Source: Thermodesulfobacteriota bacterium | Lineage (GTDB): Bacteria > Thermosulfidibacterota > Thermosulfidibacteria > Thermosulfidibacterales > B14-G1 | NCBI GenBank assembly: GCA_024274915.1 | Contig: JAJSAC010000043.1 | Location: forward strand, 1 to 41,297 | Direction of reading: 5' to 3' | Length of the DNA: 41,297 bases | In this document: in pieces, positions 1 to 41,297 of the stretch | How the letters are laid out: each line of letters opens with the position of its first letter | How positions within the stretch are numbered: the stretch's first letter is position 1 | The notes under the pieces: model-generated | What the model was told of the DNA's origin: nothing | Seen by the model: the letters and a program-made list of their open reading frames with translations, nothing else | The model's database searches: none | Program-made: the position numbers and the translations under genes

Positions 1-2869
1 AGGCATCCTCGTCATAGGTGGTCTCCACCACCTGCCTTTCAGGGAAGGGCAGCTTACCCTCATAACCAAAGTACCTGTCTATCTCCATGGCGGCTATACG
101 ACCGTGGGCCACGGCTTCCACCACCGTGGCGGGGTTGACGGAGTCGCCCCCGGAGAAGACCCCTGGGATACTGGTCCTCATGGTCCTGGGGTCCACCTGG
201 ACGAATCCCCACTTGTTGAAGAGCTCCTCCTGGGCCTGGAAACCCTCGGTGAGACCCTGACCTATACAAGGAACGAGTGTATCGGCCTCTATGACAAAAT
301 TGGAACCCTCAACGGGAACGGGACGCCTCCTGCCGCTCCTGTCAAAACCTTTAGTCTCCATACGGACACACTCTACACCGGTAACCTTGGTGTCGCCCAA
401 CACTTTCACGGGGGTGACGAGATAATTGATGAGCACCCCCTCCTCCAGGGCCTCCTCGATTTCTTCGGGAAAGGCAGGCATATCTCCCCTGGTACGCCGA
501 TAGATGATGCGTACTTCCTCAGCTCCCAGGCGCAAGGCCGTTCTGGCGGCGTCTATGGCGGTGTTACCGCCTCCCACCACCACCACCCTCTTACCGATAT
601 CCACCTTCTTGCCCAGGTTCACATCCCTGAGAAAGTCGATCCCATGATAGACGCCAGGGAGATCTTCGCCGGGCACGTTGAGCTTATAGGAGGAGTGGGC
701 ACCCACACCCACAAAGACAGCGTCAAAGCCCTCGTCAAAGAGACTCTGGAGGCTGTCCACCTTGTGATTAAGCTTCAGCTCTACACCCGCCTCCAGGATC
801 CTCTCTATCTCCCTGTCCAAGACCTCAGGGGGCAGGCGGTAGTCGGGTATACCCACCCTCATCATCCCACCGGCCACAGGGAGGGCTTCGAAAACCACGG
901 GTCTATAGCCCAAACGGGTGAGATAGAAGGCACAGCTCAAACCCGCGGGTCCAGCACCAATTATGGCCACCCTCTCCCTCTTGGAGTCTTCAGGAGGTTC
1001 CCATGGAGGGGCTTCTTTCAGGGCCCAATCGGCAAATATCCTCTTAACTTCTCTAATGGCCACGGGCTCATCAAATTTGGTCCTGTTACACTTCTTCTCA
1101 CAGAAGGCGGGACAAACCCTGGCACAGGCAGCTGGGAAGGGGTTGTTCTCCATGTGGACATAGTAAGCCTCGGGTATCTTCTTCTCCGCCACCCAAGAGA
1201 GGTAACGGGCGGGATCCACACCAGCAGGACAGGAGTTCTCGCATGGAGCGTAGAAGAGAGCCGCACATACACTGGCGGGACACTTCTTGTCTACTATATG
1301 GGCCTCGTACTCACCCCTGAAGTACTGGAGAGTGGAAAGGACGGGATTGGGAGCCGTCTGCCCCAGGCCACACAGGGAGGTATGGATGATGAGCTTGCCC
1401 AGGGTCTCCAGGGTGTCCAGATCTTCCAATCGCCCCTGCCCATTGGTGATCCTCTCCATGATGTTCAACATTTGCCTAAGCCCCACCCGACAGGGCACGC
1501 ACTGGCCGCAGGATTCCTCCACGGTAAACTCCAAGAAATACTTGGCGATATTCACCATGCAGGTGTCTTCGTCCAGGACGATCATCCCTCCAGAGCCCAT
1601 GATAGCGCCCAGCTCTTTCAGGGACTCGTAGTCTATGGGTGTGTCCAGGAACTGGGCAGGAATACAGCCGCCGGAAGGACCCCCCGTTTGGACGGCCTTA
1701 AACTTCTTACCCCCGGGAATACCACCACCGATGTCGAAAACCATCTCTCCGACAGTGGTGCCCATAGGCACCTCTACCAATCCAATGTTATGAACATTAC
1801 CCGTTAAAGAGAAGACCTTGGTACCCTTACTCGTCTCAGTCCCTATACTGGCAAACCAATCGGCACCCTTACGAATGACGGGAGCCACGCAAGCATAGGT
1901 CTCCACGTTGTTGATGTTAGTGGGCTTGCCCCAAACGCCCCTCTGAGCGGGGAAGGGAGGTTTGGGTCTGGGTTCTCCCCTGCCACCCTCAATGGACTTC
2001 ATGAGAGCCGTTTCCTCTCCACAGACAAAGGCTCCAGCACCAATCCGAATCTCTATATCGAAGTTGAACCCTGTACCCAGAATGTCCTCACCCAACAGGC
2101 CATACTCCCTGGCCTGGGCCATGGCGATCTCCAGTCTCTGGATGGCCATGGGATACTCCGCCCTGATGTAGATATAGCCCTTCTTCACATTCCCGATGGC
2201 ATAGGCAGCAATAGCCATGCCCTCCAGAACCCTGTGGGGATCTCCCTCCAAGACACCCTCATCCATAAAAGCCCCAGGATCCCCCTCGTCAGCATTGCAA
2301 ACAATGTACTTCTCGTATCCGGGAGACTTTCTGGTAAACTCCCACTTGAGTCCTGTGGGGAAACCGGCCCCACCCCTGCCTCTGAGGCCGCTCTTCTTAA
2401 TCTCTTCGATAACATCCTCAGGGGTCATCTCCATCAGAACCTTAGCCAGGGCCATATATCCGTCCCTGGCTATATATTCGTCTATAGACTCAGGATCTAT
2501 CTTGCCAGAGTTCTCTAAGACGATTTTGTGCTGCTTGGTGAAGAAGCTGTAAGTACTCAGGCTCTTCACCATCTCCCCAGTAACCTCCCGGGGAATGAGC
2601 CTAGATACAGGCCTTCCCTTGAGGAGGTGTTCCTCCACAATTTCCGGTACATCCTCCGGCTTCACCTTGCCGTACAGAATCATATCCGGGTATACGGTAA
2701 CCACAGGCCCCAGCTCGCAGATGCCCACACACCCACTCTTCATCACGTTCACTTCCACATTCAGACCCCTTCTTTCTACCTCCTGGGCAAGCGCCTCCAG
2801 CACTTTAGTGGCCCCGCTCGCCACACAAGCTGTACCCTGACAAACCAGCAAATGAACCCTATAAGCCAT
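1..2869 (-). CDS. NuoF/HydB-type subunit fused to an NfnB/GltD-like FAD-NAD(P) oxidoreductase (3' end off window)
   Basis: This is a flavin/Fe-S subunit of a soluble NAD(P)H-linked oxidoreductase, partial, with about 956 codons visible. Domains in order: a thioredoxin-fold [2Fe-2S] domain with four cysteines (C10, C15, C47, C51); a NuoF core with the FMN/NADH motif RGRGGAGFPTG near residue 160 and the [4Fe-4S] motif ESCGQCVPCR near 452; a cysteine-rich GltD-type Fe-S segment (CENSCPAG, about 541); an FAD motif IIGAGPAGLS (about 638) and a second dinucleotide motif VVVVGGGNTA (about 766). Start ATG follows GGAGG. It is the last visible gene of the 6260-1 operon. Known families: NuoF/HydB oxidise or reduce NAD(H); NfnB/GltD domains handle NADP(H) or pass electrons from flavin to Fe-S centres. 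The combination suggests an electron-bifurcating hydrogenase or an Stn/Nfn-like transhydrogenase. The partner subunit that would decide this lies outside the window. Confidence 0.9.
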   Translation of the reverse strand, partial: MAYRVHLLVCQGTACVASGATKVLEALAQEVERRGLNVEVNVMKSGCVGICELGPVVTVYPDMILYGKVKPEDVPEIVEEHLLKGRPVSRLIPREVTGEMVKSLSTYSFFTKQHKIVLENSGKIDPESIDEYIARDGYMALAKVLMEMTPEDVIEEIKKSGLRGRGGAGFPTGLKWEFTRKSPGYEKYIVCNADEGDPGAFMDEGVLEGDPHRVLEGMAIAAYAIGNVKKGYIYIRAEYPMAIQRLEIAMAQAREYGLLGEDILGTGFNFDIEIRIGAGAFVCGEETALMKSIEGGRGEPRPKPPFPAQRGVWGKPTNINNVETYACVAPVIRKGADWFASIGTETSKGTKVFSLTGNVHNIGLVEVPMGTTVGEMVFDIGGGIPGGKKFKAVQTGGPSGGCIPAQFLDTPIDYESLKELGAIMGSGGMIVLDEDTCMVNIAKYFLEFTVEESCGQCVPCRVGLRQMLNIMERITNGQGRLEDLDTLETLGKLIIHTSLCGLGQTAPNPVLSTLQYFRGEYEAHIVDKKCPASVCAALFYAPCENSCPAGVDPARYLSWVAEKKIPEAYYVHMENNPFPAACARVCPAFCEKKCNRTKFDEPVAIREVKRIFADWALKEAPPWEPPEDSKRERVAIIGAGPAGLSCAFYLTRLGYRPVVFEALPVAGGMMRVGIPDYRLPPEVLDREIERILEAGVELKLNHKVDSLQSLFDEGFDAVFVGVGAHSSYKLNVPGEDLPGVYHGIDFLRDVNLGKKVDIGKRVVVVGGGNTAIDAARTALRLGAEEVRIIYRRTRGDMPAFPEEIEEALEEGVLINYLVTPVKVLGDTKVTGVECVRMETKGFDRSGRRRPVPVEGSNFVIEADTLVPCIGQGLTEGFQAQEELFNKWGFVQVDPRTMRTSIPGVFSGGDSVNPATVVEAVAHGRIAAMEIDRYFGYEGKLPFPERQVVETTYDEDA

Positions 2870-2903
2870 GGATATCCTCCTTTATAATTGAGGCCTCATC
2901 CAA

Positions 2904-3284
2904 TCATTCTAAGGGAGTAAGAACCACATAACCCTGCACCACTTCTCCTTTCACTATGTGGCGCTCTACTATCTCTTTGGCCTTATCGGGAGTAAGGTTT
3001 CCGTAAGTGATTTTGTTCCCTTTGTCATCTTCCACTATGGCCACAGGCTGTATGGATCTGCTCCCCATAAACCCTGTCTGCGTAACGATAACATCCGTCA
3101 GGTTATGCTCTTCAATAGCATCTAAAAACGCTTTCATCACCTCCCTAGCTCCAACAACAATGCCTGAAGTCCCCATGGGAATAGTGACCTTAAACCTGTA
3201 CTTCCCCTCCCTTATGCTCATCTTTTTCCTTGTCTCTTCCCTTATCTTTCTCAATTGATCCAAAGTCTTTATCTTTTCTGCCAT
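2904..3284 (-). CDS. cysteine-free thioredoxin-fold protein related to [2Fe-2S] ferredoxin domains
   Basis: A 126-residue protein, preceded by a strong GGGGGAGG ribosome-binding site. The segment GTSGIVVGAREV resembles the start of thioredoxin-like [2Fe-2S] domains (usual pattern GTCGIAAGA), but the cysteine is serine and the whole protein has no cysteine, so it cannot bind a conventional [2Fe-2S] cluster. The ending pattern (YGNLTPDKAKEIVERHIV) matches the C-terminal helix of NuoE/NuoF-associated thioredoxin domains. An N-terminal helix (LRKIREETRKKM) precedes the fold. It sits directly upstream of the NuoF fusion gene in the same operon, and a close paralogue lies in the second NuoE/F cluster (7923-8297). 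Inference: a structural or assembly subunit of the oxidoreductase rather than an electron carrier. Confidence 0.8.
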   Translation of the reverse strand: MAEKIKTLDQLRKIREETRKKMSIREGKYRFKVTIPMGTSGIVVGAREVMKAFLDAIEEHNLTDVIVTQTGFMGSRSIQPVAIVEDDKGNKITYGNLTPDKAKEIVERHIVKGEVVQGYVVLTPLE

Positions 3285-3298
3285 GGCTCACCTCCCCC

Positions 3299-3850
3299 TT
3301 AGGCCGCTTCCATAACCTTAGCAAGGTTTTCTGACAAATACTCCTTTAAAAACTTGATCACCTCTGCATTAGAGAGGGGAACATCCCCCAGTATCTCCCT
3401 CACCTCTTGACTATCAAAAAAGAAGTCCCCCTTTCTGCTCTTGTACCTCAATACAAACCTCACCTGGGGACTGGAGACCACCATGGCCAGCACGGTACCG
3501 GCCAGATCCCCCATAGGAGGTCTATCTATATGGCCAAGTCTCATCTCGGCTTCCAGCATAGTCCCCTCTCCAGGGTGGCTCTCCATGCGAAAAGAGCCAT
3601 CACAGTGCTCTGCCACCCACTTAAACATAGGAATGCCCAATCCCACCCCTATATCCCTCTTAGTGGTGTAAAAGGGATCCCAAACCCGTTTCAACTCCTC
3701 AGGGGTCATCCCCTTTCCATTGTCCCTCACCTTGATCCTTAGCCTATCCCCATCCATATCTTCTTCTATTTCTAATTCCACCTTTCGGGCCCCCGCAGCC
3801 AGGGAATTCTGGAGCACATCCATAATGTGCAGCGAGAGCTCTTCCATCAT
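3299..3850 (-). CDS. histidine-kinase-type ATPase (HATPase_c) protein
   Basis: A 183-residue single-domain GHKL ATPase. Visible motifs are the N-box (HIMDVLQNSL, residues 8-17), the G1 box (DNGKGM, near 43-48) and the G2 region (GVGLGIP). The F-box region reads DPFYTTK. There is no dimerisation/phosphoacceptor domain and no membrane segment, so it is not a complete sensor kinase. The C-terminal 60 or so residues after the ATPase fold are unassigned. Its start overlaps the stop of the PHP gene by four bases (ATGA), showing translational coupling. Proteins of this type accompany hydrogenase/NuoEF operons in several anaerobes; a regulatory role in the redox operon is inference. Confidence 0.8.
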   Translation of the reverse strand: MMEELSLHIMDVLQNSLAAGARKVELEIEEDMDGDRLRIKVRDNGKGMTPEELKRVWDPFYTTKRDIGVGLGIPMFKWVAEHCDGSFRMESHPGEGTMLEAEMRLGHIDRPPMGDLAGTVLAMVVSSPQVRFVLRYKSRKGDFFFDSQEVREILGDVPLSNAEVIKFLKEYLSENLAKVMEAA

Positions 3851-4632
3851 GGGAATTCACCCACCACACCTCGAGATCGAGAGGAAGATGTCCTCAATAT
3901 ATTGACCCTCCCCCTTCCCTCCTCCAAGACCCCCCTTAGCCCCTCCCAGGAAGGGGTCTCCATGTGAAAGAGGGTAACCACAGCCCCTATGTCATCCAAA
4001 TAGTGGGCGTCGGAAGAGCCTACCAAGGTATAACCCTCCAGCTCCGGCCATTTGGAGAGGGCCTCCTGAGGTGTGATGGCCCTGGAAATCTCCACGGCCC
4101 TGAAACCCAAGTAGTCGGGCACGAAGCCCAGCTGGTTTATGATACCGAAGGTCTCACGGTCCACATGGGCCGGCAAAGAGATCCCCCGGTAGCTCCTCAC
4201 CATCTCAACGCACTGATCAAGGGAAAGGAGCAAAGAGTTAATGAGGAGCTTCTCCTCCACTCCCACAATATTGTCATGCTCATCCACGATCACCTGGTCA
4301 CCGAAGTAGTCGGGATCGTTCTTCACATCAGGCAGGTAAGGGTAGACCTCTTCCTTAAAGGCCAGGGCACCCCCCAGGGTCTCAAAGTAGGCCAGCAGGT
4401 GGACCTCTTCCTCGGTCTGGAGCTCCATACCAGGTATCAAGGTGATCCCCTCCTCATGGGCCACCTTCTCCACATAGACCAGATTGTCGCAGGTGTTGTG
4501 GTCCGTCACCGATATCAGATCCAACCCCCTCTTTTTGGCCTCCTCCACAATGGCCCTGGGGGACATGTAGAGGCTGCCACAGGGTGAAAGGGCAGAGTGT
4601 ATATGTAAGTCTCCTTTGAACCACTTGGCCAA
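3847..4632 (-). CDS. PHP-domain metal-dependent phosphoesterase
   Basis: A 261-residue PHP domain protein. The metal-binding motifs are present in order: DLHIHSALSPCG (residues 8-19), TDHNT (about 42-46), GMELQ (about 64-68), PAHVDRE (about 155) and SSDAH (about 211), so the active site looks intact. The most likely start is a TTG placed directly after the stop codon of the upstream gene, with a purine-rich AGGGGAAGGGG just before it. PHP proteins hydrolyse phosphoesters such as nucleotides or histidinol phosphate; the substrate here is unknown. It is encoded between DRTGG and HATPase genes in the redox operon, an arrangement that hints at nucleotide-based signalling linked to redox state. 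Confidence 0.85.
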   Translation of the reverse strand: MAKWFKGDLHIHSALSPCGSLYMSPRAIVEEAKKRGLDLISVTDHNTCDNLVYVEKVAHEEGITLIPGMELQTEEEVHLLAYFETLGGALAFKEEVYPYLPDVKNDPDYFGDQVIVDEHDNIVGVEEKLLINSLLLSLDQCVEMVRSYRGISLPAHVDRETFGIINQLGFVPDYLGFRAVEISRAITPQEALSKWPELEGYTLVGSSDAHYLDDIGAVVTLFHMETPSWEGLRGVLEEGRGRVNILRTSSSRSRGVVGEFP

Positions 4633-4971
4633 CTAACCCCTTCCCCTCAAAAGTTGGTACAGCTCACCACACAGCTCGAACAGCGGCCTATCAGACACCA
4701 TCAGAGCGACTCCTTCTTCCTGGGCCTTTCCCACAACCTCCTGGGCAGGCTTAATACCCTTGGCCAGCACGACACCCGCCAGGTCCCTGAGCTTAGCCAC
4801 GGCCACGATGTTCATGTGCCTCTGAATGGTGAGCCACAGATCCCCTGGCTGGGCACCGGCCATCACATCGGACAAAAGATCAGAGGTATAAGCCCAATTC
4901 ACCTCTTTGTCTGGATCCCCCTGGGCCAAAACCTCCAGGCCCAACCTCTCCACCACTTCTTTAAGCCGCAT
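4633..4971 (-). CDS. DRTGG-like domain protein (second copy in operon)
   Basis: A 112-residue protein if started at the ATG at 4971, which overlaps the preceding ATPase gene by 11 bases and follows a GAAGGGAG ribosome-binding sequence. A longer frame exists to 5037 but its extra 22 residues are unlikely. The sequence MRLKEVVERLGLEVL followed by a segment of alternating beta strands and helices (AYTSDLLSDVMAGAQPGDL, NIVAVAKLRDLAGVVLA) matches the DRTGG fold seen in proteins with CBS domains and in hydrogenase-associated genes. It is paralogous to 5404-5772 (shared DLLSDV and LFELCGELY/TFEVCGRLY segments). Likely a ligand-sensing regulatory partner; the ligand is unknown. Confidence 0.75.
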   Translation of the reverse strand: MRLKEVVERLGLEVLAQGDPDKEVNWAYTSDLLSDVMAGAQPGDLWLTIQRHMNIVAVAKLRDLAGVVLAKGIKPAQEVVGKAQEEGVALMVSDRPLFELCGELYQLLRGRG

Positions 4972-5404
4972 TCTCCCTTCTCCGGAAAACCACAGAATGG
5001 ATTTTGGTACCCTTACCCACTTCCGAGGTGAGCTCAAAAAAATCGGAGTTCTCTTTCATATTGGGAAGACCCATACCTGCCCCAAAACCCAACTCATGCA
5101 CCCACAAAGGGGCCGTAGAGTAACCGGGTTGCATGGCCTTCTCCACATCCTCAATCCCAGGACCATCGTCTTCCACATAGATGACCACCTTCTCGGGTTC
5201 CACCACCACCTCAATGTTGCCCCCCCGCTCCGTATAAAGGGCCAGATTCATCTCCGCCTCAAAACAGATGACAGCCACCCTTCTCACAGTCTCCCTCTCC
5301 ACCCCTGCCTCTTCCAAATCCCTCTTTATCTCCGTGGAGACCACCCCCACATCGTCAAAGCTTCCCGTACTCACCACCGAATAAGCAAACACTCGCCTTT
5401 CCAT
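4961..5404 (-). CDS. anti-sigma-factor-type (RsbW-like) serine kinase/ATPase
   Basis: A protein of about 147 residues with a compact GHKL ATPase fold like anti-sigma kinases. The N-box region is FEAEMNLALY, the G1 box DDGPGIEDVE, and the G2 region GFGAGMGLPNMKENSD. The start is taken as the ATG at 5404, overlapping the upstream stop codon (TGATG); a TTG one codon earlier is an alternative. RsbW-type proteins phosphorylate antagonist proteins and control sigma factors or enzymes. No STAS antagonist or sigma factor is visible nearby; the two adjoining DRTGG proteins are the natural candidate partners (inference). Confidence 0.8.
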   Translation of the reverse strand: MERRVFAYSVVSTGSFDDVGVVSTEIKRDLEEAGVERETVRRVAVICFEAEMNLALYTERGGNIEVVVEPEKVVIYVEDDGPGIEDVEKAMQPGYSTAPLWVHELGFGAGMGLPNMKENSDFFELTSEVGKGTKIHSVVFRRRENAA

Positions 5405-5772
5405 CAATCAGCTTCGTTTTCAAAACACTCGGAGCACCTCATGCCCCTGGTATACAGCCTTCCGCAGACCTCGAAAGTGGGCAAGGGAGTACTCAACAGC
5501 ACAATCCCCCTCTGGGTAGCCCATTTGACAATGTCCTTTTTCTGAGGCCTCTTACCCCTCACATAGAGGATAGCTCTTATATTCATCACATCGGCCACCC
5601 TCACCACTTGGGGGGCAGCCTCCCCCGTGATGAGGAGGGCAGCCTCTCCTCTCATGGCCAGAACATCGGACAAGAGATCGGCGGCACAGGCCGTGCGGAC
5701 CTCTTCATCGGCCCTCTCTTGCAGGTTGAGGAACTCTGCTTCCACCGTCTGCGCCACCTCTTCTAACGTCAT
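5404..5772 (-). CDS. DRTGG-like domain protein with cysteine-rich C-terminus
   Basis: A protein of about 122 residues, starting at the ATG at 5772 that overlaps the NuoE stop codon (TAATG) after GGAGGAAAG. The body resembles the DRTGG-like protein at 4633-4971 (CAADLLSDVLAM, VADVMNIRAILYV). The C-terminus carries CGRLYTRGMRCSECFENEAD, giving a cluster of cysteines (C-x9-C-x2-C) that the paralogue lacks and that could bind metal or an Fe-S centre; this is an inference from spacing only. It is the second gene of the operon, directly coupled to the NuoE-like gene and to the anti-sigma-type ATPase. Confidence 0.75.
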   Translation of the reverse strand: MTLEEVAQTVEAEFLNLQERADEEVRTACAADLLSDVLAMRGEAALLITGEAAPQVVRVADVMNIRAILYVRGKRPQKKDIVKWATQRGIVLLSTPLPTFEVCGRLYTRGMRCSECFENEAD

Positions 5773-6260
5773 TACGTCCTTTCCTCCTCGTAATAACCTC
5801 TCACTATATTCCACGCCTTCTGGGGACTGAGTCTACCATACACCTCTTTACCAATCACCATGACAGGAGCCAGAGGACAGGCTCCTACGCACCTCACCGT
5901 GCTCACCGTGAACTTCCCGTCTTTTGTGGTCCCACCTATCTTAATCCCCAGCTTCCTACACAGGGTCTCCAATACTTCCTTACTCCCCTTCACGTGACAG
6001 GCCGTGCCCAGACACACCCGAATTTCATACTCTCCCATGGGTTCTGTGCGGAAGAAATTGTAAAAAGAGACCACACCGTAAACATGACTGGCGGGAATCT
6101 CCAGTTCTTGGGCTATATACTCGATGATCTCTGGAGGTAGATAACCAAAGACACCCTGGGAGAAATGCAACGCCTTAATAAGGGACCCCTTATCCCCCCT
6201 AAACTGGGACACAAACTCTTTTACCCTGTTGTGCTCCGGTGTATCGGGTAGCTTCACCAT
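5772..6260 (-). CDS. NuoE/HydC-like [2Fe-2S] thioredoxin-fold subunit
   Basis: A 162-residue subunit of the NuoE (24-kDa, complex I) / HydC family. The N-terminal helical part (ALHFSQGVFGYLPPEIIEYIA) is followed by the thioredoxin-fold domain with all four cluster ligands: VCLGTACHVKG and VRCVGACPLAP. The ATG start follows GGAGGGAG. First gene of the minus-strand operon; together with the NuoF fusion at 1-2869 it would form the NAD(H)-FMN-[2Fe-2S] module of a bifurcating hydrogenase, formate dehydrogenase or transhydrogenase. Which one cannot be decided without the missing large subunit. Confidence 0.92.
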   Translation of the reverse strand: MVKLPDTPEHNRVKEFVSQFRGDKGSLIKALHFSQGVFGYLPPEIIEYIAQELEIPASHVYGVVSFYNFFRTEPMGEYEIRVCLGTACHVKGSKEVLETLCRKLGIKIGGTTKDGKFTVSTVRCVGACPLAPVMVIGKEVYGRLSPQKAWNIVRGYYEEERT

Positions 6261-6261
6261 T

Positions 6262-6578
6262 CTACTCCCTCCTAAGTCCTAAAAGACTGAGCCCACAAAC
6301 GAAGTTGAGATTTATTTCACAACCTTCTCCAACAAACAAGGGAAAGGCCGCCTCCCAGAACAGCTCCACCCCTCTAGAGCCTTTCCCCAGGTCGAGAGTG
6401 CCATCGCCCCCCCCTTTAAAACTCAGGAAATTAACTACTACCTTACCGAAAGCCTTGTCAATAGAGAAAATGATTTTCTTCACAAATTTAGGAGGGCCCG
6501 CCACCCACCTCTAGCATGGCCCCACCCTTTACCAACTCACCATCCCGTGCTAAAAGAGAGACCTCTCCGGGGGTAGGT
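6262..6578. other. divergent intergenic region
   Basis: About 317 bases between the minus-strand NuoE gene and the plus-strand small membrane gene. It holds the candidate promoter noted separately. An open frame on the minus strand here (6504-6262) has no convincing ribosome-binding site or recognisable protein and I treat it as non-coding. No convincing plus-strand promoter was found by eye. Confidence 0.5.
6432..6461 (-). promoter_or_regulatory. candidate sigma-70-type promoter for the minus-strand redox operon
   Basis: Reading the minus strand, TTGACA (6461-6456) is followed after 18 bases by TAGTTA (6437-6432). The -35 is perfect and the -10 weak. It lies about 170 bases before the NuoE start, in the only gap between the two divergent operons. 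Confidence 0.35.
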
Positions 6579-6701
6579 ATGTTCAAGAGACTGGGAGAAA
6601 ACAGACTGGGCAAAAAGGCCTGGATCATCATCATAGGCACCCCTTTCCTCCTCATCCTCGCACTCCTTCTCATCTCCGTTTTCATCAGATGGGGCAAATG
6701 A
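6579..6701 (+). CDS. small single-pass membrane protein upstream of dprA
   Basis: A 40-residue protein starting at an ATG after GGGGGTAGGT. A basic N-terminus (MFKRLGENRLGKKAW) is followed by one hydrophobic segment (IIIIGTPFLLILALLLISVF) and a short RWGK end, typical of a one-helix inner-membrane peptide with its N-terminus in the cytoplasm. Its stop overlaps the preferred dprA start (ATGA at 6698-6701), which supports it being real and translationally coupled. No function is recognised. Confidence 0.55.
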   Translation: MFKRLGENRLGKKAWIIIIGTPFLLILALLLISVFIRWGK

Positions 6702-7774
6702 GGCACTGGTCTTTAGCCCTGGCCCTGATCGACGGTGTAGGATACGTCTCCTACCACCGCATGGTGAAGGCCATAGGATCACCCCAAGGGGTTCTAGAGG
6801 CTCAGGAAGAAGAACTGAGGCAGATCCCAGGACTGAGCAAAAAGGCCCTTCAAGAGGTCGTCTCCGGGCGGTGGGAAGAGAAGCTCCAAAATACCCTGAA
6901 AAGGCTGAAGGCCCACTCCATAGAGTTTGTGAGTTGCGAAGAGGAAACCTATCCCGAGAGGCTCAGGGATCTCTCCCATCCCCCTCCCATCCTCTTCTAC
7001 CAAGGAGACCTAAGGGTCTTAAAAGCCCCCTGTGTGACGGTGGTGGGTACCAGATCCCCCACCCCCTACGGGAGAGACATGACCGCCAAGGTGGCCCAAG
7101 GACTGGCGCAACAGGGGATAACCGTCATAAGCGGTTTGGCCAGAGGGATAGATACTGCAGCCCACCTAGGCGCCCTCAAGGGAGGAGCAACAGCAGCCGT
7201 TGTTGGAACAGGTCTGGACATGGTGTACCCTCTAGAGAACCTCCCCCTGGCCAGGGAAATCGGGGAAAAGGGAGGAACCATCCTCAGCCCCTTTCCCCCT
7301 GGGACTCCCCCAGAAAAGGGGAACTTTCCCAGGCGTAACCTCATCATGGCGGCCCTGGCCTGGGGAGTGGTGGTGATAGAGGCAGGGAGAAAGAGTGGCG
7401 CCGTCATCACAGCCTCCCACGCCAAAGAACTGGGACGTCCCGTCATGGGCCTTCCTGGATTGGTGGGTTCTGCCCAAACCTCGGGAGTCCACAGACTGAT
7501 AAAGGAAGGAGCACACTTGATAGAGAAAGTACAGGACATCCTAGATATCCTTGGAACCCAAGGAAGGTCAGAAGAGGCAGAAAGGGAGGTGACCATGGAA
7601 GGCAAGGAGAGGGAGATATGGGACACCCTGGCTGGCGGCCCCCTGCCTCCAGAAATCATTGCCGAAAGGTGTAACCTCACTCTTCAAGAAGTTTACAGCA
7701 TCCTTTTACAGATGGAAATGAAGGGACTGGTGACTAGTAGGAGGGGCAGCACGTACGAGAGGAGAGGTATTTAG
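6698..7774 (+). CDS. dprA: DNA processing protein DprA
   Basis: About 358 residues. DprA loads RecA on incoming single-stranded DNA during natural transformation. The N-terminal helical part (LALALIDGVGYVSYHRMV) is followed by the Rossmann-like DNA-binding core: VVGTRSPTPYG, ISGLARGIDTAAHLGAL, GTGLDMVYP, and the FPRRNLIMAALA and KSGAVITASHA signatures; a winged-helix (DML1-like) domain closes the protein. Start chosen at 6698 for the ATGA overlap with the small membrane gene; an ATG at 6689 in the same frame is the alternative. In many bacteria dprA is followed directly by topA; here a NuoE/F gene set lies between them. Confidence 0.95.
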   Translation: MRHWSLALALIDGVGYVSYHRMVKAIGSPQGVLEAQEEELRQIPGLSKKALQEVVSGRWEEKLQNTLKRLKAHSIEFVSCEEETYPERLRDLSHPPPILFYQGDLRVLKAPCVTVVGTRSPTPYGRDMTAKVAQGLAQQGITVISGLARGIDTAAHLGALKGGATAAVVGTGLDMVYPLENLPLAREIGEKGGTILSPFPPGTPPEKGNFPRRNLIMAALAWGVVVIEAGRKSGAVITASHAKELGRPVMGLPGLVGSAQTSGVHRLIKEGAHLIEKVQDILDILGTQGRSEEAEREVTMEGKEREIWDTLAGGPLPPEIIAERCNLTLQEVYSILLQMEMKGLVTSRRGSTYERRGI

Positions 7775-7922
7775 ATACCCATACCTCCAGACAGAGCGAG
7801 GCCAAACAACCTCTAAGGGAAAGAAAAACCTAATTGTGAAAAATGGAACCCTCTTGACTCAAGAAAGTTTTGCTCCTAAAGTAGGCACGGCTCTTAAGGC
7901 ACGTTCCAGTTGGGAGGAACAA

Positions 7923-8297
7923 ATGAAACTAGATGAACTGAGGAAGATAAGAGAGCGTGCAGCAAAAGAACTCCATCTGCGCACGGGAAAGGCACGGGTA
8001 AAAGTCATTGTAAGCATGGGTACCAGCGGAATAGCCGCAGGGGCCCGGGAAGTACTCTCCGCCTTCTTGGAAGCCATCGCCAAATACAACCTGAAGGACG
8101 TGGTTGTCATCCAGAGTGGGGAAAGGGGATACGCCTCCTTTGAACCTGTAGTGGAAGTCCGAGAGGAAGGGAAACCCACCATCATTTATGGAAATATGAC
8201 ACCCGACAGGGCTGCGCGGGTGGTAAGGGAACACCTCATGCAAGGCAAACCTGTTACAGAGTATGCCGTAGAGGTGAAGGAGGAAGAAGAGGGATAG
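7923..8297 (+). CDS. cysteine-free thioredoxin-fold protein (paralogue of 2904-3284)
   Basis: A 124-residue protein starting at the ATG after TTGGGAGGAACAA; a longer frame from 7836 is less likely. It closely matches the protein at 2904-3284: LRKIRERAAKELHLRTGK, GTSGIAAGAREVL, YGNMTPDRAARVVREHLM. As there, the cluster-binding cysteines are absent (no cysteine at all), so a [2Fe-2S] cluster is not expected. It is the first gene of the second NuoE/NuoF set. That both sets carry one such protein argues for a conserved accessory role in complex assembly or regulation, which is inference. Confidence 0.8.
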   Translation: MKLDELRKIRERAAKELHLRTGKARVKVIVSMGTSGIAAGAREVLSAFLEAIAKYNLKDVVVIQSGERGYASFEPVVEVREEGKPTIIYGNMTPDRAARVVREHLMQGKPVTEYAVEVKEEEEG

Positions 8298-8334
8298 CAC
8301 CAAAGGACCCTTCGCAGAGGGTCAGCTAACCAAC

Positions 8335-8895
8335 ATGGAGAGGAGGTTTCCAGTGCACCTACAACCGGACCAACATAGCAAGGTGTTAAAGATACTGCAG
8401 AAGTATCCCCCTTTCCGGGAGAAATTGCACGAGTACCTAAAAATCATAGAAAAGTACCCCCCCTCCAGAGAACACATGCTGGACATGCTACACGACATAC
8501 AGGACTATGAACCCAAGCACTACTTACCCCGAGAGGCCCTTATGGCCGTGGCCGAATACCTGGATCTTCCCCTGGCTGAAGTGGCCAGCACGGTGAGCTT
8601 CTATTCCATGTTCAGCCTGGAACCAAGGGGCAAACACATTATTAGGGTCTGTATCTCTCCTCCTTGTCAAGCCCTGGGAGGTTCCACCATCCTGGTGGCC
8701 CTCAAAGACGCACTCAACATCAATGTGGGAGACGTCACCTCCGACGGCATCTTCACCCTGGAAACCACCAGTTGTCTGGGAGTTTGCGGGGTGGCTCCAG
8801 CCATGATGATAGACAACGACGTGTACGGAAACCTCACGGAAGAGAAAATCCAAAGGATTATTGAAGAGATAAGGAGGAGAGATGCGGCACATTAG
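8335..8895 (+). CDS. NuoE/HydC-like [2Fe-2S] subunit (second set)
   Basis: A 186-residue NuoE-family protein. The N-terminal helices (residues 1-75) carry a repeated KYPP motif (LQKYPPFREKLHEYL and IEKYPPSREHMLDML), unusual for NuoE and possibly an internal duplication. The thioredoxin fold follows with all four cluster ligands (VCISPPCQ; TSCLGVCG). It overlaps the downstream NuoF gene by 14 bases. With 8882-10516 it would form an NADH-oxidising or NAD-reducing FMN module. Confidence 0.92.
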   Translation: MERRFPVHLQPDQHSKVLKILQKYPPFREKLHEYLKIIEKYPPSREHMLDMLHDIQDYEPKHYLPREALMAVAEYLDLPLAEVASTVSFYSMFSLEPRGKHIIRVCISPPCQALGGSTILVALKDALNINVGDVTSDGIFTLETTSCLGVCGVAPAMMIDNDVYGNLTEEKIQRIIEEIRRRDAAH

Positions 8896-10516
8896 ATGCC
8901 ATGTGCTGATAGGTGTCGACGCCAACTCCTTGCTCGCTGGGGCAAAGGCCGTAGAACAAGCCCTCATCAAGGAATTGGCTGATAAAGGACTGGCTGACGA
9001 GGTTCAGGTTATAGAAACGGGTAGCCTGGGCCCCATAGGGCAGGGAGTGATCCTGGTGGTATATCCCGACGCCGTAGCCTATGCCAACGTCACTGTGGAC
9101 GACGTGCCCGAGATTGTCACGGAGCACCTCCTCAAAGGTCGCCCCGTCAAAAGACTCCAGGTTCCCTTGGCTCCAGAAGAGAGGGTAGTGGAGATCAAGC
9201 CCACGGGACTGGTCAAAAAGCCCCAGCCCCGAGTGGTGCTCCAGAACTGCGGCGTCATAGACCCGGAAAGCCTGGAGGAAGCCATCGCCGCCGGGGACTA
9301 CCAGGCCCTGGTCAAAGTAATTGAAGAAGGAATGAGCCCCAAGGACGTCATGGAGGAAGTGACCAAATCGGGGCTCAGAGGCAGAGGAGGAGCAGGGTTC
9401 CCCACGGGAAAGAAGTGGTCCTTCACCGCTCCAGGGCCTCAAAAGTACCTCATCTGCAACGCTGACGAAGGCGAGCCAGGCACCTTTAAAGACAGACTCA
9501 TCCTGGAGGGAGACCCCCACAGGCTCATAGAAAGTATGATCTTAGCAGGATATGCCATTGGAGCCACCAAAGGCTATATCTACATCCGAGGAGAATACAC
9601 CCTCTCCATCGCCAGGATAAGCAAAGCCATAGAGCAAGCCTACAGGGAGAACCTCCTGGGGGACAACATACTGGACTCAGGCATCACCTTCCATCTGGAA
9701 ATCAAAAAGGGTGCCGGGGCCTATGTGTGTGGAGAAGAGACGGCCCTCATTGAGTCCATAGAAGGCAAGAGGGGACAGCCTAGACTCAAACCCCCCTTCC
9801 CCGCTGTACAAGGGTTATGGGGCAAGCCCACCGTGGTGAACAACGTGGAGACCCTCTCCAACATTCCTCCCATTATCCTCAATGGAGCAGACTGGTACCG
9901 CTCTTTCGGCACCCCCACCTGCCCAGGCACCAAGGTTTACACCATCCTGGGACACATAGAGACCCCAGGTCTTATTGAAGTGGAGATGGGAACCACCCTC
10001 AGGGATATCATCTTTGAGTACGGCGGAGGCATCAGAAAGGGCAAAAAGTTCAAGGGGGCCCTGGTAGGAGGAGCCGCCGGCGCCTTCCTAAACGAGTCCC
10101 AGCTGGATGTGCAGATGGACTACGACAGCCTAAAGGAGTATGCTGCCGTGCTGGGCTCTGGAGCCATTCTGGTCATGGATGAGGAGACCTCGGTAGTCAG
10201 CCTCTTACATTCCATTCTCTCCTTCTTCGAACACGAGTCCTGTGGCCAGTGTACCCCCTGCAGGATGGGGACCAGATCCTTGCTCACCATTATGGAGAGA
10301 ATAGTGAGGGGCCAAGGCACAGAGAAAGACCTGGATCTGCTCCTCCAAGTCTCAGAAAATATGCAGGTCTCTTCCCTGTGCCCCCTGGGCCAGTCCCCCA
10401 TCTTGCCCATTAAAAGCGCTTTGGACTACTTCAGGGATGAGTTTCTGGAGCGGGTATCAGGCAAGTGGACAGAACCTCCCCTCCAGGCCCATGAGGAGGC
10501 CAGCCAAGTCGGATAA
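8882..10516 (+). CDS. NuoF/HydB-like FMN and [4Fe-4S] subunit (second set)
   Basis: A 544-residue NuoF-family protein. An N-terminal thioredoxin-like domain (1-95) is followed by the NuoF core with RGRGGAGFPTGKKW (NADH/FMN site), CNADEGEPGTFKDR, GAGAYVCGEETALIESIEG and the [4Fe-4S] ligands SCGQCTPCR with a later SSLCPLGQ. The N-terminal domain has lost its cluster ligands (GVDANSLLAGA where HydB has cysteine; GSLGPIGQG where CxGxC is usual). Compared with HydB it also lacks the C-terminal double [4Fe-4S] ferredoxin domain, ending soon after the NuoF core. No catalytic partner (HydA, FdhA, NuoG-like) is encoded next to it, so its electron acceptor is unknown and may be a subunit encoded elsewhere. 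Confidence 0.93.
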   Translation: MRHIRCHVLIGVDANSLLAGAKAVEQALIKELADKGLADEVQVIETGSLGPIGQGVILVVYPDAVAYANVTVDDVPEIVTEHLLKGRPVKRLQVPLAPEERVVEIKPTGLVKKPQPRVVLQNCGVIDPESLEEAIAAGDYQALVKVIEEGMSPKDVMEEVTKSGLRGRGGAGFPTGKKWSFTAPGPQKYLICNADEGEPGTFKDRLILEGDPHRLIESMILAGYAIGATKGYIYIRGEYTLSIARISKAIEQAYRENLLGDNILDSGITFHLEIKKGAGAYVCGEETALIESIEGKRGQPRLKPPFPAVQGLWGKPTVVNNVETLSNIPPIILNGADWYRSFGTPTCPGTKVYTILGHIETPGLIEVEMGTTLRDIIFEYGGGIRKGKKFKGALVGGAAGAFLNESQLDVQMDYDSLKEYAAVLGSGAILVMDEETSVVSLLHSILSFFEHESCGQCTPCRMGTRSLLTIMERIVRGQGTEKDLDLLLQVSENMQVSSLCPLGQSPILPIKSALDYFRDEFLERVSGKWTEPPLQAHEEASQVG

Positions 10517-10533
10517 AAGAGATATCAGAGTGA

Positions 10534-10604
10534 ACCGCCCTCCCCTTCAGGGCAAGGAAAACCATTGTCTCGACCAAAAATGACGATGGGGAGAGCGGTT
10601 TTTT
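10534..10604 (+). terminator. probable Rho-independent terminator after the NuoEF set
   Basis: A 12-base arm (10534-10545, ACCGCCCTCCCC) pairs with 10588-10599 (GGGGAGAGCGGT) with one mismatch, followed by a six-T run. The 42-base loop can form an inner stem (ATTGTC with GACGAT). The large loop is unusual for a plain terminator. Confidence 0.5.
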
Positions 10605-10692
10605 CTTGCCATCTACGGGGGAAAGACCATAATAGACCTTTGCCCAAAAGGGACACTCTCCAATACACAAACCCTTGAAGAAGGAAAAAGAG

Positions 10693-12708
10693 ATGAAGAA
10701 ACTGGTCATAGTAGAATCACCGGCCAAAGCCCGAACCCTCAATAAGTACCTGGGCGAAGATTTCCAAGTTAAAGCCAGTATGGGCCATGTCAGGGACCTA
10801 CCTAAGAGCAAGCTGGGCGTCGATGTAGACGACAACTTCAAACCCACCTACGTCACCATAAAAGGGAAGGAGAAGATCCTCAGGGAACTGAAGAAGGCGG
10901 CCAATGAAGCTCAAGAGGTATTTCTGGCCTCAGACCCTGACCGGGAGGGAGAAGCCATCGCATGGCACATCGCCCAATCCTTCAACAAAAAGGATCAGGG
11001 GAAAGTGAAACGCATCCTTTTCTACGAGATCACCAAGGACGCTGTGAGTGAGGCCTTCAAACAACCCGGTCCCATCGACACAAACAAGGTCAATGCCCAA
11101 CAAGCCAGGCGCATCCTAGACCGGCTGGTGGGTTACTCCCTTTCTCCCTTACTTTGGCGCAAGGTAGAGAGGGGCCTTTCGGCAGGCCGGGTCCAATCGG
11201 TAGCCGTGCGCCTCATTTGCGAACGAGAAGATGAGATAGAAAAGTTTATCCCCCGGGAGTACTGGACCCTCACCGCCCATCTCCAACGCCCCGGCACCCC
11301 TCCGCCTTTCCTGGCCAGGCTCTTCAAGTTCCAGGGCAAAAAGGCAGATCTGCCCAAGGAAGACACCGTCAATAAGGTATTGAAGCACCTGGAAGGGGCC
11401 ACCTACCAGGTGGCAAAGGTAGAAAGGAAAGAACGCAAGGACAATCCAAAACCGCCCTTCATCACTTCCACCCTTCAGCAAGAAGCAGCCCGAAAGCTGG
11501 GTTTCACGGCCAAGAAAACCATGCTTCTGGCCCAGCAGCTCTACGAGGGCATGGATCTGAGAGAAGAGGGACCCGTGGGCCTCATCACTTACATGAGAAC
11601 GGATTCGGTGAGGGTGTCCCCAGAAGCCCAAAAAAAAGCCAGAACGCTGATAAAAGAGGTATGGGGAGAGAACTACCTTCCCGCCCGGCCCCATCAATAC
11701 AAAGGCAAGAAGGGTGCTCAAGATGCCCATGAGGCCATTCGCCCCACGGAACCTACTCGCACCCCCGACTCCCTGAAGGGCCTCCTACCAGCTGACCATT
11801 GGAAGCTTTATAAGCTCATATGGGATCGATTCATGGCCAGTCAGATGAAACCAGCTGTCTATGATGTGACCACCGTGGATATTCAAGCAAAAGAGACCAT
11901 CTTCAGGGCCACGGGCCGGATCCTCAAATTCCCCGGGTACACCGTGCTTTACACCGAAGGAAAAGACGAGCAGACCAACGGAGAAGAAGAAAGCGCTACC
12001 CTGCCCCCCCTGGAAGAAGGCCAGGAGCTGGAACTCCTCAAACTGGAACCCAAACAGCACTTCACCCAGCCCCCACCCCGTTACACCGAAGCCACCTTGG
12101 TGAAAACACTGGAAGAAAAGGGCATTGGCCGACCCAGCACCTACGCCACCATCCTCTCCACCATTCAAGAGAGGGGCTACGTGGAGAAGAGGCAGAAACG
12201 ACTATACCCCACTATCCTGGGCCGTACCGTCAATAAACTCCTCGTCAAGTTCTTCTCCCGTATCCTGGACGTGGGCTTCACTGCCCAGATGGAGGAGTTC
12301 CTAGACCAAATCGAAGATGGGAAAAGGGAGTGGATAGAGACCCTCAGAGAGTTCTATGCCCCCTTCGTGGAAGAGCTTCAGGTAGCAGAAGAAAAGATGG
12401 AACGGGTGAAGAAGACGGGGAAGACCACGGACCTCATGTGTGATAAGTGCGGTAAGCCCATGGTGGAGCGGTGGTCCCGCCACGGGCGGTTCCTGGGCTG
12501 TTCTGGCTATCCCCAGTGTCGCAACGTTATTCCCCTGAACTCCAAAGGGGAGAAAATGGAAAAAAGGGAGCCTGACAAATCCCATCCCTGTCCCATGGAA
12601 GGTTGCGATGGATACCTAGTTAAAAGGAGAGGGCGAGGGGGGCGCTTTTTCTATGGCTGCAGCAACTACCCCAAATGCCGCTACACCAATAACAAGCTTG
12701 ATGATTGA
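10693..12708 (+). CDS. topA: DNA topoisomerase I (type IA)
   Basis: About 671 residues, relaxing negative supercoils through a 5'-phosphotyrosine intermediate. The Toprim domain starts at residue 1 (VIVESPAKARTLNKYLG) and contains the metal motif SDPDREGEAIAWHI. The catalytic tyrosine is Y300 in GLITYMRTDS. GIGRPSTYATI is the conserved motif after it. Two C-terminal four-cysteine zinc ribbons follow (CDKCGKPMVERWSRHGRFLG and CPMEGCDGYLVKRRGRGGRF, each continuing to a CxxxxxxxC pair). Start taken as ATG 10693 after AAGGAAAAAG; a TTG at 10675 in the same frame is less likely. Length is normal for the family. Confidence 0.96.
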   Translation: MKKLVIVESPAKARTLNKYLGEDFQVKASMGHVRDLPKSKLGVDVDDNFKPTYVTIKGKEKILRELKKAANEAQEVFLASDPDREGEAIAWHIAQSFNKKDQGKVKRILFYEITKDAVSEAFKQPGPIDTNKVNAQQARRILDRLVGYSLSPLLWRKVERGLSAGRVQSVAVRLICEREDEIEKFIPREYWTLTAHLQRPGTPPPFLARLFKFQGKKADLPKEDTVNKVLKHLEGATYQVAKVERKERKDNPKPPFITSTLQQEAARKLGFTAKKTMLLAQQLYEGMDLREEGPVGLITYMRTDSVRVSPEAQKKARTLIKEVWGENYLPARPHQYKGKKGAQDAHEAIRPTEPTRTPDSLKGLLPADHWKLYKLIWDRFMASQMKPAVYDVTTVDIQAKETIFRATGRILKFPGYTVLYTEGKDEQTNGEEESATLPPLEEGQELELLKLEPKQHFTQPPPRYTEATLVKTLEEKGIGRPSTYATILSTIQERGYVEKRQKRLYPTILGRTVNKLLVKFFSRILDVGFTAQMEEFLDQIEDGKREWIETLREFYAPFVEELQVAEEKMERVKKTGKTTDLMCDKCGKPMVERWSRHGRFLGCSGYPQCRNVIPLNSKGEKMEKREPDKSHPCPMEGCDGYLVKRRGRGGRFFYGCSNYPKCRYTNNKLDD

Positions 12709-12774
12709 GTCCCGAAGAAGGAGAAAACCGTAAAGAGACCCCTGAACCCTCCTCCTAAACTCGACCGCCCCAAT

Positions 12775-12815
12775 AAAAAATCAACGGGGACAGGTTTCCC
12801 ATCCTAACCGGTCCC
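12775..12815 (-). terminator. probable terminator for the pan operon
   Basis: On the minus strand a stem (AGGGACCGGTT pairing with AACCTGTCCC, one mismatch, 12815-12787) is followed after six bases by a run of six T. It lies between the convergent ends of panD and topA. The spacing of the T run is a little long. Confidence 0.45.
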
Positions 12816-12837
12816 TGCACATCACCCTTGTTCAGTC

Positions 12838-13230
12838 TCAAGCTGCATAAACGGTGAAGGGCTCTTCACCTTCCTTCCTGACCTCCACGATCCGGTTGTT
12901 GTCATCCACCAGGACCACCGTAGGCTTCCAGTTCTTGGCCTCCTCCTCTGCAGCATGGGCATAGGCGGCAATGATTATCTTGTCGCCCACGGCTACCTTC
13001 CTGGCAGCAGCTCCATTGAGGCAGATGACTCCCGAACCAGCAGGCCCCTCAATAACATAGGTATTAAAGCGTTCTCCGTTAGTGATGTTCCAGATCTCTA
13101 CCACCTCGTAGGACAGAATACCACTTGCTTTGAGCAACTCGGCATCCACAGTGATGCTCCCCACATAATTAAGATTGGCCTCGGTTACAGTCGCCCTGTG
13201 AATCTTGGCCAGAAACATCCTGCGCATCAT
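12838..13230 (-). CDS. panD: aspartate 1-decarboxylase, pyruvoyl-dependent
   Basis: Makes beta-alanine from L-aspartate for pantothenate synthesis. The proenzyme is cut between G24 and S25 (motif NYVGSITVD), and S25 becomes the pyruvoyl group; with the start at 13230 these numbers match the E. coli enzyme exactly, which fixes the start. That ATG follows [19 protein letters not shown] near the N-terminus and [20 protein letters not shown] in the middle are family signatures. It lies 80 bases after panC on the same strand, completing panB-panC-panD. Confidence 0.95.
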
Positions 13231-13310
13231 GACTCGCCCTCCTTGATTTAACACTTCACGCCTGGATTTCTTATTTTCACCCTTAACCCTTACCCCTTAA
13301 TCCTTTAATC

Positions 13311-14165
13311 CTACAAACCATCCACCCCCAGCTGGGTGTTGTCTATGAGCCTGGCCGGGCCCACCTTCACCGCCAGGGCCACCAGGGTACCTTCCCTCGC
13401 CTCCTCCACTGGGAGGAAGGTATCAGGATCCACCACCTCCACGTAATCCACAGTGGCCAGGGGCTCGGCCTCGATCACCTTCTTCACCTCTTCCCTTATC
13501 ACCCGGGCATTCTTCTCCCCCTGGGCAAAGAGCTCCTGGGCCTTCTTGAGGGATCTGTAGAGGCACAAAGCCGCCTGGCGCTCCTGCCCGCTGAGATAGG
13601 CGTTCCTGGAGCTCATGGCCAGGCCGTCGGGCTCCCTCACAATGGGCATGGGCACAATCTCCAGGTCCATGTTAAGATCAGCCACCATGGTGCGAAGGAC
13701 CACGTATTGCTGGAAGTCCTTTTTGCCGAAGTAGGCCCTGTGGGGCATGACGATGTTGAAGAGCTTACAGCAAACGGTGGTCACTCCCCGAAAGTGGCCA
13801 GGCCTGGAGGCCCCGCACAGGCGAGTGGTTATGTCCTCCACCTCCACATAGGTCCGGTACCCCGGGGGATACATGTCCTCCACAGAAGGAACGAAGACGG
13901 CCTCTACCCCTATAGGCTCCAATAGACTCATGTCCCTTTCAAGGTCCCGGGGATAGCGTTCAAAGTCCTCCCCAGGCCCAAACTGGGTGGGATTCACAAA
14001 GATGGAGACCACCACCACATCGTTCTCCTTCCGGGCTTGGCGGACGAGACTGAGATGCCCCTCGTGAAGGTAACCCATGGTGGGCACGAAGCCTATAGTT
14101 TTTTCCTCCTCCCGCCAAAGCCGGGAAAGGTTGATCATCCGAGCCACCGTCTCCACCAGTTCCAT
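13311..14165 (-). CDS. panC: pantothenate synthetase (pantoate-beta-alanine ligase)
   Basis: 284 residues. Joins pantoate and beta-alanine with ATP through a pantoyl adenylate. Signatures are [20 protein letters not shown] (the HxGH nucleotidyltransferase motif), [37 protein letters not shown], the YFGKKDFQQ pocket and [16 protein letters not shown] (the KMSKS-like SSRN loop). Starts eight bases after the panB stop codon. Length and motifs are complete. Confidence 0.96.
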
Positions 14166-14173
14166 GGGTCCTC

Positions 14174-14974
14174 CTATTCGTAGCTGTACTCTGGAGTGGG
14201 AAACTCTCCTTCCCGGACCTCCCTCACATACTCTTTCAAAGCCTTAAGGATCTCCTCTCGAAGGTTGGCGTAGCGCTTGACAAACTTGGGCTTGAACTCC
14301 TGGAATATGCCCAGGACATCGTGGAGGACCAGGACCTGCCCATCACAGTGGGGACCCGCCCCAATGCCAATGGTAGGTATAGACACAACCTCTGTCACCT
14401 CTTTGGCCAGCCAGGAGGGAATGGCTTCCAGGACTATGGAGAAACATCCCGCCTCCTCCAAAGCCTTGGCCTCCCTCTTGAGACGCTCCGCCGTCTCCTT
14501 CTCCCGGCCCTGGACCCGGTAGCCTCCCAACTTATGGATGGACTGGGGAGTGAGACCCAAATGGCCCATGACAGGGATACCGGCGTCCACCATTTTCCTG
14601 ATGGTCTCCAGTACGGGGTCTCCCCCCTCCAGCTTCACGGCGTGGGCCCCCGCTTCCTTCACCAGCTGACCGGCATTCTCCAGGGCCTGCTCCGGGCTCA
14701 CCTGATAGGTCATGAAAGGCATATCAGCCACCACCATGGCCCGTTTGGTACCCCGAGCCACGGCGGCCGTGTGGCGGAGCATGTCCTCCTGGGTCACGGG
14801 CAGGGTGGAGTCGTAGCCCAGCACCACCATACCCAGGGAGTCCCCCACCAGGATGATGTCCACCCCCGCCTCGTCCACCATCTGAGCAAAGGGGTAATCA
14901 TAGGCAGTGAGCATGGTGATGGGCTCACCCGCCTCCTTCTTCCTCTTCAACTCCAGCGTGGTAACTCGGGCCAT
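14174..14974 (-). CDS. panB: 3-methyl-2-oxobutanoate hydroxymethyltransferase
   Basis: About 266 residues. Transfers a hydroxymethyl group from 5,10-methylene-tetrahydrofolate to 2-oxoisovalerate, the first step to pantoate. Conserved segments: [74 protein letters not shown] and [21 protein letters not shown]. Start taken as ATG 14974 six bases after GGGAGG; a GTG two codons earlier is possible. First gene of the panBCD operon; a hairpin-T structure lies just upstream. Confidence 0.96.
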
Positions 14975-14991
14975 AGGCACCTCCCTAAACT

Positions 14992-15025
14992 AAAAAGGCC
15001 TTCCGGACCGAGTCCGAAAGGCCTT
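14992..15025 (-). terminator. Rho-independent terminator after priA
   Basis: Minus-strand stem AAGGCCTTTCGGAC (15025-15012) pairs with GTCCGGAAGGCCTT (15008-14995) around a three-base loop with one mismatch and runs into TTTTT. It ends the priA transcript about 105 bases after the gene; because it also precedes panB, it could alternatively act as a leader attenuator. Confidence 0.7.
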
Positions 15026-15132
15026 ATAAACCTTATCCTCCCGTCCCGGTCCCTCACATCCAAGGGATCCAAGCGGTGCATCTGCCTATTACTCTTATCA
15101 AAAGGAATATGTCAAGGGTGAAAGAAAGTTTT

Positions 15133-17280
15133 TCACATCACCCCATAGGGGTCCATATCAATTTGAATCTTCACGCTGCCCACCCTCTGGGGAAGGGTGC
15201 CCAGCAGAGCCAATATGTCCCTGCGCCCCTTCCCTCTAACGAGAATATGCCAGCGATAGCGATTCTTGAGACGGGCAAGGGGAGCCGGAGCGGGTCCAAG
15301 GATCTCCAGCCTCCCTGCCCTACCCCTCAGCTTTTCGGCCACCCCACTGGCAGCCTCCTCCACCTTTTCCCTCCTGGTTCCCGTAAACAGGACCCTGGCC
15401 ATGTGGGAAAAAGGAGGATAGCCTAAAGCCTTTCTGCGCTCCAGTTCCTCCCGAACAAAACCCAGAAAGTCCTGGCGGGCAGCGTAAACCACGGCGGGAT
15501 GGGACGGCATATAAGTCTGGATCACTGCCTGACCCTGCCCCCCTCTGCCCGCCCGGCCCACTACCTGGGTGAGAAGCTGGAATGTCCGCTCCGCCGCCCT
15601 AAAGTCGGGGATATGAAGCCCTACATCGGCCAAAACCACCCCCACAAAAGAGATACGGGGATAATGATGGCCTTTGGCCACCATCTGGGTGCCCAACAGG
15701 ATTTGGATCTCCCCCCTCTCCAGGGCCCCCAACACCTCCCAGTGGGCCCTTCTCCCTTTTAGGGCATCCCTGTCCATGCGTCCTATCCTCACACCAGGGA
15801 AAAGGGCCTGGATCTCCTGGGCCACCCTCTGGATTCCCACTCCCAGAGGGCGCATCTCTCCCCTGCACTCCGGGCAACGATCCACGGGGAGTCTGGTATG
15901 GCCACAGTAATGACACCTCAAGAGGAGGGGCTCCCGGTGATAGGTGAGGGTGATGTCGCAGTTGGGACACTTGAGGGCCTGTCCGCAGGATGAACAGAGG
16001 AGAAAAGGCGCGTATCCCCTCCTGTTGAGGAGGATGAGGGCCTGCCCTCCAGCCTCCAGGGTCTCCCTGAGCCCCTCCACAAAGACCCTGGAAAAGAGGG
16101 CCTTCTCCCCCGTCATGTCCACCACCTCCACCCGGGGCAGAGTCCCTCCTATACGCCGGGGAAGCTCCAGCAACCCGTAACGTCCCCCCATGGCGTTACG
16201 GTAACTCTCCAGGGAAGGAGTGGCAGAGGCCAGCACCACGGGACACCCCTCCAGTCTGGCCCTCACCACGGCCAGGTCCCTGGCGTTGTAGCGGGGAGAC
16301 TCCTCCTGTTTGAAAGAGGTGTCGTGCTCTTCGTCCACCACTATGAGGCCCAGAGGCTCCAAGGGTGCAAAGAGGGCCGAGCGGGTACCCAACACCACCC
16401 TGGCCCGCCCATCCCTGATCCTGAGCCACTCCTGGAGCCGCTCCCTGGCTGTGAGGCCACTGTGAAGGACCGCCACCTCCCGACCAAAACGGGCAGTAAA
16501 TCTCTTGATATACTGGGGTGTCAGAGAGATTTCAGGAATAAGAACCAAAAGGCCCTTCCCCTGTTGGAGGCAGAGTTCCCCCCACTGAAAGTAGAGCTCC
16601 GTCTTGCCACTTCCCGTAACGCCATGGAGTAGAAAGGGAGCAAATGTGCCCAAGGATCGAACCACTCTGTCATAGGCCCCCTTCTGCTCCGGGGTAAGGG
16701 ACAAAGGATCCTTTCGAGGCGCCAAAGTAAAGGAGAGGGGCATCTCCTCCTCCACTTCTTCCAGAGCCACCCATCCCTTGGCGGCCAGCCTTCCCACCAC
16801 ATCCCTTCCAAAGCCCCAGTCACTGATGACAATTTTCAAAGGCACCCTGCCCAGGGGTTTGAGCTTATCCAAAAGCTCCTTTTGCCTGGGGGTAGGTTTC
16901 TCCCTCCCCCTTCCTTGCCACACCACCCACCTTTCTTTGGGAAAAGAGGGAGCCTTACCCTGACGTAAACTGGGAGGCAGAGCAGCCTTGAGGTAGAGAC
17001 CCCAGGGCTCCAAGTAATACCGAGAAGCCCAGCGGGTAAGATCCAAAAGGCTCCGGGAAAAGACAGGCTCATTATCCAGCACGTCCTCCAGATCTTTCAC
17101 CCCTTCAGGGGCCTCTCCCCCCAAGGCCACCACCACCCCCACCTCTCTCCTGCTACCCAGAGGAGCTCGCACCCTGCATCCCACCTCTACTCTGGACTCC
17201 AGATGAGACGGAATCCCGTAGGAATAGGCTTTACCCAGGGGCAAAAAGAAGACCACTTGACACAGGGAACGGTCACACAT
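15133..17280 (-). CDS. priA: primosomal replication restart helicase PriA
   Basis: About 715 residues, complete. The N-terminal DNA-binding region (KAYSYGIPSHLESRVEVGCR) precedes the helicase core with Walker A GVTGSGKTELYF, the DEEH box VVDEEHDTSFKQEE and SATPSLES (motif III). The zinc-binding insert shows four CxxC pairs (CSSCGQALKCPNC; CHYCG; CPEC). GTQMVAKGHHYP and QVVGRAGRG are motifs V and VI. A GTG at 17292 overlaps the hicA stop (GTGA) and may be the true, coupled start; ATG 17280 is given as the conservative choice. PriA restarts stalled replication forks; its placement downstream of hicBA is unusual. Confidence 0.95.
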   Translation of the reverse strand: MCDRSLCQVVFFLPLGKAYSYGIPSHLESRVEVGCRVRAPLGSRREVGVVVALGGEAPEGVKDLEDVLDNEPVFSRSLLDLTRWASRYYLEPWGLYLKAALPPSLRQGKAPSFPKERWVVWQGRGREKPTPRQKELLDKLKPLGRVPLKIVISDWGFGRDVVGRLAAKGWVALEEVEEEMPLSFTLAPRKDPLSLTPEQKGAYDRVVRSLGTFAPFLLHGVTGSGKTELYFQWGELCLQQGKGLLVLIPEISLTPQYIKRFTARFGREVAVLHSGLTARERLQEWLRIRDGRARVVLGTRSALFAPLEPLGLIVVDEEHDTSFKQEESPRYNARDLAVVRARLEGCPVVLASATPSLESYRNAMGGRYGLLELPRRIGGTLPRVEVVDMTGEKALFSRVFVEGLRETLEAGGQALILLNRRGYAPFLLCSSCGQALKCPNCDITLTYHREPLLLRCHYCGHTRLPVDRCPECRGEMRPLGVGIQRVAQEIQALFPGVRIGRMDRDALKGRRAHWEVLGALERGEIQILLGTQMVAKGHHYPRISFVGVVLADVGLHIPDFRAAERTFQLLTQVVGRAGRGGQGQAVIQTYMPSHPAVVYAARQDFLGFVREELERRKALGYPPFSHMARVLFTGTRREKVEEAASGVAEKLRGRAGRLEILGPAPAPLARLKNRYRWHILVRGKGRRDILALLGTLPQRVGSVKIQIDMDPYGVM

Positions 17281-17288
17281 CAAGACAC

Positions 17289-17507
17289 TCACAAAAGCTT
17301 CAACAGGTCCTCTATCTCTATCCTGGCCTGTCTCAGGATTGATTTCAGCGTGGTTTTGCTCAAATCTCCACCGTGCATGGGCACGGTCACCAAGAGATTC
17401 CCCTTCTTTAGCTGATAATGGCTCCCCTTGACTCTAACCACCCTAAAACCGGCCTTTTCCAAAGCTCTTACGACCTCTTTGGGCCTTATGGAAGGCAGCC
17501 TAGGCAT
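17289..17507 (-). CDS. hicA: HicA-type mRNA interferase toxin
   Basis: 72 residues. The dsRBD-like HicA fold is shown by VVRALEKAGFRVVRVKGSHY, with the catalytic histidine H30 in GSHYQL, then VTVPMHGGDLSKTTLKSILR. It overlaps the upstream hicB by eight bases and its stop overlaps a possible GTG start of priA. HicA cleaves mRNA independently of the ribosome and is neutralised by HicB. Length and catalytic residue are intact. Confidence 0.9.
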   Translation of the reverse strand: MPRLPSIRPKEVVRALEKAGFRVVRVKGSHYQLKKGNLLVTVPMHGGDLSKTTLKSILRQARIEIEDLLKLL

Positions 17508-17784
17508 AAGCCGAAAGGGTAAGGTCCACCCTCACATCGAAAACATCCACAACTCTTTCCCTATCTTCCGTAAGTAGAGGGTTCTCTTCCACCGGCACGG
17601 GCCTGATAACCGGCAAATTACTTTCTATTGCGGTCTCCAAATAAAGAGAAACTGCTTCCAGGAGATTGCTTTTGGCCTCCTCAACGCTGGATCCCTGGGA
17701 AGCCACATCCAGATCCAGGCAAAGGGCAACAAACATCTCCCCTTCCCTTAACACCACCCCTGTAAACCTAAAAACCTCCGACAT
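17500..17784 (-). CDS. hicB: HicB-type antitoxin
   Basis: About 94 residues from ATG 17784, after GGTAGGGGG. It shows the HicB partial RNase H fold: FTGVVLREGEMFVALCLDLD followed by VASQGSSVEEAKSNLLEAVSLYLE. The C-terminus (ENPLLTEDRERVVDVFDVRVDL) is too short to hold a ribbon-helix-helix or HTH domain, so DNA-binding autoregulation may need another element. It is first in the order hicB-hicA, the less common order, with priA right behind. Confidence 0.88.
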   Translation of the reverse strand: MSEVFRFTGVVLREGEMFVALCLDLDVASQGSSVEEAKSNLLEAVSLYLETAIESNLPVIRPVPVEENPLLTEDRERVVDVFDVRVDLTLSAYA

Positions 17785-17849
17785 GCCCCCTACCCCATTC
17801 AACCTTTTTGTGCTTTATAACATAGCAACAACCAGAGAAAAACGAAAAG

Positions 17850-18374
17850 ATGAAAAAGGCCATTTTTCTGGATAGGGACGGCACTATCATAGTGGACAAA
17901 GGATTCGTCCACAAAAAGGAGGACCTGGAGCTCCTGCCCGGGGCAGTAGAAGCCATAAAACTGGCCCGAGAAGCCGGTTTTATGGTGGTGGTGGTCACCA
18001 ACCAGTCGGGCGTGGCCCGGGGATATTTCACTGAGGAGGAGGTAAAAAACTTCAACGCCCATTTGAACCGGGTCTTGGGCCAAAGGGGTGCCCGAATAGA
18101 CGCCTTCTACTACTGTCCCCACCACCCGGAAGCCCCCATACCTACCTATCGCAAGGCCTGTTTATGCCGGAAACCCCAACCGGGGCTGATTCTCCAGGCT
18201 GCCCGGGAACTGGACATAGACCTCTCCCAATCATGGACGATAGGAGACAGCCCCCGAGACGTAGAAGCGGGGAGAAGGGCCGGCTGTAAAACCATCCTCC
18301 TGGAGAAAGGAAAAGACCTGCTCCAGGCCATAAAAGAGATCACCAAAGGGTTTGCCAAGGAAGACAGCCATTGA
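17850..18374 (+). CDS. gmhB: D-glycero-beta-D-manno-heptose-1,7-bisphosphate 7-phosphatase
   Basis: 174 residues of the HAD superfamily, subclass IIIA. Motif I is FLDRDGTII (residues 6-14), motif II VVVTNQSGVARGYF, the zinc loop has CPHHPEA and CLCRKPQPG, and motif IV is IGDSPRDVEAGRRAG. It removes the 7-phosphate in ADP-heptose synthesis. The other pathway genes (gmhA, hldE) lie 4 kb away on the opposite strand. It is divergent from hicBA with a 65-base gap. Confidence 0.93.
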   Translation: MKKAIFLDRDGTIIVDKGFVHKKEDLELLPGAVEAIKLAREAGFMVVVVTNQSGVARGYFTEEEVKNFNAHLNRVLGQRGARIDAFYYCPHHPEAPIPTYRKACLCRKPQPGLILQAARELDIDLSQSWTIGDSPRDVEAGRRAGCKTILLEKGKDLLQAIKEITKGFAKEDSH

Positions 18375-18402
18375 TACCCTATGAAAACATGGGGAGTAAA
18401 CT

Positions 18403-18774
18403 ATGAAAAGGAATAATGGAATCCTTCTACAATTGGCTCAAGAGATGCACGATGCCCTGAAAGATCTCCAATCGATCAATAATCTCGTAAATAGCCTTGC
18501 AGATTTAGAAAAAGATCCCCTCATCCTAAGGGCCGCAAGAGATGCCGCTTTCGTGGCAGTTCAGAGCGCTATCGACATGGGAAACCGCATAATTGCCACA
18601 GAAGGATACAGAAAACCAGAAACATACCGAGACACCTTTTCCGTTTTAGCGGAGACCGGACTATTGACTCCCGAACTTAGCGATAAATTAAAAGATCTAG
18701 CAGGTTTTAGAAATGCCCTGGTACATTTCTACTGGAAATTCCAGAGGGAGAGACTACTAAGGTTTCTAAAATAA
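18403..18774 (+). CDS. hepT: HepT-like HEPN toxin, C-terminus cut by an in-frame stop
   Basis: 123 residues of the DUF86/HepT family. The RNase motif RX4-6H is seen in FRNALVHFYW near residue 105. Straight after the TAA stop (18772-18774) the same frame continues for 14 more codons reading DYIALEEFLKRILE and ends at 18819, two bases before the mntA start. Those residues fit the usual HepT C-terminal helix, so the ancestor was probably about 138 residues with a GAA-to-TAA or similar nonsense change. The RNase motif precedes the break, so residual activity is possible. Partner MntA follows directly. Confidence 0.8.
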   Translation: MKRNNGILLQLAQEMHDALKDLQSINNLVNSLADLEKDPLILRAARDAAFVAVQSAIDMGNRIIATEGYRKPETYRDTFSVLAETGLLTPELSDKLKDLAGFRNALVHFYWKFQRERLLRFLK

Positions 18775-18821
18775 GACTACATCGCCCTTGAGGAATTTCT
18801 TAAAAGAATATTGGAGTAACA

Positions 18822-19265
18822 ATGGACGAGAAGCTATACAGAGTGGACGACCCAAACCAGCTATTTAAGGTCTGCTTTGAGTTCTTCCAGAAATTGAGAC
18901 CGGAGGCCATCGCCGTGTATCTCCACGGATCCATGATACGGGAAGGTACAGGGCACGATCTGGACGTTGCAGTATTTGGCCATGAAAATATGGACGAGTT
19001 ACGCCTGGGATCCCAGCTGGAAGAATGGCTCCTTTCGAAAGGAATAAATGTCCCCGTGGACCTAAAGATAATGGACAACGCGCCCATATGGGCCCAGTTC
19101 CAGGTCATAAAAGAGGGCAGAAAGGTTTATCAGAAGAGCCCAAAAGAGGCTGCAGACCTGGAGTTCTGGATCATCACCCGTTATCTGGACTTCAAACCCG
19201 TCATAGAGGAATACGATAGAGAAGCCAGGAAACGAATTCTCCAAACCCTATCAAAGCGGTCTTGA
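18822..19265 (+). CDS. mntA: MntA-like minimal nucleotidyltransferase antitoxin
   Basis: 147 residues. The nucleotidyltransferase motif GSMIREGTGHDLDVAVFG (GS-x10-DxD) is near residue 37, with a third acidic residue in PVDLKIMD. MntA-type antitoxins add AMP units to a tyrosine of HepT next to its RNase motif and block it. The HEPN partner is directly upstream (18403-18774), in the common hepT-mntA order. The gene looks intact. Confidence 0.85.
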   Translation: MDEKLYRVDDPNQLFKVCFEFFQKLRPEAIAVYLHGSMIREGTGHDLDVAVFGHENMDELRLGSQLEEWLLSKGINVPVDLKIMDNAPIWAQFQVIKEGRKVYQKSPKEAADLEFWIITRYLDFKPVIEEYDREARKRILQTLSKRS

Positions 19266-19456
19266 ATTCTCTCTCCAAAGAAGGAAAATGTATACATAAC
19301 CCAAATGGGGCAAACAGGAGCATTGATTATGAAGAACGGGGTAGCCGTAGTCGATAAAAACTACTCCCCTCTGTTGAAAGAGATCAAAGAGAAAATAGCA
19401 GAGCTTAAACCATGGAAGGTAATTGTCTTTGGCTCTGCGGCCAAGGGAACTCTCAC

Positions 19457-19700
19457 CAGGACTTCCCCCAGTTTTACTCTTATGGGTCAGGGCGGGGCGT
19501 TCCGACCGCAGAGATGATAGCTCATAGTTCATAGCTCGTAGTTCATGGTTTATAGCTCACAGTTGCTATCAGCCATGAGCCATCAGCTATCAGCCATGGG
19601 CAAGGGAGGAATGCCCCGCCCTTTCACTTGTCGGAAAGAAAAAATCCAGGATTCTGAACATGATGCCTTTACCAGGAAGGGATTTTTGGGGGAAGTCCAG
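19457..19700. mobile_element. 244-bp MITE-like inverted-repeat element, copy 1
   Basis: Begins CAGGACTTCCCCCA and ends with its reverse complement (one mismatch pair at the second base). It is flanked by 9-bp direct repeats AACTCTCAC (19448-19456 and 19701-19709). An inner inverted repeat GGGCGGGGCGTTCC / GGAATGCCCCGCCC lies further in. No transposase is encoded, so it must be mobilised in trans. Its core, 19513-19596, is a palindromic array of 7-bp units. It interrupts a nucleotidyltransferase gene. Confidence 0.9.
19515..19599. repeat. palindromic heptad array in the element core
   Basis: Seven tandem 7-bp units on the plus strand with consensus TCATAGC (for example TGATAGC, TCATAGT) are followed by five units of the same kind on the minus strand (TGATAGC, TGATGGC, TCATGGC). 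The two halves could fold as a hairpin. The array fills the part of copy 1 that differs from copy 2. Confidence 0.8.
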
Positions 19701-19934
19701 AACTCTCACACAAGATAGCGATATTGATATCGTGGTAATTCTGGACAAGTCCGGCATTTCAAAAGACTATTCAGAAGTCCTGAGGAACAAAGCCTCCGTA
19801 TCCAGAGTTCTCAGGAACATTCGCAAAAAAGTCCCAATAGATCTCCTGGTCTATACAAGGGAAGAATGGGAGGCACTCAAAAACAGCGGTAGCACCTTCC
19901 ATATAGAAATCGAAAGAGAGGGCTATGTGCTCTT

Positions 19935-20341
19935 ATGAAAAGAGCCACTCTCGCATGGCTGGAGCTAGCCAATAGGGACCTGAAGGCAGCTATCAAACTG
20001 GCTGAAGACGAGCACTTGGCAGGTCTCGCCTTGTTCCACTGCCAGCAATGCGTAGAAAAGTGTCTGAAGGCCATTCTAGAAGAACAAGGATTGAAGCCTC
20101 CTCGGGTACACAGCATCCATAGGTTAAGTACAATAGTCCAGGAAAAGACAGGAGTGGTCCCCCTCTTAAGCGACGAGGAAATGGACCTAATAGACAACAT
20201 CTATACGGACACCGGTATCCCGGCAGCTTTGGCCTATTGCCCTCCGGCTCCCCCACCCAAAAGCAAGCCTTAGAGGTAGCAACTATAGCTCAAAGAGTGC
20301 TAAACACGACCCTCAATCTGCTCCAAAAGCGGCAAGCCTAG
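19935..20341 (+). pseudogene. HEPN-domain toxin gene with a one-base deletion
   Basis: HEPN protein of the family paired with minimal nucleotidyltransferases (LELANRDLKAAIKLAEDEHL, ALFHCQQCVEKCLKAIL, HSIHRLSTIV). After DNIYTDT (about 20211) the frame reads into an unrelated proline-rich tail and stops at 20273. The neighbouring frame continues the family pattern, RYPGSFGLLPSGSPT then ALEVATIAQRVLNTTLNLL, to a stop at 20341. One lost base near 20211-20213 explains this. It starts within the nucleotidyltransferase stop (ATGA). Both partners of the pair are thus broken, though a sequencing slip cannot be excluded. Confidence 0.75.
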
Positions 20342-21441
20342 CCTCCCTCCAGCCTAGCCAGAAACTCCTCCAGGGCCGTTACCACCATCTCCGTGCTTAG
20401 ATCCTCCATGCAGGCGTAATGGTAGGGACAGGGAGGAACGGTGCCAAAACGGGTGCAGGGAGAACATGGAAGATCCAGCTTGACCACCAGATCCCCCTCT
20501 CCCCGGGGTGCCCACTTCTCCACTATACCTGGGCCAAAGAGGGAAAGGACGGGCATATCCATGAGGGCCGCCAGATGCATGATCCCGGAGTCGGCCGTCA
20601 CCAGGGCCTTACAGCGAGCCAAAATATCGGCCGTCTTCTTCAAAGAACCAGACCCCGTGGCATCCATAGCCCTCCCCAGAGGCAGGGAAGAAACAATAAA
20701 CTCCCCCTCCTCCTTCTCCCCTGGCCCGCCCACCACCACCACCTTCAGCCCCTTGCCCACCAGAAATCTGGCCACCTCCAGGTACCGCTCCTTTCCCCAC
20801 CTTCTGGAGGGATGGGAGGCCCCGGGGAAGATAGCTATGGAAAGAGGATCGGTACGGGAGACGGAAGACAGAGTACGGGAAACAAAGAGGGGAAGCCTCA
20901 CATCCCACCAGAAAGGCGGTTCCACCCAGGGCTCCAGAAGCCTCATGAAGGCCTGGGCCTCATACTCCATCTGGGCATAATCCACGGGTCTGTTGAAACA
21001 CCTGGCCCTCGCATTGGTGCCAAAACCCACCCGAAAACGGGCCTTCACCAGTCTGGCCACCAGGGCAGAGAGGCCATACCACTGCTCAGTATCCACCACC
21101 ACATCAAAGGAGGTTCCCAGCACGGCCAGCAGATGGGCGGGCTCGGTGTAGCAAAGGCCTCGGCAGGGAAAGGGCAAGAGATAAAAGGCCTGGGCGTTTC
21201 GGGGCTCGGCCAGCACCCAAAACTCAGCCTGGGGATGGACCTTCCTGAAGGCCCCCAGAAAGGGGAGCAAGAGGAGAGCATCACCTAGGCCCCCTGGACG
21301 AATAACCAGGACTCTTTTCACCTCTTCCGGGGCCTCCCTGGAAGGCAAGGGGGGAAGAAACCTCAAAAGGGGCCTGGCCACCCTGTTATCGAACACCTTT
21401 AAATGAGAAGACCGGGAACCGGGGATGGAAAACCCTTTCAT
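20338..21441 (-). CDS. glycosyltransferase family 9 (heptosyltransferase-like)
   Basis: 367 residues with two Rossmann domains. N-terminal domain: VLVIRPGGLGDALLLLPFL. C-terminal domain: IAIFPGASHPSRRWGKERYL, VVVGGPGEKEEGEF and the nucleotide-sugar site ADSGIMHLAALMDMPVLSLF. Near the end a cysteine-rich stretch (LPCSPCTRFG, PPCPYHYAC) is common in WaaF-like enzymes. It follows hldE and gmhA in one operon (ATGA overlap with gmhA), so ADP-heptose is the likely donor and LPS core the acceptor (inference). The inter-domain linker (about residues 185-197) is encoded by a heptad array. Confidence 0.9.
   Translation of the reverse strand: MKGFSIPGSRSSHLKVFDNRVARPLLRFLPPLPSREAPEEVKRVLVIRPGGLGDALLLLPFLGAFRKVHPQAEFWVLAEPRNAQAFYLLPFPCRGLCYTEPAHLLAVLGTSFDVVVDTEQWYGLSALVARLVKARFRVGFGTNARARCFNRPVDYAQMEYEAQAFMRLLEPWVEPPFWWDVRLPLFVSRTLSSVSRTDPLSIAIFPGASHPSRRWGKERYLEVARFLVGKGLKVVVVGGPGEKEEGEFIVSSLPLGRAMDATGSGSLKKTADILARCKALVTADSGIMHLAALMDMPVLSLFGPGIVEKWAPRGEGDLVVKLDLPCSPCTRFGTVPPCPYHYACMEDLSTEMVVTALEEFLARLEGG
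20853..20887 (+). repeat. heptad array (GACNGGA type) inside the GT9 gene
   Basis: Five 7-bp units on the plus strand, TACGGGA, GACGGAA, GACAGAG, TACGGGA and AACAAAG, in the same phase. They encode part of the linker between the two GT9 domains on the minus strand (SRTLSSVSRT). They match the arrays at 25660, 26110 and 26311 in type. Confidence 0.65.
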
Positions 21442-22007
21442 CCCTCCCCTTCCACCCTCATCTTCACAGCAGCTGCCACGGTATGGAGGATAAAATCATG
21501 GGCCTCCTGGACCCTGGGAGTGCTGGAGGACGGCACCCTAATCTCCAGATCCACCCCCATCCTGAGACCATCTCCTCCTGTCAAAGCTGCCGTCACCAAC
21601 CCCTTGTCCCTGGCCACCTCCAAGGCCTTCAACACATTGGGAGAAGATCCGCTTGTGGTTATCCCCAAGGCCATGTCCCCGGGACGACCCAACACTTCAA
21701 CCTGCCGGGAAAAGACCCCTTCGTATCCGAAGTCATTGGCCAGGGCCGTCAAAAGAAAGGCGTCAGTGGTGAGGGCCAGGGCAGGGTAATGGAGGACATC
21801 TCCCTTCACCAACCTTCCCACCAGTTCCGAGGCAAAATGCTGAGCCGAGGCAGCCGAGCCTCCGTTACCGAAAGCCAACACCTTGCCCCCTCTCCCCAGA
21901 ACCCGCCCCATGGCCTCGGCCAGGGCTTCCATCTCCTCAAAAAGGGGCGGTAAAACCTCCATTAGGGCCAGATGATCCCTCCACTCTCTTTCAATGAATT
22001 CCCGCAT
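21438..22007 (-). CDS. gmhA: D-sedoheptulose 7-phosphate isomerase
   Basis: 189 residues with one SIS domain. Sugar-phosphate sites are FGNGGSAASAQHFASELVGR and GITTSGSSPNVLKALEVA; the C-terminus has VQEAHDFILHTVAAAV with the catalytic histidine region. It converts sedoheptulose 7-phosphate into D-glycero-D-manno-heptose 7-phosphate, the first step to ADP-heptose. Overlaps hldE by 17 bases upstream and the GT9 gene by four bases downstream. Confidence 0.95.
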   Translation of the reverse strand: MREFIEREWRDHLALMEVLPPLFEEMEALAEAMGRVLGRGGKVLAFGNGGSAASAQHFASELVGRLVKGDVLHYPALALTTDAFLLTALANDFGYEGVFSRQVEVLGRPGDMALGITTSGSSPNVLKALEVARDKGLVTAALTGGDGLRMGVDLEIRVPSSSTPRVQEAHDFILHTVAAAVKMRVEGEG

Positions 22008-23376
22008 TTTTTATCCTCTCTATAACCCTGGTGGTGGAGTACCCCTCCTTCAGAGGGACCAGGACCACCCTCTCAACCAAATCCCGACCCACCACCTCAT
22101 CCAGCCTGTAGTCGCTCCCCTTCACCAACACATGGGGCTTAAGAAGGGAAATTACCTCGTAAGGTGTATCCTCTTCAAAGACAGTGACAAAGTCCACAAA
22201 CTCCAGGCCCGCCAAGAGCATGGCCCTCTCCTCCTGGGTGAATATGGGCCTGTCCGGTCCTTTGAGCCTCCTCACCGACTCGTCACTATTTATGGCCACC
22301 ACAAGCACATCCCCCTGGGCCCGGGCCTGACGTAAAAGGTCCAGATGGCCAGGATGGAGAACATCGAAACACCCATTGGTAAAGACAATACTCTTGCCCC
22401 TTGCCTTCAAAGCATCCAGGATCCCCCTCAACACCCTGGCGGAGAAGACCTTTCCTTGCCCCAGCAAGGCCCTCTCCACTTCCTCCCGGTAGACCACGGC
22501 GGTGCCCACCTTCTCCACTGCCAGGCCCGCTGCCAAGTTGGCCAGGGAAACAGCCTCCTCCACGGAAACTCCCTCTCCCAGGAACACCCCCAGTGCTGCC
22601 AGCACCGTATCCCCTGCCCCCGTCACATCATACACCTCCCGGGCCCGGCCGGCGAAATCCCTCCTTTCACCATCCCGGGAGAAGAGGACCATTCCCTCGG
22701 CACCCAAGGTCACCAGCGTCCAGTGGCACCCTGTGGCAGTAAAAATCCTCTCCACGCCCTCCTCAAGGGGAGAGGCCAGGGCCAGGGCCTCTCTCCTGTT
22801 GGGCTTCACCAAATAAGCCCCACGATAGAGGGAATAGTCCTCTCCCTTGGGATCAACCAGAACGGGCACCTGGGGAAACCTCCCCGCGATCTTCTCCACC
22901 AAACCCGGCACAACCACACCCTTCCTGTAATCCGAAATCAGAATAGCCTGAAAAGGCCCGGCAACTTCCAATCTTGCCAAAAGCTCATCCACAAACCCTT
23001 GGGCAATGGCTCCCCCCTCCTCCCTGTCCAGCCGGAGAAGCTGTTGTCGGGTGGGTAAAGCCAGGACACGGGTCTTTAAGGTGGTGGGTCTGGATTCATC
23101 CACCACCACTCCCGAGAGATTCACCCCCACCTCTTCTGCCATATCCACCAGGACCTTCCCCTGAGCATCCTCCCCCACCGCCCCAAAAAGAACCACATCG
23201 GCCCCCAAAACCCGCACATTGGCCGCCACATTGGCCGCCCCACCAAGGAGGTAATACCTGGACTCCACCCGGGCCACGGGTACAGGCGCCTCAGGAGATA
23301 TTCTCTCGGGGGTCCCCAGGACATACTCATCCAGGATCAAATCCCCCACAACTGCCAGGCGAGCTGAGTTCGCCAT
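21991..23376 (-). CDS. hldE: bifunctional heptose 7-phosphate kinase / heptose 1-phosphate adenylyltransferase
   Basis: 461 residues. The N-terminal ribokinase (PfkB) domain (about 1-310) shows LGGAANVAANVRVLGADV and the catalytic DVTGAGDTVLAALGVFL. The C-terminal adenylyltransferase domain (about 325-461) shows FTNGCFDVLHPGHLDLLRQA (HxGH) and VKGSDYRLDEVVG. Start ATG follows GGGGAGGG. With gmhA and gmhB it makes ADP-D-glycero-D-manno-heptose for LPS. No hldD-like epimerase is seen in the window. Confidence 0.96.
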   Translation of the reverse strand: MANSARLAVVGDLILDEYVLGTPERISPEAPVPVARVESRYYLLGGAANVAANVRVLGADVVLFGAVGEDAQGKVLVDMAEEVGVNLSGVVVDESRPTTLKTRVLALPTRQQLLRLDREEGGAIAQGFVDELLARLEVAGPFQAILISDYRKGVVVPGLVEKIAGRFPQVPVLVDPKGEDYSLYRGAYLVKPNRREALALASPLEEGVERIFTATGCHWTLVTLGAEGMVLFSRDGERRDFAGRAREVYDVTGAGDTVLAALGVFLGEGVSVEEAVSLANLAAGLAVEKVGTAVVYREEVERALLGQGKVFSARVLRGILDALKARGKSIVFTNGCFDVLHPGHLDLLRQARAQGDVLVVAINSDESVRRLKGPDRPIFTQEERAMLLAGLEFVDFVTVFEEDTPYEVISLLKPHVLVKGSDYRLDEVVGRDLVERVVLVPLKEGYSTTRVIERIKNAGIH

Positions 23377-23445
23377 CTTCCCTCCCCTTGCAACCAGACA
23401 TCAAAAACTTTAGAAGATTTTGATAAAGTTATAAAGGAGACTTTT

Positions 23446-24300
23446 GTGAATCTCAAAATTAAAGACTTAAAAAGCCTTCTAAGGATACACCACTGGTTCA
23501 AAAATATCCTCATCTTCGCCGTTCCCTTCTTTGCAGGGCAACTTCTACAACCCAAAATCCTGGGGACCACCCTACTGGCCTTCATCTCCTTCTCCTTAGC
23601 CGCCAGCGCCATGTACATCTTCAACGACCTCATGGACGTGGAGCTGGACAGACAACACCCCTCAAAAAAGCACCGCCTTCTGGCTCAAGGTAAGGTGACA
23701 AAGGGAGAAGGCGTAAAGCTTGCCGTCTCTCTAACCATTCCCTCCCTCCTTTTAGCCTTCTTTTTACCCAGAAAATTCCTTTTTATCCTCATCCTATATA
23801 TTGCTTTTAGCAGCATCTACTCCCTGGGCTTAAAAAAGGTGATCCTCCTCGACATATTCCTGGTGGCCATTGGCTATCTGCTAAGGGTGTTAGCCGGAGA
23901 AGGGGCCACAGGCATCCCTGCCTCCTCCTGGCTACTCATCACCGTATTTCTCATGGCCCTCCTCATATCCTTAGGAAAAAGGCGGGTGGAACTCTCCACC
24001 CTCGGCCTGGAGGCCTCGAACCATAGACCAACCCTCACCAACTATTCCCTGGACTTCCTCGACCAAGCCCTCCTTCTCACCTCAGCTTCAGCCCTCATAA
24101 CCTATGTCCTTTACACAGTAGAAAGAGGCCAGGGGCTGGCTTTTACAGCCATACCAGCCATTTACGGCATCCTTCGATACCTCCAGCTCTTGAGAGAAGA
24201 CAAAGGCAGCGACCCCATAAAAACCTTCTTCAAGGACCCCCATCTTTTGATCTCCGGTGCCATCCTACTGGGAGCCATTTTTGTTAGAATATATCTATAG
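23446..24300 (+). CDS. UbiA-family prenyltransferase, decaprenyl-phosphate phosphoribosyltransferase type
   Basis: 284 residues, multi-pass membrane protein. The first aspartate-rich motif NDLMDVELDRQHPSKKHRL (NDxxDxxxD) near residue 62 and the N-terminal LRIHHWFKNILIFAVPFFAG match the subgroup that transfers phosphoribose to polyprenyl phosphate (as in arabinose/ribose-containing polysaccharide synthesis), rather than quinone-synthesis UbiA. The start is GTG after AAAGGAG. Second motif region: IPASSWLLITVFLMALLISL with GKRRVE. Its place beside the polysaccharide locus fits a role in lipid-linked sugar precursors (inference). Confidence 0.85.
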   Translation: MNLKIKDLKSLLRIHHWFKNILIFAVPFFAGQLLQPKILGTTLLAFISFSLAASAMYIFNDLMDVELDRQHPSKKHRLLAQGKVTKGEGVKLAVSLTIPSLLLAFFLPRKFLFILILYIAFSSIYSLGLKKVILLDIFLVAIGYLLRVLAGEGATGIPASSWLLITVFLMALLISLGKRRVELSTLGLEASNHRPTLTNYSLDFLDQALLLTSASALITYVLYTVERGQGLAFTAIPAIYGILRYLQLLREDKGSDPIKTFFKDPHLLISGAILLGAIFVRIYL

Positions 24301-24320
24301 CCATTTGCCGCCTGGATAGC

Positions 24321-24564
24321 CAGGACTTCCCCCAGTTTTACCCTTAGGGATAAGGGCGGGGCGTTCCGAGCGCAGATCCATATTTGAGGCGCCCAGAGAC
24401 CAAGTTACGAAAAACCAAGTCTTTGGCGATTACAAGCCAGGCTCCCATGCGCCGATTATATGGGCAAGGGAGGGATGCCCCGCCCTTTCACTTGTTGGAA
24501 AGAAAAAATCCAGGATTCTGAACATGATGCCTTTACCAGGAAGGGAATTTTGGGGGAAGTCCTG
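24321..24564. mobile_element. 244-bp MITE-like inverted-repeat element, copy 2
   Basis: Same ends as copy 1 (CAGGACTTCCCCCA and its exact reverse complement), same length, and 9-bp direct repeats CTGGATAGC at 24312-24320 and 24565-24573. The outer 56 bp on the left and about 103 bp on the right match copy 1 closely without gaps. The 84-bp core (24377-24460) is unrelated to the core of copy 1. It lies between the UbiA-family gene and wzm and disrupts no gene I can recognise. Confidence 0.88.
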
Positions 24565-24669
24565 CTGGATAGCCCGTTGACCCTCAGAAAAGTGGCCATA
24601 TAATCCAAACTAGGATATAGCCAACTCTCCGGGTCACCAGACCCGAGAAGCCGGAGGTGTGAGCTTTTC

Positions 24670-24747
24670 ATGAGACCCATTGCCAGAAAATGGCTCCAGC
24701 AGGCAGAAGCCGATTCCCGAATGAAGAGGACGCCCAGAGATGCCTAA
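24670..24747 (+). pseudogene. possible HEPN gene remnant
   Basis: A 25-codon frame starting MRPIARKWLQQAEADSRMK resembles the start of HEPN proteins (pattern xxWLxQAExDL) and then breaks off. It lies between element copy 2 and wzm in a 518-base gap that otherwise holds only the element and a small CGGGTC/GACCCG hairpin at 24630-24645. Evidence is a short motif only. Confidence 0.35.
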
Positions 24748-24818
24748 ACTGTGCCGAATCCATAATCCTATTGTGGGGATAAAAACCATAATGCAACATG
24801 CCATAAGGCTGGCCTGAC

Positions 24819-25655
24819 ATGGTCTGGCAGGAAGAAAAAACACCGGTTATTGTCATCAAGCCCCGCCCAGGGTTTGCCTTAAAGCTCAAAGAGCTCTGGG
24901 AATACAGGGAGCTCTTCTACTTCTTTATCTGGAGGGACATAAAAGTCCGATACAAGCAGACGGTGATAGGTGCCGCCTGGGCCGTCATCCAGCCTTTCTT
25001 CACCATGGTTGTCTTTAGTATCTTCTTCGGCAAGCTGGCCAAGATACCGTCGGAGAACCTTCCCTACCCCATCTTCGCTTACTCTGCCCTTGTACCCTGG
25101 ACCTACTTTGCAAATTCCCTTTCCAATGCCACGGACACCATGGTAGCCCACCAGAGGGTCATCACCAAGGTCTACTTTCCCAGGCTCATCCTCCCCGTCT
25201 CGGCGGTTCTTTCGGGCCTTTTAGACTTTGCCATCGCCTTTGGCGTCCTCATTCTCATGATGCTTTTCTATGGCATTCATCCCACATCTAACATCGTTTA
25301 TCTCCCCTTTTTCCTTTTCTTGACCATAGCCACAGCCCTGGCTGTAGGGTTCTGGACCTCGGCGGCCAACGCCATATACCGGGATGTGCGCTATGTGGTG
25401 CCCTTCCTCATCCAGTTCTGGCTCTTCGCCTCCCCCATTGCCTATCCCAGCAGCCTGGTACCGGAAAAATGGAGGGTTCTGTATGGTCTAAACCCCATGG
25501 CCGGGGTTATAGAAGGCTTCCGCTGGGCCCTTTTGGGCAAAGCCCCCCCTCCCGGGCCTATGCTCATAGTCTCAATTATAATAGTCGCGCTCATGCTCAT
25601 AGGAGGCATCCTATACTTCCGCCGCATGGAAGGCACCATAGCGGATGTGATTTAG
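24819..25655 (+). CDS. wzm: ABC-2 type polysaccharide export permease (Wzm)
   Basis: 278 residues with an N-terminal cytoplasmic part (LKELWEYRELFYFFIWRDIKVRYKQT cut short here by family resemblance) followed by about six hydrophobic segments; YKQTVIGAAWAVIQPFFTMV and VPWTYFANSLSNATD are typical of the O-antigen/teichoic-acid exporter permeases. It works with the Wzt ATPase at 26172, which would normally follow at once; here a four-helix-bundle gene flanked by heptad arrays separates them. Confidence 0.92.
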   Translation: MVWQEEKTPVIVIKPRPGFALKLKELWEYRELFYFFIWRDIKVRYKQTVIGAAWAVIQPFFTMVVFSIFFGKLAKIPSENLPYPIFAYSALVPWTYFANSLSNATDTMVAHQRVITKVYFPRLILPVSAVLSGLLDFAIAFGVLILMMLFYGIHPTSNIVYLPFFLFLTIATALAVGFWTSAANAIYRDVRYVVPFLIQFWLFASPIAYPSSLVPEKWRVLYGLNPMAGVIEGFRWALLGKAPPPGPMLIVSIIIVALMLIGGILYFRRMEGTIADVI

Positions 25656-25659
25656 GGAA

Positions 25660-25708
25660 GACGGGAGACGGGAGACAGAGGACGGGAGACGAAAGACTGG
25701 AGACCGGA
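25660..25708 (+). repeat. heptad array A (GACNGGA), upstream of the four-helix-bundle gene
   Basis: Seven consecutive 7-bp units all beginning GAC with consensus GACNGGA (three are GACGGGA, one GACAGAG, one GACTGGA). It starts five bases after the wzm stop and ends ten bases before the ATG at 25719. No separate Shine-Dalgarno sequence is seen between the array and the ATG. Confidence 0.85.
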
Positions 25709-25718
25709 AAATAAGAAA

Positions 25719-26072
25719 ATGAACTATAAATTCCAAAAATTGCAGGTGTACCGCATGGCCCTGGATTATGTTGATAAGATCTACAAAAGCTCTGAAAAAC
25801 TTCCTGAATCAGAGAAATACAATCTAAAAAGGCAACTCGAGAGAGCTGCAACATCCGTCGTATTAAACATTGCAGAAGGATCGACAGGACAATCCAATGC
25901 AGAACAAAAGAGGTTTCTGAGGCTAGCTTTGAGATCTTATTTAGAGACAGTAGCATGCATGGACATAATAGAAATGAGAGGGTACCTACCCCCAAGTCCT
26001 TTACAAGAGGTGAGAACCGCAGGGCACCAGCTTTTTGTCAAGCTCCAAGCCTTCATAAAAAGCCTGGAATGA
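25719..26072 (+). CDS. four-helix-bundle protein (S23 / avd-like family)
   Basis: 117 residues. The pattern FQKLQVYRMALDYVDKIYK, LPESEKYNLKRQLERAATSV and NIAEGSTGQSNAEQKRFLRL with a final helix is the signature of the S23 family, first seen as inserts in 23S rRNA genes and related to the Avd accessory protein of diversity-generating retroelements. No reverse transcriptase or variable repeat is present here, so it is not a complete retroelement. It sits inside the wzm-wzt pair, bracketed by heptad arrays in opposite orientation (25660-25708 plus; 26110-26151 minus). The function of stand-alone members is unknown. Confidence 0.88.
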   Translation: MNYKFQKLQVYRMALDYVDKIYKSSEKLPESEKYNLKRQLERAATSVVLNIAEGSTGQSNAEQKRFLRLALRSYLETVACMDIIEMRGYLPPSPLQEVRTAGHQLFVKLQAFIKSLE

Positions 26073-26080
26073 ACAAAGAA

Positions 26081-26151
26081 GACGGAGGACCGGAGAAAGC
26101 CACATCCCCAGGTTTTCTTCTTCCCCCGTCCCCGGTTTCTCCTCTTCGGTC
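26081..26151. repeat. heptad array B, downstream of the four-helix-bundle gene
   Basis: Two to three plus-strand units (GACGGAG, GACCGGA, GAAAGCC at 26081-26101) are followed by about six units read on the minus strand (for example GACCGAA, GACGGGG at 26151-26110). The minus-strand part is the inverted counterpart of array A. Units are more degenerate than in array A. Confidence 0.65.
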
Positions 26152-26171
26152 TTCGATATGAACACCTAACT

Positions 26172-27530
26172 ATGAGCTATGAGCCACCAGTCATAAGGGT
26201 TGAAAACCTAGGCAAGCGCTTTCGCATAGGGCAGCGAGAAGGGTACCTCACTCTCCGCGACACCCTGGCCCGTGCCTTCAAGACCCCCCTCGGGATACTA
26301 AGGAAAAAGTTTCTGTCTCCCATCTCCAATCTCCCGTCCTCTGTCCCCAGTCCCCAGTCCTCTGTCCCCGGTCAGCCGTCTACCGACGGCTTCATCTGGG
26401 CCCTGAAAAACGTCTCCTTTGAAGTGAAGCGTGGTGAGGTAGTGGGCATCATCGGCCGCAACGGGGCGGGGAAGACTACCCTGCTCAAGATCCTATCCCG
26501 CATCACCGAGCCCACAGAAGGCTATGCAGAAGTGAGAGGTCGTATAGGTTCCCTACTGGAAGTGGGAACAGGCTTTCATCCTGAGTTGACGGGCCGGGAA
26601 AACATCTACCTTAACGGCGCCATCCTGGGCATGAAAAAGAAAGAAATAGACAAAAAATTCGACGAAATTGTGGCCTTCGCCGAGATAGAGAAATTCATAG
26701 ACACACCCGTGAAATACTATTCCAGCGGCATGTATGTCCGCCTGGCCTTTGCCGTGGCTGCCCACCTGGAACCGGAAATTCTCCTGGTGGACGAGGTACT
26801 GGCCGTGGGCGACGCCGCCTTCCAAAAGAAGTGCCTGGGGAAGATGGGAGATGTGGCTAATGAAGGGCGGACGGTGTTGTTTGTGAGTCATAACATGGGG
26901 GCGGTCGAAAACCTCTGCCCAAAAGTGTTCTTATTAGATGCAGGAGAGCTAATTCGCCAAGGCAAGCCGCAATCCATCATAAACTACTACCTTGAGACGT
27001 TACTACCCTCCACGATTGAGGGTACACCATTGTCCGAACGCAAAGATCGGTCCGGCAACGGTAAAATCCGCCTTACAAGCTTTCACATTGAAGACACAGA
27101 AGGAAATAAATTGGTAGCTGCTCGCAGTGGAATGGACGTCGTGTTTGTATTTGGATTTCGATGCCTTGATAGGGAAAAACCCAAGAATGTCGATATTGGA
27201 TTTTCTATCAGTTCCGGAAATGACCAGATTCTCTTCGTTCTGTACGGGTCATACACAGGACAAGTGTTTGAAACCGTACCCCTCTTTGGAGTATTTCGTT
27301 GTTACGTCAGCAGACTTCCTCTATCACCAGGGCGATATCGAGTAGGAGCTCGAGTAACCGTGGGCAGAGAAGAAGCTGACTTTCCACGGAACGGAGTTGG
27401 ATACCTAGATGTTGAAGCAGGGGACTTCTACGGAACTGGAAGTATGGGATTCGATGGATTAACACCGTTTTTAGTAACCGGAAAGTGGGAAGTAAGAGAA
27501 TACACATCAGTGATAAAGCAGAAATGGTGA
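26172..27530 (+). CDS. wzt: ABC transporter ATPase for polysaccharide export (Wzt) with carbohydrate-binding C-terminus
   Basis: 452 residues. ATPase domain: Walker A GRNGAGKT (about 95-102), signature YYSSGMYVRLAFAVA, Walker B EILLVDEVLAVGD and switch histidine VLFVSHNMGAV. The C-terminal half (about 290-452) is a Wzt_C-type beta-sandwich that binds the polysaccharide end (RFGYLDVEAGDFYG-like pattern). Residues 48-70, before FIWALKNVSF, form an S/P/Q-rich linker encoded by a heptad array that is absent from usual family members. No clear ribosome-binding site precedes the ATG; the start lies in two ATGAGC(T/C) units. It pairs with Wzm (24819). Confidence 0.93.
   Translation: MSYEPPVIRVENLGKRFRIGQREGYLTLRDTLARAFKTPLGILRKKFLSPISNLPSSVPSPQSSVPGQPSTDGFIWALKNVSFEVKRGEVVGIIGRNGAGKTTLLKILSRITEPTEGYAEVRGRIGSLLEVGTGFHPELTGRENIYLNGAILGMKKKEIDKKFDEIVAFAEIEKFIDTPVKYYSSGMYVRLAFAVAAHLEPEILLVDEVLAVGDAAFQKKCLGKMGDVANEGRTVLFVSHNMGAVENLCPKVFLLDAGELIRQGKPQSIINYYLETLLPSTIEGTPLSERKDRSGNGKIRLTSFHIEDTEGNKLVAARSGMDVVFVFGFRCLDREKPKNVDIGFSISSGNDQILFVLYGSYTGQVFETVPLFGVFRCYVSRLPLSPGRYRVGARVTVGREEADFPRNGVGYLDVEAGDFYGTGSMGFDGLTPFLVTGKWEVREYTSVIKQKW
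26311..26380 (-). repeat. heptad array C inside wzt
   Basis: Ten uninterrupted 7-bp units on the minus strand, consensus GACNGGG, including GACTGGG twice and GACAGAG three times with its GACAGAA variant. The plus strand reads as CCCAGTC-type heptads, very like the cyanobacterial STRR1 unit CCCCAGT. It is translated as a linker in Wzt. Confidence 0.88.
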
Positions 27531-28174
27531 AACAAAAAGTCAAATCTACTCTTCAACGAGTCATCAAAACCGCCATTGCTTACACGTCTCCCGTAGAAAG
27601 AGAGTTTCGTCTAATATGGCCAAATATTAACTCTATTGAAGGGCTATTGGTTTCACCTGCTCAGGAGCATTGGCTATTTAAAACCGCAAGGTCTCTCCCA
27701 GATGGAAGTAACATTGTGGAGATAGGCAGCTTCAAAGGCCGCTCTACCTGCTGCCTTGCCTATGGATGTAAGGGCACAAAGAAGCGCGTGTTTACCATCG
27801 ATACATTCGAAGGCAATAACGTTGATTTCTTTCACAAAGCTTTTTTTGACGAATTCTGGGACAATGTCAAGAGGTGCGGACTCACTAACTATGTAACCCC
27901 CATCAAAGGATTGTCTTCAGAAGTAGCCCGATTTTGGGACAAACCCATTCATTTACTCTTTATTGACGGTTCACATGAATATGAAGATGTTGTATCAGAT
28001 TTCCTAAGCTTTTTCCCCCACGTTGTCGCTGGCGGCATTGTTGCGGTACATGACGTAGTAAATACGTGGCCCGGTCCATTGAAAGCCTGGAATGAGGTTA
28101 TTAAACACCACCTCGAGAACACAGGCTCGTGTACTACTCTTGCTTACGGAACCAAACCCAAAGCCCGAAAATAA
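27524..28174 (+). CDS. class I SAM-dependent methyltransferase
   Basis: About 216 residues. The SAM-binding motif I is IVEIGSFKGRSTCCLAYGC, motif II region VFTIDTFEGN, and the acidic strand LLFIDGSHEYEDVVSDF matches Methyltransf_24 / CmcI-like enzymes of polysaccharide loci. Start chosen at ATG 27524, which overlaps the wzt stop by seven bases; a GTG at 27485 in frame is possible. Such enzymes cap or decorate the exported chain, consistent with the Wzt carbohydrate-binding domain next door (inference). Confidence 0.82.
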   Translation: MVKQKVKSTLQRVIKTAIAYTSPVEREFRLIWPNINSIEGLLVSPAQEHWLFKTARSLPDGSNIVEIGSFKGRSTCCLAYGCKGTKKRVFTIDTFEGNNVDFFHKAFFDEFWDNVKRCGLTNYVTPIKGLSSEVARFWDKPIHLLFIDGSHEYEDVVSDFLSFFPHVVAGGIVAVHDVVNTWPGPLKAWNEVIKHHLENTGSCTTLAYGTKPKARK

Positions 28175-28185
28175 AAAAGGCTCTC

Positions 28186-28374
28186 ATGCGCTGTCCAACT
28201 TTAAAAGAACTTCCCCACTCTCCTCCAGGCAAAACTGGCTGGCCCTGGACCGATGAGAGCACCAGGCTTCCAAACACCATGCCTAGTGGTAATCCATGGC
28301 CCCCAAAATCCTTAGAAGGAACAATTCGCTCTACATTGCTACCAAGACACCCAAGTTCAGAACCAAGGTGCTAA
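28186..28374 (+). pseudogene. remnant of a family 2 glycosyltransferase 5' end
   Basis: 62 codons. The first 31 or so (MRCPTLKELPHSPPGKTGWP and on through WTDES, LPNTMPSGNPWP) match the N-terminus of the GT2 protein at 35166. The segment that should follow (RISIVTPSYNQGIF) is missing; the frame resumes with LEGTIRSTLLPRHPS, a damaged copy of LEKTIRSILLQGYPN, and stops. So an internal deletion and truncation have occurred. The 28375-28488 stretch after it holds nothing I recognise. Confidence 0.8.
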
Positions 28375-28488
28375 TTACAAGAAAAAATAGAACACTAAGT
28401 AAGAAAAAAGAGCAAGATTGTAGCCTCGCAGCCCCTAAAGGAAGGAATAAAGGTGATCATCCCTAGTCTAAAGTAGGAATGAGCGACA

Positions 28489-29484
28489 ATGACTAAATCC
28501 ATGACTATTCTTGTCACAGGAGGAGCAGGGTTTATAGGATCTCACCTATGCGAAAGACTCCTAGATCAAGGGCATGAAGTACTCTGTTTGGACAACTTCT
28601 TTACTGGAAGCAAAGAAAATATCGAACATCTCCTGGACAACAAAAAATTCGAACTAATACGCCACGACGTTGTGAACCCCATCTTTCTGGAGGTAGACAG
28701 GATATACAACCTGGCTTGCCCTGCTTCCCCTATTCACTACCAGTATAACCCTGTTAAGACCACCAAGGTGAGTGTAATGGGAGCCATCAACATGCTGGGC
28801 CTAGCCAAAAGAGTGAAAGCCAGGATACTTCAAGCTTCCACTTCTGAGATCTATGGCGATCCCCAAATTCATCCCCAACCCGAGGCATATTGGGGAAACG
28901 TGAACCCCATAGGTCCTAGGAGCTGCTACGACGAGGGCAAAAGGGTGGCCGAGACTCTCTTTTTCGATTACTACAGACAAAATAAGGTAGACATAAAAGT
29001 AGTGCGTATATTCAACACTTATGGGCCTAGAATGCATCTCAACGATGGCAGAGTGGTGAGCAACTTCATCATTCAAGCTCTGAAAAATGAGGACGTAACT
29101 GTTTATGGAAATGGTAGTCAAACCAGATCCTTTTGTTACGTGGACGACATAGTAGACGGAATCATCAGAATGATGGAGTACGAGGTGAACCCTATAGAGC
29201 CAGAAGATCCTTACAACCACACCGAACCGTCTCTTTCGGGCTTCCCTGGACCCGTCAACCTTGGAAATGATCAAGAAATAACCATTCTTAATCTAGCAAA
29301 GAAGATAATAGGGCTTACAGACTCCAAATCCAAGATAGTGTTCAAACCTCTTCCTTGTAATGATCCTATACGAAGGAAGCCTGACATAACTTTAGCAAAG
29401 GGAAAGCTCAATTGGGAACCTCGAGTAGACCTAGAATCAGGACTATTGAGGACTATTGATTATTTTAGAGAAAGATTAATATGA
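28489..29484 (+). CDS. NAD-dependent UDP-glucuronate decarboxylase (UDP-xylose synthase type)
   Basis: 331 residues, short-chain dehydrogenase fold. The NAD site is [17 protein letters not shown]. The family-typical [35 protein letters not shown] and [19 protein letters not shown] (catalytic YxxxK) point to UDP-glucuronate decarboxylase making UDP-xylose rather than a 4-epimerase. An in-frame ATG at 28501 is an alternative start. It supplies a nucleotide sugar for the local glycosyltransferases and overlaps the next gene by ATGA. Confidence 0.92.
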
Positions 29485-30452
29485 ATACACAAGGACATGC
29501 TCTTCTATATCCTCTGAAGACACCAGTATTGTTTTTAATATTCAACAGATTAGACACGACAAAACAAGTCTTTCAAAAGATTTGCAGAGTTAGACCTATC
29601 AGATTGTATATAGCTTCTGACGGGCCTAAAACGTCTAATCCCCACGAGAACGAAAAGGTAAAAGCAGTTAGAGATTATGTAATTAACAATATAGACTGGG
29701 AATGTGATGTTAAAACTCTCTTTAGAGAAAAAAACCTTGGATGCAAATATGCCGTAAGCAGCGCCATCTCTTGGTTTTTTAGAAATGAAGAGATGGGAAT
29801 TATATTAGAAGATGATTGTTTACCTAGTATCAGCTTCTTTAAATTCTGCGATGAGCTACTAGAAAAATACAAAGATGATTTAAGAATATGGCATATAAGT
29901 GGAAACAATTTCGGTCATAAATGGAGAAGAGAAATTAAGCATAGTTACTTTTTTGGCGGTATCTATGGATCCATATGGGGATGGGCAACGTGGAGAAGTA
30001 GATGGGAAAAATATGATGTAGAAATGAAATCTTTTGACAAACTAAAGATGTATTTACCACAATGTTACGACAGAAGCAGCGCGGTTTTACAACGAATAAA
30101 AGACTTTGAAAGAGTGAGAGAAGGACTGGACACGTGGGATTACCAATGGGCATATACAAGATGGATCAACAATGGTTTAACAATAATTCCAAAGGTAAAT
30201 CTAGTAAAAAATATAGGATTTGGAGAAGGAGCTACTCATACCAAATCAAAAGAAGATATGCGCGCCAACATGGAAATTTATGAGATAGAATTTCCACTAA
30301 AACACCCAGATTTCATAATAAGAGACGCTATTGCTGAGCTTGATTTCTACAACCGATTTGTAAAAGGTGAGTCAAAATATAGTATGCTTGCAAAAAAATT
30401 AAAAGATATAATCAGATGCAGAACAAGAGAAAAAAGTAAATCCCGCCCATAA
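29481..30452 (+). CDS. glycosyltransferase, GT-A fold (family 2-like)
   Basis: 323 residues. It opens with [20 protein letters not shown], then LYIASDGPK and the DxD-type motif [11 protein letters not shown] near residue 113, followed by [18 protein letters not shown], a pattern of nucleotide-diphospho-sugar transferases in polysaccharide loci. The gene is clearly AT-richer than its upstream neighbour, suggesting a separate origin. Donor and acceptor cannot be told from sequence. Confidence 0.82.
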
Positions 30453-30523
30453 TCCCCAATACAAGAACCACTTAATCTCTTCACAAGGAACTCCGTGTAT
30501 TAATCTATAACTACTAAACAAGC

Positions 30524-30577
30524 ATGGGTGACTTAAATATGAATGCCATTGAGGACGAACTAGACCAAGTGAAATGA
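30524..30577 (+). other. 17-codon open frame coupled to the next gene
   Basis: Reads MGDLNMNAIEDELDQVK and its stop overlaps the start of the 30574 gene (ATGA). It may be a leader peptide, or the remaining N-terminus of a lost gene. No function is recognised. Confidence 0.25.
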
Positions 30578-31773
30578 AGCAAATTAAGCATTTGATTTAC
30601 AGTCAAAAAGTCATATGGAGAGCTCTTAACTATTTTTTATATGATAGTATAAATTTACTATCATATCATAGACCTTCAATTAAGAAGAAACCCTTTAACA
30701 AGGAATCTATCAACAGGATACATATACAATTAAAAAAAATCTCATTAGATCATTATGAAAGGGAATCATCATCAGAGATCTCAACTATGAGTTTATACTC
30801 GTATGCTGAGCTATTAGCAAAGTCATTCAGTATATTGGAAGCACAAATAGAGCAAGAAGGTACAGAATCAAAATACCTACCTTCTGGACAACATTACCAT
30901 GAATGGAAGCAGGATGGAGGTTTTGCAAGCAAGTACTGGCCAGTGCATGATCTCCGCAATTTGCTGGCTTGCAAAGGCAATCAGTTTTTCCTCAGAGCCA
31001 TTGTCCACGGGAGCGTTGCAACTCTAGATGATACACCAGGCTTCAGTGATCTAGATCTAGCTTTTATAGTACGGTCGGAAGTTCTCAAAGATGCTGATAA
31101 ATTACTAGAACTTCGTAGAATAGCCACCGAAATCTTGATTCTTACTTACGCTTTTGATCCTTTCATGCATCATGGACCCTACTATATCCCTGAAACGGAC
31201 TTAAAATGGTATCCAGAAGCTCTTTTCCCTTCCATTCTTTTCGGCTACGGTGTCGAGTTACTAGATACACCACAGGAACTCGAAATCTGGCCTCGCTCGT
31301 CAGATGACATTACAGATCACCAGCTAAACACATTTGAAAGGTTTTTTAAAAACTGGCCTGCTAATCCATTTATGCTTAAAGATAGTTACGAATTAGAATG
31401 GGTGTTAGGCAGCACAATGATCTTACCAGCACTCTATCTTCAACGCAAGACAAGAGAATTTCGATACAAGCGCGATACATTCTCGTTAGCTGAGAAAGAT
31501 TTTTCGCCCGAGGAGTGGGAGCCTATCCGGACAGCGTCAGCGCTCAGAACCAGTCTTGGTCCCCGCCCGAAACCACCTCGCCCGCTTGTGTGGCTCGCTC
31601 GCCAGTTGCGATGGCCAGGGTTATTACAGCGCTGGGCCCGCCGGCATCCTGATAGCATACGTCGCGCACAGAAAGCGACCGAGACGTTAGGGCCGGACTA
31701 CCCACTCAGAGTTTTGCGCCTTTTGCAGTCTATGAGAAGTAAACTTCCCGGATCCGCGGTAATATCAATCTAA
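30574..31773 (+). CDS. unrecognised protein with a nucleotidyltransferase-like motif (pair member 1)
   Basis: 399 residues. I do not recognise a named family. Near residues 144-165 it has VHGSVATLDDTPGFSDLDLA, which fits the pol-beta-type nucleotidyltransferase pattern G-S-xn-D-x-D with a longer spacing. No transmembrane segment is obvious. The first 300 codons are AT-rich; the last 90 (about 31500-31740) are visibly GC-richer and arginine/proline-rich (RPKPPRPLVWLARQLRWPGL), suggesting a fused or recombined end. It is followed by a similarly built protein seven bases on. Its place in the polysaccharide locus suggests modification of sugars or lipid carriers with nucleotidyl or phospho groups, which is inference. 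Confidence 0.7.
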   Translation: MKQIKHLIYSQKVIWRALNYFLYDSINLLSYHRPSIKKKPFNKESINRIHIQLKKISLDHYERESSSEISTMSLYSYAELLAKSFSILEAQIEQEGTESKYLPSGQHYHEWKQDGGFASKYWPVHDLRNLLACKGNQFFLRAIVHGSVATLDDTPGFSDLDLAFIVRSEVLKDADKLLELRRIATEILILTYAFDPFMHHGPYYIPETDLKWYPEALFPSILFGYGVELLDTPQELEIWPRSSDDITDHQLNTFERFFKNWPANPFMLKDSYELEWVLGSTMILPALYLQRKTREFRYKRDTFSLAEKDFSPEEWEPIRTASALRTSLGPRPKPPRPLVWLARQLRWPGLLQRWARRHPDSIRRAQKATETLGPDYPLRVLRLLQSMRSKLPGSAVISI

Positions 31774-31780
31774 AATTATT

Positions 31781-32962
31781 ATGCCAACGGAGAGATACTT
31801 TAACGACATCTCTCAAGGTCCTTTTACTAACCTTCCATTTAAGGTGTCAAAGGAGCATTATGATTTAGCTATCGAACTGCTAATTTCGCGCTGGAGCACA
31901 TTGCCTCAGCGTCCAGTTGCTATCTACCAGATTGGGCAGGTTAGCGCACCGGGGATTTCCGACCTCGACTTTGTTATAGTGTTTCCCAATGGCACCTCTA
32001 TTGATTGGATCCAATACCAGCCTAAAATATTCCCGGAGTGGATTCAACAAGTTATGACACATCCACCATACTGCTGTACAGAAAGTTTATGGCCACTCCT
32101 CCCTGCCTGGTTCCCAGTATTCAATTTGAGCCATCTCTGGGGAAACACTCTGCCAGAACCTGAGGTTCCTGAAGAACTCACGCCTGGCTGCTCTCTAGGC
32201 ATGTTGGTAGATTACCTGATTGTTAAAATTCCAAGAGACCTTATATGGAAAGCCTGGGAGCGTCCACTTGATGTTCGCATTTTACTTTGCATGTTAAACA
32301 GCTTAAAGCACACCGTACAGCTCGCCAAACAAGCAAGGCTATTTATACCTAAAGATAACTGGCCAACACTCAGTGAAATAGATACTCTACGTACCCATTG
32401 GTTCGATGTAGACCCACTAAAACGTTTAGAAATGCTCGGTGAGTTATGCACTAAAGCATGTGAATTAGCAGGCGAGTTAATCTCCCAAGTTGACAGAACA
32501 ATAACGCAAGATCTACAGGAAATAAAGCAGAGATTAGAACCAGAGAATTCTGATTCAAACCATCCCAATATTTTTCGATTTATAGATAATTGGAACATTA
32601 AGAATACAATGAATAAGGCTTTTAAACGCTATGCTTATGATGGACAAATTGTGTGGGATAGCCCACTAAGTTTCTCACAGGTCCTTGCAATATATGCCAA
32701 TGAATGTCCTCAATTTGGAAAATATCTACATGCCAAAGGCTGCCACACAGAGCTATACTGGAATGGTGGAGTCTGGAACGATGGACTACGCTATCATGCA
32801 AGAGCTATGAGCGCATATGCAAAGGCTACCTCTATCCTTGGAATACCTCCGCAAAAGTACATCGCCCTTGGTTATTCAGAACAAGCATTCCTTTGGAAAC
32901 TAGCACAGCCTTATGCACAATTACTCCTAAAACCAATTAGAAAAATCTTAAGAAAAATATAG
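31781..32962 (+). CDS. unrecognised protein with a nucleotidyltransferase-like motif (pair member 2)
   Basis: 393 residues, no named family recognised. Residues about 48-66 read YQIGQVSAPGISDLDFVIVF, again like the nucleotidyltransferase G-(S/Q)-xn-D-x-D motif, with GQ in place of GS. A helical middle (LKRLEMLGELCTKACELAGEL) and a C-terminal section with ARAMSAYAKATSILGIP follow. Together with the gene before it, it forms a pair of similar size and motif but low visible sequence similarity, so they may be distant paralogues or partners acting together. Confidence 0.7.
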   Translation: MPTERYFNDISQGPFTNLPFKVSKEHYDLAIELLISRWSTLPQRPVAIYQIGQVSAPGISDLDFVIVFPNGTSIDWIQYQPKIFPEWIQQVMTHPPYCCTESLWPLLPAWFPVFNLSHLWGNTLPEPEVPEELTPGCSLGMLVDYLIVKIPRDLIWKAWERPLDVRILLCMLNSLKHTVQLAKQARLFIPKDNWPTLSEIDTLRTHWFDVDPLKRLEMLGELCTKACELAGELISQVDRTITQDLQEIKQRLEPENSDSNHPNIFRFIDNWNIKNTMNKAFKRYAYDGQIVWDSPLSFSQVLAIYANECPQFGKYLHAKGCHTELYWNGGVWNDGLRYHARAMSAYAKATSILGIPPQKYIALGYSEQAFLWKLAQPYAQLLLKPIRKILRKI

Positions 32963-33030
32963 AGTTGGGACTTCGAAAAAGATACCACCCCATGTGTTAC
33001 AACCCACTGACATAAGAGAAACAAATCAAA

Positions 33031-34323
33031 ATGAAAATCGCTAACTACCCAAAGGGTACCAGTGCCAGTTTATGGCGTCTCGTATCAATAGGAACTTCTC
33101 CTCGCTCAGTTCACCTTCTAGGAGAACCCTTTTTTCTTCTACTAGGATCAAGACATTCAGAAGGAAGCATTAATGACTTCAAACTGTATAGTTCCGAAAC
33201 AAAAAAAATCCTTATAGTTCGCCTTGATGAGATCGGGGACATAGTACTCACTATTCCGTTCATTCGAGAGTTAAGGAGAAATCTACCAGATGCCTGGATT
33301 ACCCTGATTGTCAAGCCAGAGGTCTATAACCTGGTAGAACTTTGCCCCTATGTTAATGATGTCCAGATATTCGACAAGAACGTACCCAGATCCCGCCCCG
33401 AAACTGTACAATTGCACCGCCATGTCAGGGCCATACGACTCGCCAGCAAATATCTATGGTCGAAAAAATTTGATCTAGCCATAGTTCCAAGATGGGATGC
33501 AGATTATTATCACGCTACTTTCTTATCCTATTTCAGCGGAGCACCGTGGAGGGTCGGTTACTCAGAGACAGTCATAGCACATAAAAAAGAAATCAACAAA
33601 GATTACGATTCACTGCTCACCCACGCCATCAAAGATGGCACTTTAAAGCACGAGGTAGAACACAACCTAGACGTGATTCGCTTTCTAGGAGGCCAAGTCC
33701 TAGATGACAGGCTGGAACTTTGGCTAAGCGAAGGAGACATGGCCTTCGCCAAGGATCTTTTAAGGGGTCATGGAGCAAAGTCCAACGACCTGCTGATTGC
33801 TTTTGCCCCGGGAGCTGGGGCTGGCAAACGCATGTGGCCCATTAATCGCTTCGCCCAATTGGGTTCATGGCTACAAAATGCCTATAGAGCCAGAATCTTG
33901 ATCATTGGAGGACCTGGAGAAGAAGCTTTAGGCCATGAACTTAAGCAATTACTGGGTTCTAACGCGGTTAATACTGCAGATCAGACCACGCTCCGTGAAG
34001 CAGCCGCCCTTTTAAGCCACTGCCAGCTATTCATTGGCAACGATGCTGGACCCATGCACATGGCAGCAGCTGTTAACATGCCCATAATAGAAATATCCTG
34101 CCATCCCCGGACAGGCTCCCCCTACAGCGCTAACTCACCTAAAAGATTCGGACCGTGGAAGACAATCTCTACAATACTACAGCCCGATTTCCCACAACCG
34201 CCATGCACCGATGAATGCATAGCCGACCATCCTCATTGTATCCTTGGGGTTACCGTAGAAAGGGTTAAGAGAGCTGCAGAAAAACACCTAAAATCCACAA
34301 TAACTAAAGAAAATCCGACCTAA
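33031..34323 (+). CDS. glycosyltransferase family 9
   Basis: 430 residues. The first 55 or so residues before KKILIVRLDEIGDIVLTIPF are extra to the usual GT9 start. C-terminal nucleotide-sugar domain: IAFAPGAGAGKRMWPINRFA, ILIIGGPGEEALGHEL and FIGNDAGPMHMAAAVNMPI. It ends CTDECIADHPHCILGV, the cysteine-containing tail typical of GT9. The last three codons and stop run into a fragment of a GT4 gene (34320-34391), so the native C-terminus may have been trimmed by recombination. Confidence 0.88.
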   Translation: MKIANYPKGTSASLWRLVSIGTSPRSVHLLGEPFFLLLGSRHSEGSINDFKLYSSETKKILIVRLDEIGDIVLTIPFIRELRRNLPDAWITLIVKPEVYNLVELCPYVNDVQIFDKNVPRSRPETVQLHRHVRAIRLASKYLWSKKFDLAIVPRWDADYYHATFLSYFSGAPWRVGYSETVIAHKKEINKDYDSLLTHAIKDGTLKHEVEHNLDVIRFLGGQVLDDRLELWLSEGDMAFAKDLLRGHGAKSNDLLIAFAPGAGAGKRMWPINRFAQLGSWLQNAYRARILIIGGPGEEALGHELKQLLGSNAVNTADQTTLREAAALLSHCQLFIGNDAGPMHMAAAVNMPIIEISCHPRTGSPYSANSPKRFGPWKTISTILQPDFPQPPCTDECIADHPHCILGVTVERVKRAAEKHLKSTITKENPT

Positions 34324-34391
34324 ACCGCATGGTGGACGATTACCTGAAGTGGTATGAAGAAATACTGGAAAAGGAGAAGAAAACTGAATAG
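34320..34391 (+). pseudogene. 3' fragment of a family 4 glycosyltransferase gene
   Basis: 24 codons in a frame different from the GT9 gene, reading LNRMVDDYLKWYEEILEKEK to a stop. They match the C-terminus of the GT4 at 39672-41054 almost residue for residue (LNRMVDDYLKWYEEILEREN). The start of the match coincides with the GT9 stop codon, marking a recombination junction. Confidence 0.85.
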
Positions 34392-34400
34392 GCGGGGGAG

Positions 34401-34838
34401 ATGCTAATCTACCTTGACGTGTGTTGCCTGAACAGGCCCTTCGACAACCAAACTCAGGAACGCATTCGCTTGGAGGCCGAGGCTGTACTGCTCATTCTGG
34501 AACGCTGTGAAGTGGGAACATGGCGACTTCTTGGTAGTGAAGCTATAGATTATGAAATCTCCCAAATCCCTAATATGTATCGCCGGCATAAGGTTTTCTA
34601 TTTGGCCTCTATAGCCAAAACCAAACAACCTGTAACCAGGCTAGTCCAAGCTTGAGCTGGAGAACTTGAGCTTCTCGGATTCAAAGCCCTTGACGCCCTG
34701 CATATTGCCTGTGCGGAAATGGGAAGTGCAGACGCACTGCTCACCACCGATGACCGAATGCTGGCCAAGGCCAAGAAACTTCACAACAGCTTGCGGATAA
34801 AAGTTGAAAACCCTATTCTAACCCTATTCTATGGTTAA
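34401..34838 (+). pseudogene. PIN-domain (VapC-like) ribonuclease gene with an in-frame TGA
   Basis: Starts MLIYLDVCCLNRPFDNQT (the first PIN aspartate is D6) and stops at TGA 34653-34655. The same frame continues without shift for 61 codons: [20 protein letters not shown] and [17 protein letters not shown], supplying the later PIN acidic residues (D in ALDALH, DD in TTDDR), to a TAA at 34838. An arginine codon CGA turned TGA by one C-to-T change would explain this. As it stands the protein lacks half its active site. The small gene at 34854 is the probable partner. Confidence 0.85.
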
Positions 34839-34853
34839 TGGAGGTGGCAAAGG

Positions 34854-35078
34854 ATGATGTCTCCAAAGATAACGCCAGCCCAGATTAGAGAACGAGGCAT
34901 TGAGGCACTGGTAAAAGCCTTGGGACCTGTGGGTATGGCCCGTTTCCTACAACAGTTCGAGATGGGAAGCGGAGACTACACCCGAGAGCGAGAAGAGTGG
35001 CTCAAAGGATTGACCGTCCAAGAGGTGGCAGAAGAGATTGAGAGTTTGCGAAAGCATGAAGGAAGAAGTGTGGACTAG
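34854..35078 (+). CDS. small protein, probable antitoxin partner of the PIN gene
   Basis: 74 residues after a strong GGAGGTGGCAAAGG site. ITPAQIRERGIEALVKALGP, VGMARFLQQFEMGSGDYTRE and WLKGLTVQEVAEEIESL form a helical protein of a type I recall beside PIN genes, though it is not a classical VapB. It is 15 bases after the broken PIN gene. If it is an antitoxin it now has no functional toxin to hold. The role is inference from context. Confidence 0.6.
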   Translation: MMSPKITPAQIRERGIEALVKALGPVGMARFLQQFEMGSGDYTREREEWLKGLTVQEVAEEIESLRKHEGRSVD

Positions 35079-35165
35079 GTACAAGCCAGTGAAACGGTCC
35101 TAACCAACAAATGGAAGTCACCTTTGTATTTAGAGATTTAGAAAAAGAATGATTTTAAGCCCATC

Positions 35166-36086
35166 ATGCGCTGTCCAACCTTAAAAGAACTGCCCCCACC
35201 ACCGCCGGGTAAAACCGGCTGGCCATGGACCGAGGAGAGTCCCCAGCTCCCGGACACCATGCCCAACGGCTGTTCCTGGCCCAGGATTAGCATCGTCACT
35301 CCCAGCTACAACCAAGGAATCTTCCTGGAAAAAACCATTAGGTCTATCCTTCTACAAGGATACCCAAATTTAGAATACGTGGTCATTGATGGAGGCTCTA
35401 CAGATAACAGCATAAAAACTATAAAAAAATATGAACCTTGGATAACCCATTGGGAAAGTAAAAAAGATAAAGGCCAAGCCCACGCAATCAATAAAGGCTT
35501 CTCAAAAACAACGGGAACACTCATAAACTGGATAAACTCTGATGACTATCTACTACCCAATGCCCTCTATAAAATTGCCGTGACGTTCCTTCGAAATCAA
35601 GAATCTATAGCCTGGATAGGTGGATGTAGGAGAGAAACACCAAAGGGCAAAGTTTTATCTGTAGTAATACCAAAAGGCCTAGATTTGCCAGATTATTCTA
35701 GATGGGGCATTAAAACACACTTCTATCAGCCCTCATGTTTCTTTAGCTACACCGCCTTCAAAAAAGTGGGAGAACTAAATGAGAATCTACATTTCGCCAT
35801 GGATTTAGATCTATATCTCAGATTATCCAGACTAGGAGGATTTACCTGGTTCAGTGATATTATTTCTGCAGCCATAATACACGATAACGCAAAAACCCAA
35901 GCACAGCGCCTAAAAATGGATGCAGAAACAATAGCTGTACAGGTAAGCTATGGCTTCATAGAATCGGCAGAAGAAAGATTGCTAAACCTCACAAAGTGCC
36001 GCCGCAGCAACACTATTATAGAAAAAATAAAGAGACGAATGCCAAGACCCACAAGAGCAAAGATGCTCAGAAAAGAAGAGGAATAA
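35166..36086 (+). CDS. family 2 glycosyltransferase with conserved N-terminal extension
   Basis: 306 residues. An N-terminal extension (MRCPTLKELPPPPPGKTGWP then WTEESPQLPDTMPNG) precedes the GT2 domain: WPRISIVTPSYNQGIFLEKT, YVVIDGGSTDNSIKTI, and the DxD-like WINSDDYLLPNAL near residue 122. QPSCFFSYTAFKKVGELNEN is the usual acceptor-side region. The same 5' end recurs as fragments at 28186 and 41036. Transfers an unknown sugar in the local polysaccharide. Confidence 0.9.
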   Translation: MRCPTLKELPPPPPGKTGWPWTEESPQLPDTMPNGCSWPRISIVTPSYNQGIFLEKTIRSILLQGYPNLEYVVIDGGSTDNSIKTIKKYEPWITHWESKKDKGQAHAINKGFSKTTGTLINWINSDDYLLPNALYKIAVTFLRNQESIAWIGGCRRETPKGKVLSVVIPKGLDLPDYSRWGIKTHFYQPSCFFSYTAFKKVGELNENLHFAMDLDLYLRLSRLGGFTWFSDIISAAIIHDNAKTQAQRLKMDAETIAVQVSYGFIESAEERLLNLTKCRRSNTIIEKIKRRMPRPTRAKMLRKEEE

Positions 36087-36089
36087 AAT

Positions 36090-37148
36090 ATGAAATGCGC
36101 CATAATTGAATACAATGATTACCATCAAGAGACCATCTCTACATTAGTATATATACTAAACAAAATAGGGATAGAAGTAGACATATACATTTCTCGAAAG
36201 AGCATGAAAAAAAACTCTCTAATTTACTGTAGCGGGCTAAACTACCGAATAATAAACTCTATTAGACACAGATTCGGAATTTTAGAGAGCACTAAAAAAC
36301 TAAAAGACTACGAATTTATAATAGTAAATAGCATCGAACCCAAAAACATCTTAACAAAGACAAACAAATTAAAAATGCCATTAATAGCAGTTATTCATAA
36401 CGGGGACTTAGTTGGCCAAGACCCAGATTACAAAAATTTTTTTATCGAGGAGAAAAACCGCAAAGGCATAACACTTTCTAAATTCGTATCGGAGTATATA
36501 CATTTGTCTTCTGGAATAGAAACACGATGGATTTCACCTGTCTTCCTAGGACATATGCCATACAAACCAAAAATTAGGACTACGTTATGCGTACAAGGTA
36601 ACATAGAATTTACCAGAAGGAACTACTACTCATTGATAGAAGCGGTGAATCTCTTAGCAGCTGAAGGGATAAAAGAGCTATCTATATTATTTGTTGGAAA
36701 CAACAAAACACCTGATGGCAAGAAACTAAAAAAAGAAATAATCTCTAGGAGCCTATCGGCCTTCTTTAGATTTAGTGATTCCAATATACCTTACAAGGTT
36801 TTCTTCGATATATTATCCGAAAGTAGCTTCATATTACCACTTATAGACAAATCATTTCCCAATCATAAAGCCTATTTTTCTCACAAAATAACATCCTCTA
36901 TTTCAATATCTATAGGATTAGCTATAATCCCTATAATACATAAAGAGTTAGCATTTTTATATAATATAGAAAAAGCATCTTACCTATACCAAGATGGCGA
37001 ACTGAGTGGTGTAATAAAGAAAGCAATTAGTGATAGCGAAAAATCTGTGGAACAAAAGCGACTTCGACTCATAGAAATGAGGAAAGCTTTACTAGATTCA
37101 TCCATTAAAAACTTATACGTAACTCTGCAAGAGCTTGATGTCATTTAA
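36090..37148 (+). CDS. probable GT-B fold glycosyltransferase
   Basis: 352 residues in very AT-rich sequence. It opens MKCAIIEYNDYHQETISTLV, a Rossmann-like start, has PLIAVIHNGDLVG and GITLSKFVSEYIHL in the N-domain and a LSILFVGNNKTPDGKKLKKE strand-turn-helix in the C-domain, like GT4-type enzymes; the later part (YFSHKITSSISISIGLAIIP) replaces the usual E-x7-E donor site and is not conserved in a way I recognise. It follows the GT2 gene by three bases. The family call rests on fold-like pattern only. Confidence 0.6.
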   Translation: MKCAIIEYNDYHQETISTLVYILNKIGIEVDIYISRKSMKKNSLIYCSGLNYRIINSIRHRFGILESTKKLKDYEFIIVNSIEPKNILTKTNKLKMPLIAVIHNGDLVGQDPDYKNFFIEEKNRKGITLSKFVSEYIHLSSGIETRWISPVFLGHMPYKPKIRTTLCVQGNIEFTRRNYYSLIEAVNLLAAEGIKELSILFVGNNKTPDGKKLKKEIISRSLSAFFRFSDSNIPYKVFFDILSESSFILPLIDKSFPNHKAYFSHKITSSISISIGLAIIPIIHKELAFLYNIEKASYLYQDGELSGVIKKAISDSEKSVEQKRLRLIEMRKALLDSSIKNLYVTLQELDVI

Positions 37149-37195
37149 TATAATAGAACATGAGAGGCCTATACCTAACTTAAAGAATTGTTACA

Positions 37196-37456
37196 ATGAG
37201 CCCTTCACCACAAATTTCTTTAGGTATTTTAGTCCTAAATAACGGACCTTCTGTCCGTCATAATCCGAGAACTCTGCATACCCTCGCTCACAATTGTAGT
37301 AGAAGAATCTACACCTGGAGTTGCCTCCAAGGTGATGAAAAAGGACACTCCACCGATGGTACCCTGGAAACCCTTAAAAGGTTCAAGGCAGAGGAGGCAT
37401 TTAGGATGACACCCAGGAACATTTTGACCGAAACCAGCAGATGGAAGTATATTTAG
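37196..37456 (+). pseudogene. truncated, frameshifted copy of a GT2-like gene
   Basis: The start (ISLGILVLNNGPSVRHNPRT) matches the GT at 38642 (FGIIVLNGEPFARYNLKA). Between about 37292 and 37333 the matching residues (IVVEESTPGVAS) are in another frame, then the first frame matches again from DEKGHSTDGTLETL. Two compensating shifts are implied. After FKAEE the similarity ends and the frame stops. About 38 bases around the DEKGHSTDG segment are identical in both copies, which is higher than in the flanks. Confidence 0.75.
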
Positions 37457-37506
37457 ATTTGAGTAATGCCGAAGAGTTGACTGGTAAATAGATAGTAGGA
37501 GCTTCT

Positions 37507-37743
37507 ATGAATCGTAAGATCTCACCAGAAATGCTTCAGGAAGTTGTACGGATGTCAGCGGAAGGACTTCAACTAGAGCAAATTATCCTCTTTGGTTCTA
37601 ACGCTTGTAGACAACCGATCCAGACGAGCGACCTTGATCTGATGATTATTGTGTCAGGCTTCTCAGAGCCTGATCACCGCCGAGAGCAAAAGGCCTATGC
37701 GTGCGTAAGTGCTATAGAGATTCCGAAAGACTACTGGTATTGA
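37507..37743 (+). pseudogene. truncated minimal nucleotidyltransferase
   Basis: 78 residues. The motif FGSNACRQPIQTSDLDLMII (GS-x9-DxD) is intact, but the protein ends after AIEIPKDYWY, before the third catalytic aspartate expected about 15 residues on. A following frame (GIEALEIRETARVSTSL) may be the shifted remainder. It is followed at 37822 by what looks like a HEPN remnant, so this is a third decayed nucleotidyltransferase/HEPN pair. Confidence 0.65.
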
Positions 37744-37821
37744 AGCGCTAGAAATTCGAGAAACAGCACGTGTGAGCACCTCCTTACCGTGACACGCCAA
37801 AGAAAAGTAGAAGGATCTTAT

Positions 37822-37894
37822 ATGATCGACAGAAATCCAGAAATGGCTGCTAAAAAGCCAGTGTGACCTTGGCTTTTCTCACAGATTGATGTAA
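37822..37894 (+). pseudogene. probable HEPN gene remnant
   Basis: Begins MIDRNPE and, after a one-base shift, continues WLLKSQCDLGFSHRLM to a stop. This matches the first helix of HEPN partner proteins (pattern xxWLxKSxxDLxxSHxL). Only about 24 codons are left. The short gap to 37947 shows nothing else. Confidence 0.5.
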
Positions 37895-37946
37895 TATATT
37901 TAGCCTCATAAAACGCAAATCAAAACAAATCTTACAAAACTTCACT

Positions 37947-38645
37947 ATGCTTCCAGACGCTAAAACCACGGCCAATAAACTATTAGCTAGTCTAACGTAT
38001 CTATTTACAAGAATGCAAAATATACCCAAGGAAAGACTTGGCTCATCTTACGGAGGATGGACAATTTGTCCGATCAACATTACCAAAGACAGCATCATCT
38101 ATTCATTAGGAATAGGAGAAGACATAACCTTTGACCTTGAAATCATAGAAAAACATGGATGTAAAGTATTCGCTTTTGATCCAACTCCTCGCTCAATAGA
38201 ATGGCTCAAAAAGCAGAATATTCCCACACAAATGAGATGGTTCGAGGTAGGCATTGCTGACTATGATGGAGAAGCCGACTTTTTCCCACCAGAAAATCCA
38301 AACCACATATCCCACACTATTCTTAAAAGACCTAAAACAAGGGAAAAGGCCATAAAAATCAAAGTCAAAAGATTACAGACTATCATGAAGGAATTGGGCC
38401 ATAATCAGATAGATATCTTAAAGATGGATATAGAGGGAGCCGAATATAGCGTTATTAATAACATAATATCAGAGGGCATTTTCCCCAATCAGATTGCAGT
38501 AGAATTTCACCATTTCTTCAAGGATATTCCTATATGGCACACATTCAAAGCGGTGCTCTCTCTAGTGAAAAGCGGCTATAGAATATTCCACGTTTCAGAA
38601 AGCGGTTACGAATACTCATTTATCCTGAATAATTATATCCCATGA
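37947..38645 (+). CDS. FkbM-family methyltransferase
   Basis: 232 residues. IIYSLGIGEDITFDLEIIEK stands for the SAM motif I, KVFAFDPTPRSIEWLKKQ for motif II, and QIDILKMDIEGAEYSVINNI is the FkbM signature. Enzymes of this family O-methylate sugars. Overlaps the next gene by four bases. AT-rich like its upstream neighbours. Confidence 0.88.
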   Translation: MLPDAKTTANKLLASLTYLFTRMQNIPKERLGSSYGGWTICPINITKDSIIYSLGIGEDITFDLEIIEKHGCKVFAFDPTPRSIEWLKKQNIPTQMRWFEVGIADYDGEADFFPPENPNHISHTILKRPKTREKAIKIKVKRLQTIMKELGHNQIDILKMDIEGAEYSVINNIISEGIFPNQIAVEFHHFFKDIPIWHTFKAVLSLVKSGYRIFHVSESGYEYSFILNNYIP

Positions 38646-39679
38646 ACATACCTAAAACTTCCTTCGGCATTATTGTCCTCAACGGAGAGCCTTTCGCGCG
38701 TTACAATTTGAAGGCTTTGTATCCCTTTGCCCATCAGATAATAGTGGTGGAAGGAGCAGTACCCGGAGCTGCTTCCATAGCCGATGAAAAAGGACACTCC
38801 ACCGATGGTACCCTGGAAACCTTGATAAGATTCAAAGAGGAGGAAGACCCTGAAGACAAACTCATCATTGTCACCGCCGAGGATGAGGGGTATCCCGATG
38901 GCTTCTGGCCGGGAGAAAAGGACGAGCAAAGCCAAGCCTACGCCAAAAGAGCCACTGGGGAATATTTGTGGCAGGTGGACATTGACGAATTCTACAAGCC
39001 AGAAGACATGGAAACGCTTCTAAAGATGCTGAAAGAAGATCCATCCATCACCGCCGTCTCTTTTCCCATGCTCACTTTTTGGGGAAGTCCAGATTACATC
39101 GCCGATGGCTGGTACCTGAGAAGGGGAGCAAGAATCTATCACAGAGTATTCAAATGGGGTCCTGGTTACCGATACGTAACCCATCGGCCTCCCACGGTGC
39201 ACGACCCAGATGGCAGAGACTTGCGGTCCATAAAATGGATCAAAGGAAAGGACCTGGAGAAAAAAGGAATATACCTATACCACTACTCCCTGCTGTTCCC
39301 CAGGCAAGTACTGGATAAGTGCACATACTATCTTCATGCAGACTGGGCAAAACGCCACAGGGCCATATCGTGGGCCAGAGAATGCTTTTTATCACTGAAA
39401 AACCCCTTTCGGGTGCATAATGTTTACGATTATCCCAGTTGGCTGGAAAGGTTCGAAGGCACCCACCCTCCCCAAGTAATGGCAATGATGAAAGACATAA
39501 AAGAGGGAAGACTGAAAATTGAGATGAGGCCCACCCAGGATATAGAAAACCTCTTGCAATCCAGCAGCTACGCTGCCAAACGCACTCTCCTCAGGATCGG
39601 CAGTTACGTGGACAAGGGTATATTCCAGGTACGAGACATGACAAAAAGGGCTTTGGGTAAGGTGGTGAAACTTGCGTAG
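38642..39679 (+). CDS. glycosyltransferase (family 2-like)
   Basis: 345 residues. FGIIVLNGEPFARYNLKALY, then IVVEGAVPGAAS and GHSTDGTLETL, with the DxD motif in YLWQVDIDEFYKPEDM near residue 117, as in GT-A enzymes that act on surface glycans. YHYSLLFPRQVLDKCTYY follows in the acceptor half. It overlaps both the FkbM gene and the GT4 gene, so these three form one coupled unit. A broken paralogue lies at 37196. Confidence 0.85.
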   Translation: MNIPKTSFGIIVLNGEPFARYNLKALYPFAHQIIVVEGAVPGAASIADEKGHSTDGTLETLIRFKEEEDPEDKLIIVTAEDEGYPDGFWPGEKDEQSQAYAKRATGEYLWQVDIDEFYKPEDMETLLKMLKEDPSITAVSFPMLTFWGSPDYIADGWYLRRGARIYHRVFKWGPGYRYVTHRPPTVHDPDGRDLRSIKWIKGKDLEKKGIYLYHYSLLFPRQVLDKCTYYLHADWAKRHRAISWARECFLSLKNPFRVHNVYDYPSWLERFEGTHPPQVMAMMKDIKEGRLKIEMRPTQDIENLLQSSSYAAKRTLLRIGSYVDKGIFQVRDMTKRALGKVVKLA

Positions 39680-41054
39680 ACCCCTTAGTATTCTCCAAGT
39701 CAATTCTAGAGATCTGGGAGGTGGTGCCGAGAAGATAGCCTGGGAGTTGTTCCAGGCATACAGAAAACGAGGATTATCCTCTTGGCTAGCCGTAGGCCAT
39801 AAACAAGGCAACTCGCCCTACGTACTGTCCATACCCAACGACGAAAGCAGAGGGAGATGGGCCCACCTATGGTTCACCCTAGGTAATCTACTATCACCAG
39901 CGCTGGAAAGCATAGGACTCAACAGGCAAAAAGGCTGGATCCCCATGATAGGCCAGCCCAAGCGATCACTTGATATTCTTTTGGGCCGAGAAGACTTCCA
40001 TTTCCCTGGCACCTGGAAGCTCCTGGACCTGCTCCCCAAGCCCCCGGACATCCTCCACTGTCATAACCTCCACGGTGACTACTTTGACCTGAATGCCCTA
40101 CCCCGGCTAAGCCATATTGTCCCAACCGTTGTTACACTCCACGATGCGTGGTTATTAACAGGGTACTGCGCGTATTTTTTAGACTGTAACCGCTGGAAAA
40201 CTGGTTGTGAAGAATGCCCTTACTTAAAAGTATATCCTGAAATAAAGCGAGATGCCTCCTCTTATAATTGGAAAAGAAAACGGGATATTCTGGCTACATG
40301 TAAACTCTTCATAAGCACTCCAAGCCAGTGGCTTATGAAGAGAGTTGAACAATCCATTTTGTCTCCTTCTATCGTGGAAGGCCGCGTCATACCAAATGGA
40401 ATCGATCTGTCCATATTCAAGCCCACCAGCAAAAGCGAGGCTAAAAAAGCCTTAGGGCTGAAGCAAGAGACACCTGTGCTGCTCTTTGTTGGAAACAGGC
40501 TCAAGAAGAGTTTCTTCAAAGATTACCCCACAATAGAGCACACAATACGATATCTAGCCCAACAAGATCACTCCCAAGAGTTGCTACTACTTTGCGTTGG
40601 CGATGAAGGACCCGACGAAACCCTGGGAAAAGTGAGGATCTCTTATGCAGGGTATCAAAAAAAAGCGAAAAAAATCTCTTCATTCTATCAGGCAGCGGAC
40701 ATTTTCCTTCACGCTGCAAAAGTGGAAGCCGAGAACTTTCCCACCACCGTACTGGAAGCCATGGCCTGCGGGACGCCAGTAGTAGCTACAGCTGTAGGAG
40801 GCATACCCGAGCAAATAGAAGTTGGAAAAACAGGTCTCCTGGTGCCCCCAGGAGATCCCCAATCCATGGCCCAGGCCGTGGGTGCCCTTTTGTCCAATAC
40901 ACCTTTGCTGGAACAGTTTGGAAAGGCCGCAGCAGAAGAGGCCCAAAGAAGATTCAATCTAAACCGCATGGTAGATGACTACCTTAAGTGGTATGAGGAA
41001 ATTCTGGAAAGGGAAAACAAAAAACCGGAAAAATCATGCGCTGTCCAACCTTAA
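39672..41054 (+). CDS. family 4 glycosyltransferase
   Basis: 460 residues, started by TTG 39672 inside the end of the previous gene, after AAGGTGGTG. The N-domain begins LSILQVNSRDLGGGAEKIAW; HCHNLHGDYFDLNALPRL and VVTLHDAWLLTGYCAYFLD are typical of GT4. The C-domain has VIPNGIDLSIFKPTSKSEA, LLFVGNRLKKSFFKDYP and the donor site AEAENFPTT-like VEAENFPTTVLEAMACGTPV (E-x7-E), then GLLVPPGDPQSMAQAV. The last few codons (SCAVQP) and stop come from the inserted GT2 5'-end fragment, so the native C-terminus has been replaced. Confidence 0.93.
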   Translation: MRRPLSILQVNSRDLGGGAEKIAWELFQAYRKRGLSSWLAVGHKQGNSPYVLSIPNDESRGRWAHLWFTLGNLLSPALESIGLNRQKGWIPMIGQPKRSLDILLGREDFHFPGTWKLLDLLPKPPDILHCHNLHGDYFDLNALPRLSHIVPTVVTLHDAWLLTGYCAYFLDCNRWKTGCEECPYLKVYPEIKRDASSYNWKRKRDILATCKLFISTPSQWLMKRVEQSILSPSIVEGRVIPNGIDLSIFKPTSKSEAKKALGLKQETPVLLFVGNRLKKSFFKDYPTIEHTIRYLAQQDHSQELLLLCVGDEGPDETLGKVRISYAGYQKKAKKISSFYQAADIFLHAAKVEAENFPTTVLEAMACGTPVVATAVGGIPEQIEVGKTGLLVPPGDPQSMAQAVGALLSNTPLLEQFGKAAAEEAQRRFNLNRMVDDYLKWYEEILERENKKPEKSCAVQP

Positions 41055-41191
41055 AAGAACTGCCCCCACCACCGCCGGGTAAAACCGGCTGGCCCAGTGA
41101 ATTAGCAAACCAGTACAGCACTTCGTCAAGGTTTTACATAGACACCCCGAGTCTATCAGGGACCTTCCAAGGCGAATCTGATAAGCCATAG
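41036..41191 (+). pseudogene. 5' fragment of a family 2 glycosyltransferase gene
   Basis: The first 59 bases are identical to the start of the GT2 gene at 35166 (MRCPTLKELPPPPPGKTGWP), then similarity ends abruptly and an unrelated frame (SELANQYSTSSRFYIDTPSL) runs to a stop. It overlaps the GT4 3' end. The remaining 41192-41297 shows no gene. Confidence 0.8.
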
Positions 41192-41297
41192 GGGCAACAG
41201 CTGCCCAGACCATTAAAAAACCCAGGATTGACATATGGCATACAACACCATAGAGTAAGGGCAAAGGTGGGCAGAACAAGGCTCGTCAGGCATATCA

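Follow-up and report, generated by a model that had tools for sequence, protein, structure and literature searches.

A HydB-GltD fusion protein at the position of NuoEF in a Thermodesulfobacteriota complex I gene cluster: a probable electron-entry module with a candidate NADP(H) site

Current views derive complex I from hydrogenase and diaphorase modules that came together. The nearest known kinds to the locus described here are the predicted Nuo-Bfu and the characterised Stn enzymes, and neither has its combination of features. Schut et al. (2022, PMC9304861) predicted Nuo-Bfu as a complex I whose N-module is BfuABC, and its BfuB proteins (clades 38 and 39) come from Deferribacteres, Proteobacteria including Geobacter, Planctomycetes, and Nitrospirae (PMC9304861). 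The Stn/Nfn-Bfu enzymes (StnABC of S. ovata; NfnABC of C. saccharolyticus and T. sibiricus; PDB 8oh5, 9bov, 9n5u) are the nearest characterised transhydrogenases. In HydB proteins, the proposed low-potential route to ferredoxin runs C1-B2-B3-B4, with B3 and B4 formed by the C-terminal Fer4 pair (cluster names, including B1 and B5, after PMC9304861 and PMC8880783). No HydB-GltD fusion in complex I is described in the literature searched; most subscription journals were outside this search, so a report may exist.

The window analysed is the whole of contig C36 from a Thermodesulfobacteriota bacterium (41,297 nucleotides; GCA_024274915.1, JAJSAC010000043.1), and its first 141 bases are the last 141 bases of contig C19. 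The cluster reads on the minus strand from position 6260 in the order NuoE/HydC, DRTGG, SpoIIAB-like HATPase, DRTGG, PHP, HATPase, cysteine-less ferredoxin-like protein, and NuoF-GltD fusion (Table 1). Neighboring genes overlap by 43, 4, 11, and 4 bp or are separated by 0, 14, and 34 bp. The initial annotation had recognized a NuoF-NfnB/GltD fusion with DRTGG, HATPase, and PHP genes, which ORF analysis, Pfam, and recurrence in relatives confirm. Its five regulatory-type genes between the enzyme subunits are present, and a sixth small gene that it did not mention, the cysteine-less one, also lies there. Single contigs of relatives G003 and G004 carry the identical gene order at 62-82% identity, so a chance arrangement can be dismissed. 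For the second DRTGG protein, the start at 4971 was chosen over 5037. The SpoIIAB-like protein also matches TIGR01925 (E=1.8e-14, under the curated cut-off), and no HisKA domain was found in the stand-alone HATPase. Scans for promoters and terminators around the cluster found no signal stronger than expected by chance. A second diaphorase in the window (7836-10516) was set aside as part of the system because it is absent from G003 and G004.

Table 1. Features of the cluster at the beginning of the window.
Feature	Coordinates	Strand	Evidence and remarks
HydC/NuoE-type subunit, one [2Fe-2S]	5772..6260	-	PF01257 E=2e-50; first gene of cluster; four Cys intact
DRTGG protein 1	5404..5814	-	PF07085 E=2e-5, 24.8 bits (Pfam cut-off 25.2); homologues in HydABC operons
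SpoIIAB/RsbW-like HATPase	4961..5407	-	PF02518, PF13581; N, G1, G2 boxes conserved
DRTGG protein 2	4633..4971	-	Weak alone; PF07085 in 10 of 10 homologues scanned
PHP-family phosphoesterase	3847..4632	-	PF02811, PF13263; metal-ligand-type residues conserved, including H156, D208, H210
Stand-alone HATPase	3299..3850	-	PF02518 E=2e-16; N15, D43xGxG, G70LG conserved
Thioredoxin-like 2Fe-2S-ferredoxin homologue, zero Cys	2904..3284	-	NF041612 E=2e-10, below cut-off
HydB/NuoF-GltD fusion	1..2869 (ORF 2-2869, running off position 1)	-	First 956 of 1023 aa; last 67 aa on contig C19
Overlap with end of contig C19	1..141	-	141 bp identical; C19 then carries nuoA-D and nuoG-N, same strand, outside the window

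Gene content beyond position 1 identifies the partner of the fusion. Joining C36 and C19 gives a fusion of 1023 aa followed on the same strand by nuoA, B, C, D, G, H, I, J, K, L, M, and N, which form the NuoA-D and NuoG-N part of the 14-subunit complex I set in one cluster. The exact 141-bp end overlap could have been an assembly artefact; this was rejected because the order is contiguous on single contigs of relatives, from NuoE through the cassette and the fusion to NuoN in G004 (L130), and as far as NuoG, at the contig end, in G003 (L129). The initial annotation had expected a HydA-, FdhA-, or Stn-like partner here, and had itself foreseen that the next gene might belong to an unrelated enzyme. 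The latter is what was found, and the guessed enzyme was wrong. A PF02906 search detected no [FeFe] hydrogenase in the window's genome (G000) or in nine further genomes, and an [FeFe] hydrogenase partner was rejected. The module and cassette do match those of a bifurcating hydrogenase, formate dehydrogenase, or Stn complex elsewhere, but an enzyme of this kind under the control of its own operon is scarcely credible here, with nuoA-D and nuoG-N downstream and the PF02906 search of the genome negative. Menaquinone-pathway proteins (PF02621) are present in the genome.

Standard complex I operons are found in two sister families (f2 and f3) of the same order (L125-L128). The most complete, in G008 (L128), reads NuoA-B-CD-E-F-G-H-I-J-K-L-M, and the others (L125-L127) are in parts. 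NuoA-D and NuoG-N are orthologous between these operons and that of the window's genome, and most core subunits are about 70-80% identical, with NuoJ and NuoN lower. NuoF is only 47-50% identical to its sister-family counterparts, and NuoE 35-39%. The sister-family NuoF proteins are 421-425 aa long and have neither N-terminal 2Fe-2S nor GltD domains, and no cassette occurs in the stretches of these operons read (L126-L128). The HydC/NuoE-type protein is 54-56% identical to HydC-type genes adjoining Aminicenantes fusions, and its top NCBIfam match is HoxE (165 bits) vs. NuoE (138 bits). No canonical NuoF (about 425 aa) was found in genomes G000, G002, G003, and G004 of the window's family (f1), and none of the four PF01257 proteins in G000 is left unexplained. 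Judged by gene content, the f1 complex I operon is without canonical NuoE and NuoF, and genes for HydC and a HydB-type NuoF precede it on the same strand.

Phylogenetic analysis places the new NuoF-type subunit among hydrogenase diaphorases. A tree of 57 NuoF-like sequences, which also includes a fragment from the window's own genome (L014; wrongly grouped as "other" in the accompanying table, with no effect on the outcome), puts the f1 fusions inside the HydB clade (100/100), apart from the canonical NuoF of the order. Their neighbors are a set with Aminicenantes, Bipolaricaulota, Coatesbacteria, and WOR-3 sequences (93/89). HydB-type ligands for B1, B2 (Cys/Thr/His/Cys/Cys), and B5 are kept in the fusion, as are the four C1 cysteines in its HydC. 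Canonical NuoF of the sister families is without B5 and the last B2 Cys; the B2 His is not diagnostic alone because a His aligns at this site in these proteins too. Tree placement and cluster ligands together identify the new NuoEF as the HydBC ("Bfu") core known from bifurcating hydrogenases. Canonical NuoEF, as the earlier state, and HydBC-GltD, as the later one, stand side by side in one order, which makes the exchange of modules datable and testable.

Pfam domains of the fusion are a thioredoxin-like 2Fe-2S domain (4-80), Complex1_51K, NADH_4Fe-4S, Fer4_20 (532-619), and Pyr_redox_2 (633-923). These matches and sequence comparison bear out the earlier view that one chain joins an NADH/FMN module, of the type found in bifurcating enzymes, to an FAD-NADP(H) module; the GltD cluster motif starts eight residues past the last B2 cysteine (C535 to C543, L130 numbering). 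Against the PDB, the NuoF half scores 817 bits with HydB of NiFe-HydABCSL vs. 422 with complex I NuoF (2fug), and the GltD half scores 401/366 bits with Stn-type chains vs. 320/269 with NfnB. An AlphaFold2 model of the G004 orthologue (pLDDT 88, pTM 0.82) has a predicted fold that matches HydB/StnB and StnC structures. The structural-search matches mostly cover model residues 5-540, and the GltD half was assigned from Foldseek matches to Stn-type chains and NfnB together with sequence. The link to ferredoxin that had been expected did not hold: the fusion lacks the 2[4Fe-4S] ferredoxin-exit domain that bifurcating HydB carries at its C-terminus. No Fer4-type match was found in the fusion except Fer4_20 of the GltD part, whereas the HydB encoded at L008 has several. 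As the exit domain is missing, NADP(H) would most likely take the place of ferredoxin in the fusion.

Comparison with described enzymes shows what is shared and what is new. As in Nuo-Bfu, a HydBC-type bifurcating core takes the NuoEF position in a complex I operon, and menaquinone is the likely acceptor. BfuB requires a C-terminal 4Fe-4S ferredoxin domain, whereas the fusion has an NADP(H) flavodomain instead; BfuBC lies mid-cluster, whereas HydBC here lies upstream of nuoA with the cassette (clades 38/39 were compared by description). Stn has a HydB-type StnB, a HydC-type StnA, and a Stn-type GltD domain with a Lys cluster ligand, as here. However, its GltD domain is on the NuoG-like subunit and StnB keeps the ferredoxin domain, whereas GltD is on the HydB-like subunit in our locus. 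The partner also differs, being complex I with a NuoG that shows no GltD domain. NiFe-HydABCSL of Acetomicrobium mobile (PMC8880783; PDB 7t2r) is the closest solved sequence for the NuoF half, but it has a hydrogenase partner and its ferredoxin exit clusters B3/B4 are present.

Flavin-based bifurcation at the GltD domain was also considered. NfnAB has a Glu proximal-cluster ligand and a PyrK-like NfnA partner; the fusion has a Lys at the StnC-K170 position, and no NfnA-like gene lies within the cluster. An Arg matching NfnB R201 is conserved, as would be expected if the GltD FAD split NADPH electrons between ferredoxin and complex I. The StnC FAD is non-bifurcating although the same Arg is present (PMC10482914), and the Lys ligand, the closer match to Stn-type chains than to NfnB, and a Pfam scan that found no ferredoxin-docking Fer4 domain in the fusion all speak against such a split, which we regard as improbable. 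Sequence alone would be compatible with a non-catalytic GltD half, serving as an NADP(H) sensor or persisting as a structural remnant. Its FAD and NADP motifs are intact and six Cys, the Lys, and the Arg are conserved in nearly all fusions aligned, which makes this very unlikely.

NuoG is the subunit on which an electron-entry module would assemble. It keeps its N-terminal cluster domains and appears native, since its N-terminal domain is about 60% identical to that of the sister families. The cluster probably encodes the N-module of a remodelled complex I of the respiratory type, with HydC and the fusion seated on NuoG for electron entry. Alternatively, the fusion and HydC could be a soluble transhydrogenase or diaphorase that shares a transcript with a complex I running without NuoEF and fed by ferredoxin via NuoG. 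A second complex I encoded in the same genome (L138) has 11 subunits and no NuoEFG, so complexes lacking an N-module do occur there, and the fusion elsewhere adjoins soluble partners. The gap of 125-141 bp before nuoA also counts against the favored reading, and the fusion and nuo genes may not be co-transcribed. However, a soluble enzyme is unlikely given the retained, native NuoG, and given that precisely NuoE and NuoF are gone and that every f1 contig reaching far enough has a HydC/HydB-type pair ahead of nuoA.

The gene-level facts are strong; from them we infer that the enzyme would pass electrons from NADH and NADPH to menaquinone with proton pumping. NADH would be oxidised at the FMN of the HydB part and NADPH at the FAD of the GltD part, from which the GltD clusters would lead to the B2/C1 clusters around the FMN. 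Electrons from both would then leave through B1 (N3) to NuoG and menaquinone. In reverse, menaquinol and the proton gradient would be spent to make NADPH and NADH. We tentatively propose that the two inputs are coupled at the flavin, with NADP(H) replacing ferredoxin as the low-potential partner of the HydBC bifurcating core, so that NADH and NADPH would be confurcated to menaquinone with proton pumping, or menaquinol and the proton gradient would drive NADPH formation; this is a possibility well short of the assignment as an N-module. One HydB of S. wolfei that is without B3/B4 is non-bifurcating (PMC11406978), so the two inputs may also simply run in parallel, with no energetic coupling. The genome encodes canonical NfnAB as well (an NfnBA-like pair, L009), a transhydrogenase by another route that counts against the favored explanation. 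Reported E' values are -280 mV for NADH, -380 mV for NADPH, and -74 mV for menaquinone (PMC9304861), and the computed energy per two electrons to menaquinone would be about -40 kJ from NADH and -59 kJ from NADPH. If the enzyme works in this way, a respiratory proton pump would be directly fed by NADPH or make it, and a well-known machine of respiration may use two nucleotides as fuel. This would bear on how anaerobes obtain NADPH. It would also let nature answer whether ferredoxin itself is needed by the HydBC core or whether any low-potential partner will do.

At least 45 of the 386 genomes examined, a sample drawn mostly at the family level, have full-length fusions, so rarity of the fusion as such was rejected. 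Their neighbors are mostly [FeFe] HydA, [NiFe] SL subunits, formate-dehydrogenase/NuoG-like, and HdrA-like proteins; the labels were assigned by best match against a small reference set and are approximate in borderline cases (FdhA vs. NuoG). Only two families showed a complex I context. The fusion stands in for NuoEF in f1, and in f110 (L180, L181) NuoE, fusion, and NuoG-like genes lie within a complex I operon that retains normal NuoEFG. A quick tree (SH-aLRT only) requires that the label changed to complex I on at least two separate occasions.

Regulatory genes of the DRTGG/HATPase/PHP type frequently adjoin HydBC, with [FeFe] (L164, L176), [NiFe] (L027), Hdr-like (L133, L175), and complex I partners. 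The cassette therefore appears tied to HydBC and not to any one catalytic partner, and many fusions occur without it. Thermoanaerobacter and Coprothermobacter also carry the cassette in plain HydABC operons, where a small [FeFe]-hydrogenase-like protein accompanies it. ATP-binding motifs and several PHP residues are conserved, and a role in regulation or maturation is plausible; the nucleotide- or phosphorylation-based control of the enzyme suggested by the initial annotation is a hypothetical role for these genes. The five genes were probably acquired with HydBC from a hydrogenase-type cluster. On the flavin-coupled reading, NuoEF of an existing complex I would have been replaced by a hydrogenase diaphorase together with its regulators. 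No direct study of this cassette in hydrogenase operons was found in the literature. Judging from their names, HydD, HydP, and HisK of A. mobile may correspond to the DRTGG, PHP, and HATPase genes.

The second diaphorase of the window was confined to genus g1 among the genomes compared. Its NuoF2 (544 aa) belongs, in a tree of NuoF-like sequences, to a clade that elsewhere accompanies hydrogenase clusters, although the genome search found no [FeFe] hydrogenase in the window's own genome (G000). The small ferredoxin-like protein encoded upstream of the HydB/GltD fusion has no cysteines, as is the case for its homologues from Aminicenantes, Bipolaricaulota, and WOR-3; homologues from Firmicutes, Coprothermobacter, and Coatesbacteria have three.

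Features of the window and of other contigs of G000
Feature	Location	Strand	
Ferredoxin-like gene	window 2904-3284	-	
Second diaphorase: cysteine-less ferredoxin-like protein, NuoE-like, NuoF2	window 7836-10516	+	
Pyruvate-oxidoreductase-like genes, then NuoE, HydB (612 aa), short HydA-like protein	L008:4339-10382 (C15)		
Putative GltD-like part in 1134-aa protein; small MvhD-like and large oxidoreductase-like neighbours	L010:5468-12299 (C48)		
Second complex I operon, 11-subunit type	L138:9360-19557 (C62)		

The pyruvate-oxidoreductase-like cluster resembles the predicted Por-Bfu, and its HydB aligns only one of the four cysteines of the B5 iron-sulfur cluster. The identities at L010 are guesses from sequence starts alone. 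The second complex I operon has NuoA-D and NuoH-N and lacks NuoE, F, and G. In two loci of family f110 (L180 in G115, L181 in G249), the complex I operon contains canonical NuoEFG and an extra NuoE-HydB/GltD-NuoG-like set, placed between NuoG and NuoH.

Follow-up and report, generated by a model that had tools for sequence, protein, structure and literature searches.

A small gene of the S23 (23S_rRNA_IVP) family lies in the window, the whole stretch of 41,297 nucleotides that was analysed, between a gene for a Wzm-like permease and one for a Wzt-like ATPase (Table 1). The initial annotation had read it as a four-helix-bundle, S23-like gene placed inside a wzm-wzt pair, and both parts of that reading are borne out: the product matches PF05635 and TIGR02436, the latter named 'four helix bundle protein', and it has an ABC-2 permease on its left and, on its right, an ABC ATPase that carries a Wzt_C-like domain. 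The S23 family profile matches the PDB entries 2gsc and 2rld. We take S23 to be a pentamer-forming protein and, to our knowledge, it has no nuclease or catalytic domain. The gene is the only one in the unit described below, which lacks the Y1 HUH transposase that would place it with the REP/RAYT systems.

Table 1. Genes and heptad arrays at the wzm-wzt junction of the window.
Feature	Position	Strand	Evidence
Wzm-like ABC-2 permease, upstream neighbour	24819..25655	+	PF01061 E 7.5e-18; stop codon is the left insertion border
5′ arm, seven degenerate heptads (GACNGGA type)	25656..25708	+	lag-7 score 20; maximum 10 in 300 dinucleotide shuffles
S23 / 23S_rRNA_IVP four-helix-bundle gene	25719..26072	+	PF05635 E 1.7e-26; TIGR02436 88.7 bits, cut-off 24
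3′ arm, degenerate, complementary to the 5′ arm	26118..26154	-	Smith-Waterman 19; 0/300 shuffles as high
Wzt-like ABC ATPase, downstream neighbour	26172..27530	+	PF00005 E 1.2e-23; Wzt_C 5.1e-07, slightly below cut-off
Second array, unit as in the 5′ arm, inverse orientation, in frame in wzt	26316..26385	-	lag-7 score 29

The gene is flanked by two short arms. The 5′ arm begins with the base directly after the wzm stop codon and has its G-rich strand in the sense direction. Seven GACNGGA units had been claimed here; the array is real, scoring well above every shuffle, but only five of the seven heptads fit GACNGGA exactly. The inverted array claimed just downstream is also present, though weaker than had been described. 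Its sequence complements that of the 5′ arm, with 25657-25693 pairing with 26118-26154, while its 7-bp periodicity by itself is not significant (score 6, matched by 20 of 300 shuffles). In an RNA fold of 25640-26165 the two arms are paired, with a z of -2.74. A second array of the same unit forms 70 bp of the wzt coding sequence 5′ of the ABC domain and likewise complements the 5′ arm (score 25, shuffle maximum 21). As this array is in frame within wzt, heptad arrays can evidently turn protein-coding too.

Across many phyla, heptad arrays show a specific association with S23 genes. The survey comprised 80 S23 loci from genome representatives, with phyla including Bacteroidota, Planctomycetota, Bacillota, Desulfobacterota, Proteobacteria, Nitrospirota, Patescibacteria, Cyanobacteriota, Acidobacteriota, Omnitrophota, Cloacimonadota and Chloroflexota, together with one locus from an archaeal MAG (L083). 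Lag-7 arrays had a density of 2.24/kb in the 200 bp before S23 and 2.79/kb in the 200 bp after it, against 0.11-0.32/kb elsewhere within ±6 kb, which is about 10-20 times lower. Lag 8 was enriched near S23 as well, while lags 5, 6 and 9-12 were not. Arrays on both sides were found for 37 of the 80 S23 genes compared with 8 of 438 other ORFs on the same contigs (odds ratio 46, p=1.7e-26), and in the set of genomes searched for both families at least one side carried an array at 20/27 S23 genes and at 0/29 HEPN genes. About a quarter of the S23 loci showed no array by our detector. In the reverse direction, array pairs apart from those of the queries were inspected for what they enclose: all five that held a lone ORF of about 120 aa contained another PF05635 gene, and more widely spaced pairs held a variety of genes. 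The initial annotation had stated that the link should be abandoned if arrays were not enriched around such genes or were just as common near unrelated ones, and neither proved to be so. The survey proteins were picked by similarity to S23 proteins, some from array-bearing loci (L025, L028, L030, L033) and one from a locus without an array by the detector (L002); because the selection started partly from array-bearing loci, the share of loci with arrays is perhaps somewhat inflated. The controls based on position and on swapped arms are less affected by the choice of loci. The control ORF calls were mechanical, and contaminants may be present in MAG contigs (e.g. L129).

The heptad unit varies by locus, examples being GGTTAGC, GGGTAAA, TGGTTCC, AGAAGAC and AGGGATT, and the two arms of a locus are matched to one another. 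The complementarity between upstream and downstream flanks had a median alignment score of 20 for own pairs and 10 for swapped arms, with 62 of 71 own pairs but only 7 of 213 swapped ones scoring at least 15. The arms also differ in strand composition, with G exceeding C in 38 of 43 upstream arms and C exceeding G in 48 of 52 downstream arms. Similarity of the arm unit was weakly related to similarity of the protein (Mantel test, partial rho 0.16; control flank 0.08), and there is therefore no evidence of a recognition code.

Arm, S23 gene and second arm insert as one unit in the stop/start gap of adjacent genes. This is seen most directly on Nostocales plasmids, where the same operons occur with and without the cassette and exact filled and empty sites are available at three junctions. 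Junction I is empty in the form ...GGTAATGGGATTTG and filled in L142. Junction II is empty in five records of the type ...TTCTAG GTT ATGCAA and reads ...TTCTAA-ATCAGGAGTCAGAAGTCAG...S23...CTGACTCCTGACTTCTGGATTCTAGTT-ATGCAA where it is filled (L342, L343, L344), and junction III is of the type ...GAGTAG GAG ATGCCC when empty and is filled in L143 and L337. At all three the inserted material is arm-S23-arm and starts at or beside the stop codon of the upstream gene. One site shows an apparent loss of about 12 bp. No long target-site duplication was found at these three junctions, where one of 3-5 bp is possible, and the unit contains no recombinase. Survey loci with well-matched arms follow the same rule: the 5′ arm starts at a median of -1 bp from the upstream stop codon (24/30 within 15 bp), and a median of 4 bp separates the end of the 3′ arm from the next start, with larger scatter than at the 5′ arm. 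The cassette of the window agrees with this rule. Both neighbours were co-directional with S23 at 41 of 55 loci, compared with 205 of 348 control genes (p=0.036). tRNA genes directly adjoin S23 cassettes or solo arms at several loci (L037, L031, L047, L038, and L312 and L313 in G060).

The suggestion that the roughly 500-bp unit of the window is an inserted cassette is supported by the exact empty sites of the plasmids, but an empty wzm-wzt junction was sought in relatives without a clean case being found. In a relative whose Wzm is 86% identical (G004) there is no S23 gene after wzm; a nucleotidyltransferase-HEPN pair lies directly 3′ of wzm (L137, G004:C57, 369-1116) and the contig stops short of wzt. 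In another genome (L138/L034, G005:C231) wzm is followed by small DUF433/DUF5615-like genes, a 3′-end fragment of an S23 gene and a complete S23 cassette, and 7- and 9-bp arrays surround HicAB-like genes there. Judging from these two genomes, the stretch downstream of wzm appears to be a hotspot.

Once inserted, some cassettes remain in place for long periods. Long residence was seen for L079, L110, L129 and L135, for L069, L071 and L097, and for L092 and L099, which from the ends of the neighbouring proteins we take to be fadB-S23-fadA, moxR-S23-DUF58-like and sdhA-S23-sdhB-like arrangements, respectively. The S23 protein is under purifying selection, with dN/dS mostly 0.04-0.13 between pairs of related S23 genes. 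The arms behave differently. Among orthologous residents, upstream arms resemble one another, and downstream arms one another, mostly more than either resembles its own partner, from which it follows that the complementarity decays after insertion. Mismatches within the arms showed no preference for G-U (102 wobble-compatible, 121 not), and there is therefore no sign of selection maintaining an RNA stem. Taken together, the drift of the arms and the lack of a G-U preference suggest that the complementarity arises when the element is made or moved and not by selection on an RNA stem.

Copies and derivatives of cassettes are found within single genomes. The clearest case is G036, where a 480-bp cassette with perfectly complementary 34-bp arms has close by a 98%-identical copy with its middle replaced by other DNA, a copy cut down to the two ends and a solo 5′ arm, each flanked by different DNA. 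Solo arms also occur in other places, as does a short hairpin (L305) retaining an apparent S23 ribosome-binding and start region. With its congener G060 included, G017, a genome with one S23 gene, shows a 33-bp arm at about ten places, which belong to at least four unrelated contexts. No clean orthologous empty site for a G017 solo arm was found in G060. Dispersed arm copies are clear in G017, G036 and G047. A second S23 gene lies within 6 kb at 11 of the 80 loci, nearly always on the same strand.

Other repeats were noted alongside these. In G016 (L042, G016:C7, and other places) paired back-to-back S23-like ORFs lie in a near-palindrome of about 540 bp that is repeated through the genome and is 81% self-inverted at the single place examined. 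The genome of the window has about one heptad array per 10 kb, many of them within a MITE. The window itself contains two members of a MITE-like family with the ends AGGACTTCCCCCAG / GGGGGAAGTCCT, at 19457-19698 and 24321-24563, of which the former includes a long heptad array (19512-19606) and disrupts a nucleotidyltransferase gene beside a HEPN gene; further copies of the family are present at L007, L008, L010, L011, L015 and L018. An additional solo array, of the CCCTTAA type, is found at 13276-13305, remote from S23 genes.

What moves the cassette was considered through the enzymes that accompany it. Y1/HUH transposases are present in 17 of 18 S23-positive genomes compared with 16 of 38 others (p=1.4e-4), and the partial rank correlation of S23 and Y1 counts given genome size is 0.54, though this is a correlation over 56 genomes, taken without phylogenetic correction. 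G005 is S23-positive and has no Y1 gene, and HEPN shows an association of the same kind that is weaker. HUH enzymes use single-stranded DNA hairpins as substrates and produce no target duplication, which would fit the arms of the cassette, and by this analogy a Y1/HUH transposase is possibly their mobiliser. No S23 relative was encoded in viral contigs, and phages gave no match. Among regions around Y1 transposases, 3 of 20 had any array and one of these had arrays on both sides; at this locus (L328, G036:C36) complementary period-8 arrays flank the transposase region at 342-377 and 1364-1420, and it could bridge S23 cassettes and RAYT units. Arms of period 8 or 9 instead of 7 were also observed at S23 genes in G026 (L031, L051) and G003 (L049).

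We consider it probable that the segment from 25656 to about 26157 is a copy of a widespread small insertion element, consisting of a G-rich heptad arm, S23 and a complementary C-rich arm and lying in the sense direction. Most likely the cassette is a mobile relative of the 23S rRNA intervening sequence that resides in operon junctions. The anatomy, the specificity for S23, the insertion as a unit (in the plasmid relatives), the copies and deletion derivatives (in one genome) and the purifying selection are established here. On this reading the element inserts in sense into the gap of a few bases that separates two genes of an operon, from stop codon to start codon. Its arms would fold back on each other, either in the RNA of the operon transcript or as hairpins of single-stranded DNA during movement, and by analogy with the Coxiella 23S intervening sequence RNase III could cut the transcribed stem. 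S23 may bind its own arms, and strand transfer would be supplied in trans, possibly by a Y1/HUH transposase. The heptads would grow, shrink and drift through slippage. The G-rich upstream arm may double as the Shine-Dalgarno region of S23, as with AGGAGTCAGAATAAATG in L342, and solo arrays in the genomes would be relics or deletion derivatives of S23 cassettes.

The initial annotation had gone further in proposing that S23 spreads or maintains 7-bp arrays. In this form S23 would be a factor acting in trans to seed heptad arrays across the genome, analogous to RAYT and REP, and the solo arms that recur in nearly identical form at many places in G017, G047 and G036, like the density of arrays in the genome of the window, are what it would predict. 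However, lag-7 arrays away from S23 numbered 10 per 476 kb in S23-positive and 4 per 578 kb in S23-negative genomes, which is not significantly higher (p=0.13 per genome), the solo arms can be explained as deletion derivatives, the protein has no known catalytic domain and the relation between arm and protein similarity is weak. We therefore regard such a role for S23 as unlikely. We would give a similarly low probability to the arms being an RNA regulatory device, in which RNase III cleaves a stem of the operon mRNA that is autoregulated by S23 and kept by selection on the RNA. It would account for the pairing of the arms in the window fold, for the shared orientation with the neighbouring genes and for the strong purifying selection on S23 with residence at the same junction across genera, and the Coxiella sequence is indeed excised by RNase III (PMC4990558); against it stand the missing wobble bias and the independent divergence of the arms in orthologous residents.

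The other two alternatives fare much worse. Movement like that of a retroelement, with S23 in the role of Avd and a reverse transcriptase copying the hairpin RNA, is suggested by the sense orientation and by the bAvd and DGR-Avd profiles, which match some S23 proteins, mostly weakly. RVT_1 is, however, missing from the genome of the window (G000) and from 14 of the 18 S23-positive genomes, and the presence of a reverse transcriptase is unrelated to that of S23 (p=1). A reverse transcriptase is thereby excluded as a general requirement, the Avd/DGR-type idea raised at the outset fails on this point, and the mechanism is very improbable and, as a general one, largely refuted. We attach just as little weight to simple-sequence slippage, by which heptamers, a common class of long bacterial SSR, would gather by chance in the spacers around accessory genes. 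Heptameric SSRs are reported to be over-represented in bacteria (PMC4692102, PMC4679880), but the arrays seen here are tied specifically to S23 rather than to HEPN genes, Y1 genes or other ORFs, their arms match in inverted orientation and the whole unit is inserted. These three observations refute slippage as the sole explanation.

It is quite possible, though we would hold this less firmly than the reading of the window segment as an insertion element, that S23 and self-complementary heptad arms make up a distinct and very widespread class of cassettes without a transposase. Such a minimal two-part element would enter stop-start junctions in sense without disruption, bring its own ribosome-binding region and be the source of many intergenic 7-bp repeats. 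S23/IVP proteins occur in many phyla and have solved structures, their function is not settled, and heptameric repeats are a so far unexplained feature of bacterial genomes. Joining the two in one insertion element would give a large family a testable function and the repeats a source, and would add to the known elements a class that inserts at operon junctions, often in spacers of about 3 bp. The filled and empty plasmid pairs make the mechanism directly testable. A search of open-licence PMC papers found no report that connects free-standing S23 genes with heptad arms in inverted orientation or with insertion in operon junctions.

Several known systems share features with the cassette. MITEs have short terminal inverted repeats, no transposase and deletion derivatives; in contrast, the cassette encodes a conserved protein under purifying selection, has heptad arrays for arms and shows no clear target-site duplication. 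REP/RAYT systems (REPtrons, REPINs) likewise place a small gene between inverted repeats and, in some genomes, have dispersed non-autonomous repeats, whereas the S23 gene has no Y1/HUH nuclease domain, Y1 genes merely co-occur with it and the repeats are tandem heptads, not palindromes. The accessory protein Avd (bAvd) of diversity-generating retroelements is a homologous four-helix bundle, and some S23 proteins have Pfam bAvd matches; the Avd model did not match the window protein and gave 29.1 bits with L033 (curated cut-off 80), and, unlike these retroelements, most S23 genomes lack a reverse transcriptase. The heptameric SSRs GGGAATC of Xanthomonas, GGGGATT of Nostoc and TAACTGA of Beggiatoaceae are also intergenic with period 7, and about 70 convergent inverted heptamer pairs per genome are described for Xanthomonas (PMC4692102); the searched text of these papers makes no connection to S23, whereas here the arrays are the arms of an inserted cassette.

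Intervening sequences with an S23 ORF in the 23S rRNA, for example those of Coxiella and Leptospira, are likewise close to the cassette. That of Coxiella has GACAGAT heptamers before the S23 ORF, in a copy number that varies between strains, and a 28-bp terminal stem, and it is excised by RNase III (PMC4990558). Intervening sequence and cassette alike carry S23 in the sense direction, have complementary termini forming a stem and show heptamers preceding the ORF, and mobility is suspected. None of the scanned S23 loci matched the 23S and 16S motifs used. The two differ in that the intervening sequence lies in a helix of the 23S rRNA, whereas the cassette lies between protein genes, here wzm and wzt, and its arms are arrays of several units on both sides, with a unit specific to the locus.
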